A stretch of DNA of 41,126 nucleotides from a virus: IMG/VR virus record IMGVR_UViG_3300022752_002575, positions 1 through 41,126 of that record. One strand, 5' to 3'. Position 1 is the first letter of the stretch, and each line of letters begins with the position of its first letter. The translations under genes were made by a program, and so were the position numbers. This document shows positions 1 to 41,126 of this stretch, piece by piece. The notes beneath the pieces are model-generated. The model was not told the DNA's origin, made no database searches, and was given only the letters and a program-made list of their open reading frames with translations.

Positions 1-309
1 TTTAACTGGGGGGAGTGCAAGATGTTCGGCGATTTCAGTATTTCTAATAGTTCCCGCCTCATCCAACGTCTTACCCTTGACCCATTCCGTAACGAGTGAT
101 GAACTTGCGATCGCTGAGCCGCAACCGTAGGTTTTGAATTTCGCATCTGTAATAATTCCGTCTTCATTTACTTTTATCTGTAATTTCATTACATCACCAC
201 AAGCAGGAGCACCAACCATACCAGTGCCTACGTCTATTTCATCTTTGGCGAAACTACCTACATTACGTGGGTTTTCATAATGATCAATTACCTTAGCTGA
301 GTATGACAT
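1..309 (-). CDS. iscU: IscU Fe-S cluster scaffold (partial, C-terminus cut by window edge)
   Basis: The first 103 residues read as IscU, the scaffold on which [2Fe-2S] clusters are built before transfer to apoproteins. Visible: the N-terminal HYENPRNVG signature, Cys37 and Asp39 in ACGD, Cys63 in YGCGSAIA, and the LPPVK motif at residues 99-103 that the HscA chaperone recognises. Numbering matches Escherichia coli IscU. The third ligand (Cys106) and the C-terminus lie beyond the window, so activity cannot be judged fully. The ATG at 309-307 overlaps the stop of the 49-aa gene upstream (TAATG), implying coupled translation. It sits in a run of phage genes, so it is probably an auxiliary metabolic gene. 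Identity is very likely; the role in infection is inferred. Confidence 0.93.
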   Translation of the reverse strand, partial: MSYSAKVIDHYENPRNVGSFAKDEIDVGTGMVGAPACGDVMKLQIKVNEDGIITDAKFKTYGCGSAIASSSLVTEWVKGKTLDEAGTIRNTEIAEHLALPPVK

Positions 310-458
310 TATTCATCTATCCTTGTATAATTAAGAACATTACCTGTGCCATATTGTGCTTCACCAAGCATCTTGGCAGCATAGTCATTTTCTGCCCAAA
401 CAATAGTATTGGCAGTTTGATATTCATTGATACGAACCCAAAGTTGATACTTATACAT
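309..458 (-). CDS. small hypothetical protein, 49 aa
   Basis: A 49-codon ORF beginning MYKYQLWVRINEYQTAN and ending NYTRIDE. Its stop overlaps the iscU start (TAATG) and its start lies just after the stop of the His-rich gene, so it fits tightly between two real genes. The middle (AENDYAAKMLGEAQYG) is predicted helical, and the whole resembles the small strand-helix phage proteins with an alternating N-terminal beta strand. No signal peptide or membrane segment. No function recognised; support comes from packing, overlap and plausible composition. Confidence 0.72.
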   Translation of the reverse strand: MYKYQLWVRINEYQTANTIVWAENDYAAKMLGEAQYGTGNVLNYTRIDE

Positions 459-459
459 T

Positions 460-774
460 TTATTGCCTCACTAAAACTTCTGTTTGAACACCGTTCATTA
501 TAATATATTGTTTGGTATAAACCACGCCGTCGATAATAACTTGATTTGGCTGTAATATGACAGGTGGTTGTTGTATGATAACTGCATCTGGTCTTGTAGC
601 AGCATAGACTACAGCACCACCAATTAGAGCAGGAATCACCCAACCATGATTATGATGCCAGTGTCTATTATGGAAATGATTATAATGCCCATAATGCCTG
701 TGACCATGTCCATAGGGACCAGCAATGGCTAACGAACCAAATGTTAAAAATAACGCTGTAAGAATTGATTTCAT
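460..774 (-). CDS. exported His/Gly-rich protein, 104 aa
   Basis: The N-terminus (Met-Lys-Ser, then a hydrophobic stretch to about residue 18, AIA-GPY) is a convincing Sec signal peptide with cleavage near residue 19. Residues 20-45 are packed with His, Tyr, Asn and Gly (GHGHRHYGHYNHFHNRHWHH). A short hydrophobic segment follows (VIPALIGGAVVYAA, about 47-60), then a Val/Ile/Gln-rich tail with VIIDGVVYTKQYIIMNG. His clusters of this kind can bind divalent metals, but that is inference. A good Shine-Dalgarno (CAGGAG) lies 8-9 nt before ATG. Small exported His-rich proteins also occur in bacterial hosts, so it could be host-derived. Function unknown. Confidence 0.8.
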   Translation of the reverse strand: MKSILTALFLTFGSLAIAGPYGHGHRHYGHYNHFHNRHWHHNHGWVIPALIGGAVVYAATRPDAVIIQQPPVILQPNQVIIDGVVYTKQYIIMNGVQTEVLVRQ

Positions 775-812
775 TTTGTATCTCCTGATGCTTATATAAC
801 GCCTAACTCTAA

Positions 813-941
813 TTATTGTTGACTATCTTTTTTTGCCATCATAGAAAGAACTTTTTCTTTAATAGCCTTGGCCCAAAAAGGCTCAGGAATGTGCCAACCT
901 ATGAATGCGCCGATTAAAACCCAAAATATAATATCCAACAT
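813..941 (-). CDS. small membrane protein, 42 aa
   Basis: ORF of 42 codons, MLDIIFWVLIGAFIGWHIPE at the N-terminus, followed by an amphipathic lysine-rich tail (AKAIKEKVLSMMAKKDSQQ). One membrane-spanning helix at about residues 3-19 with a positively charged cytoplasmic tail. AAAAGGAG lies 7 nt before the ATG and a late-promoter-like TAAATA box lies 24 nt upstream. Probably real; function unknown. Small one-span phage proteins include holins and inner-membrane modifiers, but nothing here decides. Confidence 0.72.
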   Translation of the reverse strand: MLDIIFWVLIGAFIGWHIPEPFWAKAIKEKVLSMMAKKDSQQ

Positions 942-965
942 TTTACAACTCCTTTTGGATATTAA

Positions 966-971
966 TATTTA
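966..971 (-). promoter_or_regulatory. putative late promoter box
   Basis: Coding-strand CAATAAATATT, matching the core of T4 late promoters, 24 nt upstream of the 42-aa membrane gene and just past the stop of the histone-like gene. Confidence 0.5.
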
Positions 972-976
972 TTGAA

Positions 977-1171
977 TTATTTTGCTTCTTTTCGTGCGTT
1001 TTTTACTGCGGTAACATCATTACGAACATCCTTACAGAGTTTAGACAGTTCTTGCAAGTGTTTACGAACACGAGTTCCTGCTGCTCCTACTTCTTTGTCG
1101 TAGAACTTTTCGAAGTCGCCTTCCATGGTTTCTACTAATTTTGCGAAATCTTGAAATCTATTTTGTGACAT
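977..1171 (-). CDS. histone H1-like (Hc1 family) DNA-binding protein, 64 aa
   Basis: Small protein with the pattern of bacterial histone H1 homologues (Hc1 family, as in Chlamydia and Bacteroidetes): FEKFYDKEVGAAGTRVRKHL followed by LSKLCKDVRNDVTAVKNARK. The AAGTRVRK core followed by a lysine/arginine helix is the diagnostic part. The long basic AK-rich tail of chlamydial Hc1 is missing; this is the short form. Such proteins coat and compact DNA. In a phage it could organise the replicating genome, be packaged, or alter the host nucleoid. SD AAAGGAG 7 nt before ATG. Assignment is by motif recall, moderately sure. Confidence 0.72.
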   Translation of the reverse strand: MSQNRFQDFAKLVETMEGDFEKFYDKEVGAAGTRVRKHLQELSKLCKDVRNDVTAVKNARKEAK

Positions 1172-1196
1172 AAGTGTCTCCTTTATATAATAATTA

Positions 1197-1388
1197 TTAC
1201 CAGTGCCTTATAACATTGGCGATTATGAAACAGCAAGTGATTACATGGATTATTACCCAAAAAGTTTTTAAGAATAATGCTACTCGAGCTTCTTTTACAG
1301 TGAGTATAGGAATATCAGGACGATCATCGTCTGTTTTCCCCATAAGATGTCCAGTGGCACGAGCCCATATTTTTTCTATACTGTTCAT
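1197..1388 (-). CDS. small membrane protein, 63 aa
   Basis: Start chosen at ATG 1388 (MNSIEKIWARATGHLMGK); a longer reading from 1457 would overlap the PAAR gene and has an implausible Cys/Trp-rich start. A basic/acidic head (KTDDDRPDIPILTVKEARVAL) is followed by one membrane helix near the C-terminus (KTFWVIIHVITCCFIIANVI). A TATAAT box with a weak TTGCTG at 16 nt lies just upstream, so it may have its own promoter. No function recognised. Confidence 0.65.
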   Translation of the reverse strand: MNSIEKIWARATGHLMGKTDDDRPDIPILTVKEARVALFLKTFWVIIHVITCCFIIANVIRHW

Positions 1389-1394
1389 CAGTAT

Positions 1395-1422
1395 ATTATA
1401 TAATATTTTTATCCGCCAGCAA
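1395..1422 (-). promoter_or_regulatory. weak sigma70-like promoter
   Basis: TTGCTG, 16-nt spacer, TATAAT on the minus strand, with the -10 box 6 nt upstream of the 63-aa membrane gene. The -35 match is modest and AT-rich surroundings make chance likely. Confidence 0.35.
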
Positions 1423-1702
1423 AGACATTTGGTGAACCAGCAGCCACAGCAGTACACCCTGAAATACTATCACCTATTCGTCCACATCCTAAATTGTTCA
1501 CTTTAACCGTGCTACTGCCAGATGCTATTGGTGCTGCATGAATTGGACATGATCTACCTCCAGGTAATAGGTGTGCTGTATTAACATCAGTTTGTCTGCT
1601 TACTGGAATATTATTAGCGAAAACATTAGGACTTCCTACGGCCCTCACCATACCCGAGCAATGTGCTACATCTGCATCACCGATTCTAGTTACTGCGGGC
1701 AC
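1409..1702 (-). CDS. PAAR-domain baseplate spike-tip protein, 97 aa
   Basis: A single PAAR domain: MPAVTRIGDADVAHCSG at the start, repeated GSPNVFANNIPVSRQTD and VAAGSPNVFAGG, and the His/Cys positions (CSG, CPIHAA, GCG) that bind the tip metal ion. PAAR proteins form the conical tip of the central spike in contractile tails; the T4 counterpart is gp5.4, of similar length. The protein sharpens the spike for outer-membrane penetration. It overlaps the 68-aa gene upstream by 17 nt. High confidence in family. Confidence 0.9.
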   Translation of the reverse strand: MPAVTRIGDADVAHCSGMVRAVGSPNVFANNIPVSRQTDVNTAHLLPGGRSCPIHAAPIASGSSTVKVNNLGCGRIGDSISGCTAVAAGSPNVFAGG

Positions 1703-1892
1703 GTTCTTTATCCATGATTTCTTGAAATCTTTTATTCCAAGAATCTATTTCGTTGTGTTGCTCTTCTGTATGTGGGCCATCTGGAATTTCAGGGATAAAT
1801 TTAATTACATGATCGAATTTATCTGGAATATCTCTAAAATCTGTAAATGCTTTAGTTTCTCCATTAATTATAAACACAAACTCACCCTTCAT
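1686..1892 (-). CDS. hypothetical protein, 68 aa
   Basis: Small acidic protein, MKGEFVFIINGETKAFTDFR followed by IPDKFDHVIKFIPEIPDGPH and a charged helix (EEQHNEIDSWNKRFQEIMDK). The beta-rich first half and helical C-terminus suggest a compact alpha/beta fold. It overlaps the PAAR gene start and follows the Sm-like gene closely, so it is in the same transcript. Proteins of this shape recur beside baseplate genes in T4-like marine phages (recalled, not checked). No function known. Confidence 0.75.
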   Translation of the reverse strand: MKGEFVFIINGETKAFTDFRDIPDKFDHVIKFIPEIPDGPHTEEQHNEIDSWNKRFQEIMDKERARSN

Positions 1893-1899
1893 GTCAATC

Positions 1900-2214
1900 T
1901 TATCTTATAATATTTCCAGCGCTCACTGGCTGTATCCCTGTAGTTTGAAATGTAAACTGATCTGCAACATCTTTAACAGTATTTCCTCTAAGAATTACTG
2001 CACTTTTGGCAATATTAAATTCTTGGTCTAATTCTACTGTAACCATCATAGGAGTCATTGCTGGTCCTTTTGGAGTCATTGCTAACATAATTGGATTTTT
2101 AATTACAATATCTGCTATGTCCTCACTGATATATTTACCAATAATTTCTTCGCCACTAATCAGCTTCAAGCTGATAATATCACCTTCTTTAAATTTTGTT
2201 TTTTCTAATAACAT
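1900..2214 (-). CDS. Sm-like (LSm-fold) small protein, 104 aa
   Basis: The N-terminal half FKEGDIISLKLISGEEIIGK followed by DIADIVIKNPIMLAM has the Sm1-like pattern (a GxxIxLxLxxGxxIxGxL strand series) found in LSm/Hfq-like proteins and in small T4-like phage proteins. The C-terminal part (TVELDQEFNIAKSAVILRGN) continues as strands. An RNA-binding ring is possible, but the Sm2 motif is not clear. Its start overlaps the glutaredoxin stop by 1 nt. Function unknown beyond the fold guess. Confidence 0.7.
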   Translation of the reverse strand: MLLEKTKFKEGDIISLKLISGEEIIGKYISEDIADIVIKNPIMLAMTPKGPAMTPMMVTVELDQEFNIAKSAVILRGNTVKDVADQFTFQTTGIQPVSAGNIIR

Positions 2215-2444
2215 TATGCTGCCTCTTTAAAATATCTTTCTAATTCTGTATAGCCACCAATTAATTTATCGTCAATAAAAACTTGTGGAACTGTTCGAGC
2301 ATTTGGCACTGCCTCTAGCAATTCTTCTTTAGTATAACCGTCGCCTATTTTACGTTCTTCAAAGTCAATACCTTTCATCTTTAACAGTGTTTTGGCTTTG
2401 TCGCAATAAGGACAATGATATTTTGACCAAACTATAGCTTTCAT
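2214..2444 (-). CDS. grx: glutaredoxin, 76 aa
   Basis: Complete small glutaredoxin: CPYC active site at residues 11-14, the TVPQVFI cis-proline loop (about 52-58) and GGY (64-66) that grips glutathione. It would reduce disulfides with glutathione; next to nrdA/nrdB it most likely re-reduces the C-terminal cysteine pair of ribonucleotide reductase, as T4 NrdC does. The dithiol CPYC form is a reductase rather than the monothiol CGFS Fe-S carrier, although IscU lies nearby. Its start overlaps the stop of the 55-aa gene (ATGA). Confidence 0.92.
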   Translation of the reverse strand: MKAIVWSKYHCPYCDKAKTLLKMKGIDFEERKIGDGYTKEELLEAVPNARTVPQVFIDDKLIGGYTELERYFKEAA

Positions 2445-2608
2445 TCTGCTATCTCCGCTTCTACAATAACACCATGTCCAGATAGCTCTTCTGCTACGCT
2501 GACTAACGCATCAAGCAATTCAGTGGTGGCTAAATGTCCTGCCGAATCTGTATTCTTTATTAAGGTGCTTAACTTCATTACAATTATTTCCTCATGTATT
2601 TTTGCCAT
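2441..2608 (-). CDS. hypothetical protein, 55 aa
   Basis: Start placed at ATG 2608 (MAKIHEEIIVMKLSTLIKNT) because AAGGA lies 7-8 nt upstream; a longer reading from 2641 would run into nrdB. Mostly helical with an acidic C-terminus (LSGHGVIVEAEIAE). Overlaps the glutaredoxin start (ATGA) and follows nrdB by 10 nt, so it belongs to the nrd operon. No family recognised. Confidence 0.72.
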   Translation of the reverse strand: MAKIHEEIIVMKLSTLIKNTDSAGHLATTELLDALVSVAEELSGHGVIVEAEIAE

Positions 2609-2618
2609 ATATTTTTCC

Positions 2619-3719
2619 TTATAGTGTAGGTAACTCTTCATAATCTATTGAATCACTCATTACGCCGATAACATAATTAGTAGATTCGTTCTCCTGTAAG
2701 GCAGTTTGTTTTTTACTGGTGTCACTATGCTTATTGAACCAAGGTATAGGAGTGCTCTTTGGATGAGGAGCGTGATATTTGATGTTAATATCCTTCAAGG
2801 CTCCTGCTGCTGTGTAATCTACAAAGTCTTTAAGGATGGCAGCATTGAGTCCGATAACAGGACCTTTCTTGAATAAGTAGTCTGCCCATGCCTTTTCCTC
2901 ACGGATCACATCCATATACAAGGCATAGACTTCTTGCTCGCATTCTTGTTTGGCCTGGGCGAATCTTGGATCTTCTTTTACCACTTGATTGATAAGCCAA
3001 GCAGTCCATCCTTTGTGTAATAGTTCATCCTGTAGGATTAGGCTGATAATATTGCCGTTACCAATAAAGATTTTATTCTCTACCATGGCTAGGCTTGTAG
3101 CAAACGATACCATAAAACGGAATCCTTCTAATGCATAACTGGCATTTAAGGCCATCCATATTGCTCGAATGTGCATTTCTTCATTGACATCGGGTTTGCC
3201 TAATTCTTTAAGACAATTAATCTCGTGTAGTCTGTCATAATACCTACCAATACTAGTGGCCATATCCACTATCTCTGCGGTATCGTGTATGGTATTGAAT
3301 ACTTCTTTAGGCACGTTATAGATATTACGAATAATATGACTATAACTACGACTATGAATATTAGTCTCAAAGAATGTCCAATTATAGACCAAGGCTTCTA
3401 GTTCTGGTAGGCTTACAACTGGAGTAAAGATTTGACTTGGCCCGCGTCCTTGTAGGCTATCCAATGCTGTTTGGCGTAATAGGTTACTGGTGAAGATATG
3501 TTTGACAGATTCGCTGGCATCTTTGAAATCTTGAGCATCTTTGGTCAATGATATTTCTTCTGGCACCCAGAAAAATCCTCTTGCTGTTTTTTCAAAGTCA
3601 GCAAGTTTATTATATTTGACTTCTTCAAACCTTTGTATAGTAACTGGGCCTTTTGGGTCCAAGAACATCTTACGTTGTAAGTAGTCTGTCGGTGTATGAA
3701 GATTATATTGTTGTTTCAT
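2619..3719 (-). CDS. nrdB: class I ribonucleotide reductase, beta subunit
   Basis: 366-aa NrdB, which houses the di-iron centre and tyrosyl radical used by NrdA. Readable motifs: Asp87 in LDSLQGRGP, Glu118 and His122 around FETNIHSRSY, radical Tyr126, the EGFRFMVSF helix and DELLH for the second pair of ligands, and WADYLFKKG near the C-terminus. Compared with E. coli, one extra residue (Asn) sits between Glu and the His of the first E-x-x-H motif. The C-terminal tail ending DYEELPTL contains the expected acidic peptide that docks on NrdA. The ATG overlaps the nrdA stop (ATGA), giving coupled synthesis. Confidence 0.95.
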   Translation of the reverse strand: MKQQYNLHTPTDYLQRKMFLDPKGPVTIQRFEEVKYNKLADFEKTARGFFWVPEEISLTKDAQDFKDASESVKHIFTSNLLRQTALDSLQGRGPSQIFTPVVSLPELEALVYNWTFFETNIHSRSYSHIIRNIYNVPKEVFNTIHDTAEIVDMATSIGRYYDRLHEINCLKELGKPDVNEEMHIRAIWMALNASYALEGFRFMVSFATSLAMVENKIFIGNGNIISLILQDELLHKGWTAWLINQVVKEDPRFAQAKQECEQEVYALYMDVIREEKAWADYLFKKGPVIGLNAAILKDFVDYTAAGALKDINIKYHAPHPKSTPIPWFNKHSDTSKKQTALQENESTNYVIGVMSDSIDYEELPTL

Positions 3720-6052
3720 AATACGCAGCTCTCGCAGTTTTCCTCTAATTCTACTTCATATCCGTTAAATTGAATATTGTGGTTTCCATTAATCTTTGGC
3801 GCTTCTACAGCTTTTGCACCTGCTTTGTTAATCAGACTATAATAGAAAGTCTTTAACCCCCAACGATGTGCCTGCATTAGGTTCTTAGCGATAAGAGTAG
3901 TTGGAACCTTACGATCTGGAAAGAAAGCAGGGTTATAGAATGTATTAGTGCTAATACTTTGATCTACATAGGCAGCAAGGACAGCAGCAGTCTTGATGTA
4001 GCCTACGCAATCCTGTTGTTCCCACATAAGTTGATATTTGTTCTTTAATCTCTGATATTCAGGAACAACTTGTGTGAATGAACCTGCTTTGCTTTCTTTA
4101 GTACTGATCAAACTCATAGGCATCTCAATACCATTAGTACTATTGATAACAACAGAACTAGATTCAACAGGAGCAATAGCCATTAGTGTGGCATTACGAA
4201 CACCATATTGTTTCATACTTACTCTGAGTGTTTCCCAGTCTAGTTCTGGAGTGAAGTCTGTAAGTTCATTTACAGCATTGGCTCTTAGTTCCCAAGGAAA
4301 AATGCCTTGGCCGTATCTTGTTCTATCACTATCTGCACATCGTCCACGTTCCTTGGCTAACTCTACTGTGGCTTCTGTTAGATAGTAGGCCTGATGTTCT
4401 ATCCAGCTTTTAACTTCAGTAAGAGCGTCCTTGTCTCCATACTTAAGTCCACGCTTAGCGTGCCAGTAGGCTAAGTTAGTAACACCAATGCCTAGTGGTT
4501 GTATTTCATCATTGCTTAATTTACTTTGGATACTAAGAAAATCTTGGTAGTCGAGAATGTTACATAAACTACGCTGTAGGATACGACAGGCACGACGCAT
4601 ATCTTCTGGGTTTCTAAATTCTCCCCAGTTAATCGATCCTAGTGTGCATAGTGCTATTCGACCACTGTCATCATCCAGACGCTTAAAAGGCTTGGTCGGT
4701 AGTAGGATTTCGCAACATAAATTACTTTGATAGATAGTATGATATTCAGGATCAAATGGTCCTTGGTTCATAACATTGTCGATGAATACAAGATAGATAC
4801 GGCCGGTATCAGTACGCTCCTTTAGTATACCACTCTTAAAAACTTCTTCTGCACTCATAGTCTTCTTACGTAGACCAGACTGCTTTTCGTATTTTACATA
4901 TAGTTCTTCGAATAAGGCAGTATCTTTATAGAAGGCTTCATAAAGATCAGGTACTTGATTAGGGTCGAAGAACGTAATGTTCTCCTTGTTCTTAAAGCGA
5001 CGCCAGAAGAATGCAGATAAAACGACACCATAGTCCATGTGCCGTACCCTGGTCTCTTCTGTACCTTGGTTGTTTTTAAGAACGATAAGGTCATCAAACT
5101 GATGATGCCATATGGGATAAAAAACCGTAGCCGAAGCATTGCGAATACCTCCTTGTGAACAACTACGTAGGTCACCGAACCATTTTTTAAGGAAAGGAAC
5201 CATGCCGGTATGCATGATCTCACCACCTCTGATAGGACTACCTAGTGGACGTAGACGACCAATCTCTAGACCAATTCCAGCACGTTTGCTGGCATATTTA
5301 GCCATCATTTCTCCACTAGCAAAAATAGAATCAAGGTCGTCATCGCTACGGATAAGAACGCAACTGCTAAACTGTTTAGTTGGAGTGCCAAGCCCAGCCA
5401 GCACAGGAGTAGCAAGAGTGAAAAGACCATCGGAGGCAGCATTGTAATATTCCTTTATATACTTCATTCTAGCACTATTAGGTTCTTCTTTATGGAACAC
5501 TGTGGCAGCAGCAATCATATAACGAACTTGTGGTGTTTCGTATATTTCTTTTGTGCTACGATTTTTAACTAGATATTTTTCAATAAGTTGTTCAATGGCG
5601 GCATAGCTATATTTCTCATCTTTTTCATGATCTAACATATCGTTCATTTTATTCCAGTCTGTTTCGCTATACCAATCAAGCAGTTCTAGAGTGTATAGTC
5701 CTACTTCTACATTACGTTTAACTATGTCATATAAATGAGGCACATTATAGCTACCATAGACGTCTTTACGCAGCATACTAAGACGCTGCTTGCCGGCAAC
5801 ATATTGATAGTTAGTATGCCCTACATCTGGGTTATGCTCTACGTCAATTAAATCTACGATAGCCCTTAACGTCAAATCATCGATATCTCTTGTAGTAATA
5901 CCATTATAGAAATGAGGTTGTGCCTTAATTTCTATCATACTTTGACTTACATCTGCTATTCCTTTACATATTTTTGTTATCTGATTTTGCCATTTTTCTA
6001 TCGTTAACTCTTCTTTACTACCATTTCTTTTAATTACTGTTATTATTGACAT
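3716..6052 (-). CDS. nrdA: class I ribonucleotide reductase, alpha subunit
   Basis: 778-aa catalytic subunit converting NDPs to dNDPs. An N-terminal ATP-cone-like stretch (VIKRNGSKEELTIEKWQNQI) precedes the barrel. Active-site residues visible: Cys231 (FSSCVL), the thiyl cysteine in SNLCCEILLPTKPF, the partner cysteine in CTLGSINWG, the tyrosine pair in LKTFYYS, and the C-terminal ENCESCVL with two exchangeable cysteines. No intein and no truncation. First gene of nrdA-nrdB-(55 aa)-grx. A sigma70-type promoter and a TAAATA box lie upstream, so it may be transcribed both early and late. Supplies dNTPs for phage replication. Confidence 0.97.
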   Translation of the reverse strand: MSIITVIKRNGSKEELTIEKWQNQITKICKGIADVSQSMIEIKAQPHFYNGITTRDIDDLTLRAIVDLIDVEHNPDVGHTNYQYVAGKQRLSMLRKDVYGSYNVPHLYDIVKRNVEVGLYTLELLDWYSETDWNKMNDMLDHEKDEKYSYAAIEQLIEKYLVKNRSTKEIYETPQVRYMIAAATVFHKEEPNSARMKYIKEYYNAASDGLFTLATPVLAGLGTPTKQFSSCVLIRSDDDLDSIFASGEMMAKYASKRAGIGLEIGRLRPLGSPIRGGEIMHTGMVPFLKKWFGDLRSCSQGGIRNASATVFYPIWHHQFDDLIVLKNNQGTEETRVRHMDYGVVLSAFFWRRFKNKENITFFDPNQVPDLYEAFYKDTALFEELYVKYEKQSGLRKKTMSAEEVFKSGILKERTDTGRIYLVFIDNVMNQGPFDPEYHTIYQSNLCCEILLPTKPFKRLDDDSGRIALCTLGSINWGEFRNPEDMRRACRILQRSLCNILDYQDFLSIQSKLSNDEIQPLGIGVTNLAYWHAKRGLKYGDKDALTEVKSWIEHQAYYLTEATVELAKERGRCADSDRTRYGQGIFPWELRANAVNELTDFTPELDWETLRVSMKQYGVRNATLMAIAPVESSSVVINSTNGIEMPMSLISTKESKAGSFTQVVPEYQRLKNKYQLMWEQQDCVGYIKTAAVLAAYVDQSISTNTFYNPAFFPDRKVPTTLIAKNLMQAHRWGLKTFYYSLINKAGAKAVEAPKINGNHNIQFNGYEVELEENCESCVL

Positions 6053-6084
6053 ATAAAACTCTTTACAAGATGATTACGAAACGA

Positions 6085-6090
6085 TATTTA
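6085..6090 (-). promoter_or_regulatory. putative late promoter box upstream of nrdA
   Basis: CAATAAATATCG on the minus strand, 32 nt before the nrdA start. A short GAGC/GCTC hairpin sits just upstream of it. Confidence 0.4.
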
Positions 6091-6157
6091 TTGAGAGCCT
6101 TCTAGCTCACTCTCTTTTCTTTTTTGAATATATTAACTTATCATCTTTAACAAGGTT

Positions 6158-6185
6158 ATTATACGCTGTTATTTTAATAAGTCAA
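6158..6185 (-). promoter_or_regulatory. sigma70-type promoter of the nrd operon
   Basis: TTGACT, 16-nt spacer, TATAAT on the minus strand, about 100 nt upstream of nrdA in a gene-free gap of 153 nt. It is the only strong host-type promoter near this operon and implies early or middle expression. Confidence 0.7.
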
Positions 6186-6205
6186 TGATGAGATAATTCA
6201 AATAA

Positions 6206-7825
6206 CTATGAACTACTTAAAATTTGATAAGTATAGCTAAAATCAGCTGGGTAGGCACCATTAACATGTTTACAGTAGATATTAACCACTCCTGTACCTA
6301 ATTCGACTGAAAAAACTACATTACTTTCATATAACGGATTACCCATATAATCATATTCTTCGGTCATGATTATTTTATCTAAGTTATTATCTACTGATAT
6401 AATTAATTTTCCAAACCTGCTTTGATCCAAAGGAAAAATAGTTAATAAATAGGTAACAATAATAGTGCAATTTTCGTCAAATGGTATTCTAAACAGCATA
6501 GAATTAAATGCTACCGGAATTGTTAAGTGGGTGCTAGCTTGATTAAGAAAGTTTGTACTACCTGATACTTCTGGATAATATCTACGATTAAAATTAGCAG
6601 CAGCTAACCCTGTATTGATTTCAACTCCATCAAATTCGCTATTATAGGCTCTATCAAAAATATCTCCCCAGCTCAAATTGCCTGGTGATACAAATTTAAT
6701 TATACTACTACCGTCTCCAGTAACCATATTCCCAGCACCATTATTGCCTACATTTACAAAAACATTATTATTTGTTTGATTTCCGTAACCTTTAACAATT
6801 AAAACTCCGTTTTCCTTAACATCTGTAAAAAAAGAATTTTTTATTATATTACGTCTAGGACCGAATCTTTGTCCTAATTGAAAAGTGTCAGTTCCTTGCC
6901 CGAATAAAAATCCAAATTTCGATTCTATTATTTCGCAATCATCCCATACATTGTTAATGATATCATGCTTACTAACAAATGGGTAAACATAACGGCTTAT
7001 TTTAATCTTTTTAAAATGATTATTCTTAGAGCTGACTGCTTCTGAATATGACTCAAGATTAAAAGCATAATTTTGATCTACTATAGGAATTGTACTATCT
7101 TGCCCAGTAAACCAATCAAAGTTTCCAATTACCTCTATATCTTCGAAATTACTATCTCTTACAGAATTTAATAAAAAGCAGGCAGTATCGGACTCATTCA
7201 CTTTTATGGTGAATCCTTTTAATTCTATGTGTTTTGGTTGGTGTAAAAAATTATCTATGTTCACGTTACGATTAATAGTTGTAGCACGATCATCTATAAA
7301 TTTAAATACAGGGCCATTATTTCCTAAGTACTCAAAAATTGTTTTTCCTTTTCCAGAACCGCGAATGCTAACATAGCTAGGAATATATATGGTAGACGAA
7401 ATTTTAAAAGTTCCTGGCAAGAATTCTAAAGTTACTTTTTCTGCCCTATTTGATATCCATAAACTATCTATAGCATATTGTAGCTCAGAAGTCATATCAT
7501 TACCGTTGGGTAAAATTCCATAGGCTAAATTAGATACATGATCATCTAACCTTTCCGACAAATTTCTTACCACAGGAGCAAGAACTAAAGGATTATTTTT
7601 TTTATATCTATATTGATTAGCTATATCCAATAGATTATCTTTCTGCGTTATAATCTTTGTGTTACCAAGAGCAGGTGCTCCTTCACTTATAGCTCCATTG
7701 CCTATGAATAACTCTTGACTATCTATAGCCCAGGCCATTTCTCCGCTAGCTAATTGTGGTAGACCTGTACCTTGATTTTTTTGCCCACGGCGTATTTGAA
7801 TACGACTAATTTGAACTACAGCCAT
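6206..7825 (-). CDS. tail fibre/adhesin with Mtd-like N-terminus and pectate-lyase beta-helix
   Basis: 539 aa. Residues 8-45 (IQIRRGQ...LASGEMAWAIDSQELFIGNG) match the small N-terminal module seen in major tropism determinant and many fibre proteins, a virion-attachment piece. Residues 110-400 look like a right-handed parallel beta-helix (VTLEFLPGTFKISSTIYIPS, YVSIRGSGKGKTIFEYLG, many short Asn-rich strands), the fold of pectate lyases and tailspike depolymerases. The C-terminal 120 aa form a beta-rich cap. It could bind or cut surface polysaccharide; no catalytic residues can be named. TAAATA box 18 nt and SD AGAGGA upstream of ATG. Confidence 0.82.
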   Translation of the reverse strand: MAVVQISRIQIRRGQKNQGTGLPQLASGEMAWAIDSQELFIGNGAISEGAPALGNTKIITQKDNLLDIANQYRYKKNNPLVLAPVVRNLSERLDDHVSNLAYGILPNGNDMTSELQYAIDSLWISNRAEKVTLEFLPGTFKISSTIYIPSYVSIRGSGKGKTIFEYLGNNGPVFKFIDDRATTINRNVNIDNFLHQPKHIELKGFTIKVNESDTACFLLNSVRDSNFEDIEVIGNFDWFTGQDSTIPIVDQNYAFNLESYSEAVSSKNNHFKKIKISRYVYPFVSKHDIINNVWDDCEIIESKFGFLFGQGTDTFQLGQRFGPRRNIIKNSFFTDVKENGVLIVKGYGNQTNNNVFVNVGNNGAGNMVTGDGSSIIKFVSPGNLSWGDIFDRAYNSEFDGVEINTGLAAANFNRRYYPEVSGSTNFLNQASTHLTIPVAFNSMLFRIPFDENCTIIVTYLLTIFPLDQSRFGKLIISVDNNLDKIIMTEEYDYMGNPLYESNVVFSVELGTGVVNIYCKHVNGAYPADFSYTYQILSSS

Positions 7826-7843
7826 AAAATATCCTCTTTTGGA

Positions 7844-7849
7844 TATTTA
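7844..7849 (-). promoter_or_regulatory. putative late promoter box
   Basis: AGCTAAATATCC on the minus strand. The stop codon TAA of the nuclease gene upstream is itself part of the box; the fibre gene starts 18 nt downstream. Confidence 0.55.
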
Positions 7850-8533
7850 GCTGATTTTATAGTATTGTTCTACCCTAGCACACCAACGATCAACCCACAT
7901 ATTAAAATCTTGTGGTCTTAATTCAAATTCTTGATACTGCATGTCCTTGCTACACATCAAAATTACACCTTTTTTAATATCAGTGCCATGGACTTCGTTA
8001 TGTGCTAGAGCATAGGCAGTAAGTTGTAGATAGTAATCCTCGATCCATTCCTCTTTCTTAGGTTTATTCGTCTGCTTAAAGTCTAATATAGCAGGTTCAC
8101 TTTGATGTAGTCCTACACAATCCGTAGTTCCTGCATATAATTCTGGAAAGTATAAGGGAACTTCATTGCCCCAAACTTCATCTACTTTCCAAAAACCCTG
8201 TGCGATTACCATACGGGCCATATCCAAACTCTGCTGGGCAAAAGGGTTAGTTACTGTTTCTTTTAAAGGTATACCCTTGATATGATCTTCTAAAAACTTA
8301 TGCATACGAGTTCCTCGACCCGCTGCTTCTGTAGTAATTTCTTGAGCTTTCTTTTCGCCCACCGCCTTGCGCCAATTAGCTAATGCTTCTCTAGCTTCTG
8401 CTGGTTTAGTGCGATCTAGTATAGTAGTTACACTGGGCACACAATTACCATCCGGTGTAGCATACAATCTACGTCCTGACGAATCATCTCTGCTTAGTTG
8501 TTTATAGGTATATTTGGATACAAGTAAAGTCAT
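7847..8533 (-). CDS. PD-(D/E)XK exonuclease, Cas4/RecB type
   Basis: 228 aa with the RecB-like nuclease motifs in order: GRGTRMHKFLE (residues 72-82, His78), GTTDCVG (Asp138), ILDFKQT (Asp151, Lys153) and YYLQLTAYALA (Gln170, Tyr174). These bind the metal ion and cut DNA ends. T4-like marine phages carry homologous 'exonuclease' genes thought to act in recombination or host DNA degradation. The promoter is a perfect sigma70 consensus only 9 nt upstream of the ATG, so the mRNA would be almost leaderless. No internal Met gives a better start; the first residues MTLLVSKYTYKQLSR look native. Confidence 0.85.
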   Translation of the reverse strand: MTLLVSKYTYKQLSRDDSSGRRLYATPDGNCVPSVTTILDRTKPAEAREALANWRKAVGEKKAQEITTEAAGRGTRMHKFLEDHIKGIPLKETVTNPFAQQSLDMARMVIAQGFWKVDEVWGNEVPLYFPELYAGTTDCVGLHQSEPAILDFKQTNKPKKEEWIEDYYLQLTAYALAHNEVHGTDIKKGVILMCSKDMQYQEFELRPQDFNMWVDRWCARVEQYYKIS

Positions 8534-8542
8534 AATTTATAT

Positions 8543-8571
8543 ATTATATATGACTTATACTTATATGTCAA
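8543..8571 (-). promoter_or_regulatory. perfect-consensus sigma70 promoter
   Basis: TTGACA, 17-nt spacer, TATAAT on the minus strand. The TGA stop of the preceding gene lies inside the -35 box. With a start about 7 nt past the -10, transcription would begin within a few nt of the nuclease ATG at 8533. Confidence 0.8.
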
Positions 8572-8891
8572 CCTGGCTGTTGTAGAGTTTTTGCTGCGGC
8601 CTTTTTAGCAGTGTTCATTATGTTATTCTGTCCTTGACTGGCAGTGGCTTCTGGCTTTTCCTTTGTTTTCAACGTGATACCTTGTCCGTCAAAGTTATGT
8701 ACTATTTTCTTTAACTGAGGAATGCTGTCATATTCTGCTTTAAAAGTTTCGTAGTCCATGTGTATGCCACTTACATTACGCAGCATATTGGATATCTGGT
8801 CCCAAGTATAAGTAGCCATTTGTTGCTTGGCATCAGCTTGGTTGCGTAGTTGGAGTAAGATGCGGATAAGATTATCCGCACCTTCAGTTAG
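8568..8891 (-). CDS. -1 frame extension of the 8888-9802 gene (or separate 83-aa gene from 8819)
   Basis: This frame is open from 8921 to 8568. The only ATG, at 8819, gives 83 aa (MATYTWDQISNMLRNVSGIH..., C-terminal Ala/Lys/Gln-rich tail) but has no Shine-Dalgarno. The codons before it (LTEGADNLIRILLQLRNQAD then AKQQ) read as real protein and join the preceding gene exactly after an A AAA AAC heptamer with a -1 shift. The shifted product would be 304 + 107 = 411 aa. Alternatives: an independent 83-aa gene, or a single-base error in the nine-A run. The sequence has two charged helices and no known motif; function unknown. Confidence 0.6.
   Translation of the reverse strand, partial: LTEGADNLIRILLQLRNQADAKQQMATYTWDQISNMLRNVSGIHMDYETFKAEYDSIPQLKKIVHNFDGQGITLKTKEKPEATASQGQNNIMNTAKKAAAKTLQQPG
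8862..8879 (-). other. stem-loop downstream of the slippery site
   Basis: GCGGATAATCTTATCCGC on the minus strand folds into a 7-bp stem with a 4-nt loop. It begins 11 nt after the slippery heptamer. It lacks a following T-run, so it is not an intrinsic terminator. Confidence 0.55.
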
Positions 8892-9802
8892 TTTTTTTTT
8901 GAACTTAGAATAGTGCCTAATCTACGGCTGTATTCAATTGATTCACGCTTGGCACGACCTGCCATTTCAACTCCGCCAGCTGCTGGTTCAGCTGCGTCAA
9001 ATTCGTCGCCCGAGGGAAATTCTTCTGAGCCCATATTAGCTGCCATGTCTTCGCCTGGTGCTGGTGTTGGAGCGCCTTCTCCTGTTCCTGGTGCTTCTTC
9101 GCCTGTTAATATTGCCACTGCCTGTGCTAGAGTTTGACGATTGCCTTCTAAACAAGTATAAATTTCATCTAATGCTGGCTTTACTTTACCAGCAAATTGT
9201 CCGCTTATTTCGCTACCTAATTCGTCTCTTATAGAGTCTACTAATTCTAACATGGTTTCGGACTTTAGGCTGGCTACATCTTCAAGCCAACCTGTGATCT
9301 TATCCACCATGTCTCGTGCGCTCATAATTAGAGCGGCCTTTTCTTCTTCACCCTCACGCAGAGTTCTACGATTCAATGCTGTGCGTAGAACTTCCATGGC
9401 CTCTTCTAAACTTTCTTTCTTAGCCATCTTAGTGGCTGTGGCATACATTACTTCTTCACCACGATCACCATAACGTTTGCTAAAGTCGCCTTTGACTTTC
9501 TTCATGCCTTTAACATATTTTTCACGCTTGCCTTCTTCATCCTTGCTAAGACTACGCTCTGAAATTGCTGTGGTTAACACATCTAAGAACATACGATCTT
9601 TATGATAGTCATTGCTTTCATAAACAGCATCAAATTCTTTACTGCTTTCAAAGCTGGCAATTTTATCCATAACACGATCACGGGCTACCTGTAACTGTTC
9701 TAAGGTAAAGCCATCAAGGTTTAATCTATAGCCAAACTTTTTAGCCATACTTTCATTAAGTGTTTTACTAGTCTTTGGATGCGAAAGGTCTCTAATCTGC
9801 AT
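8888..9802 (-). CDS. phage protein of unknown function, 304 aa (zero-frame product)
   Basis: Starts MQIRDLSHPKTSKTLNESMA. Residues 25-110 are helical and charged; a stretch KYVKGMKKVKGDFSKRYGDR followed by GEEVMYATATKMA is typical of T4-like marine phage proteins that I recall only as hypothetical. Residues 215-275 are a low-complexity Pro/Gly/Ala/Glu linker (GEEAPGTGEGAPTPAPGEDM). The C-terminus is basic (AGRAKRES) and ends SSKKN at the A-run. A late box and SD (TTTAGGA) precede the ATG. Length and linker fit a scaffold or virion accessory protein, but that is a guess. It may continue by frameshift into the 107-aa extension. Confidence 0.8.
   Translation of the reverse strand: MQIRDLSHPKTSKTLNESMAKKFGYRLNLDGFTLEQLQVARDRVMDKIASFESSKEFDAVYESNDYHKDRMFLDVLTTAISERSLSKDEEGKREKYVKGMKKVKGDFSKRYGDRGEEVMYATATKMAKKESLEEAMEVLRTALNRRTLREGEEEKAALIMSARDMVDKITGWLEDVASLKSETMLELVDSIRDELGSEISGQFAGKVKPALDEIYTCLEGNRQTLAQAVAILTGEEAPGTGEGAPTPAPGEDMAANMGSEEFPSGDEFDAAEPAAGGVEMAGRAKRESIEYSRRLGTILSSKKN
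8891..8897 (-). other. candidate -1 ribosomal frameshift (slippery) heptamer
   Basis: Nine A then C: in the zero frame it reads TCA AAA AAA AAC TAA, so A AAA AAC is in the correct X XXY YYZ phase directly before the stop. A -1 shift reads CTA ACT GAA into the downstream ORF. A nine-A run can also cause polymerase slippage. Confidence 0.6.
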
Positions 9803-9828
9803 TTTTTAATTCCTAAAGGATCTATTTT

Positions 9829-9834
9829 TATTTA
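9829..9834 (-). promoter_or_regulatory. putative late promoter box
   Basis: CTGATAAATAAA on the minus strand, 26 nt before the 304-aa gene. Confidence 0.5.
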
Positions 9835-10260
9835 TCAGAAATGTGTCTTGAACTCTGAGGCGATTTGCTCTTTGAATAGTCTGGACCTATGCTCACTAAG
9901 ATCGTATCTATTATAAAGTATCTCTCGTTTTATAGGATCTTGAGTTCGTTTTATCTGTTCTTTGTATATATCTATGTCTACGTTATTGTAATAATATTTT
10001 CTATCTAAGTCTTTTATGCCTACATACAAATTGAAATTATTATGTTCATAAAACTTTGCTGCCAATAGTGCTGAACTTTTAGTATAAAAACTATCGATCA
10101 CGTCTTGGCTTTTAATATAGCTTAAATTCCATTTATCTTGTTCACGCTTAATTCTAAACTTTTTATATGCTAGACTATTATCAGGAAGAACTGTAACTGG
10201 TAAGCTACGATCTAATTCCTGTTCTACATATTTCTTAAGTTCTTTAACCTTTGTAACCAT
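9835..10260 (-). CDS. hypothetical protein, 141 aa
   Basis: MVTKVKELKKYVEQELDRSL followed by PVTVLPDNSLAYKKFRIKRE and a basic, Tyr-rich middle (KYYYNNVDIDIYKEQI), ending in helices. Start overlaps the previous gene's stop by 17 nt. Strand-rich first half, helical second half; no signal peptide, no membrane segment, no recognised motif. Member of the tightly packed minus-strand run 9.8-12.4 kb; probably a phage-specific protein of unknown role. Confidence 0.75.
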   Translation of the reverse strand: MVTKVKELKKYVEQELDRSLPVTVLPDNSLAYKKFRIKREQDKWNLSYIKSQDVIDSFYTKSSALLAAKFYEHNNFNLYVGIKDLDRKYYYNNVDIDIYKEQIKRTQDPIKREILYNRYDLSEHRSRLFKEQIASEFKTHF

Positions 10261-10450
10261 TTGCTACCACTTTCGGATTATGTTCGCCTATTTTAATTAC
10301 CAAACTTTTACGAATCATACCCTCAATTACGAATTGGTCATGTTCAGGAAAACTTTTTAAAGGGCGTGGCTGTCTTAGTCGAGGCAACATATCACGCTCT
10401 TCATTGGTCATAAAGATAGTAAACCTTTTTAAGACTTCACTGACTTTCAT
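10244..10450 (-). CDS. hypothetical protein, 68 aa
   Basis: MKVSEVLKRFTIFMTNEERD at the start, then MLPRLRQPRPLKSFPEHDQF and a final strand pair (VIKIGEHNPKVVANGYKG). The ERD/EHDQFVIEGMIRKSLV part resembles a small winged-helix-like pattern, but too little is present to say so. Starts with ATGA-type overlap on the 416-aa gene and overlaps the next gene by 17 nt. Function unknown. Confidence 0.72.
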   Translation of the reverse strand: MKVSEVLKRFTIFMTNEERDMLPRLRQPRPLKSFPEHDQFVIEGMIRKSLVIKIGEHNPKVVANGYKG

Positions 10451-11697
10451 CTTAGTCCTGCAATACGCAGCATAGATTCTAATTCAGCACTTTCTTTAGG
10501 CATTTGACGCTGAGATTGTGCCAACTTTTGCGGATCTACTTTTTTACGATCAGCAGTTGCTTGGACACCCATAACATTATCTATATCTGCTTGAGCATCT
10601 GGAGTATTTGCCTGACCAGTCATAGTTGTTATTCCTGATCCCACAGGTCGTTGTGCTCTAATTGTTGCGTCACGACCCATTCTATAGCTGCTGTCATGTC
10701 CAATTACATTACCTTTGGCATCTTTAGTTTGTGATATATCCATAGGTCCTGCTTGATATCTTGTAGTAGTATGACCTGTAGCTGGGTCTTGTTTTTGACT
10801 CAGCCCTCCAATAGGCACAGTCCAATCACTTTCCTCAACTTGTCCATCACCGTATTGTCCAGTTTGTCTGTCTAATTTATTAAATCCTTGGTCATGAGCT
10901 TGAGCCATAGACATAATCTGTTGATCCATTTTTTGGATCAATGCAGGCAGCTCTTTGGCAAATTTTATAATGTTGGTTTGATCCTGCGGACCTAATTGTG
11001 CAAACTCTGGTGTGCGAACAAATTCATTAGCACTATTTAATAATTCTTTGAACACGTCAGTTAGTTGGGGTAACATTCTGATCATTTCCCCGGAGGCATT
11101 ACGTAGACTACCTTGAATATTTACAGTGCCATCAGGGTTAGCAACTAATAACTGCTTCATTGCTTCTCTATCCTGTGGAGATATTTCAGGATCGCTCAAC
11201 ACGCCATTCACTGTGAGCTCTGTAGGAACCTTACTACCTGCGGGTTCTTGTTCTTCCAGCCCTGCTAACCGGCGTAATCTATGAACTAATAATTTGCTCA
11301 TTTCATCATGATCCTCATCACCATGTATTGGGCTACGACTATCTCCTGGAGGAGCGAGAGCATCTTCTGTGCTGACAACTTCTTTATTAGTTAAATCGTC
11401 TGTGTCAGGAGAATCCATTTGCATTTTACCATCTGGAGTAGGTTTAAGACTACTTGGATCTACTTCTTGAGTAGTGCCATCTGGTTTAGTTAGAGTAGCT
11501 TTTTTAGTGGCAGGATCTACCTTGGTAATTTTTCCTACTGGAGCACCAGTAGTTTCTTTGACATCATCTTTTTTCTTAGGTGGAACACGAGGAGCAATAA
11601 CTGTTTCTGATTCACGATCAGGATCAATATATCGTCTATTATACTTACGAGCCTTTACGCCCTTTTTGAATTCACTTAAAATTTCATCACGCTTCAT
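10447..11697 (-). CDS. largely disordered phage protein, 416 aa
   Basis: N-terminus MKRDEILSEFKKGVKARKYN is shared in style with other phage virion-region proteins. Residues 35-130 are charged, Pro/Asp/Thr-rich and disordered. A short conserved-looking helix (MSKLLVHRLRRLAGLEEQE) occurs near residue 140 and its echo (LESMLRIAGLR) ends the protein; both contain the (R)LAGL/IAGLR pattern. The rest is Gln/Asp-rich. This layout fits a scaffold or chaperone with terminal binding peptides, but no family was recognised. It overlaps both neighbours by 4 nt, so it is in one transcript with them. Confidence 0.78.
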   Translation of the reverse strand: MKRDEILSEFKKGVKARKYNRRYIDPDRESETVIAPRVPPKKKDDVKETTGAPVGKITKVDPATKKATLTKPDGTTQEVDPSSLKPTPDGKMQMDSPDTDDLTNKEVVSTEDALAPPGDSRSPIHGDEDHDEMSKLLVHRLRRLAGLEEQEPAGSKVPTELTVNGVLSDPEISPQDREAMKQLLVANPDGTVNIQGSLRNASGEMIRMLPQLTDVFKELLNSANEFVRTPEFAQLGPQDQTNIIKFAKELPALIQKMDQQIMSMAQAHDQGFNKLDRQTGQYGDGQVEESDWTVPIGGLSQKQDPATGHTTTRYQAGPMDISQTKDAKGNVIGHDSSYRMGRDATIRAQRPVGSGITTMTGQANTPDAQADIDNVMGVQATADRKKVDPQKLAQSQRQMPKESAELESMLRIAGLR

Positions 11698-12410
11698 GTT
11701 TTTTCCTTTAGACTGAGAGCACGGTCTTCTAAATCATACAAGTGTTGTCTTAGCTTGTCTATCCAACCCTGTGCCCTTAATACTTTAAACGCTATATTCT
11801 CAACACCAAACTCGCCTGTTTTTTCTAATCCTGCTCGTCGTAATTTACTTAATTCAGTTTTTACACTGTTAGCTTTGTCATAATCTTTTGACTTTAATGC
11901 TAGCTTAATTTTATTTAAGTAATTTTCTACTTTTTGTTCTACGTCTTCGTCCTTGATCTGAGCACGAACTGGCGCAGGTTCTTTGATCCACTGATCATCT
12001 AATACACTGTATATACCAGAACTAACATGTTTTTCGTCACTACTTTGAACATATAGTTCGACATCAATACCTTTTATTCTTATGTCATGATTAAAGTTAT
12101 ATTGATTCTTCTTGGCATCAAACAATGGTTTAAGATGAAACTCGGCGGCACGAGGAATATCTACTATAAGGTGTAGATCTAAGTCACTGTGTTCTGTATA
12201 GGTATAGGCAGCGTTGCTACCTGATATGGTAATATCTCGTAACCTAAGATTAGGGATGTCAATAAACTTTGCGAAATTTTCTGCAATTAGTAGCAGTTTA
12301 TATCGTATAAGATGGTTTAATTTATTATTGGTAAAAAGTAACGGATTTAATTGGTCGTGAAACTGAACTGCTTGATCAACTATGCCCTCTTGGAATTCTT
12401 TTAGATACAT
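11694..12410 (-). CDS. pol-beta-type nucleotidyltransferase, 238 aa
   Basis: Contains the hallmark GS...DxD pattern: ISGSNAAYTYTEHSDLDLHL (about residues 63-82), with a third acidic residue on the strand GIDVELYV. This fold transfers NMPs to nucleic acids, proteins or antibiotics. The C-terminal half is helical (YDKANSVKTELSKLRRAGLE) and ends in a long basic helix. Homologous proteins occur in T4-like marine phages as 'nucleotidyltransferase' of unknown substrate (recalled). Overlaps the 416-aa gene by 4 nt. The family is fairly certain; the target unknown. Confidence 0.82.
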   Translation of the reverse strand: MYLKEFQEGIVDQAVQFHDQLNPLLFTNNKLNHLIRYKLLLIAENFAKFIDIPNLRLRDITISGSNAAYTYTEHSDLDLHLIVDIPRAAEFHLKPLFDAKKNQYNFNHDIRIKGIDVELYVQSSDEKHVSSGIYSVLDDQWIKEPAPVRAQIKDEDVEQKVENYLNKIKLALKSKDYDKANSVKTELSKLRRAGLEKTGEFGVENIAFKVLRAQGWIDKLRQHLYDLEDRALSLKEKT

Positions 12411-12419
12411 TTATCATAA

Positions 12420-12803
12420 TCACTTGGGTAACATACTAATTATCTTCCCGACCTCTCCATGTGTTAGGTATCCTGTTCCTACTAAAAAAGCAGCCACACC
12501 AATTGCTATGTATGTGCCTTTTGTTTTAAACTTTTCAAATGCTTCAATTTTAGCCATCATAGAGGCATGAGCTTCTTGATTAACCTTATCAGATTCTTTC
12601 ATGGCAGCATAATAGTTATCACGATTAGTTCTGTATTCCACTAACATATCGTCTAACTTACGATCAAGTTGATCCCGTGTACGATCCAGACAATCATGCA
12701 TGTCTCTCACATCTACCTTTAGATCATCAACTTTTTCAATAATATTACGAGTTTTTTCTTCAACTACTCCAACTCGTTCTTCAACAGAAGGTCCCGGCAT
12801 CAT
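12420..12803 (-). CDS. coiled-coil protein with C-terminal membrane anchor, 127 aa
   Basis: Residues 5-95 form a long heptad-like coiled coil (VEERVGVVEEKTRNIIEKVD and following), then a lysine stop and a single hydrophobic helix (YIAIGVAAFLVGTGYLTHG), ending in a short charged tail. The same layout occurs in XhlA-type phage lysis accessory proteins and some holins, but the match is by architecture only. SD GGAG lies 3-8 nt before the two tandem Met codons; a TAAATA box lies 55 nt upstream. A role at the inner membrane is likely. Confidence 0.75.
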   Translation of the reverse strand: MMPGPSVEERVGVVEEKTRNIIEKVDDLKVDVRDMHDCLDRTRDQLDRKLDDMLVEYRTNRDNYYAAMKESDKVNQEAHASMMAKIEAFEKFKTKGTYIAIGVAAFLVGTGYLTHGEVGKIISMLPK

Positions 12804-12858
12804 CGCTCCAAAAAAAGTGTAGCCTAATCAATGCCTTATGGGTGCCTGTTAATATTAT

Positions 12859-12864
12859 TATTTA
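12859..12864 (-). promoter_or_regulatory. putative late promoter box
   Basis: AATAAATAATA on the minus strand, 55 nt before the coiled-coil membrane gene, in an AT-rich repeat stretch, so chance is possible. Confidence 0.35.
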
Positions 12865-13236
12865 TTATTTAAAGTCAAAAATTATGTTGCGACCTAACAC
12901 AAATATGGGTCTTTCGAATTTAACTGTTTCGGTAAGATTAGGAATATATGGCACATATTCAAAACTCTGTTTTAATTTATATAATGGATCATTATTGCGT
13001 TCAAATAAGCCTTCTAATTCCATTGTCCACTCAAAATACCAACAACTTTCTTTATCCATTCCAAAGATATTGGATGATATTTTTTTTGGAGGATGATCAT
13101 AATAGATATTTCCATTTAGGCTTATTACACCTAAGACTGTGTCAAAATTTTGTTGTTGTAATCTTTCCGTATCAGAACGAGAACGATATGCTTTGGTTTC
13201 GGTTATATCTACTAAGGTATATAGGCTGTATATCAT
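12865..13236 (-). CDS. hypothetical protein, 123 aa
   Basis: MIYSLYTLVDITETKAYRSR then a beta-rich body (VLGVISLNGNIYYDHPPKKI, WYFEWTMELEGLF, FERPIFVLGRNIIFDF). Two Trp/Phe-rich strands suggest a small beta barrel, typical of a virion or adaptor protein. A TAAATA box ends 6 nt before the ATG and a terminator lies just upstream, so it starts a new transcript. No family recognised. Confidence 0.75.
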   Translation of the reverse strand: MIYSLYTLVDITETKAYRSRSDTERLQQQNFDTVLGVISLNGNIYYDHPPKKISSNIFGMDKESCWYFEWTMELEGLFERNNDPLYKLKQSFEYVPYIPNLTETVKFERPIFVLGRNIIFDFK

Positions 13237-13242
13237 TGGTAG

Positions 13243-13248
13243 TATTTA
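13243..13248 (-). promoter_or_regulatory. putative late promoter box, very close to start codon
   Basis: GTTAAATACTACCA then ATG on the minus strand. Only 6 nt separate box and start, which would give a leaderless or near-leaderless mRNA. Confidence 0.5.
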
Positions 13249-13256
13249 ACAGCCAC

Positions 13257-13284
13257 AAAAAAAGCCTGGCATAAACCAGGCTTT
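13257..13284 (-). terminator. intrinsic terminator of the 118-aa gene
   Basis: Minus strand: AAAGCCTGG, loop TTTATG, CCAGGCTTT continuing into a run of seven T. A 9-bp stem plus U-tract 16 nt after the stop of the 118-aa gene; textbook Rho-independent form. Confidence 0.88.
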
Positions 13285-13300
13285 AATTACTAATTATAAA

Positions 13301-13657
13301 TTAGGCGTTGCTTACACCAAATAAACTTGTTAGTTCAGTTACTGTAGCACCACTAAAGTCATAGCTATCTACTGTACCTAAATGACGAATGCGAATTTGT
13401 AAAATGACTGCATCTAAAGCATGGCCGTCACCAATTACAATGAACTTGCCTGCTGTACCGCTTGATTCAAACATAGCAGCAGTAGTACCTAACTCACGTG
13501 TTAGAATATCTAATGCACTATCAATACCTGTTTTTGCTGCTAAACTTGCTCCGCAATCAACAATGAATGCTTTGAGCTGCATCTGGCTGTATAGAACGCC
13601 ATGATTACGACCGCTGTTGCTAGTTAGCTGTGGATTAACTCTTGTAAAACTTGCCAT
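13301..13657 (-). CDS. probable virion protein, monocistronic, 118 aa
   Basis: MASFTRVNPQLTSNSGRNHG, then a strand-rich domain (LKAFIVDCGASLAAKTGIDS, FIVIGDGHALDAVILQIRIR) and an acidic/Ser-Thr tail. No family recognised. What stands out is its genetics: a late box about 50 nt upstream, a strong GAGGAG Shine-Dalgarno, then its own strong terminator. That arrangement is used for abundant late products such as decoration or tail-tube proteins, so an abundant structural role is a fair inference. No signal peptide. Confidence 0.8.
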   Translation of the reverse strand: MASFTRVNPQLTSNSGRNHGVLYSQMQLKAFIVDCGASLAAKTGIDSALDILTRELGTTAAMFESSGTAGKFIVIGDGHALDAVILQIRIRHLGTVDSYDFSGATVTELTSLFGVSNA

Positions 13658-13707
13658 AATATATCTCCTCGTTGGCAGAACCTACTCTCAATAGGCCTTT
13701 GTATACT

Positions 13708-13713
13708 TATTTA
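13708..13713 (-). promoter_or_regulatory. putative late promoter of the 118-aa gene
   Basis: TTGGTAAATAAGTATAC on the minus strand, about 50 nt before the start, in a 106-nt gap without other genes. Confidence 0.5.
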
Positions 13714-13763
13714 CCAATCTGGTAAAAAATCCCTGAGTTATATATCAAAATGCTAAGAATAAA

Positions 13764-14903
13764 TTACTTCGGTGTCCAACGACGACGGGGGACAAGTTTT
13801 ACGTTGCCAAACTTTTTCTGCTTAGACCCATAACGAACATAGCCTTCACCGTTAGTGGCCCAAATTTCTCCACGTCCTTGCTCTACTTGGTTGATTATAT
13901 TATCTTTAAGAGTCATAATCTTGCTAACCAACGTGAATATGGCATCAAGTGCTCCTTGGTTCTGAGCAAGTTTTTGTTCTATCTTACCTTGCTTGGGAGT
14001 GCTAACCTTACTGCTCTTAAGCCAACTTAGAAAGTTTGTAGTTCCTAAGTTATCTAACTGACGAGCCTTGGCTGTTTGATTCACATAGGTATATAGAATA
14101 TTTTTAAGATCACCCAGTCCTGGAGTTTCTTGTAAGAAGCTATCTATCAATCTGGCATTAGTGGATAGGTCTTGTTCAACTTCATCTATTTTTGAAGTAT
14201 CAAGCCCTACTGGGTTACTGTTATATACAGGACCTTGAACTATGACAAGAGGGTTTTGATTAAACATGGAAAAATCGTCTAATGGTTGCTGCTCACTGTC
14301 ATCCATGCCAAATTCAGGAAAGTAGGCATGCCCTACTACCATGACCTGTGCATTGCCAATTTGTTTGCCTAATGGGCTTTGTGGATTAACATGGTAACAG
14401 GTTTGACTATTGGGATTAGGACAGAATGTATAATTACCCTCTGCATCAATCTGTGGACGACTTAAGAATAGTGCGTCAGCATAGACAAAACCAACAAAGT
14501 CGTCTGGAGTAGCCTGATCAAATAAAGGATATAGGCCCGCAAACTGCCGAGCAAATGCTATTCGAGACTTCTTTTCATCATCTGTTTTAGGATCGCCACT
14601 ACCATAGGCAATAAACTTGGCCAGTTCTTTAGGGTTATCAGTCTTTGCTCCGCGACTCCAACCATTGTGTCCTGCTAATATTAGTGGACCGCCTTCTATT
14701 TCTCTACCCCAATATATTTGAGGATTACCATCCCATTTCATTCTAATACTCTGACTGCCTTCTTCGCTCATCATTTCTTTTATGTGTTCAAGTGCTTCAA
14801 TAGTACCATTACTACCATAAAAGAACACAAGATCCTCTAGGTGATTGAAGGCACGACCTAATTTTTTTACTGTATTTTCAAATAGAAATTCTTTGGCTCT
14901 CAT
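13764..14903 (-). CDS. ligase-like nucleotidyltransferase (KxDG motif), 379 aa
   Basis: Residues 53-61 read IRMKWDGNP, the K-x-D-G motif whose Lys (Lys56) carries AMP in ATP-dependent DNA/RNA ligases. It is followed by an Arg in NGWSRG, an acidic strand FVYADALFL (possible motif III), then near the C-terminus EGYVRYG (motif IV-like) and FGNVKLVPR (motif V-like lysine). The order fits the ligase/capping nucleotidyltransferase core, though spacing is long. I recall similar KWDG proteins in T4-like phages as domain-of-unknown-function proteins. The ATG overlaps the stop of the upstream pol-beta-type gene (ATGA), a coupled pair. Activity and substrate are unproven. Confidence 0.62.
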   Translation of the reverse strand: MRAKEFLFENTVKKLGRAFNHLEDLVFFYGSNGTIEALEHIKEMMSEEGSQSIRMKWDGNPQIYWGREIEGGPLILAGHNGWSRGAKTDNPKELAKFIAYGSGDPKTDDEKKSRIAFARQFAGLYPLFDQATPDDFVGFVYADALFLSRPQIDAEGNYTFCPNPNSQTCYHVNPQSPLGKQIGNAQVMVVGHAYFPEFGMDDSEQQPLDDFSMFNQNPLVIVQGPVYNSNPVGLDTSKIDEVEQDLSTNARLIDSFLQETPGLGDLKNILYTYVNQTAKARQLDNLGTTNFLSWLKSSKVSTPKQGKIEQKLAQNQGALDAIFTLVSKIMTLKDNIINQVEQGRGEIWATNGEGYVRYGSKQKKFGNVKLVPRRRWTPK

Positions 14904-15688
14904 AGTTTATCCAACATACGACGGAACCATTCGTTAGTTCCTGTTCTAACTGGAGGTGTGCGTTCAACCCAGTTCTTATCCTGTTTGGCCGTGACCAACA
15001 AGGCTCTTGCTTGATCAGGAGGTAATGCTTTCATCACAGACTCTACACTATCTATAGCATTGCCGTCTTTAACGCCCACTAATTTTTCTGCTATCTCATC
15101 CCAATCATCAGCTACAAGCTCACCCTTTTTATTATCAGGAGTACGAATAAACAGTCCTTCCCAAGCACTGTAAACATAGCCCTTTTGTTTGGCCAATATG
15201 GCCAACATTAGTTGTTTGCTTACACCTTTATAGGGACTGCCCTTGGGTATGTTGTGTTGATGATAACGACTGACCTTAGGAACCTTACGAATACATTCAA
15301 GATCAACTTGATAAAACTGATCCTTAAATGGCACACGAACAAATACATTAACACCTGCCTGTGCAGTTTCGAATCCTAATTCATCAAAATAGTTTCTCAA
15401 TGCACGACGATTAGCTGCTTCAAGTGTGTCTTTTTTATTACGACTTAGGTCAGGCTCAGCTTGGAAATGGTCTATGATATGATCCAAGTCCACCATAGTA
15501 TCAACATCGCCGCTCCATTCTTCCGGACTTTTTTGAGGATCGGGGCGATATGTGCTGCCCACTGGAACTGCTGATAGACCTATTTGACTAAGAGCCTTGT
15601 CTACTATCTGCCTTACTGGTTCTACTAATCTTGGATCGATACGAGTTGTGTCAGGAAATATGGCATTGCCCTTAGATTCATTTATCAT
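14900..15688 (-). CDS. second pol-beta-type nucleotidyltransferase, 262 aa
   Basis: Residues 40-72 carry GSTYRPDPQKSPEEWSGDVD followed by TMVDLD: the GS...DxD metal site with a somewhat longer insert than usual. A third acidic residue is in YQVDLECI (about residue 130). The HQHNIPKGSPYKGVSKQLML segment resembles the substrate-binding part of minimal nucleotidyltransferases. Its stop overlaps the ligase-like gene and its start overlaps an 85-aa gene, giving one operon. Together with the ligase-like neighbour it could end-modify and seal RNA or DNA; this is inference. The family call is fairly good. Confidence 0.7.
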   Translation of the reverse strand: MINESKGNAIFPDTTRIDPRLVEPVRQIVDKALSQIGLSAVPVGSTYRPDPQKSPEEWSGDVDTMVDLDHIIDHFQAEPDLSRNKKDTLEAANRRALRNYFDELGFETAQAGVNVFVRVPFKDQFYQVDLECIRKVPKVSRYHQHNIPKGSPYKGVSKQLMLAILAKQKGYVYSAWEGLFIRTPDNKKGELVADDWDEIAEKLVGVKDGNAIDSVESVMKALPPDQARALLVTAKQDKNWVERTPPVRTGTNEWFRRMLDKL

Positions 15689-15935
15689 CTTTGCTTTCCT
15701 GTATACGTTTCATGCCACGTTTGAATTTGGCGGGTTCTTGTGTTTTAATAGCGTTGATGAACCTTCGTTCGATTTCTGCTGCTGTTTCCAAGTCATAGTG
15801 CTCCCGAATCAATCCTATGAGATTAATTGCACTTTCAATTAGGTTGCTGCCACGACTCTCAATCACTCGATCTTTATCACGACTAATGCCTAAATCACTT
15901 ATTTCTTGTAGAATACTTCTGGTGCTTTTACGCAT
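15678..15935 (-). CDS. hypothetical protein, 85 aa
   Basis: MRKSTRSILQEISDLGISRD, then two helices with LIESAINLIGLIREHYDLET and a basic FINAIKTQEPAKFKRGMKRI tail. All-helical, charged; no known motif. First gene of the operon with the nucleotidyltransferase and ligase-like protein (11-nt overlap), with a TAAATA box 23 nt upstream. It may be a small partner of that pair, but only the position suggests this. Confidence 0.74.
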   Translation of the reverse strand: MRKSTRSILQEISDLGISRDKDRVIESRGSNLIESAINLIGLIREHYDLETAAEIERRFINAIKTQEPAKFKRGMKRIQESKDDK

Positions 15936-15958
15936 AATAAAACAGATTCCCTTTAATA

Positions 15959-15964
15959 TATTTA
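15959..15964 (-). promoter_or_regulatory. putative late promoter box, minus strand
   Basis: AGTTAAATATATT on the minus strand, 23 nt before the 85-aa gene. It stands back to back with the plus-strand promoter at 15977. Confidence 0.5.
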
Positions 15965-15976
15965 ACTCAAAGTGTC

Positions 15977-16005
15977 TTGGAAATTAACATATTATAGTAT
16001 ATAAT
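15977..16005 (+). promoter_or_regulatory. sigma70-type promoter for the plus-strand small-gene cluster
   Basis: TTGGAA, 17-nt spacer, TATAAT on the plus strand. A TAAATA box (16020-16025) follows within 15 nt, so early and late transcription could both start here. A short TGCG/CGCA hairpin lies between. Confidence 0.75.
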
Positions 16006-16019
16006 GCTGCGACGCCGCA

Positions 16020-16025
16020 TAAATA
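16020..16025 (+). promoter_or_regulatory. putative late promoter box, plus strand
   Basis: GCATAAATACATAG, 33 nt before the 57-aa gene. Confidence 0.4.
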
Positions 16026-16058
16026 CATAGTGTACACATATATAGAGGAAAAATCAAT

Positions 16059-16232
16059 ATGACTATATCACAATTCATGCTCAATATCCTTGAGCGTCTA
16101 GCTGAAATGTTTCCACAAGATTCGTATCAGTCTAGATTAGAAAACTACCTAAGCAAAAAAAGCATTACAGATGCTGCTACTCTTGAATGCTATATAAAAG
16201 AGTATGAATATAATTCCCATAAGGAGAACTAA
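16059..16232 (+). CDS. small hypothetical protein, 57 aa
   Basis: MTISQFMLNILERLAEMFPQ then SRLENYLSKKSITDAATLEC and YIKEYEYNSHKEN. The second half (ExYL...s.tDaatLE..ikEYE) resembles the short DUF3563-type pattern seen in small bacterial and phage proteins, but the call is weak. Good SD (AGAGGA) 9 nt upstream. First gene of the plus-strand cluster; probably early. Too short to be listed by most ORF callers. Confidence 0.65.
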   Translation: MTISQFMLNILERLAEMFPQDSYQSRLENYLSKKSITDAATLECYIKEYEYNSHKEN

Positions 16233-16234
16233 CA

Positions 16235-16336
16235 ATGATAAAATCTATTTTATTGGCGATCTTTCGTGCCCTCGAGCGTAGTGGTCAAGCCCGTGCTCGT
16301 AGATTCCTAAGCCTTCATAAAGGAACTTCACAATGA
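16235..16336 (+). CDS. mini-protein, 33 aa, arginine-rich helix
   Basis: MIKSILLAIFRALERSGQAR followed by ARRFLSLHKGTSQ. A hydrophobic start runs into an Arg-rich amphipathic helix, similar in feel to DUF1127/YjiS-like small proteins. AAGGAG 8 nt upstream is inside the end of the previous gene; its stop overlaps the next ATG (ATGA). Packing and SD support translation; function unknown. Confidence 0.6.
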   Translation: MIKSILLAIFRALERSGQARARRFLSLHKGTSQ

Positions 16337-16440
16337 AATATATTACAATGATGCGTGAAGTATTATGCCAAGCCTTACTGGCCAGCCATCTCACTCGTAG
16401 AGGTCGTTGGCAGAGTGCTGCTAAATTGATGGTGAAATAA
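16333..16440 (+). CDS. mini-protein, 35 aa, arginine-rich
   Basis: MKYITMMREVLCQALLASHL followed by TRRGRWQSAAKLMVK. The SD AAAGGA lies about 8 nt upstream and the start overlaps the previous stop. Its Arg/Leu helix (SHLTRRGRWQSAAKLM) resembles that of the 33-aa protein before it, so the two may be diverged copies. Function unknown. Confidence 0.58.
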   Translation: MKYITMMREVLCQALLASHLTRRGRWQSAAKLMVK

Positions 16441-16441
16441 C

Positions 16442-16579
16442 ATGTTAGGAACATTTTTAATAATAGCTCTATTTGTGTTTATTGCATTTCTTGATGAAAA
16501 GTTAAAAACTATAAAATCAAATAGAGACGCACTATTAGGTGAGGAATGGGATTTTACAAAGCCCATTTCCAAGAAATAA
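16442..16579 (+). CDS. small membrane protein, 45 aa
   Basis: MLGTFLIIALFVFIAFLDEK is a single membrane helix, followed by a cytoplasmic tail KLKTIKSNRDALLGEEWDFT ending in PISKK. Starts 1 nt after the previous stop, no clear SD, so coupled translation is likely. Early phage proteins of this kind often target the host inner membrane; no evidence beyond topology. Confidence 0.6.
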   Translation: MLGTFLIIALFVFIAFLDEKLKTIKSNRDALLGEEWDFTKPISKK

Positions 16580-16581
16580 TG

Positions 16582-16609
16582 TTGACTTAATAAATAAAAA
16601 CTATATAAT
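16582..16609 (+). promoter_or_regulatory. second sigma70-type promoter of the small-gene cluster
   Basis: TTGACT, 16-nt spacer, TATAAT on the plus strand in the 50-nt gap before the 98-aa gene, followed by the SD AGGGAG. Confidence 0.75.
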
Positions 16610-16629
16610 AAACACACAGGGAGAAAACT

Positions 16630-16926
16630 ATGTTTAATCAACCAGAATTATTCATTGACACTGTTCAGAATGCTAAGAAGCAGTGGGTTCAAAAATGTGT
16701 TCGTAATGAAGATATTAAGAACAACTGTCATATCTATATTGACGCACAGTCAAAGTTTTTAAAGACAGCATTGACAGTGGCAGGTGGTATTGCTACCATT
16801 GTAGGCCACGAAATGCTGAACACAAAGATTGAAAAAATGTTTAATCCTTTTGGAATAGACTTTTTCAAAGCAGGCTGGGATGCCTGGGCAGATGCTAACA
16901 GAGAAGCCTATGCTAAAAAATCCTAA
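16630..16926 (+). CDS. hypothetical protein, 98 aa
   Basis: MFNQPELFIDTVQNAKKQWV starts an all-helical protein with a mildly hydrophobic centre (LKTALTVAGGIATIVGHEML) and an aromatic end (DFFKAGWDAWADANREAYAK). The pattern loosely recalls phasin-like helical proteins, but I cannot place it. Strong SD (AGGGAG) and its own promoter point to high early expression. Co-transcribed with the 90-aa gene after it. Confidence 0.76.
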   Translation: MFNQPELFIDTVQNAKKQWVQKCVRNEDIKNNCHIYIDAQSKFLKTALTVAGGIATIVGHEMLNTKIEKMFNPFGIDFFKAGWDAWADANREAYAKKS

Positions 16927-16954
16927 AAAGACATACACACATAAGGAGATTACT

Positions 16955-17227
16955 ATGTCAAATGATTACACACCTAAAATGCCCGAAGTTAAATTTAATA
17001 AAAACGGCTACGAAATTCGCACAGAGATTCTTGGTATGGCTAAAGATCTTGTTCAAAGCGAATACACTATGAAATTTCAGGGTTGGGAAATGTCAGCCAA
17101 GCGTGACGAGAAGAATGGTCAAATCGTTACCACTGTAGGCATGCCTGAGTTTCCTGGATTAGATAAAGTTCTTGAAACTGCTCAAAAGATGTATGACTTT
17201 GTTAATGCAGCAGGACAAAGACGATAA
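16955..17227 (+). CDS. hypothetical protein, 90 aa
   Basis: Start set at ATG 16955 (MSNDYTPKMPEVKFNKNGYE) because AAGGAG lies 8-9 nt before it; a longer reading from 16880 would overlap the gene before by 47 nt. An N-terminal extended segment is followed by a helix IRTEILGMAKDLVQSEYTMK, strands around GWEMSAKRDEKNGQIVTTVG, and a C-terminal helix (LETAQKMYDFVNA). Function unknown. Ends 21 nt before a strong terminator that closes the cluster. Confidence 0.8.
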   Translation: MSNDYTPKMPEVKFNKNGYEIRTEILGMAKDLVQSEYTMKFQGWEMSAKRDEKNGQIVTTVGMPEFPGLDKVLETAQKMYDFVNAAGQRR

Positions 17228-17248
17228 GTTACGCATAGCGTCAATATC

Positions 17249-17272
17249 AAAGGGCCCTATGTGGCCCTTTTT
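17249..17272 (+). terminator. intrinsic terminator of the plus-strand cluster
   Basis: AAAGGGCC, loop CTATGT, GGCCCTTT followed by TT: an 8-bp GC-rich stem and T-run after the 90-aa gene. The symmetric A-run means it can also stop minus-strand transcription from the 204-aa gene. Confidence 0.88.
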
Positions 17273-17885
17273 AATTTGATTTTTCTGTATATTCTGCCTT
17301 GTCCCAGTTAATAAGGAATTTGGCCTTCCAGTTATTTTGTTCAAATCCACGAAGATGTTGCCATTTGTCTTTGTTAGCTAAAATTTTAGCAGCAGCATCT
17401 ATCCAATCTGTATGCCTTATTTTTATATCAAATAAAATCATCATATCGATAAATTTATGATAATCTAAATTATCATATTCTATGTGAATAATTTCAAAAA
17501 TATTACCATCGTTATCTATGCTGTCTAGTGCAAAATCGAATCCCCATTTAGCTTTTGTTTTAATAAGTAAATTAGCCTGTGGAATGGTTCTCATCAAATG
17601 CTGTAGCTGTCTTAAAGCTTCATGATCGTATTTGCATCGCTGCAAAATTACACAATGATCTACTATTAGATTTTTATTTTCACTAACAAACCAAGTTTGT
17701 TGAAAACAATTATGATTTAAACAACCAGATAGCGGGTATCCCATTTTATGATAATAAGCCTGTTCTGCTGAATTTAGTTCAAACCCATCTTTATCGTAAT
17801 AAAGAAAGTCTTCCTCTCTAAAATTATTGATGGGCTTATCGCATATAAGATGGCTTAAAACTCTTATATCTAGCCTTTTAAGCAT
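17271..17885 (-). CDS. hypothetical protein, 204 aa
   Basis: MLKRLDIRVLSHLICDKPIN then NNFREEDFLYYDKDGFELNS with Cys residues at SGCLNHNCF and ILQRCKYDH. The middle has LLIKTKAKWGFDFALDSIDN and FEIIHIEYDNLDYHKFIDMM, a mixed alpha/beta fold with an acidic strand. Short WIDAAAKILANKDKW end. No known motif. It follows the 510-aa fibre gene with stop and start codons adjacent (TAA ATG), so it is co-expressed with fibres and might be a fibre chaperone or virion factor; this is position-based inference. Confidence 0.75.
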   Translation of the reverse strand: MLKRLDIRVLSHLICDKPINNFREEDFLYYDKDGFELNSAEQAYYHKMGYPLSGCLNHNCFQQTWFVSENKNLIVDHCVILQRCKYDHEALRQLQHLMRTIPQANLLIKTKAKWGFDFALDSIDNDGNIFEIIHIEYDNLDYHKFIDMMILFDIKIRHTDWIDAAAKILANKDKWQHLRGFEQNNWKAKFLINWDKAEYTEKSN

Positions 17886-19418
17886 TTAAGAAATACTTAC
17901 ATAAGTGTTACCAGGCTGAAGTATTATTCCGTATAATTTATAACTTTCCGGAATATATCCAGCTGGCGGAGAATCGGGTTCTAAGTTAATAGATACCATT
18001 GTATAGTCCACATCAACTAAAAGGCTAAGACTAGCTCCAGTTTTAAAACTGGTAGGCTGACTGATAGCATTTCTTACTCCGAACCAAAAAACTTTTGGAA
18101 TATTTCCTATTACATTGATAGTTTGACCAAAAGTGATTGCTTGATTGCCTAAAACTGTCACTGATGATTCAAACCCTGTACCGTTAATTATATCTGCTCT
18201 AGTGGGCGGAATAGACGTACTACTTGTAAATATCCAAAAACTAGGGTAAGTAAAACTCGCTGAAATGCTAGGATCAGTTGTATTCAATTGTGCAGTATAA
18301 CTTGTACCTGTCACAGTTGAAGGTCTTGTAAAAGTACTAGTTAGTAATAATGATCGAGAAGTTGCGGTATTATTTTTATGTATAGCATTGGTAAAATTAA
18401 ATGTTCCTGACCCTGAACTATTAGTTACTGATCCACCTGTTGGTGTAACTACATGAGCGACATTAGCATTATTTGTTAATCCGCTATGGCTGACCGTATA
18501 AGAAGTACTAGCATAGCTTTGCAAGAATGTATTGCCAGTAAGATCGCTCATTACAATTGAATTAGTAGGAGTAGCCCAATTTATAGTTAAACTAGCAGTA
18601 GATGCAGTATAATTTACAGTAGTCGTTCCGTTAAAATAGCTAAAATTAATTAAAAAAGTATTAGATCCGCCTGTAATACCAGATGTACTACTAGGTCTAA
18701 TATAACTTACTCCAGCAAAAACTGTAAATGTCTGTGTCCAATCTACGCCTCCTCCTGGAATAAGACTCTTTGAACTGGCAGTAAAAGTATTTAAAGCACT
18801 TACAGTTCCTGTTTGAGCTGTGACACTAACTACATCATTTATATATTGTGTAGTAAAGTCACTAGGATTATCAACAACAGCAGTAAACGAAGTTACAGGC
18901 TGATCCCAATTCAAACTTACACCCGGTAAAGTTGTTGCTGTTAATAATGGAGTAAATGTTGCTAATTCTAATCTTAATAGATTGTTGTAAAAACTTGCTG
19001 TTCTAACATTATAGGTTACAGAAGATTCTGTATAACCAGTTAGTGTTTTATAATTTCCAGAAGTAGAAAACACTAGAGGACTTAATACACTTTCACTGAG
19101 AGTAATATTAACATTGCCCTCTGCGTCTGTGGTTACAGATAGACCTCCTGATCCTAAAAACTTAACCGTTTCTCCTGCCGAAACAGTTCTTTGCACACTG
19201 TCATCCCCGGCTATTTTAAAATCATACTCGGGAGGACGATGATTTAGGTCATAATAATTATTACTAATTGTAACAATATTTTCGGTACCATTGACATTAG
19301 TTTTAATAAAAAGTCTACCGTCATATGTGTTAACGGCTAACTCTCCAAGGACAAGGTCACCTGGTTGAGGTAACCTTCCTGGAACACTTGATCTTTTTAG
19401 TTTTAATAAATTACTCAT
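17886..19418 (-). CDS. tail fibre protein, 510 aa, Mtd-like N-terminus
   Basis: Residues 4-40 (LLKLKRSSVPGRLPQPGDLV, LGELAVNTYDGRLFIKTN) are the attachment module shared with the other fibres here. Residues 73-115 (FKIAGDDSVQRTVSAGETVK, FLGSGGLSVTTDAEGNVNIT) are one copy of the 'DDSxxR...GETxK...SDxEGNITI' repeat that occurs about 18 times in the 2479-aa fibre. The rest (residues 120-500) is Thr/Ser/Asn-rich beta structure without charge, with immunoglobulin-like strand spacing, ending in a beta-rich cap. Likely an adhesin or fibre subunit. Binding target unknown. Confidence 0.8.
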   Translation of the reverse strand: MSNLLKLKRSSVPGRLPQPGDLVLGELAVNTYDGRLFIKTNVNGTENIVTISNNYYDLNHRPPEYDFKIAGDDSVQRTVSAGETVKFLGSGGLSVTTDAEGNVNITLSESVLSPLVFSTSGNYKTLTGYTESSVTYNVRTASFYNNLLRLELATFTPLLTATTLPGVSLNWDQPVTSFTAVVDNPSDFTTQYINDVVSVTAQTGTVSALNTFTASSKSLIPGGGVDWTQTFTVFAGVSYIRPSSTSGITGGSNTFLINFSYFNGTTTVNYTASTASLTINWATPTNSIVMSDLTGNTFLQSYASTSYTVSHSGLTNNANVAHVVTPTGGSVTNSSGSGTFNFTNAIHKNNTATSRSLLLTSTFTRPSTVTGTSYTAQLNTTDPSISASFTYPSFWIFTSSTSIPPTRADIINGTGFESSVTVLGNQAITFGQTINVIGNIPKVFWFGVRNAISQPTSFKTGASLSLLVDVDYTMVSINLEPDSPPAGYIPESYKLYGIILQPGNTYVSIS

Positions 19419-19421
19419 TAA

Positions 19422-22400
19422 TTAGAAAGTACCGCCATCAAAGTCCCCGTAGGCTAATTGAGCTCCTCCAGATCCATCATCGATAACCTGTAGTAATTTT
19501 CCTATTGCACCTACAGCCAACTTGCTAAGACTTCCACCTACGTTTCCATATAATAGATCATATGACGAATAAGTAGAGAATCCTGTTCCACCATAGCCTG
19601 CTTGTACTGTACTTCCATTCCAAGTACCAGTAGTAACTGTTCCCAGTGTTACAATAGTATTTTGTCCAGCATATGTACTAGCAATATCTACAGCATCTGC
19701 ACTAATAGTAATTCTATCTGTGGTTCCTCCTACAGCGATTACTCCGTTGGTATAAGTTAAGCCGTCCCCAGCTACTGTGCTCTTTAGTTGGAGGTTGTCT
19801 GCACTGATTTCAATACCTCCTGTAGCACTATTAACATTTACTGCTAAGGTGTTTCCAGTTTTACTTAGACCGTCGCCTGCTACGATCTGCCCTGCTCCAG
19901 TGAACTGAACAAATGTGATTGGATCTGTACCTACTATTATTGGATTATTAGTACTGATAACAAATCCACAATCGGCATTTACTGTGCCTTCTTCTACGAA
20001 GAAAAACACACCAGCAGTAACTTCGGCAGGCTCGTCAAAATCAAGAGCTCTTGTCCATGCACCATTAGCAACAACATATACACCGTGTTCATCTTCATTG
20101 CCACTACCTTGATCTTTGACAAGAACACGATTACCAACTGTAAGTGCTACACCATCTATAGTTTGCGTATTACTTAGAGTAATCGGTCCTGTGGTTGCAA
20201 CACGAACGCTTGCTTTAGGATCTAATCCAGCAGCTCGTTGGTCAACATATTCTTTTGTGGCAGCATCATTAGCACTGGTAGGAACTCCTACATTAGTTAT
20301 ACGGGCTGTGTTTACATCTACCGTACCAGTTCCATTTGGATTAAGACTGATGTTACCATTGCTATTTGTGCTACTAATTTCATTGCCATCAATTCTAATA
20401 TTATCTACGTCTAATTGTTGTAGACCTGCTAGTGATAGATCAGTTGAACCTAAGTCTAATACTGTGGTTCCTAATGTTATACTCTTAGCACTAACTGCTC
20501 CGGTAGTTACTGTAAAGTTGTTGGTGTCAAAGCTTGCAATACCTTTTGTAGTTGTAGTAGCATCATCTATTGCTACATCACCAGCTGTTACTGTAAAATA
20601 GCTACCGCTAAAACTAGCAATACCTTTATTAGTATCACTAGCATCTTCTCCTGCTACAGTTATAACTGTTCCCGCATGAGTAATATTAAGACCTTCTCCT
20701 CCAAGTATACTAAATGTGTTGCTTGAAGGTGTCATTAGTCCTGAATCTGTTGTCACACTTTGTACAACATCACCAGCAAGTACAACATCACCAGCTGTTA
20801 CTGTAAAATCAGCACTGCTAAAACTTGCAATACCTTTATTAGTGCTACTGGCATCTTCACCAGCGATTGTAATAGTTGTTGTAGAGTGTGTAACATCTAA
20901 ACCTTCACCGCCTAGTATACTAATACCATGACTAGCGATAGTTAAAGCACCGCTATCTGTAGTAATTGCTTTAAGAACAGTATCTTCTAAGCTTACAGCA
21001 CCACTGGCTACATCAAAATCATCTGTGTTAAAACTAGCGATACCTTTTGTAGTTGTGGTAGCATCTGATACACTTATAGCAATTTGATTATTGCTTACAG
21101 TTGTGTTTACTGGATCTGTACCTGTAATCGATAGTGTATCTGTTAATAGGTTTACTGTATCTGTGCCACCTGTATCACCGGATATAGTTAAACTTGTGCT
21201 GATAGTTTGAAAACTAACTGTACCACTACCATTAGTAACAAGTGCTTGACCGCTTGTTCCATCTGCTGTGGGCATTGTATAGGCACCAATCGTCAGTGTT
21301 CCACCACTTACTAAGGTGTTAGAATTAAGTGTTATAGTCGCAGTACCAGCTGGATCTAATGTTATTCCGCCAGTTGTCGATCCTATTGTATTTCCACTTA
21401 TTGTGATATTACCAGTTGAAATTTGTGTAGGATTAACAATAGTTGTGTTAGTACCGTCTGTAAATGTTATACCAGTTAAACTAGTTACATCAAAATTTGG
21501 AGTAGTAAAACTAACTGCCCCTGTGTTAAAGTTCACAGAAAATAAATCGCCTACTCTAAAATTTCCTGCCTGGTCAACACTATTATAATAAACTTTACCG
21601 CCTGAAACTTCAATTACTTCATCAGCCTGGACTACAGTAGCAGCATTATTTGATAAATCATATCCAGTACCAATATAAGCAAAGTTATGTGCCATTAGAT
21701 GGATGAATACATCATCACCATCTGCTTTTACACCCTTATTACCGTAGACGTTGGCTCCTGAAATGGCACGCATTTCAGCACCAAATTCTTTACGATCATA
21801 TCTTGTTATAGTAGTCGCTGTGGCTCCTGAACCTAAACCTGTAATACTTGTTGGTGTAAAGTCCTCTCCTTCTAGTGTATCAACCTTTCCATCAAGAACT
21901 AGTGTATTACCAACTACTGATTCTACAGTAAGGTCAATAGTAGTGCTGCTTCCACTTATAATTCTAACAACCTCATTACTGAAAGTTCCTGTTACTCCAC
22001 TAAGTGTTACATAAGTTTTTCCATCGCCAGCACGACCGCTTGCTCCTACTAGACCTTCTACAGCTAGATCAGCGAAGTAAGTAAAACAGTTAAGCCATTC
22101 TACACGAGCACCATTAGTCATAATCAATGCGCGGCTATTAGGTACAATAAATGTACACTCATTAAATAACATTGCAGCTTCAAGACTAGCACGAGTTACC
22201 CTGCTGCCATCGACATAAACGCCACGACCTGCATCACCACTAACAAACCCGTAAGGATCACTGCTGCTTGTTGTAGAACCCTTGTTTAATACTGTAACAC
22301 GTTGTACATAAGGACTGCGAGCTGTTATACTGACATTTGCCTGTGTGTTGAATCTAAAAGCATAACCAGTATTATTAACCGAATTATAGAACATGTCTTT

Positions 22401-23786
22401 TACAGTTAACTCTTCAACTGTGGTTTCCCCGTTTAACAAAAAACAGTCTAGATCATCTGTAGCCAATGTTGGTTTAATTGTAGTACTACGGATTCCACTA
22501 CCTTTGACCTGTACACCCGTTGGTACGACCAATGGAAATGTTTCTGTATACTCACCTGGAAGAATCATAACTGTATCACCAGCTGTTGCTACACTTAGGG
22601 CATAGGCAATAGTCTGGAAGGCACCTTGCATGGTACGTCCATTATTTGTATTAAGTCCGTTATCATGACTTACAAAATAAGTATCACCATTGTAAGTTAA
22701 TAGATCGATACCATTAATTAAAACTTTACCAGTCCCATTAGTTGATAATTCTATGTTACCGTTAGAACCTTCATTAATTTTAATGAACCCACTAGCAGTT
22801 CCATTATTGGTGCTTAGTGTTAAATCACTGGCACCATTGGTTGTGAAGGTAAAATCATTGTTACTAGTACTGGCTACAATCTTTGTTGTCTGAACATTTA
22901 CAGTACCAGTTCCGTTAGGACTGAAAATAATATTACCATTATTATTTGTTGAACTTACAGTATTACCATCAAGACGTAAGTTATCTATATCTAATTGAGT
23001 CAATCCTGCTATAGTTGTACTACTAGCTCCTAACTCAATTTCAGTTGTACCAATTGTAACACTATCATTAACAAGTTGTGCGTTACTCACACCAGCATTT
23101 TTGATTGTAACATCGCCTGCTGTTACAGTAAAACTAGCAGTATTAAAGCTGGCTACACCTAAAATAGCACTAGTGGCAGTATCTACACTTATGGTTACTT
23201 TGTTGGTGCCAGTGGTTGTATTAATTGCACCTGACCCTTCAAAATTTAGAGCTTCAGTTAGTAAGTCGATAGTTTCTTGAGCGCCAGAATCTGCTGTGAA
23301 GTCTAATTGTGTGCTAGGTTCTGCCCATACTGCTTCATTGGTACCATTTGTAGTTAGAACATAACCGTTAGTACCTGCACCGCGTGGTAAAGTCCAAGTA
23401 TTAGCTATAGAAACTTTGCCGGTTCCATTTGGATTAAGATCTAAATTACCATTAGTATCTGTTGTACTAATAGTATTCCCGTTGAGGTCAATATTATCAA
23501 CTTTTAAGTTGTCTACTTTACTATCGGCATTAGTAATAATTGCTGAACTAGCTGTTAATTCACCTTTGACATGGTCCATCATGTCTGTGAAATACTTTCC
23601 ACCTACAACTATAGGAGCTGCTGTTGTTGCATTGAGGTTGTCTCCTGCCCCCATACCCCCAATAAAGACCCTATCACCATTATTTGTCTGTAATCCACTG
23701 CCAAACGTAACGGCTATTTCGCCTGTATTCAGTGAAGTAGGTGCGTTTGTGCCGCTACTACGTTTAACTTTTAAGATTGATGCCAT
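19422..23786 (-). CDS. giant tail fibre with beta-helix insert, 1454 aa
   Basis: Starts with the shared N-terminal module (ILKVKRSSGTNAPTSLNTGE, IAVTFGSG...GDRVFIGG). Residues 75-370 and 760-1180 are stacked repeats around 'DNIxLDGNTxSSTNxNGNIxLNPNGTGTV' and 'TTTKGIASFxxxDFxVxxGxV'. Residues 375-610 form a pectate-lyase-like beta-helix (YFVSHDNGLNTNNGRTMQGA, GDTVMILPGEYTETFPLVVP). The C-terminus ends with the GTGTWNGSTVQAGYGGTGF segment and DGGTF, a common fibre ending. Repeats near 20.5-21.1 kb are near-identical at DNA level. Distal or long tail fibre is the likely role. Confidence 0.85.
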   Translation of the reverse strand: MASILKVKRSSGTNAPTSLNTGEIAVTFGSGLQTNNGDRVFIGGMGAGDNLNATTAAPIVVGGKYFTDMMDHVKGELTASSAIITNADSKVDNLKVDNIDLNGNTISTTDTNGNLDLNPNGTGKVSIANTWTLPRGAGTNGYVLTTNGTNEAVWAEPSTQLDFTADSGAQETIDLLTEALNFEGSGAINTTTGTNKVTISVDTATSAILGVASFNTASFTVTAGDVTIKNAGVSNAQLVNDSVTIGTTEIELGASSTTIAGLTQLDIDNLRLDGNTVSSTNNNGNIIFSPNGTGTVNVQTTKIVASTSNNDFTFTTNGASDLTLSTNNGTASGFIKINEGSNGNIELSTNGTGKVLINGIDLLTYNGDTYFVSHDNGLNTNNGRTMQGAFQTIAYALSVATAGDTVMILPGEYTETFPLVVPTGVQVKGSGIRSTTIKPTLATDDLDCFLLNGETTVEELTVKDMFYNSVNNTGYAFRFNTQANVSITARSPYVQRVTVLNKGSTTSSSDPYGFVSGDAGRGVYVDGSRVTRASLEAAMLFNECTFIVPNSRALIMTNGARVEWLNCFTYFADLAVEGLVGASGRAGDGKTYVTLSGVTGTFSNEVVRIISGSSTTIDLTVESVVGNTLVLDGKVDTLEGEDFTPTSITGLGSGATATTITRYDRKEFGAEMRAISGANVYGNKGVKADGDDVFIHLMAHNFAYIGTGYDLSNNAATVVQADEVIEVSGGKVYYNSVDQAGNFRVGDLFSVNFNTGAVSFTTPNFDVTSLTGITFTDGTNTTIVNPTQISTGNITISGNTIGSTTGGITLDPAGTATITLNSNTLVSGGTLTIGAYTMPTADGTSGQALVTNGSGTVSFQTISTSLTISGDTGGTDTVNLLTDTLSITGTDPVNTTVSNNQIAISVSDATTTTKGIASFNTDDFDVASGAVSLEDTVLKAITTDSGALTIASHGISILGGEGLDVTHSTTTITIAGEDASSTNKGIASFSSADFTVTAGDVVLAGDVVQSVTTDSGLMTPSSNTFSILGGEGLNITHAGTVITVAGEDASDTNKGIASFSGSYFTVTAGDVAIDDATTTTKGIASFDTNNFTVTTGAVSAKSITLGTTVLDLGSTDLSLAGLQQLDVDNIRIDGNEISSTNSNGNISLNPNGTGTVDVNTARITNVGVPTSANDAATKEYVDQRAAGLDPKASVRVATTGPITLSNTQTIDGVALTVGNRVLVKDQGSGNEDEHGVYVVANGAWTRALDFDEPAEVTAGVFFFVEEGTVNADCGFVISTNNPIIVGTDPITFVQFTGAGQIVAGDGLSKTGNTLAVNVNSATGGIEISADNLQLKSTVAGDGLTYTNGVIAVGGTTDRITISADAVDIASTYAGQNTIVTLGTVTTGTWNGSTVQAGYGGTGFSTYSSYDLLYGNVGGSLSKLAVGAIGKLLQVIDDGSGGAQLAYGDFDGGTF

Positions 23787-23805
23787 CTATTTTGCTCCAA
23801 GTTTT

Positions 23806-24111
23806 TTAAAAAAATCCGCCATCCATTGTTACCGTTTGTTGATTTAGCTCCACGGTCGCTACCCATTTATTTATGCTGGCATTATAAACTAATACACTGC
23901 CGTCATCGGGATCCACTGCTATTACATCTGTTAAATAGCCTAATTTATTTTGATTATCTACATAGGGTAAAAGGTTCCAAGGACGAATTCCATCCCCTAT
24001 TTTAAATTTACTGGTATCTAATTCAACACAAAGCTCACCTTCTGCTATAATTGGATTCTGGGTACTCCATTGTGTAGCGTTTCCTCGTCTAAGTTGAATT
24101 TGTATAGCCAT
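23806..24111 (-). CDS. short fibre-type protein, stand-alone Mtd-like module, 101 aa
   Basis: MAIQIQLRRGNATQWSTQNP then IIAEGELCVELDTSKFKIGD and GIRPWNLLPYV: this is almost nothing but the N-terminal module of the neighbouring fibres, followed by a linker (DVIAVDPDDGSVLVYNASIN) and a short C-terminal strand set ending TMDGGFF. It may be an adaptor that joins fibre to baseplate or fibre to fibre. Start overlaps the stop of the 2479-aa fibre (TAATG), so the two are made together. Confidence 0.75.
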   Translation of the reverse strand: MAIQIQLRRGNATQWSTQNPIIAEGELCVELDTSKFKIGDGIRPWNLLPYVDNQNKLGYLTDVIAVDPDDGSVLVYNASINKWVATVELNQQTVTMDGGFF

Positions 24112-27100
24112 TAAATATGCCCCGCATCTATTGGATTTATTCCGCCGTAAATTGAATCCGGACGCCCCCCATCTATATTAAATCCTATAAAATCTGTATT
24201 AATATTTACGTCTACACTACCTGCACCACTATCAGATACTGTAACTCCAGTTCCTTTGAAATTCATTGTATTGACGTTGGTAAAATGCGTGGATCCTTCG
24301 TCATAAACCTGTAATGTACCTGCGGTTTCACTGGTATCATCTATGGCAGGAGCCCATTTTGTACCATTCCATTTGAGCACATAACCCACAGGAATAGGGC
24401 TGGAAGTATCGATATCAACACTGGCTAAATCTGGTAAATCTGGTCCTTCTATAGTAATATTACCTTCACTATCACTACTAGTAGTGATACCTTGAGATCC
24501 TGAAATTTTTACGGTTTCGCCGTTTTCAATGGTTCTTGATACACTGTCGTCGGCTGAAATATTCCAACTTGAAGTTTTGAGATAACCCTGATTTAAAACA
24601 AACTGCTCACTGGCTAGTCCATTTAGAGCAGAGCTATCAATAAATCCCGAATCATTGACTAAGTCACTGGTATTAACTGGTATACTTGGTTTATTGGCAA
24701 GATCGTCGTAGTCTCCACTAAACCCATCTATAGTAATATTACCTTCACTATCACTGCTGGTGCTTATTCCAATGCCGCCAATAAATTTAACAACTTCACC
24801 TGAACTTATTTCTTTCTGCGTACTATCATCAGCTGCTATACTGAACTTATACTGTTCTGGTTTGTTACTGAGATCATTATAATTACCACTAAACCCACTT
24901 ATTTTTAAAGTCTGATATGGACTTGCGTTTGGGTCAGTGGTTATTGATATTCCCTGTCCAGCTTCAAATCTTATGGTATCTAATCCGGTGGCAACAAGGT
25001 CTTGTTGGCCATCTACTTTCCAATACTTAAAGGTACTGTTCATTTGTACCTTTACTTCTCCATTTCCTAAATCTGTTAAATCAAAAGCACTTTCAGTATC
25101 AAACCTAAGAGCCTTAACATTTGCAGTCTGTTCAGTGATTGTTCCTAGCGGATCAATTAAACTTACTGTTAGTCCAAGTCCATTAATGGTTATATTACCT
25201 TCACTATCACTGCTAGTTGTGATTCCAGTACCGCCTATGAACTTGATTGACTCTCCAGAATTAATTAATCGTTGAGTGCTATCATCAGCAGCAATGCTAA
25301 ATTTATACTGATCTGTCTTGTCTAATTTGTTTGCTAATCGATCTAATATAGTTGTGCTAAAATTAGCATCACTGCCCAATGCATCAGCTAATTCTTTTAG
25401 TGTATCTAAAGTTGTAGGAGCACTGTTAATTAGGTCTGCTATTTCTTGATCCACATAGGTAATGGTCGCATATGGAGTCAAATCATATGTAGTTCCTGTG
25501 ATAGTTATGTTACCTTCGCTATCACTACTGGTAGTGACTCCATTAGTTCCTATAAACTTAACTGTTTCTCCTGTTTGTATGCTAATTACAGTGCTGTCAT
25601 CGGCAGCAATATTAAGTTTATATTCGGGTGGAATGTATGGCCTATTAGTAAGACTATTATAATCACCATTAAAGGCTGTGCTGGCTAATTGATACAGAGA
25701 TAAGTCTGGACTGTCTGTTAAATCGTTATAACTTCCACTGAATCCTGTTATTGTAACTATGCCATTAGTATCTACTTGTGTATTAATACCAGTGCCACCT
25801 TTGAATTGAATAGTGCTATTACGAAGTATTTCTATAGTAGTGCTATCATCAGCAGCAATATACAATCTATACCTATCATTAATATCTAATTTATTACCAA
25901 GTGTAGTGATAACATTAGAGGCAAAATTAGCATCGTCATTTAAGGCAGCACTAAGTTCATTTAAAGTGTTAAGTAAATCAGGTGCTCCATCTATTAGGTC
26001 TGTAAATTTTGTATCTACATAGTTTGTAGTGGCAAATGGACTTAGGTCTGGTCCAGTTAATGTAATATTACCGTCCGGATCCACTACCGTAATAATATTA
26101 CTGGTTCCACTAATTTTAATCGTTTGTCCGTTGTTGACCCTTACGGTGGTAGAATCTTGACCAGCAATATAAAAATGGCTGGCACTTTCTTGTATCGTAT
26201 TATCTGGGAATCTTACACTTGTTCCGAAACTTAAAACTCCTCCAACATTTGATATTGTAGCTCCTGCAATATTGATACTTCCTGGCCCAACATAAAGTGT
26301 ATGCCAACGTTGACTAGTCGAACCTAAATAATAACTATTATCGCTAGAAGGTAAAATGGTGCCTGAGGTTATTCCAGTGGTTGTTAAATTACCTATGGTT
26401 ATATTATTTGTAGTAATGTTTCCACTGTCGGTAACACTATCTAGTGTACTAGTGGAACCACTGATTGTAATATTACCCTCACTATCACTAGCTGTGGTAA
26501 TACCGTTGCCGCCTATTATTTTAATTGTTTCACCATTATTGACTTCAATTGCGGTGCTGTCATCGGCAGCAATATTAAAATTATATGGTCTAGGCTTATT
26601 AGTAAGATCATTATAATCGCCGCTGAATCCATCAATTGTTATAGTGCCTTCATTATCAACAGAAGTTGTAGTACCTGTTCCTCCTTTGATCTGTAAAGTT
26701 TCACCTGAACTTATTTCTTTCTGTGTACTATCATCAGCTGCTACACTGAACTTATATTGTTGATCTTTATCTAATTTGTTAGCTAATGAATTTAAAACTG
26801 TAGTACTAAAATTAGCATCACTGCCTAGTGCATCAGACAACTCTTTTAAGGTGTCCAAGGTTGTAGGAGCACTATTAATTAAATCAGCAATTTCTTGATC
26901 TACATATTCTGTTGTTGCATAAGGACTTAGATCATATGTGGTACCAGTTATAGTGATATTGCCTTCTGCGTCAGAAGCAGTTGTAACACCGTTACTACCT
27001 ATAAACTTGATTGTTTCATCTTTGCCTATAGTTCTTTGAGTACTATCATCTGCGGCTACATTGAATTTGTACTGTTGAGTTTTATCTAATTTTTTATCTA

Positions 27101-30100
27101 ATTCTTGATCAACGTATGCCTTAGTAGAATAAGGACTCAGATCGTAAGTAGTACCAGTAATTGTTATATTGCCTTCTGCGTCAGAAGCAGTTGTAACACC
27201 GTTACTACCTATAAACTTGATAGTTTCATCTCGTTTTATTGTTCTTACAGTACTATCATCTGCGGCTACATTAAATTTAATATTATTAAGATTGTTTAGA
27301 ACATTGGAGGCAAAATTAGCATCATCATTGAGAGCCTGTGATAATTCGTTGAGTGTATCTAATAATTGAGGGGCACCGTCGATAAGATTATTAAACCTTG
27401 TATCTACATAAGATGTTGTAGCAAATGCACTAATATCAGGACCTGTTATAGTAACAATACCATTGGCATCAGTAGCAATACTGATATTAGTGGAACCTAT
27501 AAATTGTATAGTTTGATTGTTATCTATACGTCTTACGGTGCTATCATCTCCTGCAATATTCAGATATAAGTCAGGTCTATAATTAAGATTTGTATAATCT
27601 AGATAGTAAGATCCATCAAACCCATCTAATGTATCGGCATCAGTACCACTTCCTCCCACAGTTGCATCAGCAGCAGGACTCCATTTAGCTCCGTCCCATT
27701 TAAGAACATATCCTGTAACAGGAATTCCTGAAATTTGAACATCGGATAAATCATTTAAGCTTACAGGAACATCTACTGTTAGAGCATATGGTGTTAGGTC
27801 TGGGCCTGTTATAGTAACTTTTCCTTCGCTATTGATAGTAGTCGAAACATTACGAGTTCCTATAATCTGTAGAGTTTCATCTTTTGAAATTAAAGCTGTG
27901 GTACTATCATCTGCGGCTACATTGAATTTGTACTGTTGAGTTTTATCTAATTTTTTATCTAATTCCTGATTAACATAAACTTGTGTAGAATAAGGACTTA
28001 GATCATATGTGGTACCAGTAATTGTTATATTACCTTCACTATCACTTGCTGTAGTTACTCCATTAGTTCCTATAAACTTGATTGTTTCATCTTTGCCTAT
28101 AGTTCTTTGAGTACTATCATCTGCGGCTACATTGAATTTGTACTGTTGATCTTTGTCTAGTTTGTTTGCTAATCGATCTAATATAGTTGTGCTAAAATTA
28201 GCATCACTGCCCAATGCATCAGCTAATTCTTTTAACGTATCCAATGTAGCAGGGGCACTGTTAATTAGGTCAGCTATTTCTTGATCCACATAGGTTGTTG
28301 TTGCATAAGGGCTCAAGTCGTAAGTAGTACCAGTTATAGTGATATTACCTTCGCTATCACTACTGGTAATTACTCCATTAGCTCCTATAAACTTAACTGT
28401 TTCTCTATTTGATACTTGTGTCGTAGAACTATCATCAGCAGCAATATTCCAATAATAATCTGGAGGAATATAAGGCAAGTCTGTGAGTTGATTGTAGGAA
28501 GTTACTAAAATTGGTTTATCAGAAAGATCATTATAGCTACCTCCAAATCCTGATATAGTTATGTTACCTTCAATATCACTAGCTGTACTAATACCAACAC
28601 CACCTACGAATTTAATAGATTCACCTGAATTAACTAATCGTTGTGTGCTATCATCTGCTGCTACAGAAAACTTGTATTGTTGATCTTTGTCTAATTTGTT
28701 ACCTAGGCTGCTAATAATATTACTGGCAAAGTTAGCATCATCATTTAAAGCTTGTGCTAGTTCATTCAAGGTGTCTAATAACTGTGGAGCTCCATCAATG
28801 AGATTGTTTATTTGTGTATTAACAAAGCTGGTAGTAGCATAAGGACTTAAATCTGGCCCAGTAATGGTTAAATTACCTTCACTATCTACTACGGTTGATA
28901 TACCACTTGTCCCACTTACCTTAACACTTTCTCCATTGTTAATACGAACAACAGTAGAATCTTGACCTGCTAGGAAAAAATGAGGAGCTGTTTCTTGTAT
29001 ACTTAAATCTTTAAAAACTATTCCTGAATTTAGTGCTATATTTCCGTTATAATTTGATATAACAGCACCAGCAATATCTACACTGCCAGGGCCAACATAT
29101 AAAGAATGCCAACGATTTGTCTGTGATCCTAAATAATATATGTTATTAGAAGCAGGATTTATATCACCTGTGGTAGTTATAGATCCTACATTAATACTGT
29201 TTGTGGTTGTGTTACCTCTATCGGTCACAGAATCAAGATCATCTAAGTCGATGTGTATAGTAACGTTTCCTTCAGCATCAGTAGAAGTTGTTATTCCACC
29301 TGACCCTGCTAACTTAATTGTTTCTCCAGATCTTATTTCCCGTTGTGTACTATCATCTGCTGCTATACTGAACTTATATTGTTGATTTTTATCTAGTTTG
29401 TTAGCTAACTGATTCAATATAGTTGTGCTAAAATTAGCATCACTGCCCAATGCATCAGCTAGTTCTTTAAGTGTATCTAAAGTTGTAGGAGCACTATTAA
29501 TTAAATCAGCAATTTCTTGATCCACATAGGTAATGGTCGCATATGGGGTCAAATCATATGTAGTTCCTGTGATAGTTATGTTACCCTCACTGTCGCTACT
29601 TGTACTAACACCGTTAGTTCCTACTATTTTAACAGTTTCTCCGCTTGAGATTGTTCGTTGTGTACTATCATCTGCTGTAATATTCCAACTATAAGTTCCA
29701 GCAAGATTTGGTTTATCAATTAAATCATTATAACTACCAGAAATTGCCACAGTGGCAAATGCGGGCTTGCCTGTTATATTATTCCAGAGTAAATTAGATA
29801 AAGTAATAAATCCACTATCGTTAGTTAATTCATTAGTTGTTGTTGGTATAGTTGGCTTATTAGTTAAATCATTGTAATTACCACTGAATAAAGAGGGTTT
29901 ATTTTTAATAAAATCCAAGGCACCGGTGTTTGTTTGGTTCCAATCACTTTGTATCTGAGCTGCTGGAATGGTTGGTTTATTAGTTAGATCATTGTAATTG
30001 CCACTGAATAAAACAGGCTTGTTAGTTAGGTCATTATAACTTCCACTGAATAGTGCAGGCTTATTCAATAGGTCTGTATAACTGCCTGTAGTAGCAACTG

Positions 30101-31550
30101 TGGCAAACGTTGGCTTTCCTGTGATATCATTCCAGGCTACCGAGGATGAACCACTATCTGTCCCATTTACCCAATTAGTGCCATTATATTTTAATACTTG
30201 ACCATTACTAGGACTTGTTATGATAACATCAGTAAGACTATCTAAATTACTAGGAATAGACGGTTTATTTTTTATGTAATCTAATGATGTAGTGTTAGTT
30301 TGTAACCAGTCACTTTGTATTTGAGCAGCTGGAATAGTTGGTTTATTAGTTAAATCATTATAATTACCACTGAATAAAACAGGTTTATTCAGTAAATCTG
30401 AATAATTACCAGTAGTGGCTACTGTGGCGAATGCAGGTTTGCCTGTGATATCATTCCAATCCACTGACGATGAACCACTATCTGCTCCGTTAACCCAATT
30501 AGTGCCATTATATTTTAATACTTGACCATTACTAGGACTGGTAATAATAACATCAGTTAGGCTATCTATATTAGTAGGAATAGACGGTTTATTTTTTATG
30601 TAATCTAATGATGTAGTGTTAGTTTGTAACCAGTCACTTTGTATTTGAGCAGCTGGAATAGTTGGTTTATTAGTTAAATCATTATAATTACCACTGAATA
30701 AAACAGGTTTATTCAGTAAATCTGAATAATTACCAGTAGTGGCTACTGTGGCGAATGCAGGTTTGCCTGTGATATCATTCCAGGCTACCGAGGATGAACC
30801 ACTACCTGCTCCGTTAACCCAATTAGTGCCATTATATTTTAATACTTGACCATTACTAGGACTTGTTATGATAACATCAGTAAGACTATCTAAATTACTA
30901 GGAATAGATGGCTTGTTCGTTAAGTCATTATAATTTCCTGAAGTGGCTACCACAGACAGAATTGGTTTATTAACAAGGTCACTATAACTTCCTGTTGTTG
31001 CTACTACAGCAAGATTAGGCTTATTAGTTAAATCTATATAGTTTCCGCTGAATAGAGCAGGCTTGTTATCTAAATCATTATAGTTGCCACTAAAAATGTA
31101 GGGTTTGTTAGTGAGATCAGTATAGCTACCTGAAACAGCAACAGTAGCAAAGGTAGGTTTACCAGTTATATTATTCCATGTCAGCGTAGATAGTGTAATG
31201 TAACCACTATTATTTGTTAATTGACTAGTGCTTGTTGGGATAGTTGGTTGGTTACTGAGATCATTATAATTACCGCTGAATCCACTAATAACTTGATTAT
31301 TAATCGTTATAGTTGTGCCATCTATCTTGACACCGCCCTTAACTGTGGTACTGGCAGTAGGAAGTATGTAGCCAGAGCCACCGCCACCGCCACCTCCTGA
31401 ATTTAAAATTATGCCTCCAGGAGTTGCTCCATCTCCTACTCTAAGGGTATTATCCACATGATAATACCAAAGAACACCTTCTTTCTCGACTCGGGTATCA
31501 CCGTCGTCGTAATTTCGCCTACTGGTAAAGAAATCCTGGGTAAAGCTCAT
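24111..31550 (-). CDS. very long repetitive tail fibre, 2479 aa
   Basis: About 2.5 thousand residues built from three interleaved repeats: about 21 copies of 'SGNYNDLTNKPxIP', about 18 of 'AADDSTQRxIxxGETIKFxG...TTSSDSEGNITIxG', and 7 of 'INSAPTTLDTLKELADALGS...LANKLDK'. Two segments 'LGSQTNRWHSLYVGPGSVDI' recur as well. Residues 11-48 (TSRRNYDDGDTRVEKEGVLW, YYHVDNTLRVGDGATPGG) are a version of the shared N-terminal module; a Gly-rich hinge follows. Such arrays make an extended fibre shaft. No intact receptor-binding cap is obvious; the C-terminus is the short IDAGHI tail, so the 101-aa neighbour may complete it. SD AAGGAG and late box upstream. Confidence 0.88.
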   Translation of the reverse strand: MSFTQDFFTSRRNYDDGDTRVEKEGVLWYYHVDNTLRVGDGATPGGIILNSGGGGGGGSGYILPTASTTVKGGVKIDGTTITINNQVISGFSGNYNDLSNQPTIPTSTSQLTNNSGYITLSTLTWNNITGKPTFATVAVSGSYTDLTNKPYIFSGNYNDLDNKPALFSGNYIDLTNKPNLAVVATTGSYSDLVNKPILSVVATSGNYNDLTNKPSIPSNLDSLTDVIITSPSNGQVLKYNGTNWVNGAGSGSSSVAWNDITGKPAFATVATTGNYSDLLNKPVLFSGNYNDLTNKPTIPAAQIQSDWLQTNTTSLDYIKNKPSIPTNIDSLTDVIITSPSNGQVLKYNGTNWVNGADSGSSSVDWNDITGKPAFATVATTGNYSDLLNKPVLFSGNYNDLTNKPTIPAAQIQSDWLQTNTTSLDYIKNKPSIPSNLDSLTDVIITSPSNGQVLKYNGTNWVNGTDSGSSSVAWNDITGKPTFATVATTGSYTDLLNKPALFSGSYNDLTNKPVLFSGNYNDLTNKPTIPAAQIQSDWNQTNTGALDFIKNKPSLFSGNYNDLTNKPTIPTTTNELTNDSGFITLSNLLWNNITGKPAFATVAISGSYNDLIDKPNLAGTYSWNITADDSTQRTISSGETVKIVGTNGVSTSSDSEGNITITGTTYDLTPYATITYVDQEIADLINSAPTTLDTLKELADALGSDANFSTTILNQLANKLDKNQQYKFSIAADDSTQREIRSGETIKLAGSGGITTSTDAEGNVTIHIDLDDLDSVTDRGNTTTNSINVGSITTTGDINPASNNIYYLGSQTNRWHSLYVGPGSVDIAGAVISNYNGNIALNSGIVFKDLSIQETAPHFFLAGQDSTVVRINNGESVKVSGTSGISTVVDSEGNLTITGPDLSPYATTSFVNTQINNLIDGAPQLLDTLNELAQALNDDANFASNIISSLGNKLDKDQQYKFSVAADDSTQRLVNSGESIKFVGGVGISTASDIEGNITISGFGGSYNDLSDKPILVTSYNQLTDLPYIPPDYYWNIAADDSSTTQVSNRETVKFIGANGVITSSDSEGNITITGTTYDLSPYATTTYVDQEIADLINSAPATLDTLKELADALGSDANFSTTILDRLANKLDKDQQYKFNVAADDSTQRTIGKDETIKFIGTNGVTTASDSEGNITITGTTYDLSPYSTQVYVNQELDKKLDKTQQYKFNVAADDSTTALISKDETLQIIGTRNVSTTINSEGKVTITGPDLTPYALTVDVPVSLNDLSDVQISGIPVTGYVLKWDGAKWSPAADATVGGSGTDADTLDGFDGSYYLDYTNLNYRPDLYLNIAGDDSTVRRIDNNQTIQFIGSTNISIATDANGIVTITGPDISAFATTSYVDTRFNNLIDGAPQLLDTLNELSQALNDDANFASNVLNNLNNIKFNVAADDSTVRTIKRDETIKFIGSNGVTTASDAEGNITITGTTYDLSPYSTKAYVDQELDKKLDKTQQYKFNVAADDSTQRTIGKDETIKFIGSNGVTTASDAEGNITITGTTYDLSPYATTEYVDQEIADLINSAPTTLDTLKELSDALGSDANFSTTVLNSLANKLDKDQQYKFSVAADDSTQKEISSGETLQIKGGTGTTTSVDNEGTITIDGFSGDYNDLTNKPRPYNFNIAADDSTAIEVNNGETIKIIGGNGITTASDSEGNITISGSTSTLDSVTDSGNITTNNITIGNLTTTGITSGTILPSSDNSYYLGSTSQRWHTLYVGPGSINIAGATISNVGGVLSFGTSVRFPDNTIQESASHFYIAGQDSTTVRVNNGQTIKISGTSNIITVVDPDGNITLTGPDLSPFATTNYVDTKFTDLIDGAPDLLNTLNELSAALNDDANFASNVITTLGNKLDINDRYRLYIAADDSTTIEILRNSTIQFKGGTGINTQVDTNGIVTITGFSGSYNDLTDSPDLSLYQLASTAFNGDYNSLTNRPYIPPEYKLNIAADDSTVISIQTGETVKFIGTNGVTTSSDSEGNITITGTTYDLTPYATITYVDQEIADLINSAPTTLDTLKELADALGSDANFSTTILDRLANKLDKTDQYKFSIAADDSTQRLINSGESIKFIGGTGITTSSDSEGNITINGLGLTVSLIDPLGTITEQTANVKALRFDTESAFDLTDLGNGEVKVQMNSTFKYWKVDGQQDLVATGLDTIRFEAGQGISITTDPNASPYQTLKISGFSGNYNDLSNKPEQYKFSIAADDSTQKEISSGEVVKFIGGIGISTSSDSEGNITIDGFSGDYDDLANKPSIPVNTSDLVNDSGFIDSSALNGLASEQFVLNQGYLKTSSWNISADDSVSRTIENGETVKISGSQGITTSSDSEGNITIEGPDLPDLASVDIDTSSPIPVGYVLKWNGTKWAPAIDDTSETAGTLQVYDEGSTHFTNVNTMNFKGTGVTVSDSGAGSVDVNINTDFIGFNIDGGRPDSIYGGINPIDAGHI
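30251..30782. repeat. tandem duplication, 324-bp period, inside the 2479-aa fibre gene
   Basis: The 208 bp at 30251-30458 recur at 30575-30782 without any mismatch that I could find, and flanking sequence is nearly identical, giving a 324-bp (108-codon) unit. A third, diverged copy lies around 29.9-30.1 kb. In-frame unit length means expansion or loss would keep the reading frame. Confidence 0.85.
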
Positions 31551-31566
31551 TGTCGCTCCTTACCAG

Positions 31567-31572
31567 TATTTA
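31567..31572 (-). promoter_or_regulatory. putative late promoter of the 2479-aa fibre
   Basis: CTGATAAATACTGG on the minus strand, 16 nt before the fibre ATG, with AAGGAG between. Confidence 0.55.
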
Positions 31573-31588
31573 TCAGTAGTGTTAAAGG

Positions 31589-31987
31589 TTATTTTTGCTG
31601 TTGTGACTCATAGACAGCAGTGATTTCCTTAAAATCTTGACTGAGATCATACACTGTCTTGTCTTCATTGATATGAGCTGGATTACCTGCTTCGTCGCCA
31701 AAGCCGTCGGATGGACCGTTTTCGCTGTCTGCTCCGTTGTTGTCCAGGATTTGGTTAAGCACTGCGCTGCGTTTGCCTGACTTATGCTTTTCTAATTCTA
31801 ATAGCTGCTGTCCAGGAAATACCCAAACTGGATCTTCGGGCAGCTCGCCTTCATTATACATAGCGTCCTTGGGACTAACTGATGTAGTAGATACTTGCGG
31901 ATCACCGCCGCCACTGGGTATAGTGATATTGATTGGAATATTGATAGTTACAGTTTTGTCTTCTGCTAAAAAGTCACGAGCTCTCAT
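31589..31987 (-). CDS. hypothetical virion-region protein, 132 aa
   Basis: MRARDFLAEDKTVTINIPIN (a MRxREF-style start) then a low-complexity, acidic body: TTSVSPKDAMYNEGELPEDP, GADSENGPSDGFGDEAGNPA, and a helix around LLELEKHKSGKRSAVLNQIL. Mostly disordered and acidic; no catalytic motif. Late box TATAAATA ends 5 nt before the ATG. Position just upstream of the giant fibre suggests a virion or assembly role. Confidence 0.75.
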   Translation of the reverse strand: MRARDFLAEDKTVTINIPINITIPSGGGDPQVSTTSVSPKDAMYNEGELPEDPVWVFPGQQLLELEKHKSGKRSAVLNQILDNNGADSENGPSDGFGDEAGNPAHINEDKTVYDLSQDFKEITAVYESQQQK

Positions 31988-31992
31988 ATGCT

Positions 31993-31998
31993 TATTTA
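31993..31998 (-). promoter_or_regulatory. late promoter with full TATAAATA match
   Basis: ACTATAAATAAGCAT then ATG on the minus strand: an exact T4 late consensus, 5 nt from the start codon. Confidence 0.65.
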
Positions 31999-32064
31999 TA
32001 GTTATTCTGTACGGTCTTTATTATCAATATGCGGCTTCTACTATGCGGATATACTTACGATACA

Positions 32065-33222
32065 TTAGGCAAGTTCCTTGATAGTAAAGGCAAACCATAC
32101 ATCTAGTTTATTAGCATTATCTACACGCTTCATACACAATGTTAGCATATTTGGTGTAGCACCGCCTTTTAGTGTTGCTGGGCCTTCATCATCGGCTGAG
32201 TTTTTACCAATGATAATACCACTGTGTCGCATGTGTGTTCCTGCGGGAACTGTGAATGTATTGCCTTGATTGCTGGAATATTGATCCTGATAAACCCTGT
32301 ATTGTGTCTTGGTGCCTGCGTTGGTCCAGGCAGGTATGGCCGCACCTGAAATAGTTAAAGGACCTTCATACCATTCATAGATGATAGTGCTTTGATTAGC
32401 ATTGTTATTGCCAATTTCGTATTCTGTAATTTTTACAAGATCTGCTACTGTTGTTCCTGTATCTGTAACACGAATGCTAATAACAGGACGCATAGTGTTG
32501 TCCATGGTCCAGCCACGGTTAGTATTAGTGGCGTGATTGTTAAAGGAAAAGTTTTCACCAGCATCTTCATCAACTATGACTGTAATAACATCTATGATAG
32601 TAGCAGTAACCGTACCATCTACTGTGATACTGCCACCACCGTCGTCTATGCTTAATGTTGAACCATTGTCTGTTACTGCCACAGGTTGATTAACACTCAC
32701 AGTTCCATCTACTGTGATACTGCCACCACCATCGCTGATAACAGCATTAATGTTTTCTAAGGCTGATAATGTAGTAGCACCCAACTCCACTGTTCCAGAA
32801 ACTGTGGCAGATACACTACCATCTACTGTTATTGATCCACCATTGTCTGTAATAGGATATGTTGCTGGAAAGTTTGATACTGATACTGAACCATCTACAG
32901 TAAGGCTACCGTTGTTGTCCGTTACTGCCACAGGTTGATTTACTGTGACTGTGCCGCCTATGGGCATATAAGGAACATTTAATAGACCACTTGTGCCCAC
33001 TTCAACTATGTGGTTATGTATGGGATTTTCTGGAGTTGAATCTACTGTTACAGTTCCAGGAATATTAACATCACCTTCGATAACGATGTTGCCGTCAAAG
33101 GTGGTTATAACTCTTAGAGCAGGCTTACCATCCTCACGGTAGTCCATGGCATAATGAAGGCTATAAAGATGACTTTCTTGAGGATGACTATAATTTGTAG
33201 AATTGTTTTCTAATCGACTCAT
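32065..33222 (-). CDS. virion structural protein with Gly/Val/Asp repeats, 385 aa
   Basis: Starts MSRLENNSTNYSHPQESHLY. Residues 45-215 consist of short repeats 'GGGSITVDGTVSVNQPVAVTD' and variants, predicted as beta-strand fibre shaft. A C-terminal domain of about 160 aa (DVITVIVDEDAGENFSFNNH, RPVISIRVTDTGTTVADLVK, FTVPAGTHMRHSGIIIGKNS) looks like a beta-sandwich head. Likely a short fibre or whisker-type adhesin, or a decoration protein. No N-terminal Mtd-like module, unlike the fibres downstream. Confidence 0.78.
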   Translation of the reverse strand: MSRLENNSTNYSHPQESHLYSLHYAMDYREDGKPALRVITTFDGNIVIEGDVNIPGTVTVDSTPENPIHNHIVEVGTSGLLNVPYMPIGGTVTVNQPVAVTDNNGSLTVDGSVSVSNFPATYPITDNGGSITVDGSVSATVSGTVELGATTLSALENINAVISDGGGSITVDGTVSVNQPVAVTDNGSTLSIDDGGGSITVDGTVTATIIDVITVIVDEDAGENFSFNNHATNTNRGWTMDNTMRPVISIRVTDTGTTVADLVKITEYEIGNNNANQSTIIYEWYEGPLTISGAAIPAWTNAGTKTQYRVYQDQYSSNQGNTFTVPAGTHMRHSGIIIGKNSADDEGPATLKGGATPNMLTLCMKRVDNANKLDVWFAFTIKELA

Positions 33223-33225
33223 TGT

Positions 33226-33450
33226 TTAGGCCCAAGGCCTACCAGCTTGTAGCCCACCTGTGTTAGCATTATTTTCTAAGGTGTTGTCTGCTTTATATTT
33301 TGTGGGCAATTGACTAATGTCAGCAGTAGTATCTAAGTATCTACCTGGTTCTACAACATTTCTATCTATCCTATCTTGTCCTGCCAGAGCCAGTTTAGCT
33401 TCTTGTCTTAGTTTTTTATTGGCCAAAGTTGAAATACCATTCGCAGCCAT
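33226..33450 (-). CDS. small virion-associated protein, 74 aa
   Basis: Start set at ATG 33450 (MAANGISTLANKKLRQEAKL) since it overlaps the previous stop as TAATG; the longer reading from 33462 adds only METI. The pattern 'ANGISTLxNKxxRQxAKLALA...YxLDxxxxLPTKY' and the tail GLQAGRPWA resemble a small virion protein of T4-like marine phages that I recall; a precise role is unknown. Confidence 0.78.
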   Translation of the reverse strand: MAANGISTLANKKLRQEAKLALAGQDRIDRNVVEPGRYLDTTADISQLPTKYKADNTLENNANTGGLQAGRPWA

Positions 33451-33752
33451 TATGGTCTCCATTGGGCAGCAGGATACATGCTTGGAGCATCTGTTCTAAT
33501 ATCAGCAGGATGCTTACTCTTGTGAACATCATCACCACTGGCTAACACAGCATCAACATCAGCATACTGTGGATTAGGCTCGTTGGCCAACACGCTCATA
33601 GGATTGTCCTGTGGAAGCAGTCCTGCTATTTGACGCAGTCTTGGAATATCTGCATCAGTATATCCCATAGGAGTATCATCGGGCACACATTGATCAGGAT
33701 CAATCTGGTCCAAGGCGTCTAAGAACGAACGAATAATATCAGCTACCTTCAT
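33450..33752 (-). CDS. hypothetical protein, 100 aa
   Basis: MKVADIIRSFLDALDQIDPD starts an acidic protein with QCVPDDTPMGYTDADIPRLR and helix QIAGLLPQDN, then an acidic, His-containing tail. It overlaps the next gene by TAATG and lies beside the ALA-synthase gene in a divergent promoter region. It may be a small adaptor, but nothing in the sequence shows it. Confidence 0.75.
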   Translation of the reverse strand: MKVADIIRSFLDALDQIDPDQCVPDDTPMGYTDADIPRLRQIAGLLPQDNPMSVLANEPNPQYADVDAVLASGDDVHKSKHPADIRTDAPSMYPAAQWRP

Positions 33753-33770
33753 AAGTTTTCCAATTTCTTA

Positions 33771-33787
33771 TATTTAGCGATTAAATA
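33771..33787. promoter_or_regulatory. back-to-back late promoter boxes
   Basis: Plus strand tattta-gcgat-taaata: a TAAATA box on each strand separated by 5 nt. The minus-strand copy (33771-33776) drives the 100-aa gene 18 nt downstream; the plus-strand copy (33782-33787) ends 5 nt before the ALA synthase ATG. Confidence 0.6.
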
Positions 33788-33792
33788 CAGCT

Positions 33793-35007
33793 ATGATTAA
33801 CAAACAACCATTCAGTGATTTAATTAAAAACTTTAAAGACACAGGCAAATACAGAGTATTCAATGACATAGTTCGTGAAAATGGACGCTTTCCCAGGGCA
33901 ATATGGTATGGGCCGTATGCTATAAAAAACATCGTTAACTGGTGCTCTAACGACTACTTAGGTATGGGTCAGCACAAGGTCGTCATAGACGCTATGCACA
34001 CTGCTCTGGATCATACTGGAACAGGATCAGGAGGAACTCGGAATATTGGTGGAACAAGCCACTACCATGTTGCCTTGGAACACGAACTGGCCACATTACA
34101 CAGTAAGGCACGAGCACTGTTGTTTAGCAGTGCTTATGTTGCCAATGAATGGACCTTAATCAGTTTAAGTAAAATAATTCCTAACATAGAATTTATCAGC
34201 GATAGTAACAATCATAATAGTTTAATAGTAGGAATTAATCATAGTCGTGCTGCCAAAATGATCTTTAAACACAACGACTTAACAGATTTAGAAAACAAAT
34301 TAGCTGAGTCTCGCCTAAAAGGTAACACTCCTTGTATAGTATTTGAGTCAGTATACAGCATGGACGGGGATGTTAGCCCTATACAAGACATAGTTCAACT
34401 GGCAGATCGTTATCATGCCATTACCTATATTGATGAAGTTCATGCTGTGGGACTATATGGGTTTCATGGTGCTGGTAAATTAGAAGAACTTGGTCTACAA
34501 GATCGCATTGACATAGTAAATGGAACCTTGGGGAAAGCGTTCGGCACACAGGGAGGATATATTGCTGCTGATGCTGTGGTTATTGATGCCATACGCAGCG
34601 TTGCAGCAGGTTTTATCTTTACTACATCAATGAGTCCCGTTACTTGTGCCGGTGCATTGGCTGCTGTGAAATATCTTAAAGATCATAACGAGTTACGAGA
34701 AAAGCATCAACACAGAGCCAGACAACTCAAGCAAAAACTTATTACAAGTGAGCTACCTTTAATGTCATGCAGTACTACACATATTGTGCCTGTGCTTGTG
34801 GGTGAAGCTAAAAAGTGTAAGGCCATGAGTGATCACTTACTGAACGAGCATGGTATATATGTGCAGCCCATAAACTCACCTACGGTTGATGTAGGAACAG
34901 AACGACTACGCTTTGCTCCTACTCCCTTGCACGATGAAGGTATGATTGAAGATTTAGTTGATGCTCTTAAAGAAACCTACGAACTTATTGGCACCAACTC
35001 TGTTTAG
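33793..35007 (+). CDS. hemA: 5-aminolevulinate synthase (C4 pathway)
   Basis: 404-aa PLP enzyme joining glycine and succinyl-CoA to 5-aminolevulinate, the first committed step of haem/tetrapyrrole synthesis in Alphaproteobacteria. Family marks in order: [11 protein letters not shown] (51-61), [17 protein letters not shown] (76-92), [10 protein letters not shown] (184-193), [10 protein letters not shown] (214-223), GTLGKAFG with PLP Lys248, and FIFTTSMSP. These favour ALA synthase over AONS or KBL relatives. The strand SDSNNHNSL differs from the usual SDxLNHAS. Full length, no presequence. It is on the opposite strand from surrounding genes, with a TAAATA box 5 nt before ATG and no SD. An auxiliary metabolic gene is probable; its 3' end overlaps the thermonuclease gene. 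Confidence 0.92.
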
Positions 35008-35419
35008 CTTCGCCGTAGTATTCTCTGGCAAATCCATTTTGTATTAGCATTGCTCTAAGGCTAACTCCGTTTAAGATAAGATCTCCTAATACACGACCAC
35101 CGAACTTGTCCCAACCATAAAGAACGACTTGACGCTTTTGACTTTGAGCAACGGCGTTCTTAGTAAATGCGGTGGCTGCTTGACCTCGCTGATCTTCCGT
35201 GGGGCATTGAGCACGGAAGCCTTTTTCTGGGGTGTCAACACCGTATATACGCACAGCCAACTCAGGCTTGAGTGGTGCTGGTAAAAAAGGTGCCGCTATA
35301 ACCACAGTGTCGCCGTCATTGACACGAACAATCTGTGCGTCATAGGTTACACCTTGTGGTTGTTTCTGTGCCAAGGCAATGGCAGGTAATAGCAGAAGAA
35401 CTGCCAGTAGTTTTTTCAT
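34985..35419 (-). CDS. secreted thermonuclease-like nuclease (SNase fold), 144 aa
   Basis: Signal peptide [18 protein letters not shown] (cleavage near residue 17-18), then the staphylococcal-nuclease core: [11 protein letters not shown] (Asp35, Asp37), [11 protein letters not shown] (Arg57, Asp62, Glu65) and GGRVLGDL (Arg109), all catalytic or metal residues present. It would cleave DNA/RNA with calcium outside the cytoplasm. It converges with the ALA-synthase gene, sharing 23 nt at the 3' ends. SD TAGGAG and TAAATA box upstream. A periplasmic nuclease could clear DNA or exclude other phages; the role is inferred. Confidence 0.88.
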
Positions 35420-35443
35420 AGTTCGCTCCTAATAAACTACTAT

Positions 35444-35449
35444 TATTTA
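35444..35449 (-). promoter_or_regulatory. putative late promoter of the thermonuclease
   Basis: AATTAAATAATAG on the minus strand, 24 nt before the start, with SD TAGGAG between. Confidence 0.45.
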
Positions 35450-35450
35450 A

Positions 35451-35870
35451 TTAAAAGCTATTATTAAACCAGCCTATCTTACGACCTTCTGCGATGCGAC
35501 GATCATAATCTTCTGGAGTGCTGGGAAAACGCCATGCCCATATGGCCACAAGAGCCATGAATACAGCAGTATAGATAATACCACGCATGGGCACATTACC
35601 CGTATACATCAGGGCAAGACTCGCTGACATAGATATTAACATGAAGAATTTTAATTTAAGCGGAAACACACGCTTCTGATTCCAGTTAGTGATAAACGGT
35701 CCAAATATGCGATGATTCATGATCCAGTCATGCATCCGTGGACTTGATTTTGCAAAGCAATAGGCAGCAAAAACTATAAAAGGACTATATGGTAGTCCAG
35801 GTAAGATCACTCCAAGGTAAGCCACTCCTAAACTGATAAACCCTAATGCTAGCCAAAGATATCGTTTCAT
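35451..35870 (-). CDS. DUF454/YbaN family inner-membrane protein, 139 aa
   Basis: Start at ATG 35870 (MKRYLWLALGFISLGVAYLG), which overlaps the radical SAM stop as ATGA; a longer reading adds MGNS only. Topology: two helices at 4-20 and about 23-42 with the family signature LGVILPGLPYSPFIVFAAYCFAKSSP, a cytoplasmic amphipathic segment (HDWIMNHRIFGPFITNW), then two more helices near 70-110. The WNQKRVFPLKLK loop is typical. Family function is unknown. It is translated with the radical SAM enzyme upstream. Confidence 0.85.
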   Translation of the reverse strand: MKRYLWLALGFISLGVAYLGVILPGLPYSPFIVFAAYCFAKSSPRMHDWIMNHRIFGPFITNWNQKRVFPLKLKFFMLISMSASLALMYTGNVPMRGIIYTAVFMALVAIWAWRFPSTPEDYDRRIAEGRKIGWFNNSF

Positions 35871-36727
35871 GCTATTCCCCATCCGCCTTCGCTTTTTTTT
35901 GCAAGCAAATCAAAACCATTGCTACACTGAAACTTAGGACATACTCGGGGAGTGTCATATAACCTAAACTTATTTTCATAAACATTACCTAAAGGATGCT
36001 CAGTGCTACACCACCCTTTATGAATTGAACCATCGTGTGTTATAACAACTTGATCTACCCCTGCCCAGCATAGATGACCATAATAATTATTTAGGTGCTC
36101 TTGTCTCATAAATTCTATGGTAGACTCAAGCTGTTCAATTTGAGAACTATCAATTCCTTGTTCGGCGTAATAATATATCCATTGTTCTTCGGAGTATTTA
36201 AGATATTCGTCATTTCCTCTAGTAAAATTTGCATATAAAAACTGTAAATGAACATCATAGCCAAATGGCTTAAGAGTTTCATAGACAATTAATTGTTTAT
36301 TCCAATTCTCAGGACTGATAGCTATCATGATTGTAGGTCTTATTTCTTTAAGACAGTCAACAACTTGATAAAAATGATCAAAGTCTGAATCGTGATGATA
36401 AGTTAATTGAACAGAGCTTATCTTTGATCTAACTGAAGACCACCAATCAAGCTCTGCATATCCGTTAGAGATGAGACGATATTTTATTCTACTATCGTTA
36501 TTTTCCTGGATAATAGCTCGTAGTGCAGAACTGTAACTGGGTTCCCCACCTGTTATTTCTATCTCAACAAAAGAATAATTATTTGTGTTATCGGATATTA
36601 ATCTTATAGCATTATACAGTTTATCATAGGTAGGGAACGGACTAGAATTATTCTTAAGTATTTTAGGACAGTAAGAACAATCAAGATTACAATCGTTACC
36701 AAAATTCCATTGTATACGCAGATGCAT
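35867..36727 (-). CDS. radical SAM enzyme, 286 aa
   Basis: Cys13-x3-Cys17-x2-Cys20 (CNLDCSYC) binds the [4Fe-4S] cluster that cleaves S-adenosylmethionine. GGEP follows at 60-63 (EIEITGGEPSY) and a TIM-barrel half. The C-terminal 70 aa contain CWAGVDQVVITHDGSIHKGW, then CSTEHPLGNVYE and CPKFQCSNGFD: several cysteines in a SPASM/twitch-like arrangement that could hold an auxiliary cluster. Such proteins modify peptides, RNA or nucleotides. No peptide substrate gene was seen next to it. It overlaps the DUF454 start and adjoins the HNH gene. An Fe-S enzyme fits the IscU gene in this phage. Confidence 0.88.
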   Translation of the reverse strand: MHLRIQWNFGNDCNLDCSYCPKILKNNSSPFPTYDKLYNAIRLISDNTNNYSFVEIEITGGEPSYSSALRAIIQENNDSRIKYRLISNGYAELDWWSSVRSKISSVQLTYHHDSDFDHFYQVVDCLKEIRPTIMIAISPENWNKQLIVYETLKPFGYDVHLQFLYANFTRGNDEYLKYSEEQWIYYYAEQGIDSSQIEQLESTIEFMRQEHLNNYYGHLCWAGVDQVVITHDGSIHKGWCSTEHPLGNVYENKFRLYDTPRVCPKFQCSNGFDLLAKKSEGGWGIA

Positions 36728-37239
36728 TAATTAATAAACTCCCGCCAGCTATCATGTCTTAAATTAAAGGGGAATAGCTTACGTTTATTTACTAATTCAA
36801 AGTATGCAGGCTTGTATGGCTTTTTACTCGGCAAAATTTTATGGTTGTTACCTTTGCTAGAATTACAAGGACTACAGCTGGTTACAGTGTTTTCAAAAAC
36901 AGTTTTACCTCCCTTACTGATAGGTAAAACATGATCCAATGTGCAGTCTTTCTTCTGTAATTTTTTGCCGCAATAGTTACAGATGTATAAATCTCTTAGA
37001 TATACATTGCCGCGACTAAACCTCACAGTTTGTTTAGGTTTAGTATATTCCTTTAACATTATTATAGATGGCACCATGGTTTCCCATCTGGCACTACGAA
37101 CTATCCAAGTCTCGTGCCAAGACACTATATGAGACTTATCCAAGACCATATAGCGGATGGCTTCTTGCCAATCAATCACACTTAATGGGAGAAAACTTAG
37201 AGGTTGTCCATCAGCGTTAAGTATTAAAGTGTCGCTCAT
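36727..37239 (-). CDS. HNH endonuclease, 170 aa
   Basis: N-terminal 80 residues (MSDTLILNADGQPLSFLPLS, IVSWHETWIVRSARWETMVP) are the region found ahead of the HNH motif in IPR-type phage HNH proteins. CxxC (ICNYCGKKL), LDHVLPISKGG (catalytic His), the N in FENTVTSCSPCNSSKGN and the second CxxC make a zinc-bound HNH site at residues 85-140. It may be a homing endonuclease, restriction-like nuclease or DNA-repair nuclease. Its promoter is a TTGGAT-17-TATAAT host-type site, so it is likely early. Stop and start of the radical SAM gene overlap by 1 nt. Confidence 0.88.
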   Translation of the reverse strand: MSDTLILNADGQPLSFLPLSVIDWQEAIRYMVLDKSHIVSWHETWIVRSARWETMVPSIIMLKEYTKPKQTVRFSRGNVYLRDLYICNYCGKKLQKKDCTLDHVLPISKGGKTVFENTVTSCSPCNSSKGNNHKILPSKKPYKPAYFELVNKRKLFPFNLRHDSWREFIN

Positions 37240-37271
37240 TTCGGGCTCAAATTAAATTTTTGCGATGCTAC

Positions 37272-37300
37272 ATTATATCATCTTATTTTATTTAATCCAA
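37272..37300 (-). promoter_or_regulatory. sigma70-type promoter for HNH-radical SAM-DUF454
   Basis: TTGGAT, 17-nt spacer, TATAAT on the minus strand, 32 nt before the HNH gene; its -35 lies in the last codons of the YqgE/AlgH gene. Confidence 0.7.
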
Positions 37301-37840
37301 TAATTTTTGAACGAACTCACTACTTGATTTATCAATGGCGTAGGTCCATTGCTCAGTCGAATCTAATTCGAATACATTATGATAAGTAGGTGTAGCAATT
37401 AACCAACTATTTTCGTGGTTATATGGATGATTTCCAAAAACCTCATTTTCTAATTGTTTAGGATTCCAAGCACATAAACCTAAGAATAAACGCCAATACT
37501 TAGGAAGGTCACCATCGTTCAATCTTTGTAGTATTTCACCATGGCTACTCAAACTAAAATCATTATTAATTTCTAATGTATTTTCGCAACGCCATTCTGA
37601 GCTATGAAGAATAGTAAGAGCTTTAGTACTAACAGGACCTCCTATATAAACATATCCTGGAATATTACAAGAAAATCCCACTTGCGTTCCAAAATCTTTT
37701 ATAGTGTTCTTGCTGTTACGGTTTAACAGAACACCCATACTTCCTTTAAAATGATTCTCTGTGATAAAGATAACAGATTTTTGCCAAAAATTTCCTCGGA
37801 TGGAAGGAGGAGCAATAATAAGTTTTCCGTTGTAATTCAT
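37292..37840 (-). CDS. YqgE/AlgH (UPF0301/DUF179) family protein, 182 aa
   Basis: MNYNGKLIIAPPSIRGNFWQ then KSVIFITENHFKGSMGVLLN and YVYIGGPVSTKALTILHSSE, the family hallmarks (L-I-AxP...F..sViyi.eh...GamGlvlNr; vy.GGPV). The LFLGLCAWNPKQLENEV segment (GyaGW.pgQLe-E) completes it. Bacterial AlgH/YqgE proteins are implicated in regulation but their biochemical role is not settled. Starts with TAATG overlap on the endolysin stop, so it is expressed with lysis genes. Confidence 0.9.
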   Translation of the reverse strand: MNYNGKLIIAPPSIRGNFWQKSVIFITENHFKGSMGVLLNRNSKNTIKDFGTQVGFSCNIPGYVYIGGPVSTKALTILHSSEWRCENTLEINNDFSLSSHGEILQRLNDGDLPKYWRLFLGLCAWNPKQLENEVFGNHPYNHENSWLIATPTYHNVFELDSTEQWTYAIDKSSSEFVQKLLD

Positions 37841-38826
37841 TATGCGATATTCATATCCTGTTTAAACGCCGCATATCTAGCCATTCTATCCTGTAGACCA
37901 ATCGACCCGCCGTTTACTATTCTAGTTATAGCTCTAACATCATCCCAGTTGGAAATTTGATTGCTTACATACTTTGTCCAATACCATACTGCTGTTTTAG
38001 CTGCAATACCTGGGTTCTCTACTAGTTCAGGCTTTTCTTCCAAGGGCAGTCCAAGTTCCCTACCCGCTAATCGATAATTTAATCTTCCTGTAAGCTGAAT
38101 AAATCCTCTACCTCTATATCGATAACCATCGCCTTTATTGATATTACCTAAATCTTTACGACCTTCATATCGTCGTTGTGCAATACTAGGCCCCCATATT
38201 TCGCTCAGTACCCTAAAGCCACCTGTTTCATGACTACATTGAGCTAGGAATGCAGCTAATTCTTTTCCTTTTATGCCTTTACTAGTAGCTTCTTTAATTA
38301 GTATATCCCTAGACTCTTTATTACCTAAATGCCTAGCACTAACTTTTCCTTTATATTCTTCAGGACGGGCTTTTTCTATTTGGCCTAATAATTGTGGCTT
38401 CAAAGCTAGTTTAGCATTTACTGCTGCGACAGTATCTTTATAAGGGATACCAGTAGCAGGTAATTTATTATCTTGTTGAAATTTTAAGATTCCGGCTTTG
38501 GTAAGTGGACCTATAATACCGTCATCCTTAGTTTCGCCTACGTCATAACCTAGAGCCATTAATGCCCTCTGTAGATTCATGGCTTCTACACCAGCTGATC
38601 CTAGCCTAGGAGTTGTGGGTATTTGAACAAAGCCCTCTTTACTACCAGGGCTTAGATAAGTTTGTAGAACCTTGTCAGTTCCTTGTTTTGTGGCAATACC
38701 AACTTTTTGAAATAGATCATAAATCGAAGGAGAAACTGAACCACTTAAAGTATCTCGTATTTGTCCTAAAGTCTGATTAATAGGCGCATTAGGTGTTTGT
38801 GGTTCAGTAAACTCTCTTACCCTCAT
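37840..38826 (-). CDS. endolysin: peptidoglycan-binding domain plus GH19 chitinase/lysozyme-type domain
   Basis: 328 aa. N-terminal MRVREFTEPQ and a linker, then a PG_binding_1 domain at about 75-140 (VEAMNLQRALMALGYDVGET, DDGIIGPLTKAGILKFQQDN). The GH19-type catalytic domain spans about 170-325: AFLAQCSHETGGF (Glu200 is the likely catalytic acid), YRYRGRGFIQLTGRLNY, NPGIAAKTAVWYW. It cleaves the glycan strand for lysis or entry. No signal peptide, so a holin or virion location is needed. ATGA overlap with the 92-aa gene upstream and TAATG overlap with yqgE downstream. Confidence 0.88.
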   Translation of the reverse strand: MRVREFTEPQTPNAPINQTLGQIRDTLSGSVSPSIYDLFQKVGIATKQGTDKVLQTYLSPGSKEGFVQIPTTPRLGSAGVEAMNLQRALMALGYDVGETKDDGIIGPLTKAGILKFQQDNKLPATGIPYKDTVAAVNAKLALKPQLLGQIEKARPEEYKGKVSARHLGNKESRDILIKEATSKGIKGKELAAFLAQCSHETGGFRVLSEIWGPSIAQRRYEGRKDLGNINKGDGYRYRGRGFIQLTGRLNYRLAGRELGLPLEEKPELVENPGIAAKTAVWYWTKYVSNQISNWDDVRAITRIVNGGSIGLQDRMARYAAFKQDMNIA

Positions 38827-39101
38827 CGTTGGTCCTTTCTAGTTCCATAGTCGGGTAAAGGACCGCCATACTTCTTACCCTTGATCTTCTTGCCACCTAC
38901 TGTAATTCTAACAGCACTTTTACCGTGTCCAACTAGATGGCTTTTTTGCCCTTCTCTCGCTCTTAGGCCTTGGCTTTTACAACTGGCAAGATTGCTGGCA
39001 CCTAGATCTGAATCTGCTTTGGTGCTTAAACATAGGGCACGACTGGCTTTTTCATCCAAATCGGCCAATTCTTCGTCAGTAATAAATTCTCGTATTAGCA
39101 T
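38823..39101 (-). CDS. basic hypothetical protein, 92 aa
   Basis: MLIREFITDEELADLDEKAS then ALCLSTKADSDLGASNLASC and a strongly basic C-terminus (GHGKSAVRITVGGKKIKGKK, YGGPLPDYGTRKDQR). Helical acidic head and lysine/glycine-rich tail, as in nucleic-acid-binding or scaffold peptides. The start codon lies in the 45-bp repeat, and a late box ends 7 nt before it. No family recognised; overlaps the endolysin ATG. Confidence 0.72.
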   Translation of the reverse strand: MLIREFITDEELADLDEKASRALCLSTKADSDLGASNLASCKSQGLRAREGQKSHLVGHGKSAVRITVGGKKIKGKKYGGPLPDYGTRKDQR

Positions 39102-39137
39102 AATAGTATATTTATGGTTTAGACTTCTAAGTCTAAC
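39093..39137. repeat. 45-bp direct repeat, copy 1 (late promoter plus stem-loop)
   Basis: Matches 40184-40228 over 45 bp with one mismatch. It holds the start codon and second codon of the 92-aa gene, a TAAATA box (39109-39114, minus strand) and an inverted repeat TTAGACTT-CT-AAGTCTAA. Confidence 0.88.
39109..39114 (-). promoter_or_regulatory. late promoter box of the 92-aa gene
   Basis: ACCATAAATATACT on the minus strand, 7 nt before the ATG at 39101. Confidence 0.55.
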
Positions 39138-39166
39138 TTTGAGGTAAGTTCTTCTCGGCTTAACAT
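39119..39166 (-). CDS. 15-aa mini-ORF with the same 3' end as the epimerase gene
   Basis: MLSREELTSKLDLEV, preceded by a strong AAAGGAG. Its last five codons (LDLEV stop) and the sequence after them are the same as at the end of the 274-aa epimerase gene. It starts just after the sulfotransferase stop. Either a remnant left by insertion or a real tiny peptide; short length keeps confidence low. Confidence 0.4.
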   Translation of the reverse strand: MLSREELTSKLDLEV

Positions 39167-39175
39167 ATTTCTCCT

Positions 39176-39796
39176 TTAATCTCTGGTATTAATCCATGGT
39201 CTATTTTTTATATACAACTTATAATAATCTAAAATTTTATCATAATTTTTAAATTTTACATTATCTAAGTTCTGTGTTTTTTGTATTTGAAGATCTTTAT
39301 CAAATACAATATCTTCGTAATATATGATTTTATTATTTGGAAATTTTGACGTGAAGACATCAAAAAGAACCCACTCATGTAACAATCTTTGTATATATCT
39401 TTCACCGACAGATATTTCATGTTTTTGATAGGATACATTGTGCCAACTGTTGTATTTTTTATGTAAAACTACACCGGCGAAGTAAGACAACATTTGTTTC
39501 CATTTATCGCGTCTATCAATAAAAATTAATGTATGTTCTTCGGGAATTTTTAATGGATTATAGTGCATTAAATATTGACTTGCAATATGATGACACACAT
39601 ATTCTTTAGTGTTCTTAGAAATTTGACCACCGAATGTAAATTCACCTATTTGAACTTTTTTATAATAATTAGCAAACTTAAAAGGTTCATTGATAAATGG
39701 TAATCCTTCTAATTTAGACAATTGTAGAGCATAGGCAGTGGCGCCTGACCTAGGAGTCGCTAACACATGAATTTTTTTTAAATCTTTTATAGTCAT
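39176..39796 (-). CDS. sulfotransferase-like protein, 206 aa
   Basis: The N-terminus HVLATPRSGATAYALQLS (residues 10-27) matches the PAPS-binding P-loop of sulfotransferases (xxPRSGTT/S). FIDRRDKWKQMLSYFAG (about 92-108) fits the 3'-phosphate-binding Arg/Ser strand of the family, and the KIIYYEDIVFD strand fits the late core. Phages carry such genes, possibly to alter host surface or capsule, but the acceptor is unknown. Its ATG overlaps the stop of the 57-aa ORF (ATGA). It lies inside the segment bounded by 45-bp repeats, and is AT-richer than the neighbours, suggesting transfer. Confidence 0.75.
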   Translation of the reverse strand: MTIKDLKKIHVLATPRSGATAYALQLSKLEGLPFINEPFKFANYYKKVQIGEFTFGGQISKNTKEYVCHHIASQYLMHYNPLKIPEEHTLIFIDRRDKWKQMLSYFAGVVLHKKYNSWHNVSYQKHEISVGERYIQRLLHEWVLFDVFTSKFPNNKIIYYEDIVFDKDLQIQKTQNLDNVKFKNYDKILDYYKLYIKNRPWINTRD

Positions 39797-39966
39797 AGAC
39801 TCATTAATGAATAATAATATATCAGATGTTTTCTAGTTTCGGGCAATACATTTTCATGGTTTAACAATTCACTATCGCTGAGTGAAAATATTTCTTCTTC
39901 GGATATGCCGTGCCAATAGTAGGGTAATATTCTCCATGAGTGCGATCTTCTTAGTGATCTGGTCAT
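39793..39966 (-). CDS. 57-aa ORF, probable continuation of the 106-aa gene in another frame
   Basis: MTRSLRRSHSWRILPYYWHG then ISEEEIFSLSDSELLNHENV and LPETRKHLIYYYSLMSL: a more natural protein than the overlapping zero-frame tail, and its stop overlaps the sulfotransferase ATG (ATGA). No SD precedes its ATG. Upstream, the same frame stays open back to the A8 run (39976-39983), where a single-base change would fuse it to the 106-aa gene. So it is either the second half of a frameshifted gene or a separate small gene. Confidence 0.5.
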   Translation of the reverse strand: MTRSLRRSHSWRILPYYWHGISEEEIFSLSDSELLNHENVLPETRKHLIYYYSLMSL

Positions 39967-40192
39967 TTCTTGTGGTTTTTTTTGTTAATTGTGAAGAATT
40001 ATAATTGGTCCACTCACCATTTTTCCATAGTATTAAACCATCAGCTGTTTCACCAATGATTTCAAATCCGTGCTTATCTAAGTTTCTGTCAAATTCGCTC
40101 TGTGTCGAATGTCTACCTGCAATGTTTGAAGTTTTGCCATATACACCAAGAGCATTAAAATTGATCGAGTGCATATTGTTAATTATTAGCAT
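39872..40192 (-). CDS. hypothetical protein, 106 aa, tail possibly frameshifted
   Basis: Start at ATG 40192 (MLIINNMHSINFNALGVYGK), inside the second 45-bp repeat with the late box 7 nt upstream. Residues 15-60 (SEFDRNLDKHGFEIIGETAD, GLILWKNGEWTNYNS) look like a compact alpha/beta domain. After the eight-A run the zero frame gives a Lys/Arg-rich tail (TTRNDQITKKIALMENI) that looks unlike coding sequence, while the +1 frame looks coding. Function unknown. Confidence 0.55.
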   Translation of the reverse strand: MLIINNMHSINFNALGVYGKTSNIAGRHSTQSEFDRNLDKHGFEIIGETADGLILWKNGEWTNYNSSQLTKKTTRNDQITKKIALMENITLLLARHIRRRNIFTQR

Positions 40193-40228
40193 AATAATAT
40201 ATTTATGGTTTAGACTTCTAAGTCTAAC
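40184..40228. repeat. 45-bp direct repeat, copy 2
   Basis: Second copy of the 39093-39137 element, one mismatch. Here it covers the end of the epimerase gene (LDLEV stop), a TAAATA box (40200-40205, minus strand) and the start codon of the 106-aa gene. Confidence 0.88.
40200..40205 (-). promoter_or_regulatory. late promoter box of the 106-aa gene
   Basis: ACCATAAATATATT on the minus strand, 7 nt before the ATG at 40192. Confidence 0.5.
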
Positions 40229-41034
40229 CATTCATATACATTTAGCCACTTGCGTTTGCCTATAGTTTCTTTAAGATGTTTAAGGTCAGCACAGGTTTTG
40301 GTACGAAATCTGGGTATTTCTTCGTAGGGAACAGGTATTTTAACAATGTCTACACCCTCTTGTTCTGCTATAGTTTCTGCTATGTCCAAAAAGCTATGAG
40401 CTAGACCCGATCCTACGTTCCAAATACCACTGCCTTTAACAGTTTTAATAAAATCTAGTTGTAACTGGCAAACATCGCCTACCCAAGTCCAATCTCTAAA
40501 CACTTGGTCAGCAGTTTCCCATACCTCTAGGTAGCCTTGTCTTCTAGCCTGCTCTCGCCACTTGTGTATCACATTGGCTCTAGGTCCTCTAAGATGCATC
40601 CATTTACCATAGACATTAAAATAACGAAATCCTTGAACAAAGATTTTATGTTCTTGTTCAAATACCCAACGATCAAAAAGGTACTTTGACCAAGCATATG
40701 GAGTCTGTGGATGGCATGGAGCATATTCTTCAAAGTTGTTAGTATTTCCATAAACAGAACTAGAGCTGGCGTATTGTAGGTTGACGCCTAGTCTATTACA
40801 TTCTTTAAAGATATACTTGCTAAAGTCATAATTCTGAACCATGACCTTTTCCACATCCATTTCGGTCATGTCAGCAATGGCTCCTAGATGTATGACCCAA
40901 TCATAGTCTCTAACATCAGGCCAATGCTTTGGATCCCAGTCGTATCCTTCTACATGCCAGTCGGGTTGACGGCCAAGAAAGGCCGTCATGTTTTTACCTA
41001 TAAATCCTTCACTGCCAGTAACTAATATCTTCAT
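40210..41034 (-). CDS. NAD-dependent NDP-sugar epimerase, HldD-like, 274 aa
   Basis: Rossmann start MKILVTGSEGFIGKNMTAFL (GxxGFIG at 7-13). The catalytic site has YASSSSVYG and YAWSK (the YxxxK tyrosine/lysine). FRYFNVYG and FRDWTWVGDV fit ADP-L-glycero-D-manno-heptose 6-epimerase (HldD) best, but other NDP-sugar epimerases are possible. It would alter sugars of the host surface or virion glycans. Slightly shorter than the E. coli enzyme. A TAAATA box ends 5 nt before the ATG. Confidence 0.78.
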   Translation of the reverse strand: MKILVTGSEGFIGKNMTAFLGRQPDWHVEGYDWDPKHWPDVRDYDWVIHLGAIADMTEMDVEKVMVQNYDFSKYIFKECNRLGVNLQYASSSSVYGNTNNFEEYAPCHPQTPYAWSKYLFDRWVFEQEHKIFVQGFRYFNVYGKWMHLRGPRANVIHKWREQARRQGYLEVWETADQVFRDWTWVGDVCQLQLDFIKTVKGSGIWNVGSGLAHSFLDIAETIAEQEGVDIVKIPVPYEEIPRFRTKTCADLKHLKETIGKRKWLNVYEWLDLEV

Positions 41035-41039
41035 GAAGA

Positions 41040-41045
41040 TATTTA
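41040..41045 (-). promoter_or_regulatory. late promoter box of the epimerase gene
   Basis: TCCATAAATATCTTC then ATG on the minus strand, 5 nt spacing. The TAA stop of the HNH fragment is part of the box. Confidence 0.5.
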
Positions 41046-41126
41046 TGGACCAGTTCCTTTAAGGTAATCTTTTTCCTTATAGGTTTTAATCATATGGCAA
41101 CGACAACAAAGTGTCTGGATATTTTC
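41043..41126 (-). CDS. HNH endonuclease, C-terminal fragment (cut by window edge)
   Basis: The last 27 residues are visible: ENIQTLCCRCHMIKTYKEKD then YLKGTGP. NxQTLCxxCHxxKT is the standard C-terminal part of the HNH motif (zinc cysteines and Asn). The rest, including the catalytic His, lies beyond 41126. It is distinct from the HNH gene at 36.7 kb. Confidence 0.7.
   Translation of the reverse strand, partial: ENIQTLCCRCHMIKTYKEKDYLKGTGP

Follow-up and report, generated by a model that had tools for sequence, protein, structure and literature searches.

Probable programmed −1 frameshifting at a conserved nine-adenine run in a gene of uncultured T4-like phages

The window, which is the whole 41,126-nucleotide stretch of viral DNA analyzed here (IMG/VR record IMGVR_UViG_3300022752_002575), carries on its minus strand a gene for a 304-residue protein that ends in a run of nine adenines (A9), the only A or T run of at least nine in the 41 kb (Table 1). 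An earlier reading made without database searches (the sequence-only reading) had claimed that an A AAA AAC heptamer lies in phase just before the stop codon and that the −1 frame is open past it, and both claims are borne out. The heptamer is in phase with the zero frame; read from position 8891, the −1 frame gives LTEGADNLIRILLQLRNQADAKQQ followed by MATYTW..., which predicts a trans-frame product of 411 residues. A hairpin with the arms AAGGTGCGGATA (8884-8873) and TATCCGCATCTT (8868-8857) and a 4-nucleotide loop begins 6 nucleotides past the heptamer and has a folding energy of −18.3 kcal/mol. The sequence-only reading had described a 7-bp hairpin 11 nucleotides away; a downstream hairpin is present, but the 7 bp are the inner part of a 12-bp structure that starts closer to the heptamer. 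A terminator function of this hairpin was considered and rejected. The coding strand has no T run after the stem, and on the opposite strand the stem stops 7 nucleotides before the T9 and a terminator scan gave none there. A 12/12 match to a sigma-70 type promoter (TTGACA-17-TATAAT, 8543-8571, minus strand) overlaps the end of the extension, with the extension's stop TGA inside its TTGACA, and faces the exonuclease gene at 8533-7847.

Table 1. Coordinates of the features at the recoding locus, numbered by position in the window.
Feature	Position	Strand	Description
Zero-frame gene, 304 residues	8888..9802	−	Ends TCA AAA AAA AAC TAA
A9 run	8892..8900	−	Tandem slippery sites A AAA AAA (8900-8894) and A AAA AAC (8897-8891)
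Zero-frame stop TAA	8888..8890	−	Directly adjoins the heptamer
Hairpin, putative stimulator	8857..8884	−	12 bp, loop ATCT, 6-nucleotide spacer TAACTG
−1-frame extension, 107 codons	8571..8891	−	Stop at 8570-8568; predicted winged-helix domain and disordered tail
Internal ATG of mechanically called 83-residue ORF	8817..8819	−	Judged not to be a gene start: not conserved, no Shine-Dalgarno, omits first domain helix

The 304-residue protein is predicted with modest confidence (mean pLDDT 66) to be all-helical, with a long helical hairpin at residues 152-233, a disordered linker at 235-285 and a last helix that extends into the run. The protein is probably virion-associated, judging by a single PHROG match, that of residues 133-258 to phrog_14154 'virion structural protein' (E 6e-9). 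Chaperone families were absent from the PHROG, Pfam and NCBIfam matches, and no tape measure protein was recognized in the scanned part of the window's proteins. Residues 77-130 (9413-9574, minus strand) share about 48-61% identity with hypothetical Synechococcus phage proteins, which have no likeness to the 304-residue protein outside this segment, as if the segment were a mobile module. The neighboring ORFs on a 364-kb contig (L143, positions 280000-299999) encode 778, 538, 239, 301 and 144 residues and are much like those of the window in size and order; the window may derive from a jumbo-size relative.

With the 304-residue protein as query, viral contigs yielded 80 loci, and four queries with extensions added more. 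A profile of the extension detected 76 distinct forms among the retrieved loci, and 52 distinct run-bearing sites were left once duplicates were removed. Alignment of homologues had been proposed in the sequence-only reading, and it shows that the run, its phase and the open −1 frame are shared by all 52 distinct sequences. The run is kept in every distinct relative that has the extension next in the −1 frame, as A9 in 50/52 and as A10 in the other two (L017 and L136), whose last codon is AAA so that the frame relation is unchanged. The codon before the run is TCA (42 sites), GGA (6) or CCA (4), giving Ser, Gly or Pro and always ending in A. The last codon is AAG in 45 sites, AAC in five and AAA in two. 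The phase NNA AAA AAA AAR/C holds throughout, and the zero-frame stop follows immediately or one codon later in 52/52. Run, phase, nearby stop and open −1 frame persist down to about 21-40% extension identity. Elsewhere in 337 kb of the relatives' loci there is only one other same-strand A9 and one T9. The use of AAG in 45 of the 47 cases with a final Lys is not codon bias, because the AAA:AAG ratio of Lys codons in the relatives' loci is about 76:24; it is what would be expected if the run were held at nine or if AAG were the preferred slippery codon. Judged by this conservation, the −1-frame arrangement at the run is not due to chance.

The extension aligns across the run-bearing phages at 21-98% identity to that of the window, and position 3, just past the junction, is an invariant Glu. 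The dN/dS ratio is 0.03-0.25 in all 19 pairs, of 20, for which it was computable (synonymous changes were saturated in the other pair), and by this measure the extension is under purifying selection. AlphaFold2 predicts a confident domain over extension residues 3-78 with the order H1-S1-H2-H3-S2-S3, as in a winged helix, and its first helix (residues 3-21) begins at the frame junction. The best Foldseek matches in the PDB are mostly winged-helix domains and are weak (E 0.03 and above), and the structural comparison (Foldseek/VIA-align) gave Z values of at most 6.8 with an rmsd of 2.7 over 68 residues. The extension is accordingly described here as a predicted winged-helix domain. No relative of the extension or of its separate-gene forms was found among the cultured phages searched or in the bacterial genomes searched, and a sequence search of the PDB gave nothing convincing.

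The hairpin was analyzed across the clade of the window (clade I), taking the structure from one of its members. In 23 distinct clade I sequences, the pairing is kept in 94.5% of cells compared with 35-46% in slid controls, and changes on both sides of a pair occur in 22 cells compared with 1-4. The covariation score of 0.363 was reached by 0/500 shuffles; shuffling loses the relatedness of the sequences, which makes sliding the fairer control. Compared with synonymous recodings that keep the protein, the downstream segment has z scores of −3.1 to −8.0 in 26/27 clade I sequences (−5.7 in the window), and the sole clade I sequence without the hairpin is L010. In clade I the structure signal is restricted to the segment immediately downstream of the run (mean z −3.93). 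As judged from these sequence comparisons, conservation of the hairpin in the clade of the window exceeds codon constraint and the hairpin covaries. Clade II (n = 16 distinct; L028, L029, L037-L065 in part, and L094-L105) has A9 without a significant hairpin (mean z −0.78), and its zero frame ends with KKK, one codon and the stop. A third group (n = 9) has an intermediate signal of −2.0 at offset 0 and −2.4 at offset 15, with some stems lying further downstream. Rfam gave no relevant match.

Stimulators upstream of the run were also sought. A Shine-Dalgarno stimulator at the usual distance was not found in clades I and II; most of clade I has an AGG 18 nucleotides before the heptamer, which is beyond the usual range, and clade II lacks it. 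For an upstream stem-loop, clades I and II gave mean z values from −0.8 to 0.4, and clade III a mean z of −1.5.

It is almost certain that recoding into the −1 frame takes place at the run. The gene probably makes two proteins by programmed −1 ribosomal frameshifting at A9, stimulated by the hairpin. Most ribosomes would stop at the TAA and release the 304-residue all-helical protein, and some would slip one base back on the tandem site A AAA AAA AAC, aided by the 12-bp hairpin 6 nucleotides downstream. The slipped ribosomes would read 107 further codons to give a 411-residue protein with a winged-helix-like end. The ratio of the two forms would matter, presumably for particle assembly or for tethering the protein to nucleic acid. 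Established cases support the components of this model: −1 frameshifting is proven for each of AAG, AAC and AAA as last codon, in E. coli insertion sequences or in dnaX (PMC4066793), and the spacer before a downstream stimulator is usually 5-9 nucleotides (PMC5009743).

The main alternative is transcriptional slippage, in which RNA polymerase adds one A (or loses two) at A9 and normal translation then gives the 411-residue protein, either on its own or in combination with ribosomal frameshifting. A run of 9 A or T makes bacterial RNA polymerase slip efficiently in vivo, and Thermus dnaX makes use of this (PMC5009743). Nine adenines are more than one heptamer needs, and their conservation counts against a ribosome-only reading; A9 also constitutes two overlapping slippery heptamers, so run length alone is not decisive. 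The fixed length of nine or ten, the A that always ends the codon preceding the run and the 16 distinct clade II sequences that retain A9 without a hairpin also fit slippage by the polymerase. The lost hairpin of L010 and the lack of an upstream Shine-Dalgarno at the customary spacing weigh against the ribosomal reading too. This explanation stays alive because of the strict nine adenines and the hairpin-less clade, but we consider it fairly unlikely. The downstream hairpin is still untranscribed while the polymerase is on the run, which argues for ribosomal frameshifting, and yet it covaries at the spacing of a ribosomal stimulator. The base after the first nine adenines (G 45, C 5, A 2, T 0) fits a good A-site codon, and the upstream stem-loop signal is absent from clades I and II. 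Transcriptional slippage would not need the constant codon phase, although common descent explains the phase too. Considering together the covarying hairpin at 6 nucleotides, the constant codon phase and the preference among last codons, the slipping in the clade of the window is most likely done by the ribosome and not by RNA polymerase. Ribosome sliding on poly(A) was rejected as the principal mechanism: it requires about A11, and A9 or A10 gives little product (PMC4363877).

Two further readings dispense with slippage. The extension could be a second gene, with translation beginning through termination-reinitiation or at the internal ATG, an arrangement that does occur in two outer lineages and that the ATG kept as second −1-frame codon in 8/52 run-bearing sites would suit. 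The other 44/52 sites have no ATG there, and in 48/52 the first 45 −1-frame codons include no start codon that has a Shine-Dalgarno core. The sequence-only reading had stated that the ATG of the 83-residue ORF lacks a Shine-Dalgarno, which holds, since no core was found there; moreover, close relatives have Leu, Val, Ile or Thr in place of this Met, which lies behind the first predicted helix of the domain. The two-gene reading is very improbable and largely refuted: separate genes with their own start sites and no run, named beforehand as a refuting case, were found only in the two outer lineages and not in that of the window. The last reading is that a sequencing error has split one ORF (the true run being A10) or that the gene is degenerating. 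A nine-base homopolymer is error-prone, and the sequence-only reading had cautioned that a lost A, by error or mutation, would look the same. This caution fails because independent contigs all carry the run, which occurs in >100 loci from many metagenomes and as 52 distinct alleles. The lone A8 (L141) sits at a contig end, the two A10 sites keep the frame through their last codon AAA, and purifying selection still acting on the extension speaks against degeneration. Error or decay can be practically dismissed.

The two-gene lineages place the −1 arrangement in an evolutionary setting. In both, the run is missing and the extension has its own ATG. In outer lineage 1 it is a separate gene beginning MKLLE..., whose ATG overlaps or adjoins the stop codon of the first gene (TAATATG, TAATG). 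In lineage 2 (L145-L164) the first gene ends TAAGGAG, which provides a Shine-Dalgarno, and is followed by ATG-RLFE.... When the tree is rooted on lineage 1, lineage 2 nests inside the run-bearing lineage with a support of 0.95 for the first protein and 0.997 for both, with the limit that lineage 1, the outgroup, was not itself recovered as a strict clade and that the rooting is uncertain. This nesting suggests that lineage 2 returned to two genes, possibly by loss of frameshifting. A broader scenario, which is possible but doubtful, is that one family switched repeatedly between a gene with an overlapping start, a gene with a strong Shine-Dalgarno, hairpin-driven ribosomal frameshifting and a clade with A9 alone that maybe relies on RNA polymerase slippage; A9 would be usable by both ribosome and polymerase, with lineages leaning either way.

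The family is a natural experiment in the passage from a two-gene arrangement to frameshifting and perhaps back, and in what decides between slippage by the ribosome and slippage during transcription. Natural variants of the site are already at hand in L010, which has lost the hairpin, and in the A10 sites of L017 and L136. The full form of the gene family was found here in uncultured phages only, and gene callers will overlook the extension or call it as a small separate gene. A published description of the gene was not found in the literature searched, which was mainly open-access. T4-like phages gain a deeply conserved recoding event; as cited in PMC10885494 and PMC12846349, Vladimirov et al. 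2022 reported that T4-like tail chaperones are made without frameshifting.

The site in the window adds one more case to a type of phage recoding that is already known. Phage proteins extended by frameshifting include the T3/T7 coat protein, proteins with Ig-like domains and lambda G/GT (PMC5009743). In T3/T7 gene 10 and the Ig-like C-terminal domains, some copies of a particle protein likewise gain a C-terminal domain through a frameshift close to the end of the gene (PMC5009743). No sequence relation to these was seen, the domain added here has a predicted winged-helix-like and not an Ig-like fold, and the setting is a T4-like genome with an A9 site and a near hairpin. The lambda tail assembly chaperones gpG/gpGT share the −1 shift right before the stop that gives a minor long form, but the site here is A9 instead of the G-GGA-AAG type and the protein matches no chaperone family. 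The −1 sites of E. coli dnaX and the IS3 family (A AAA AAG with a stem-loop) have the same type of heptamer and a stem-loop 5-9 nucleotides downstream; the present site differs in its gene, in its nine-A run and in lacking an upstream Shine-Dalgarno at the usual distance. The nine-base homopolymer of this locus is also a feature of Thermus dnaX and other A9/T9 transcriptional slippage sites; in the clade of the window it comes with a conserved downstream hairpin and a fixed codon phase.
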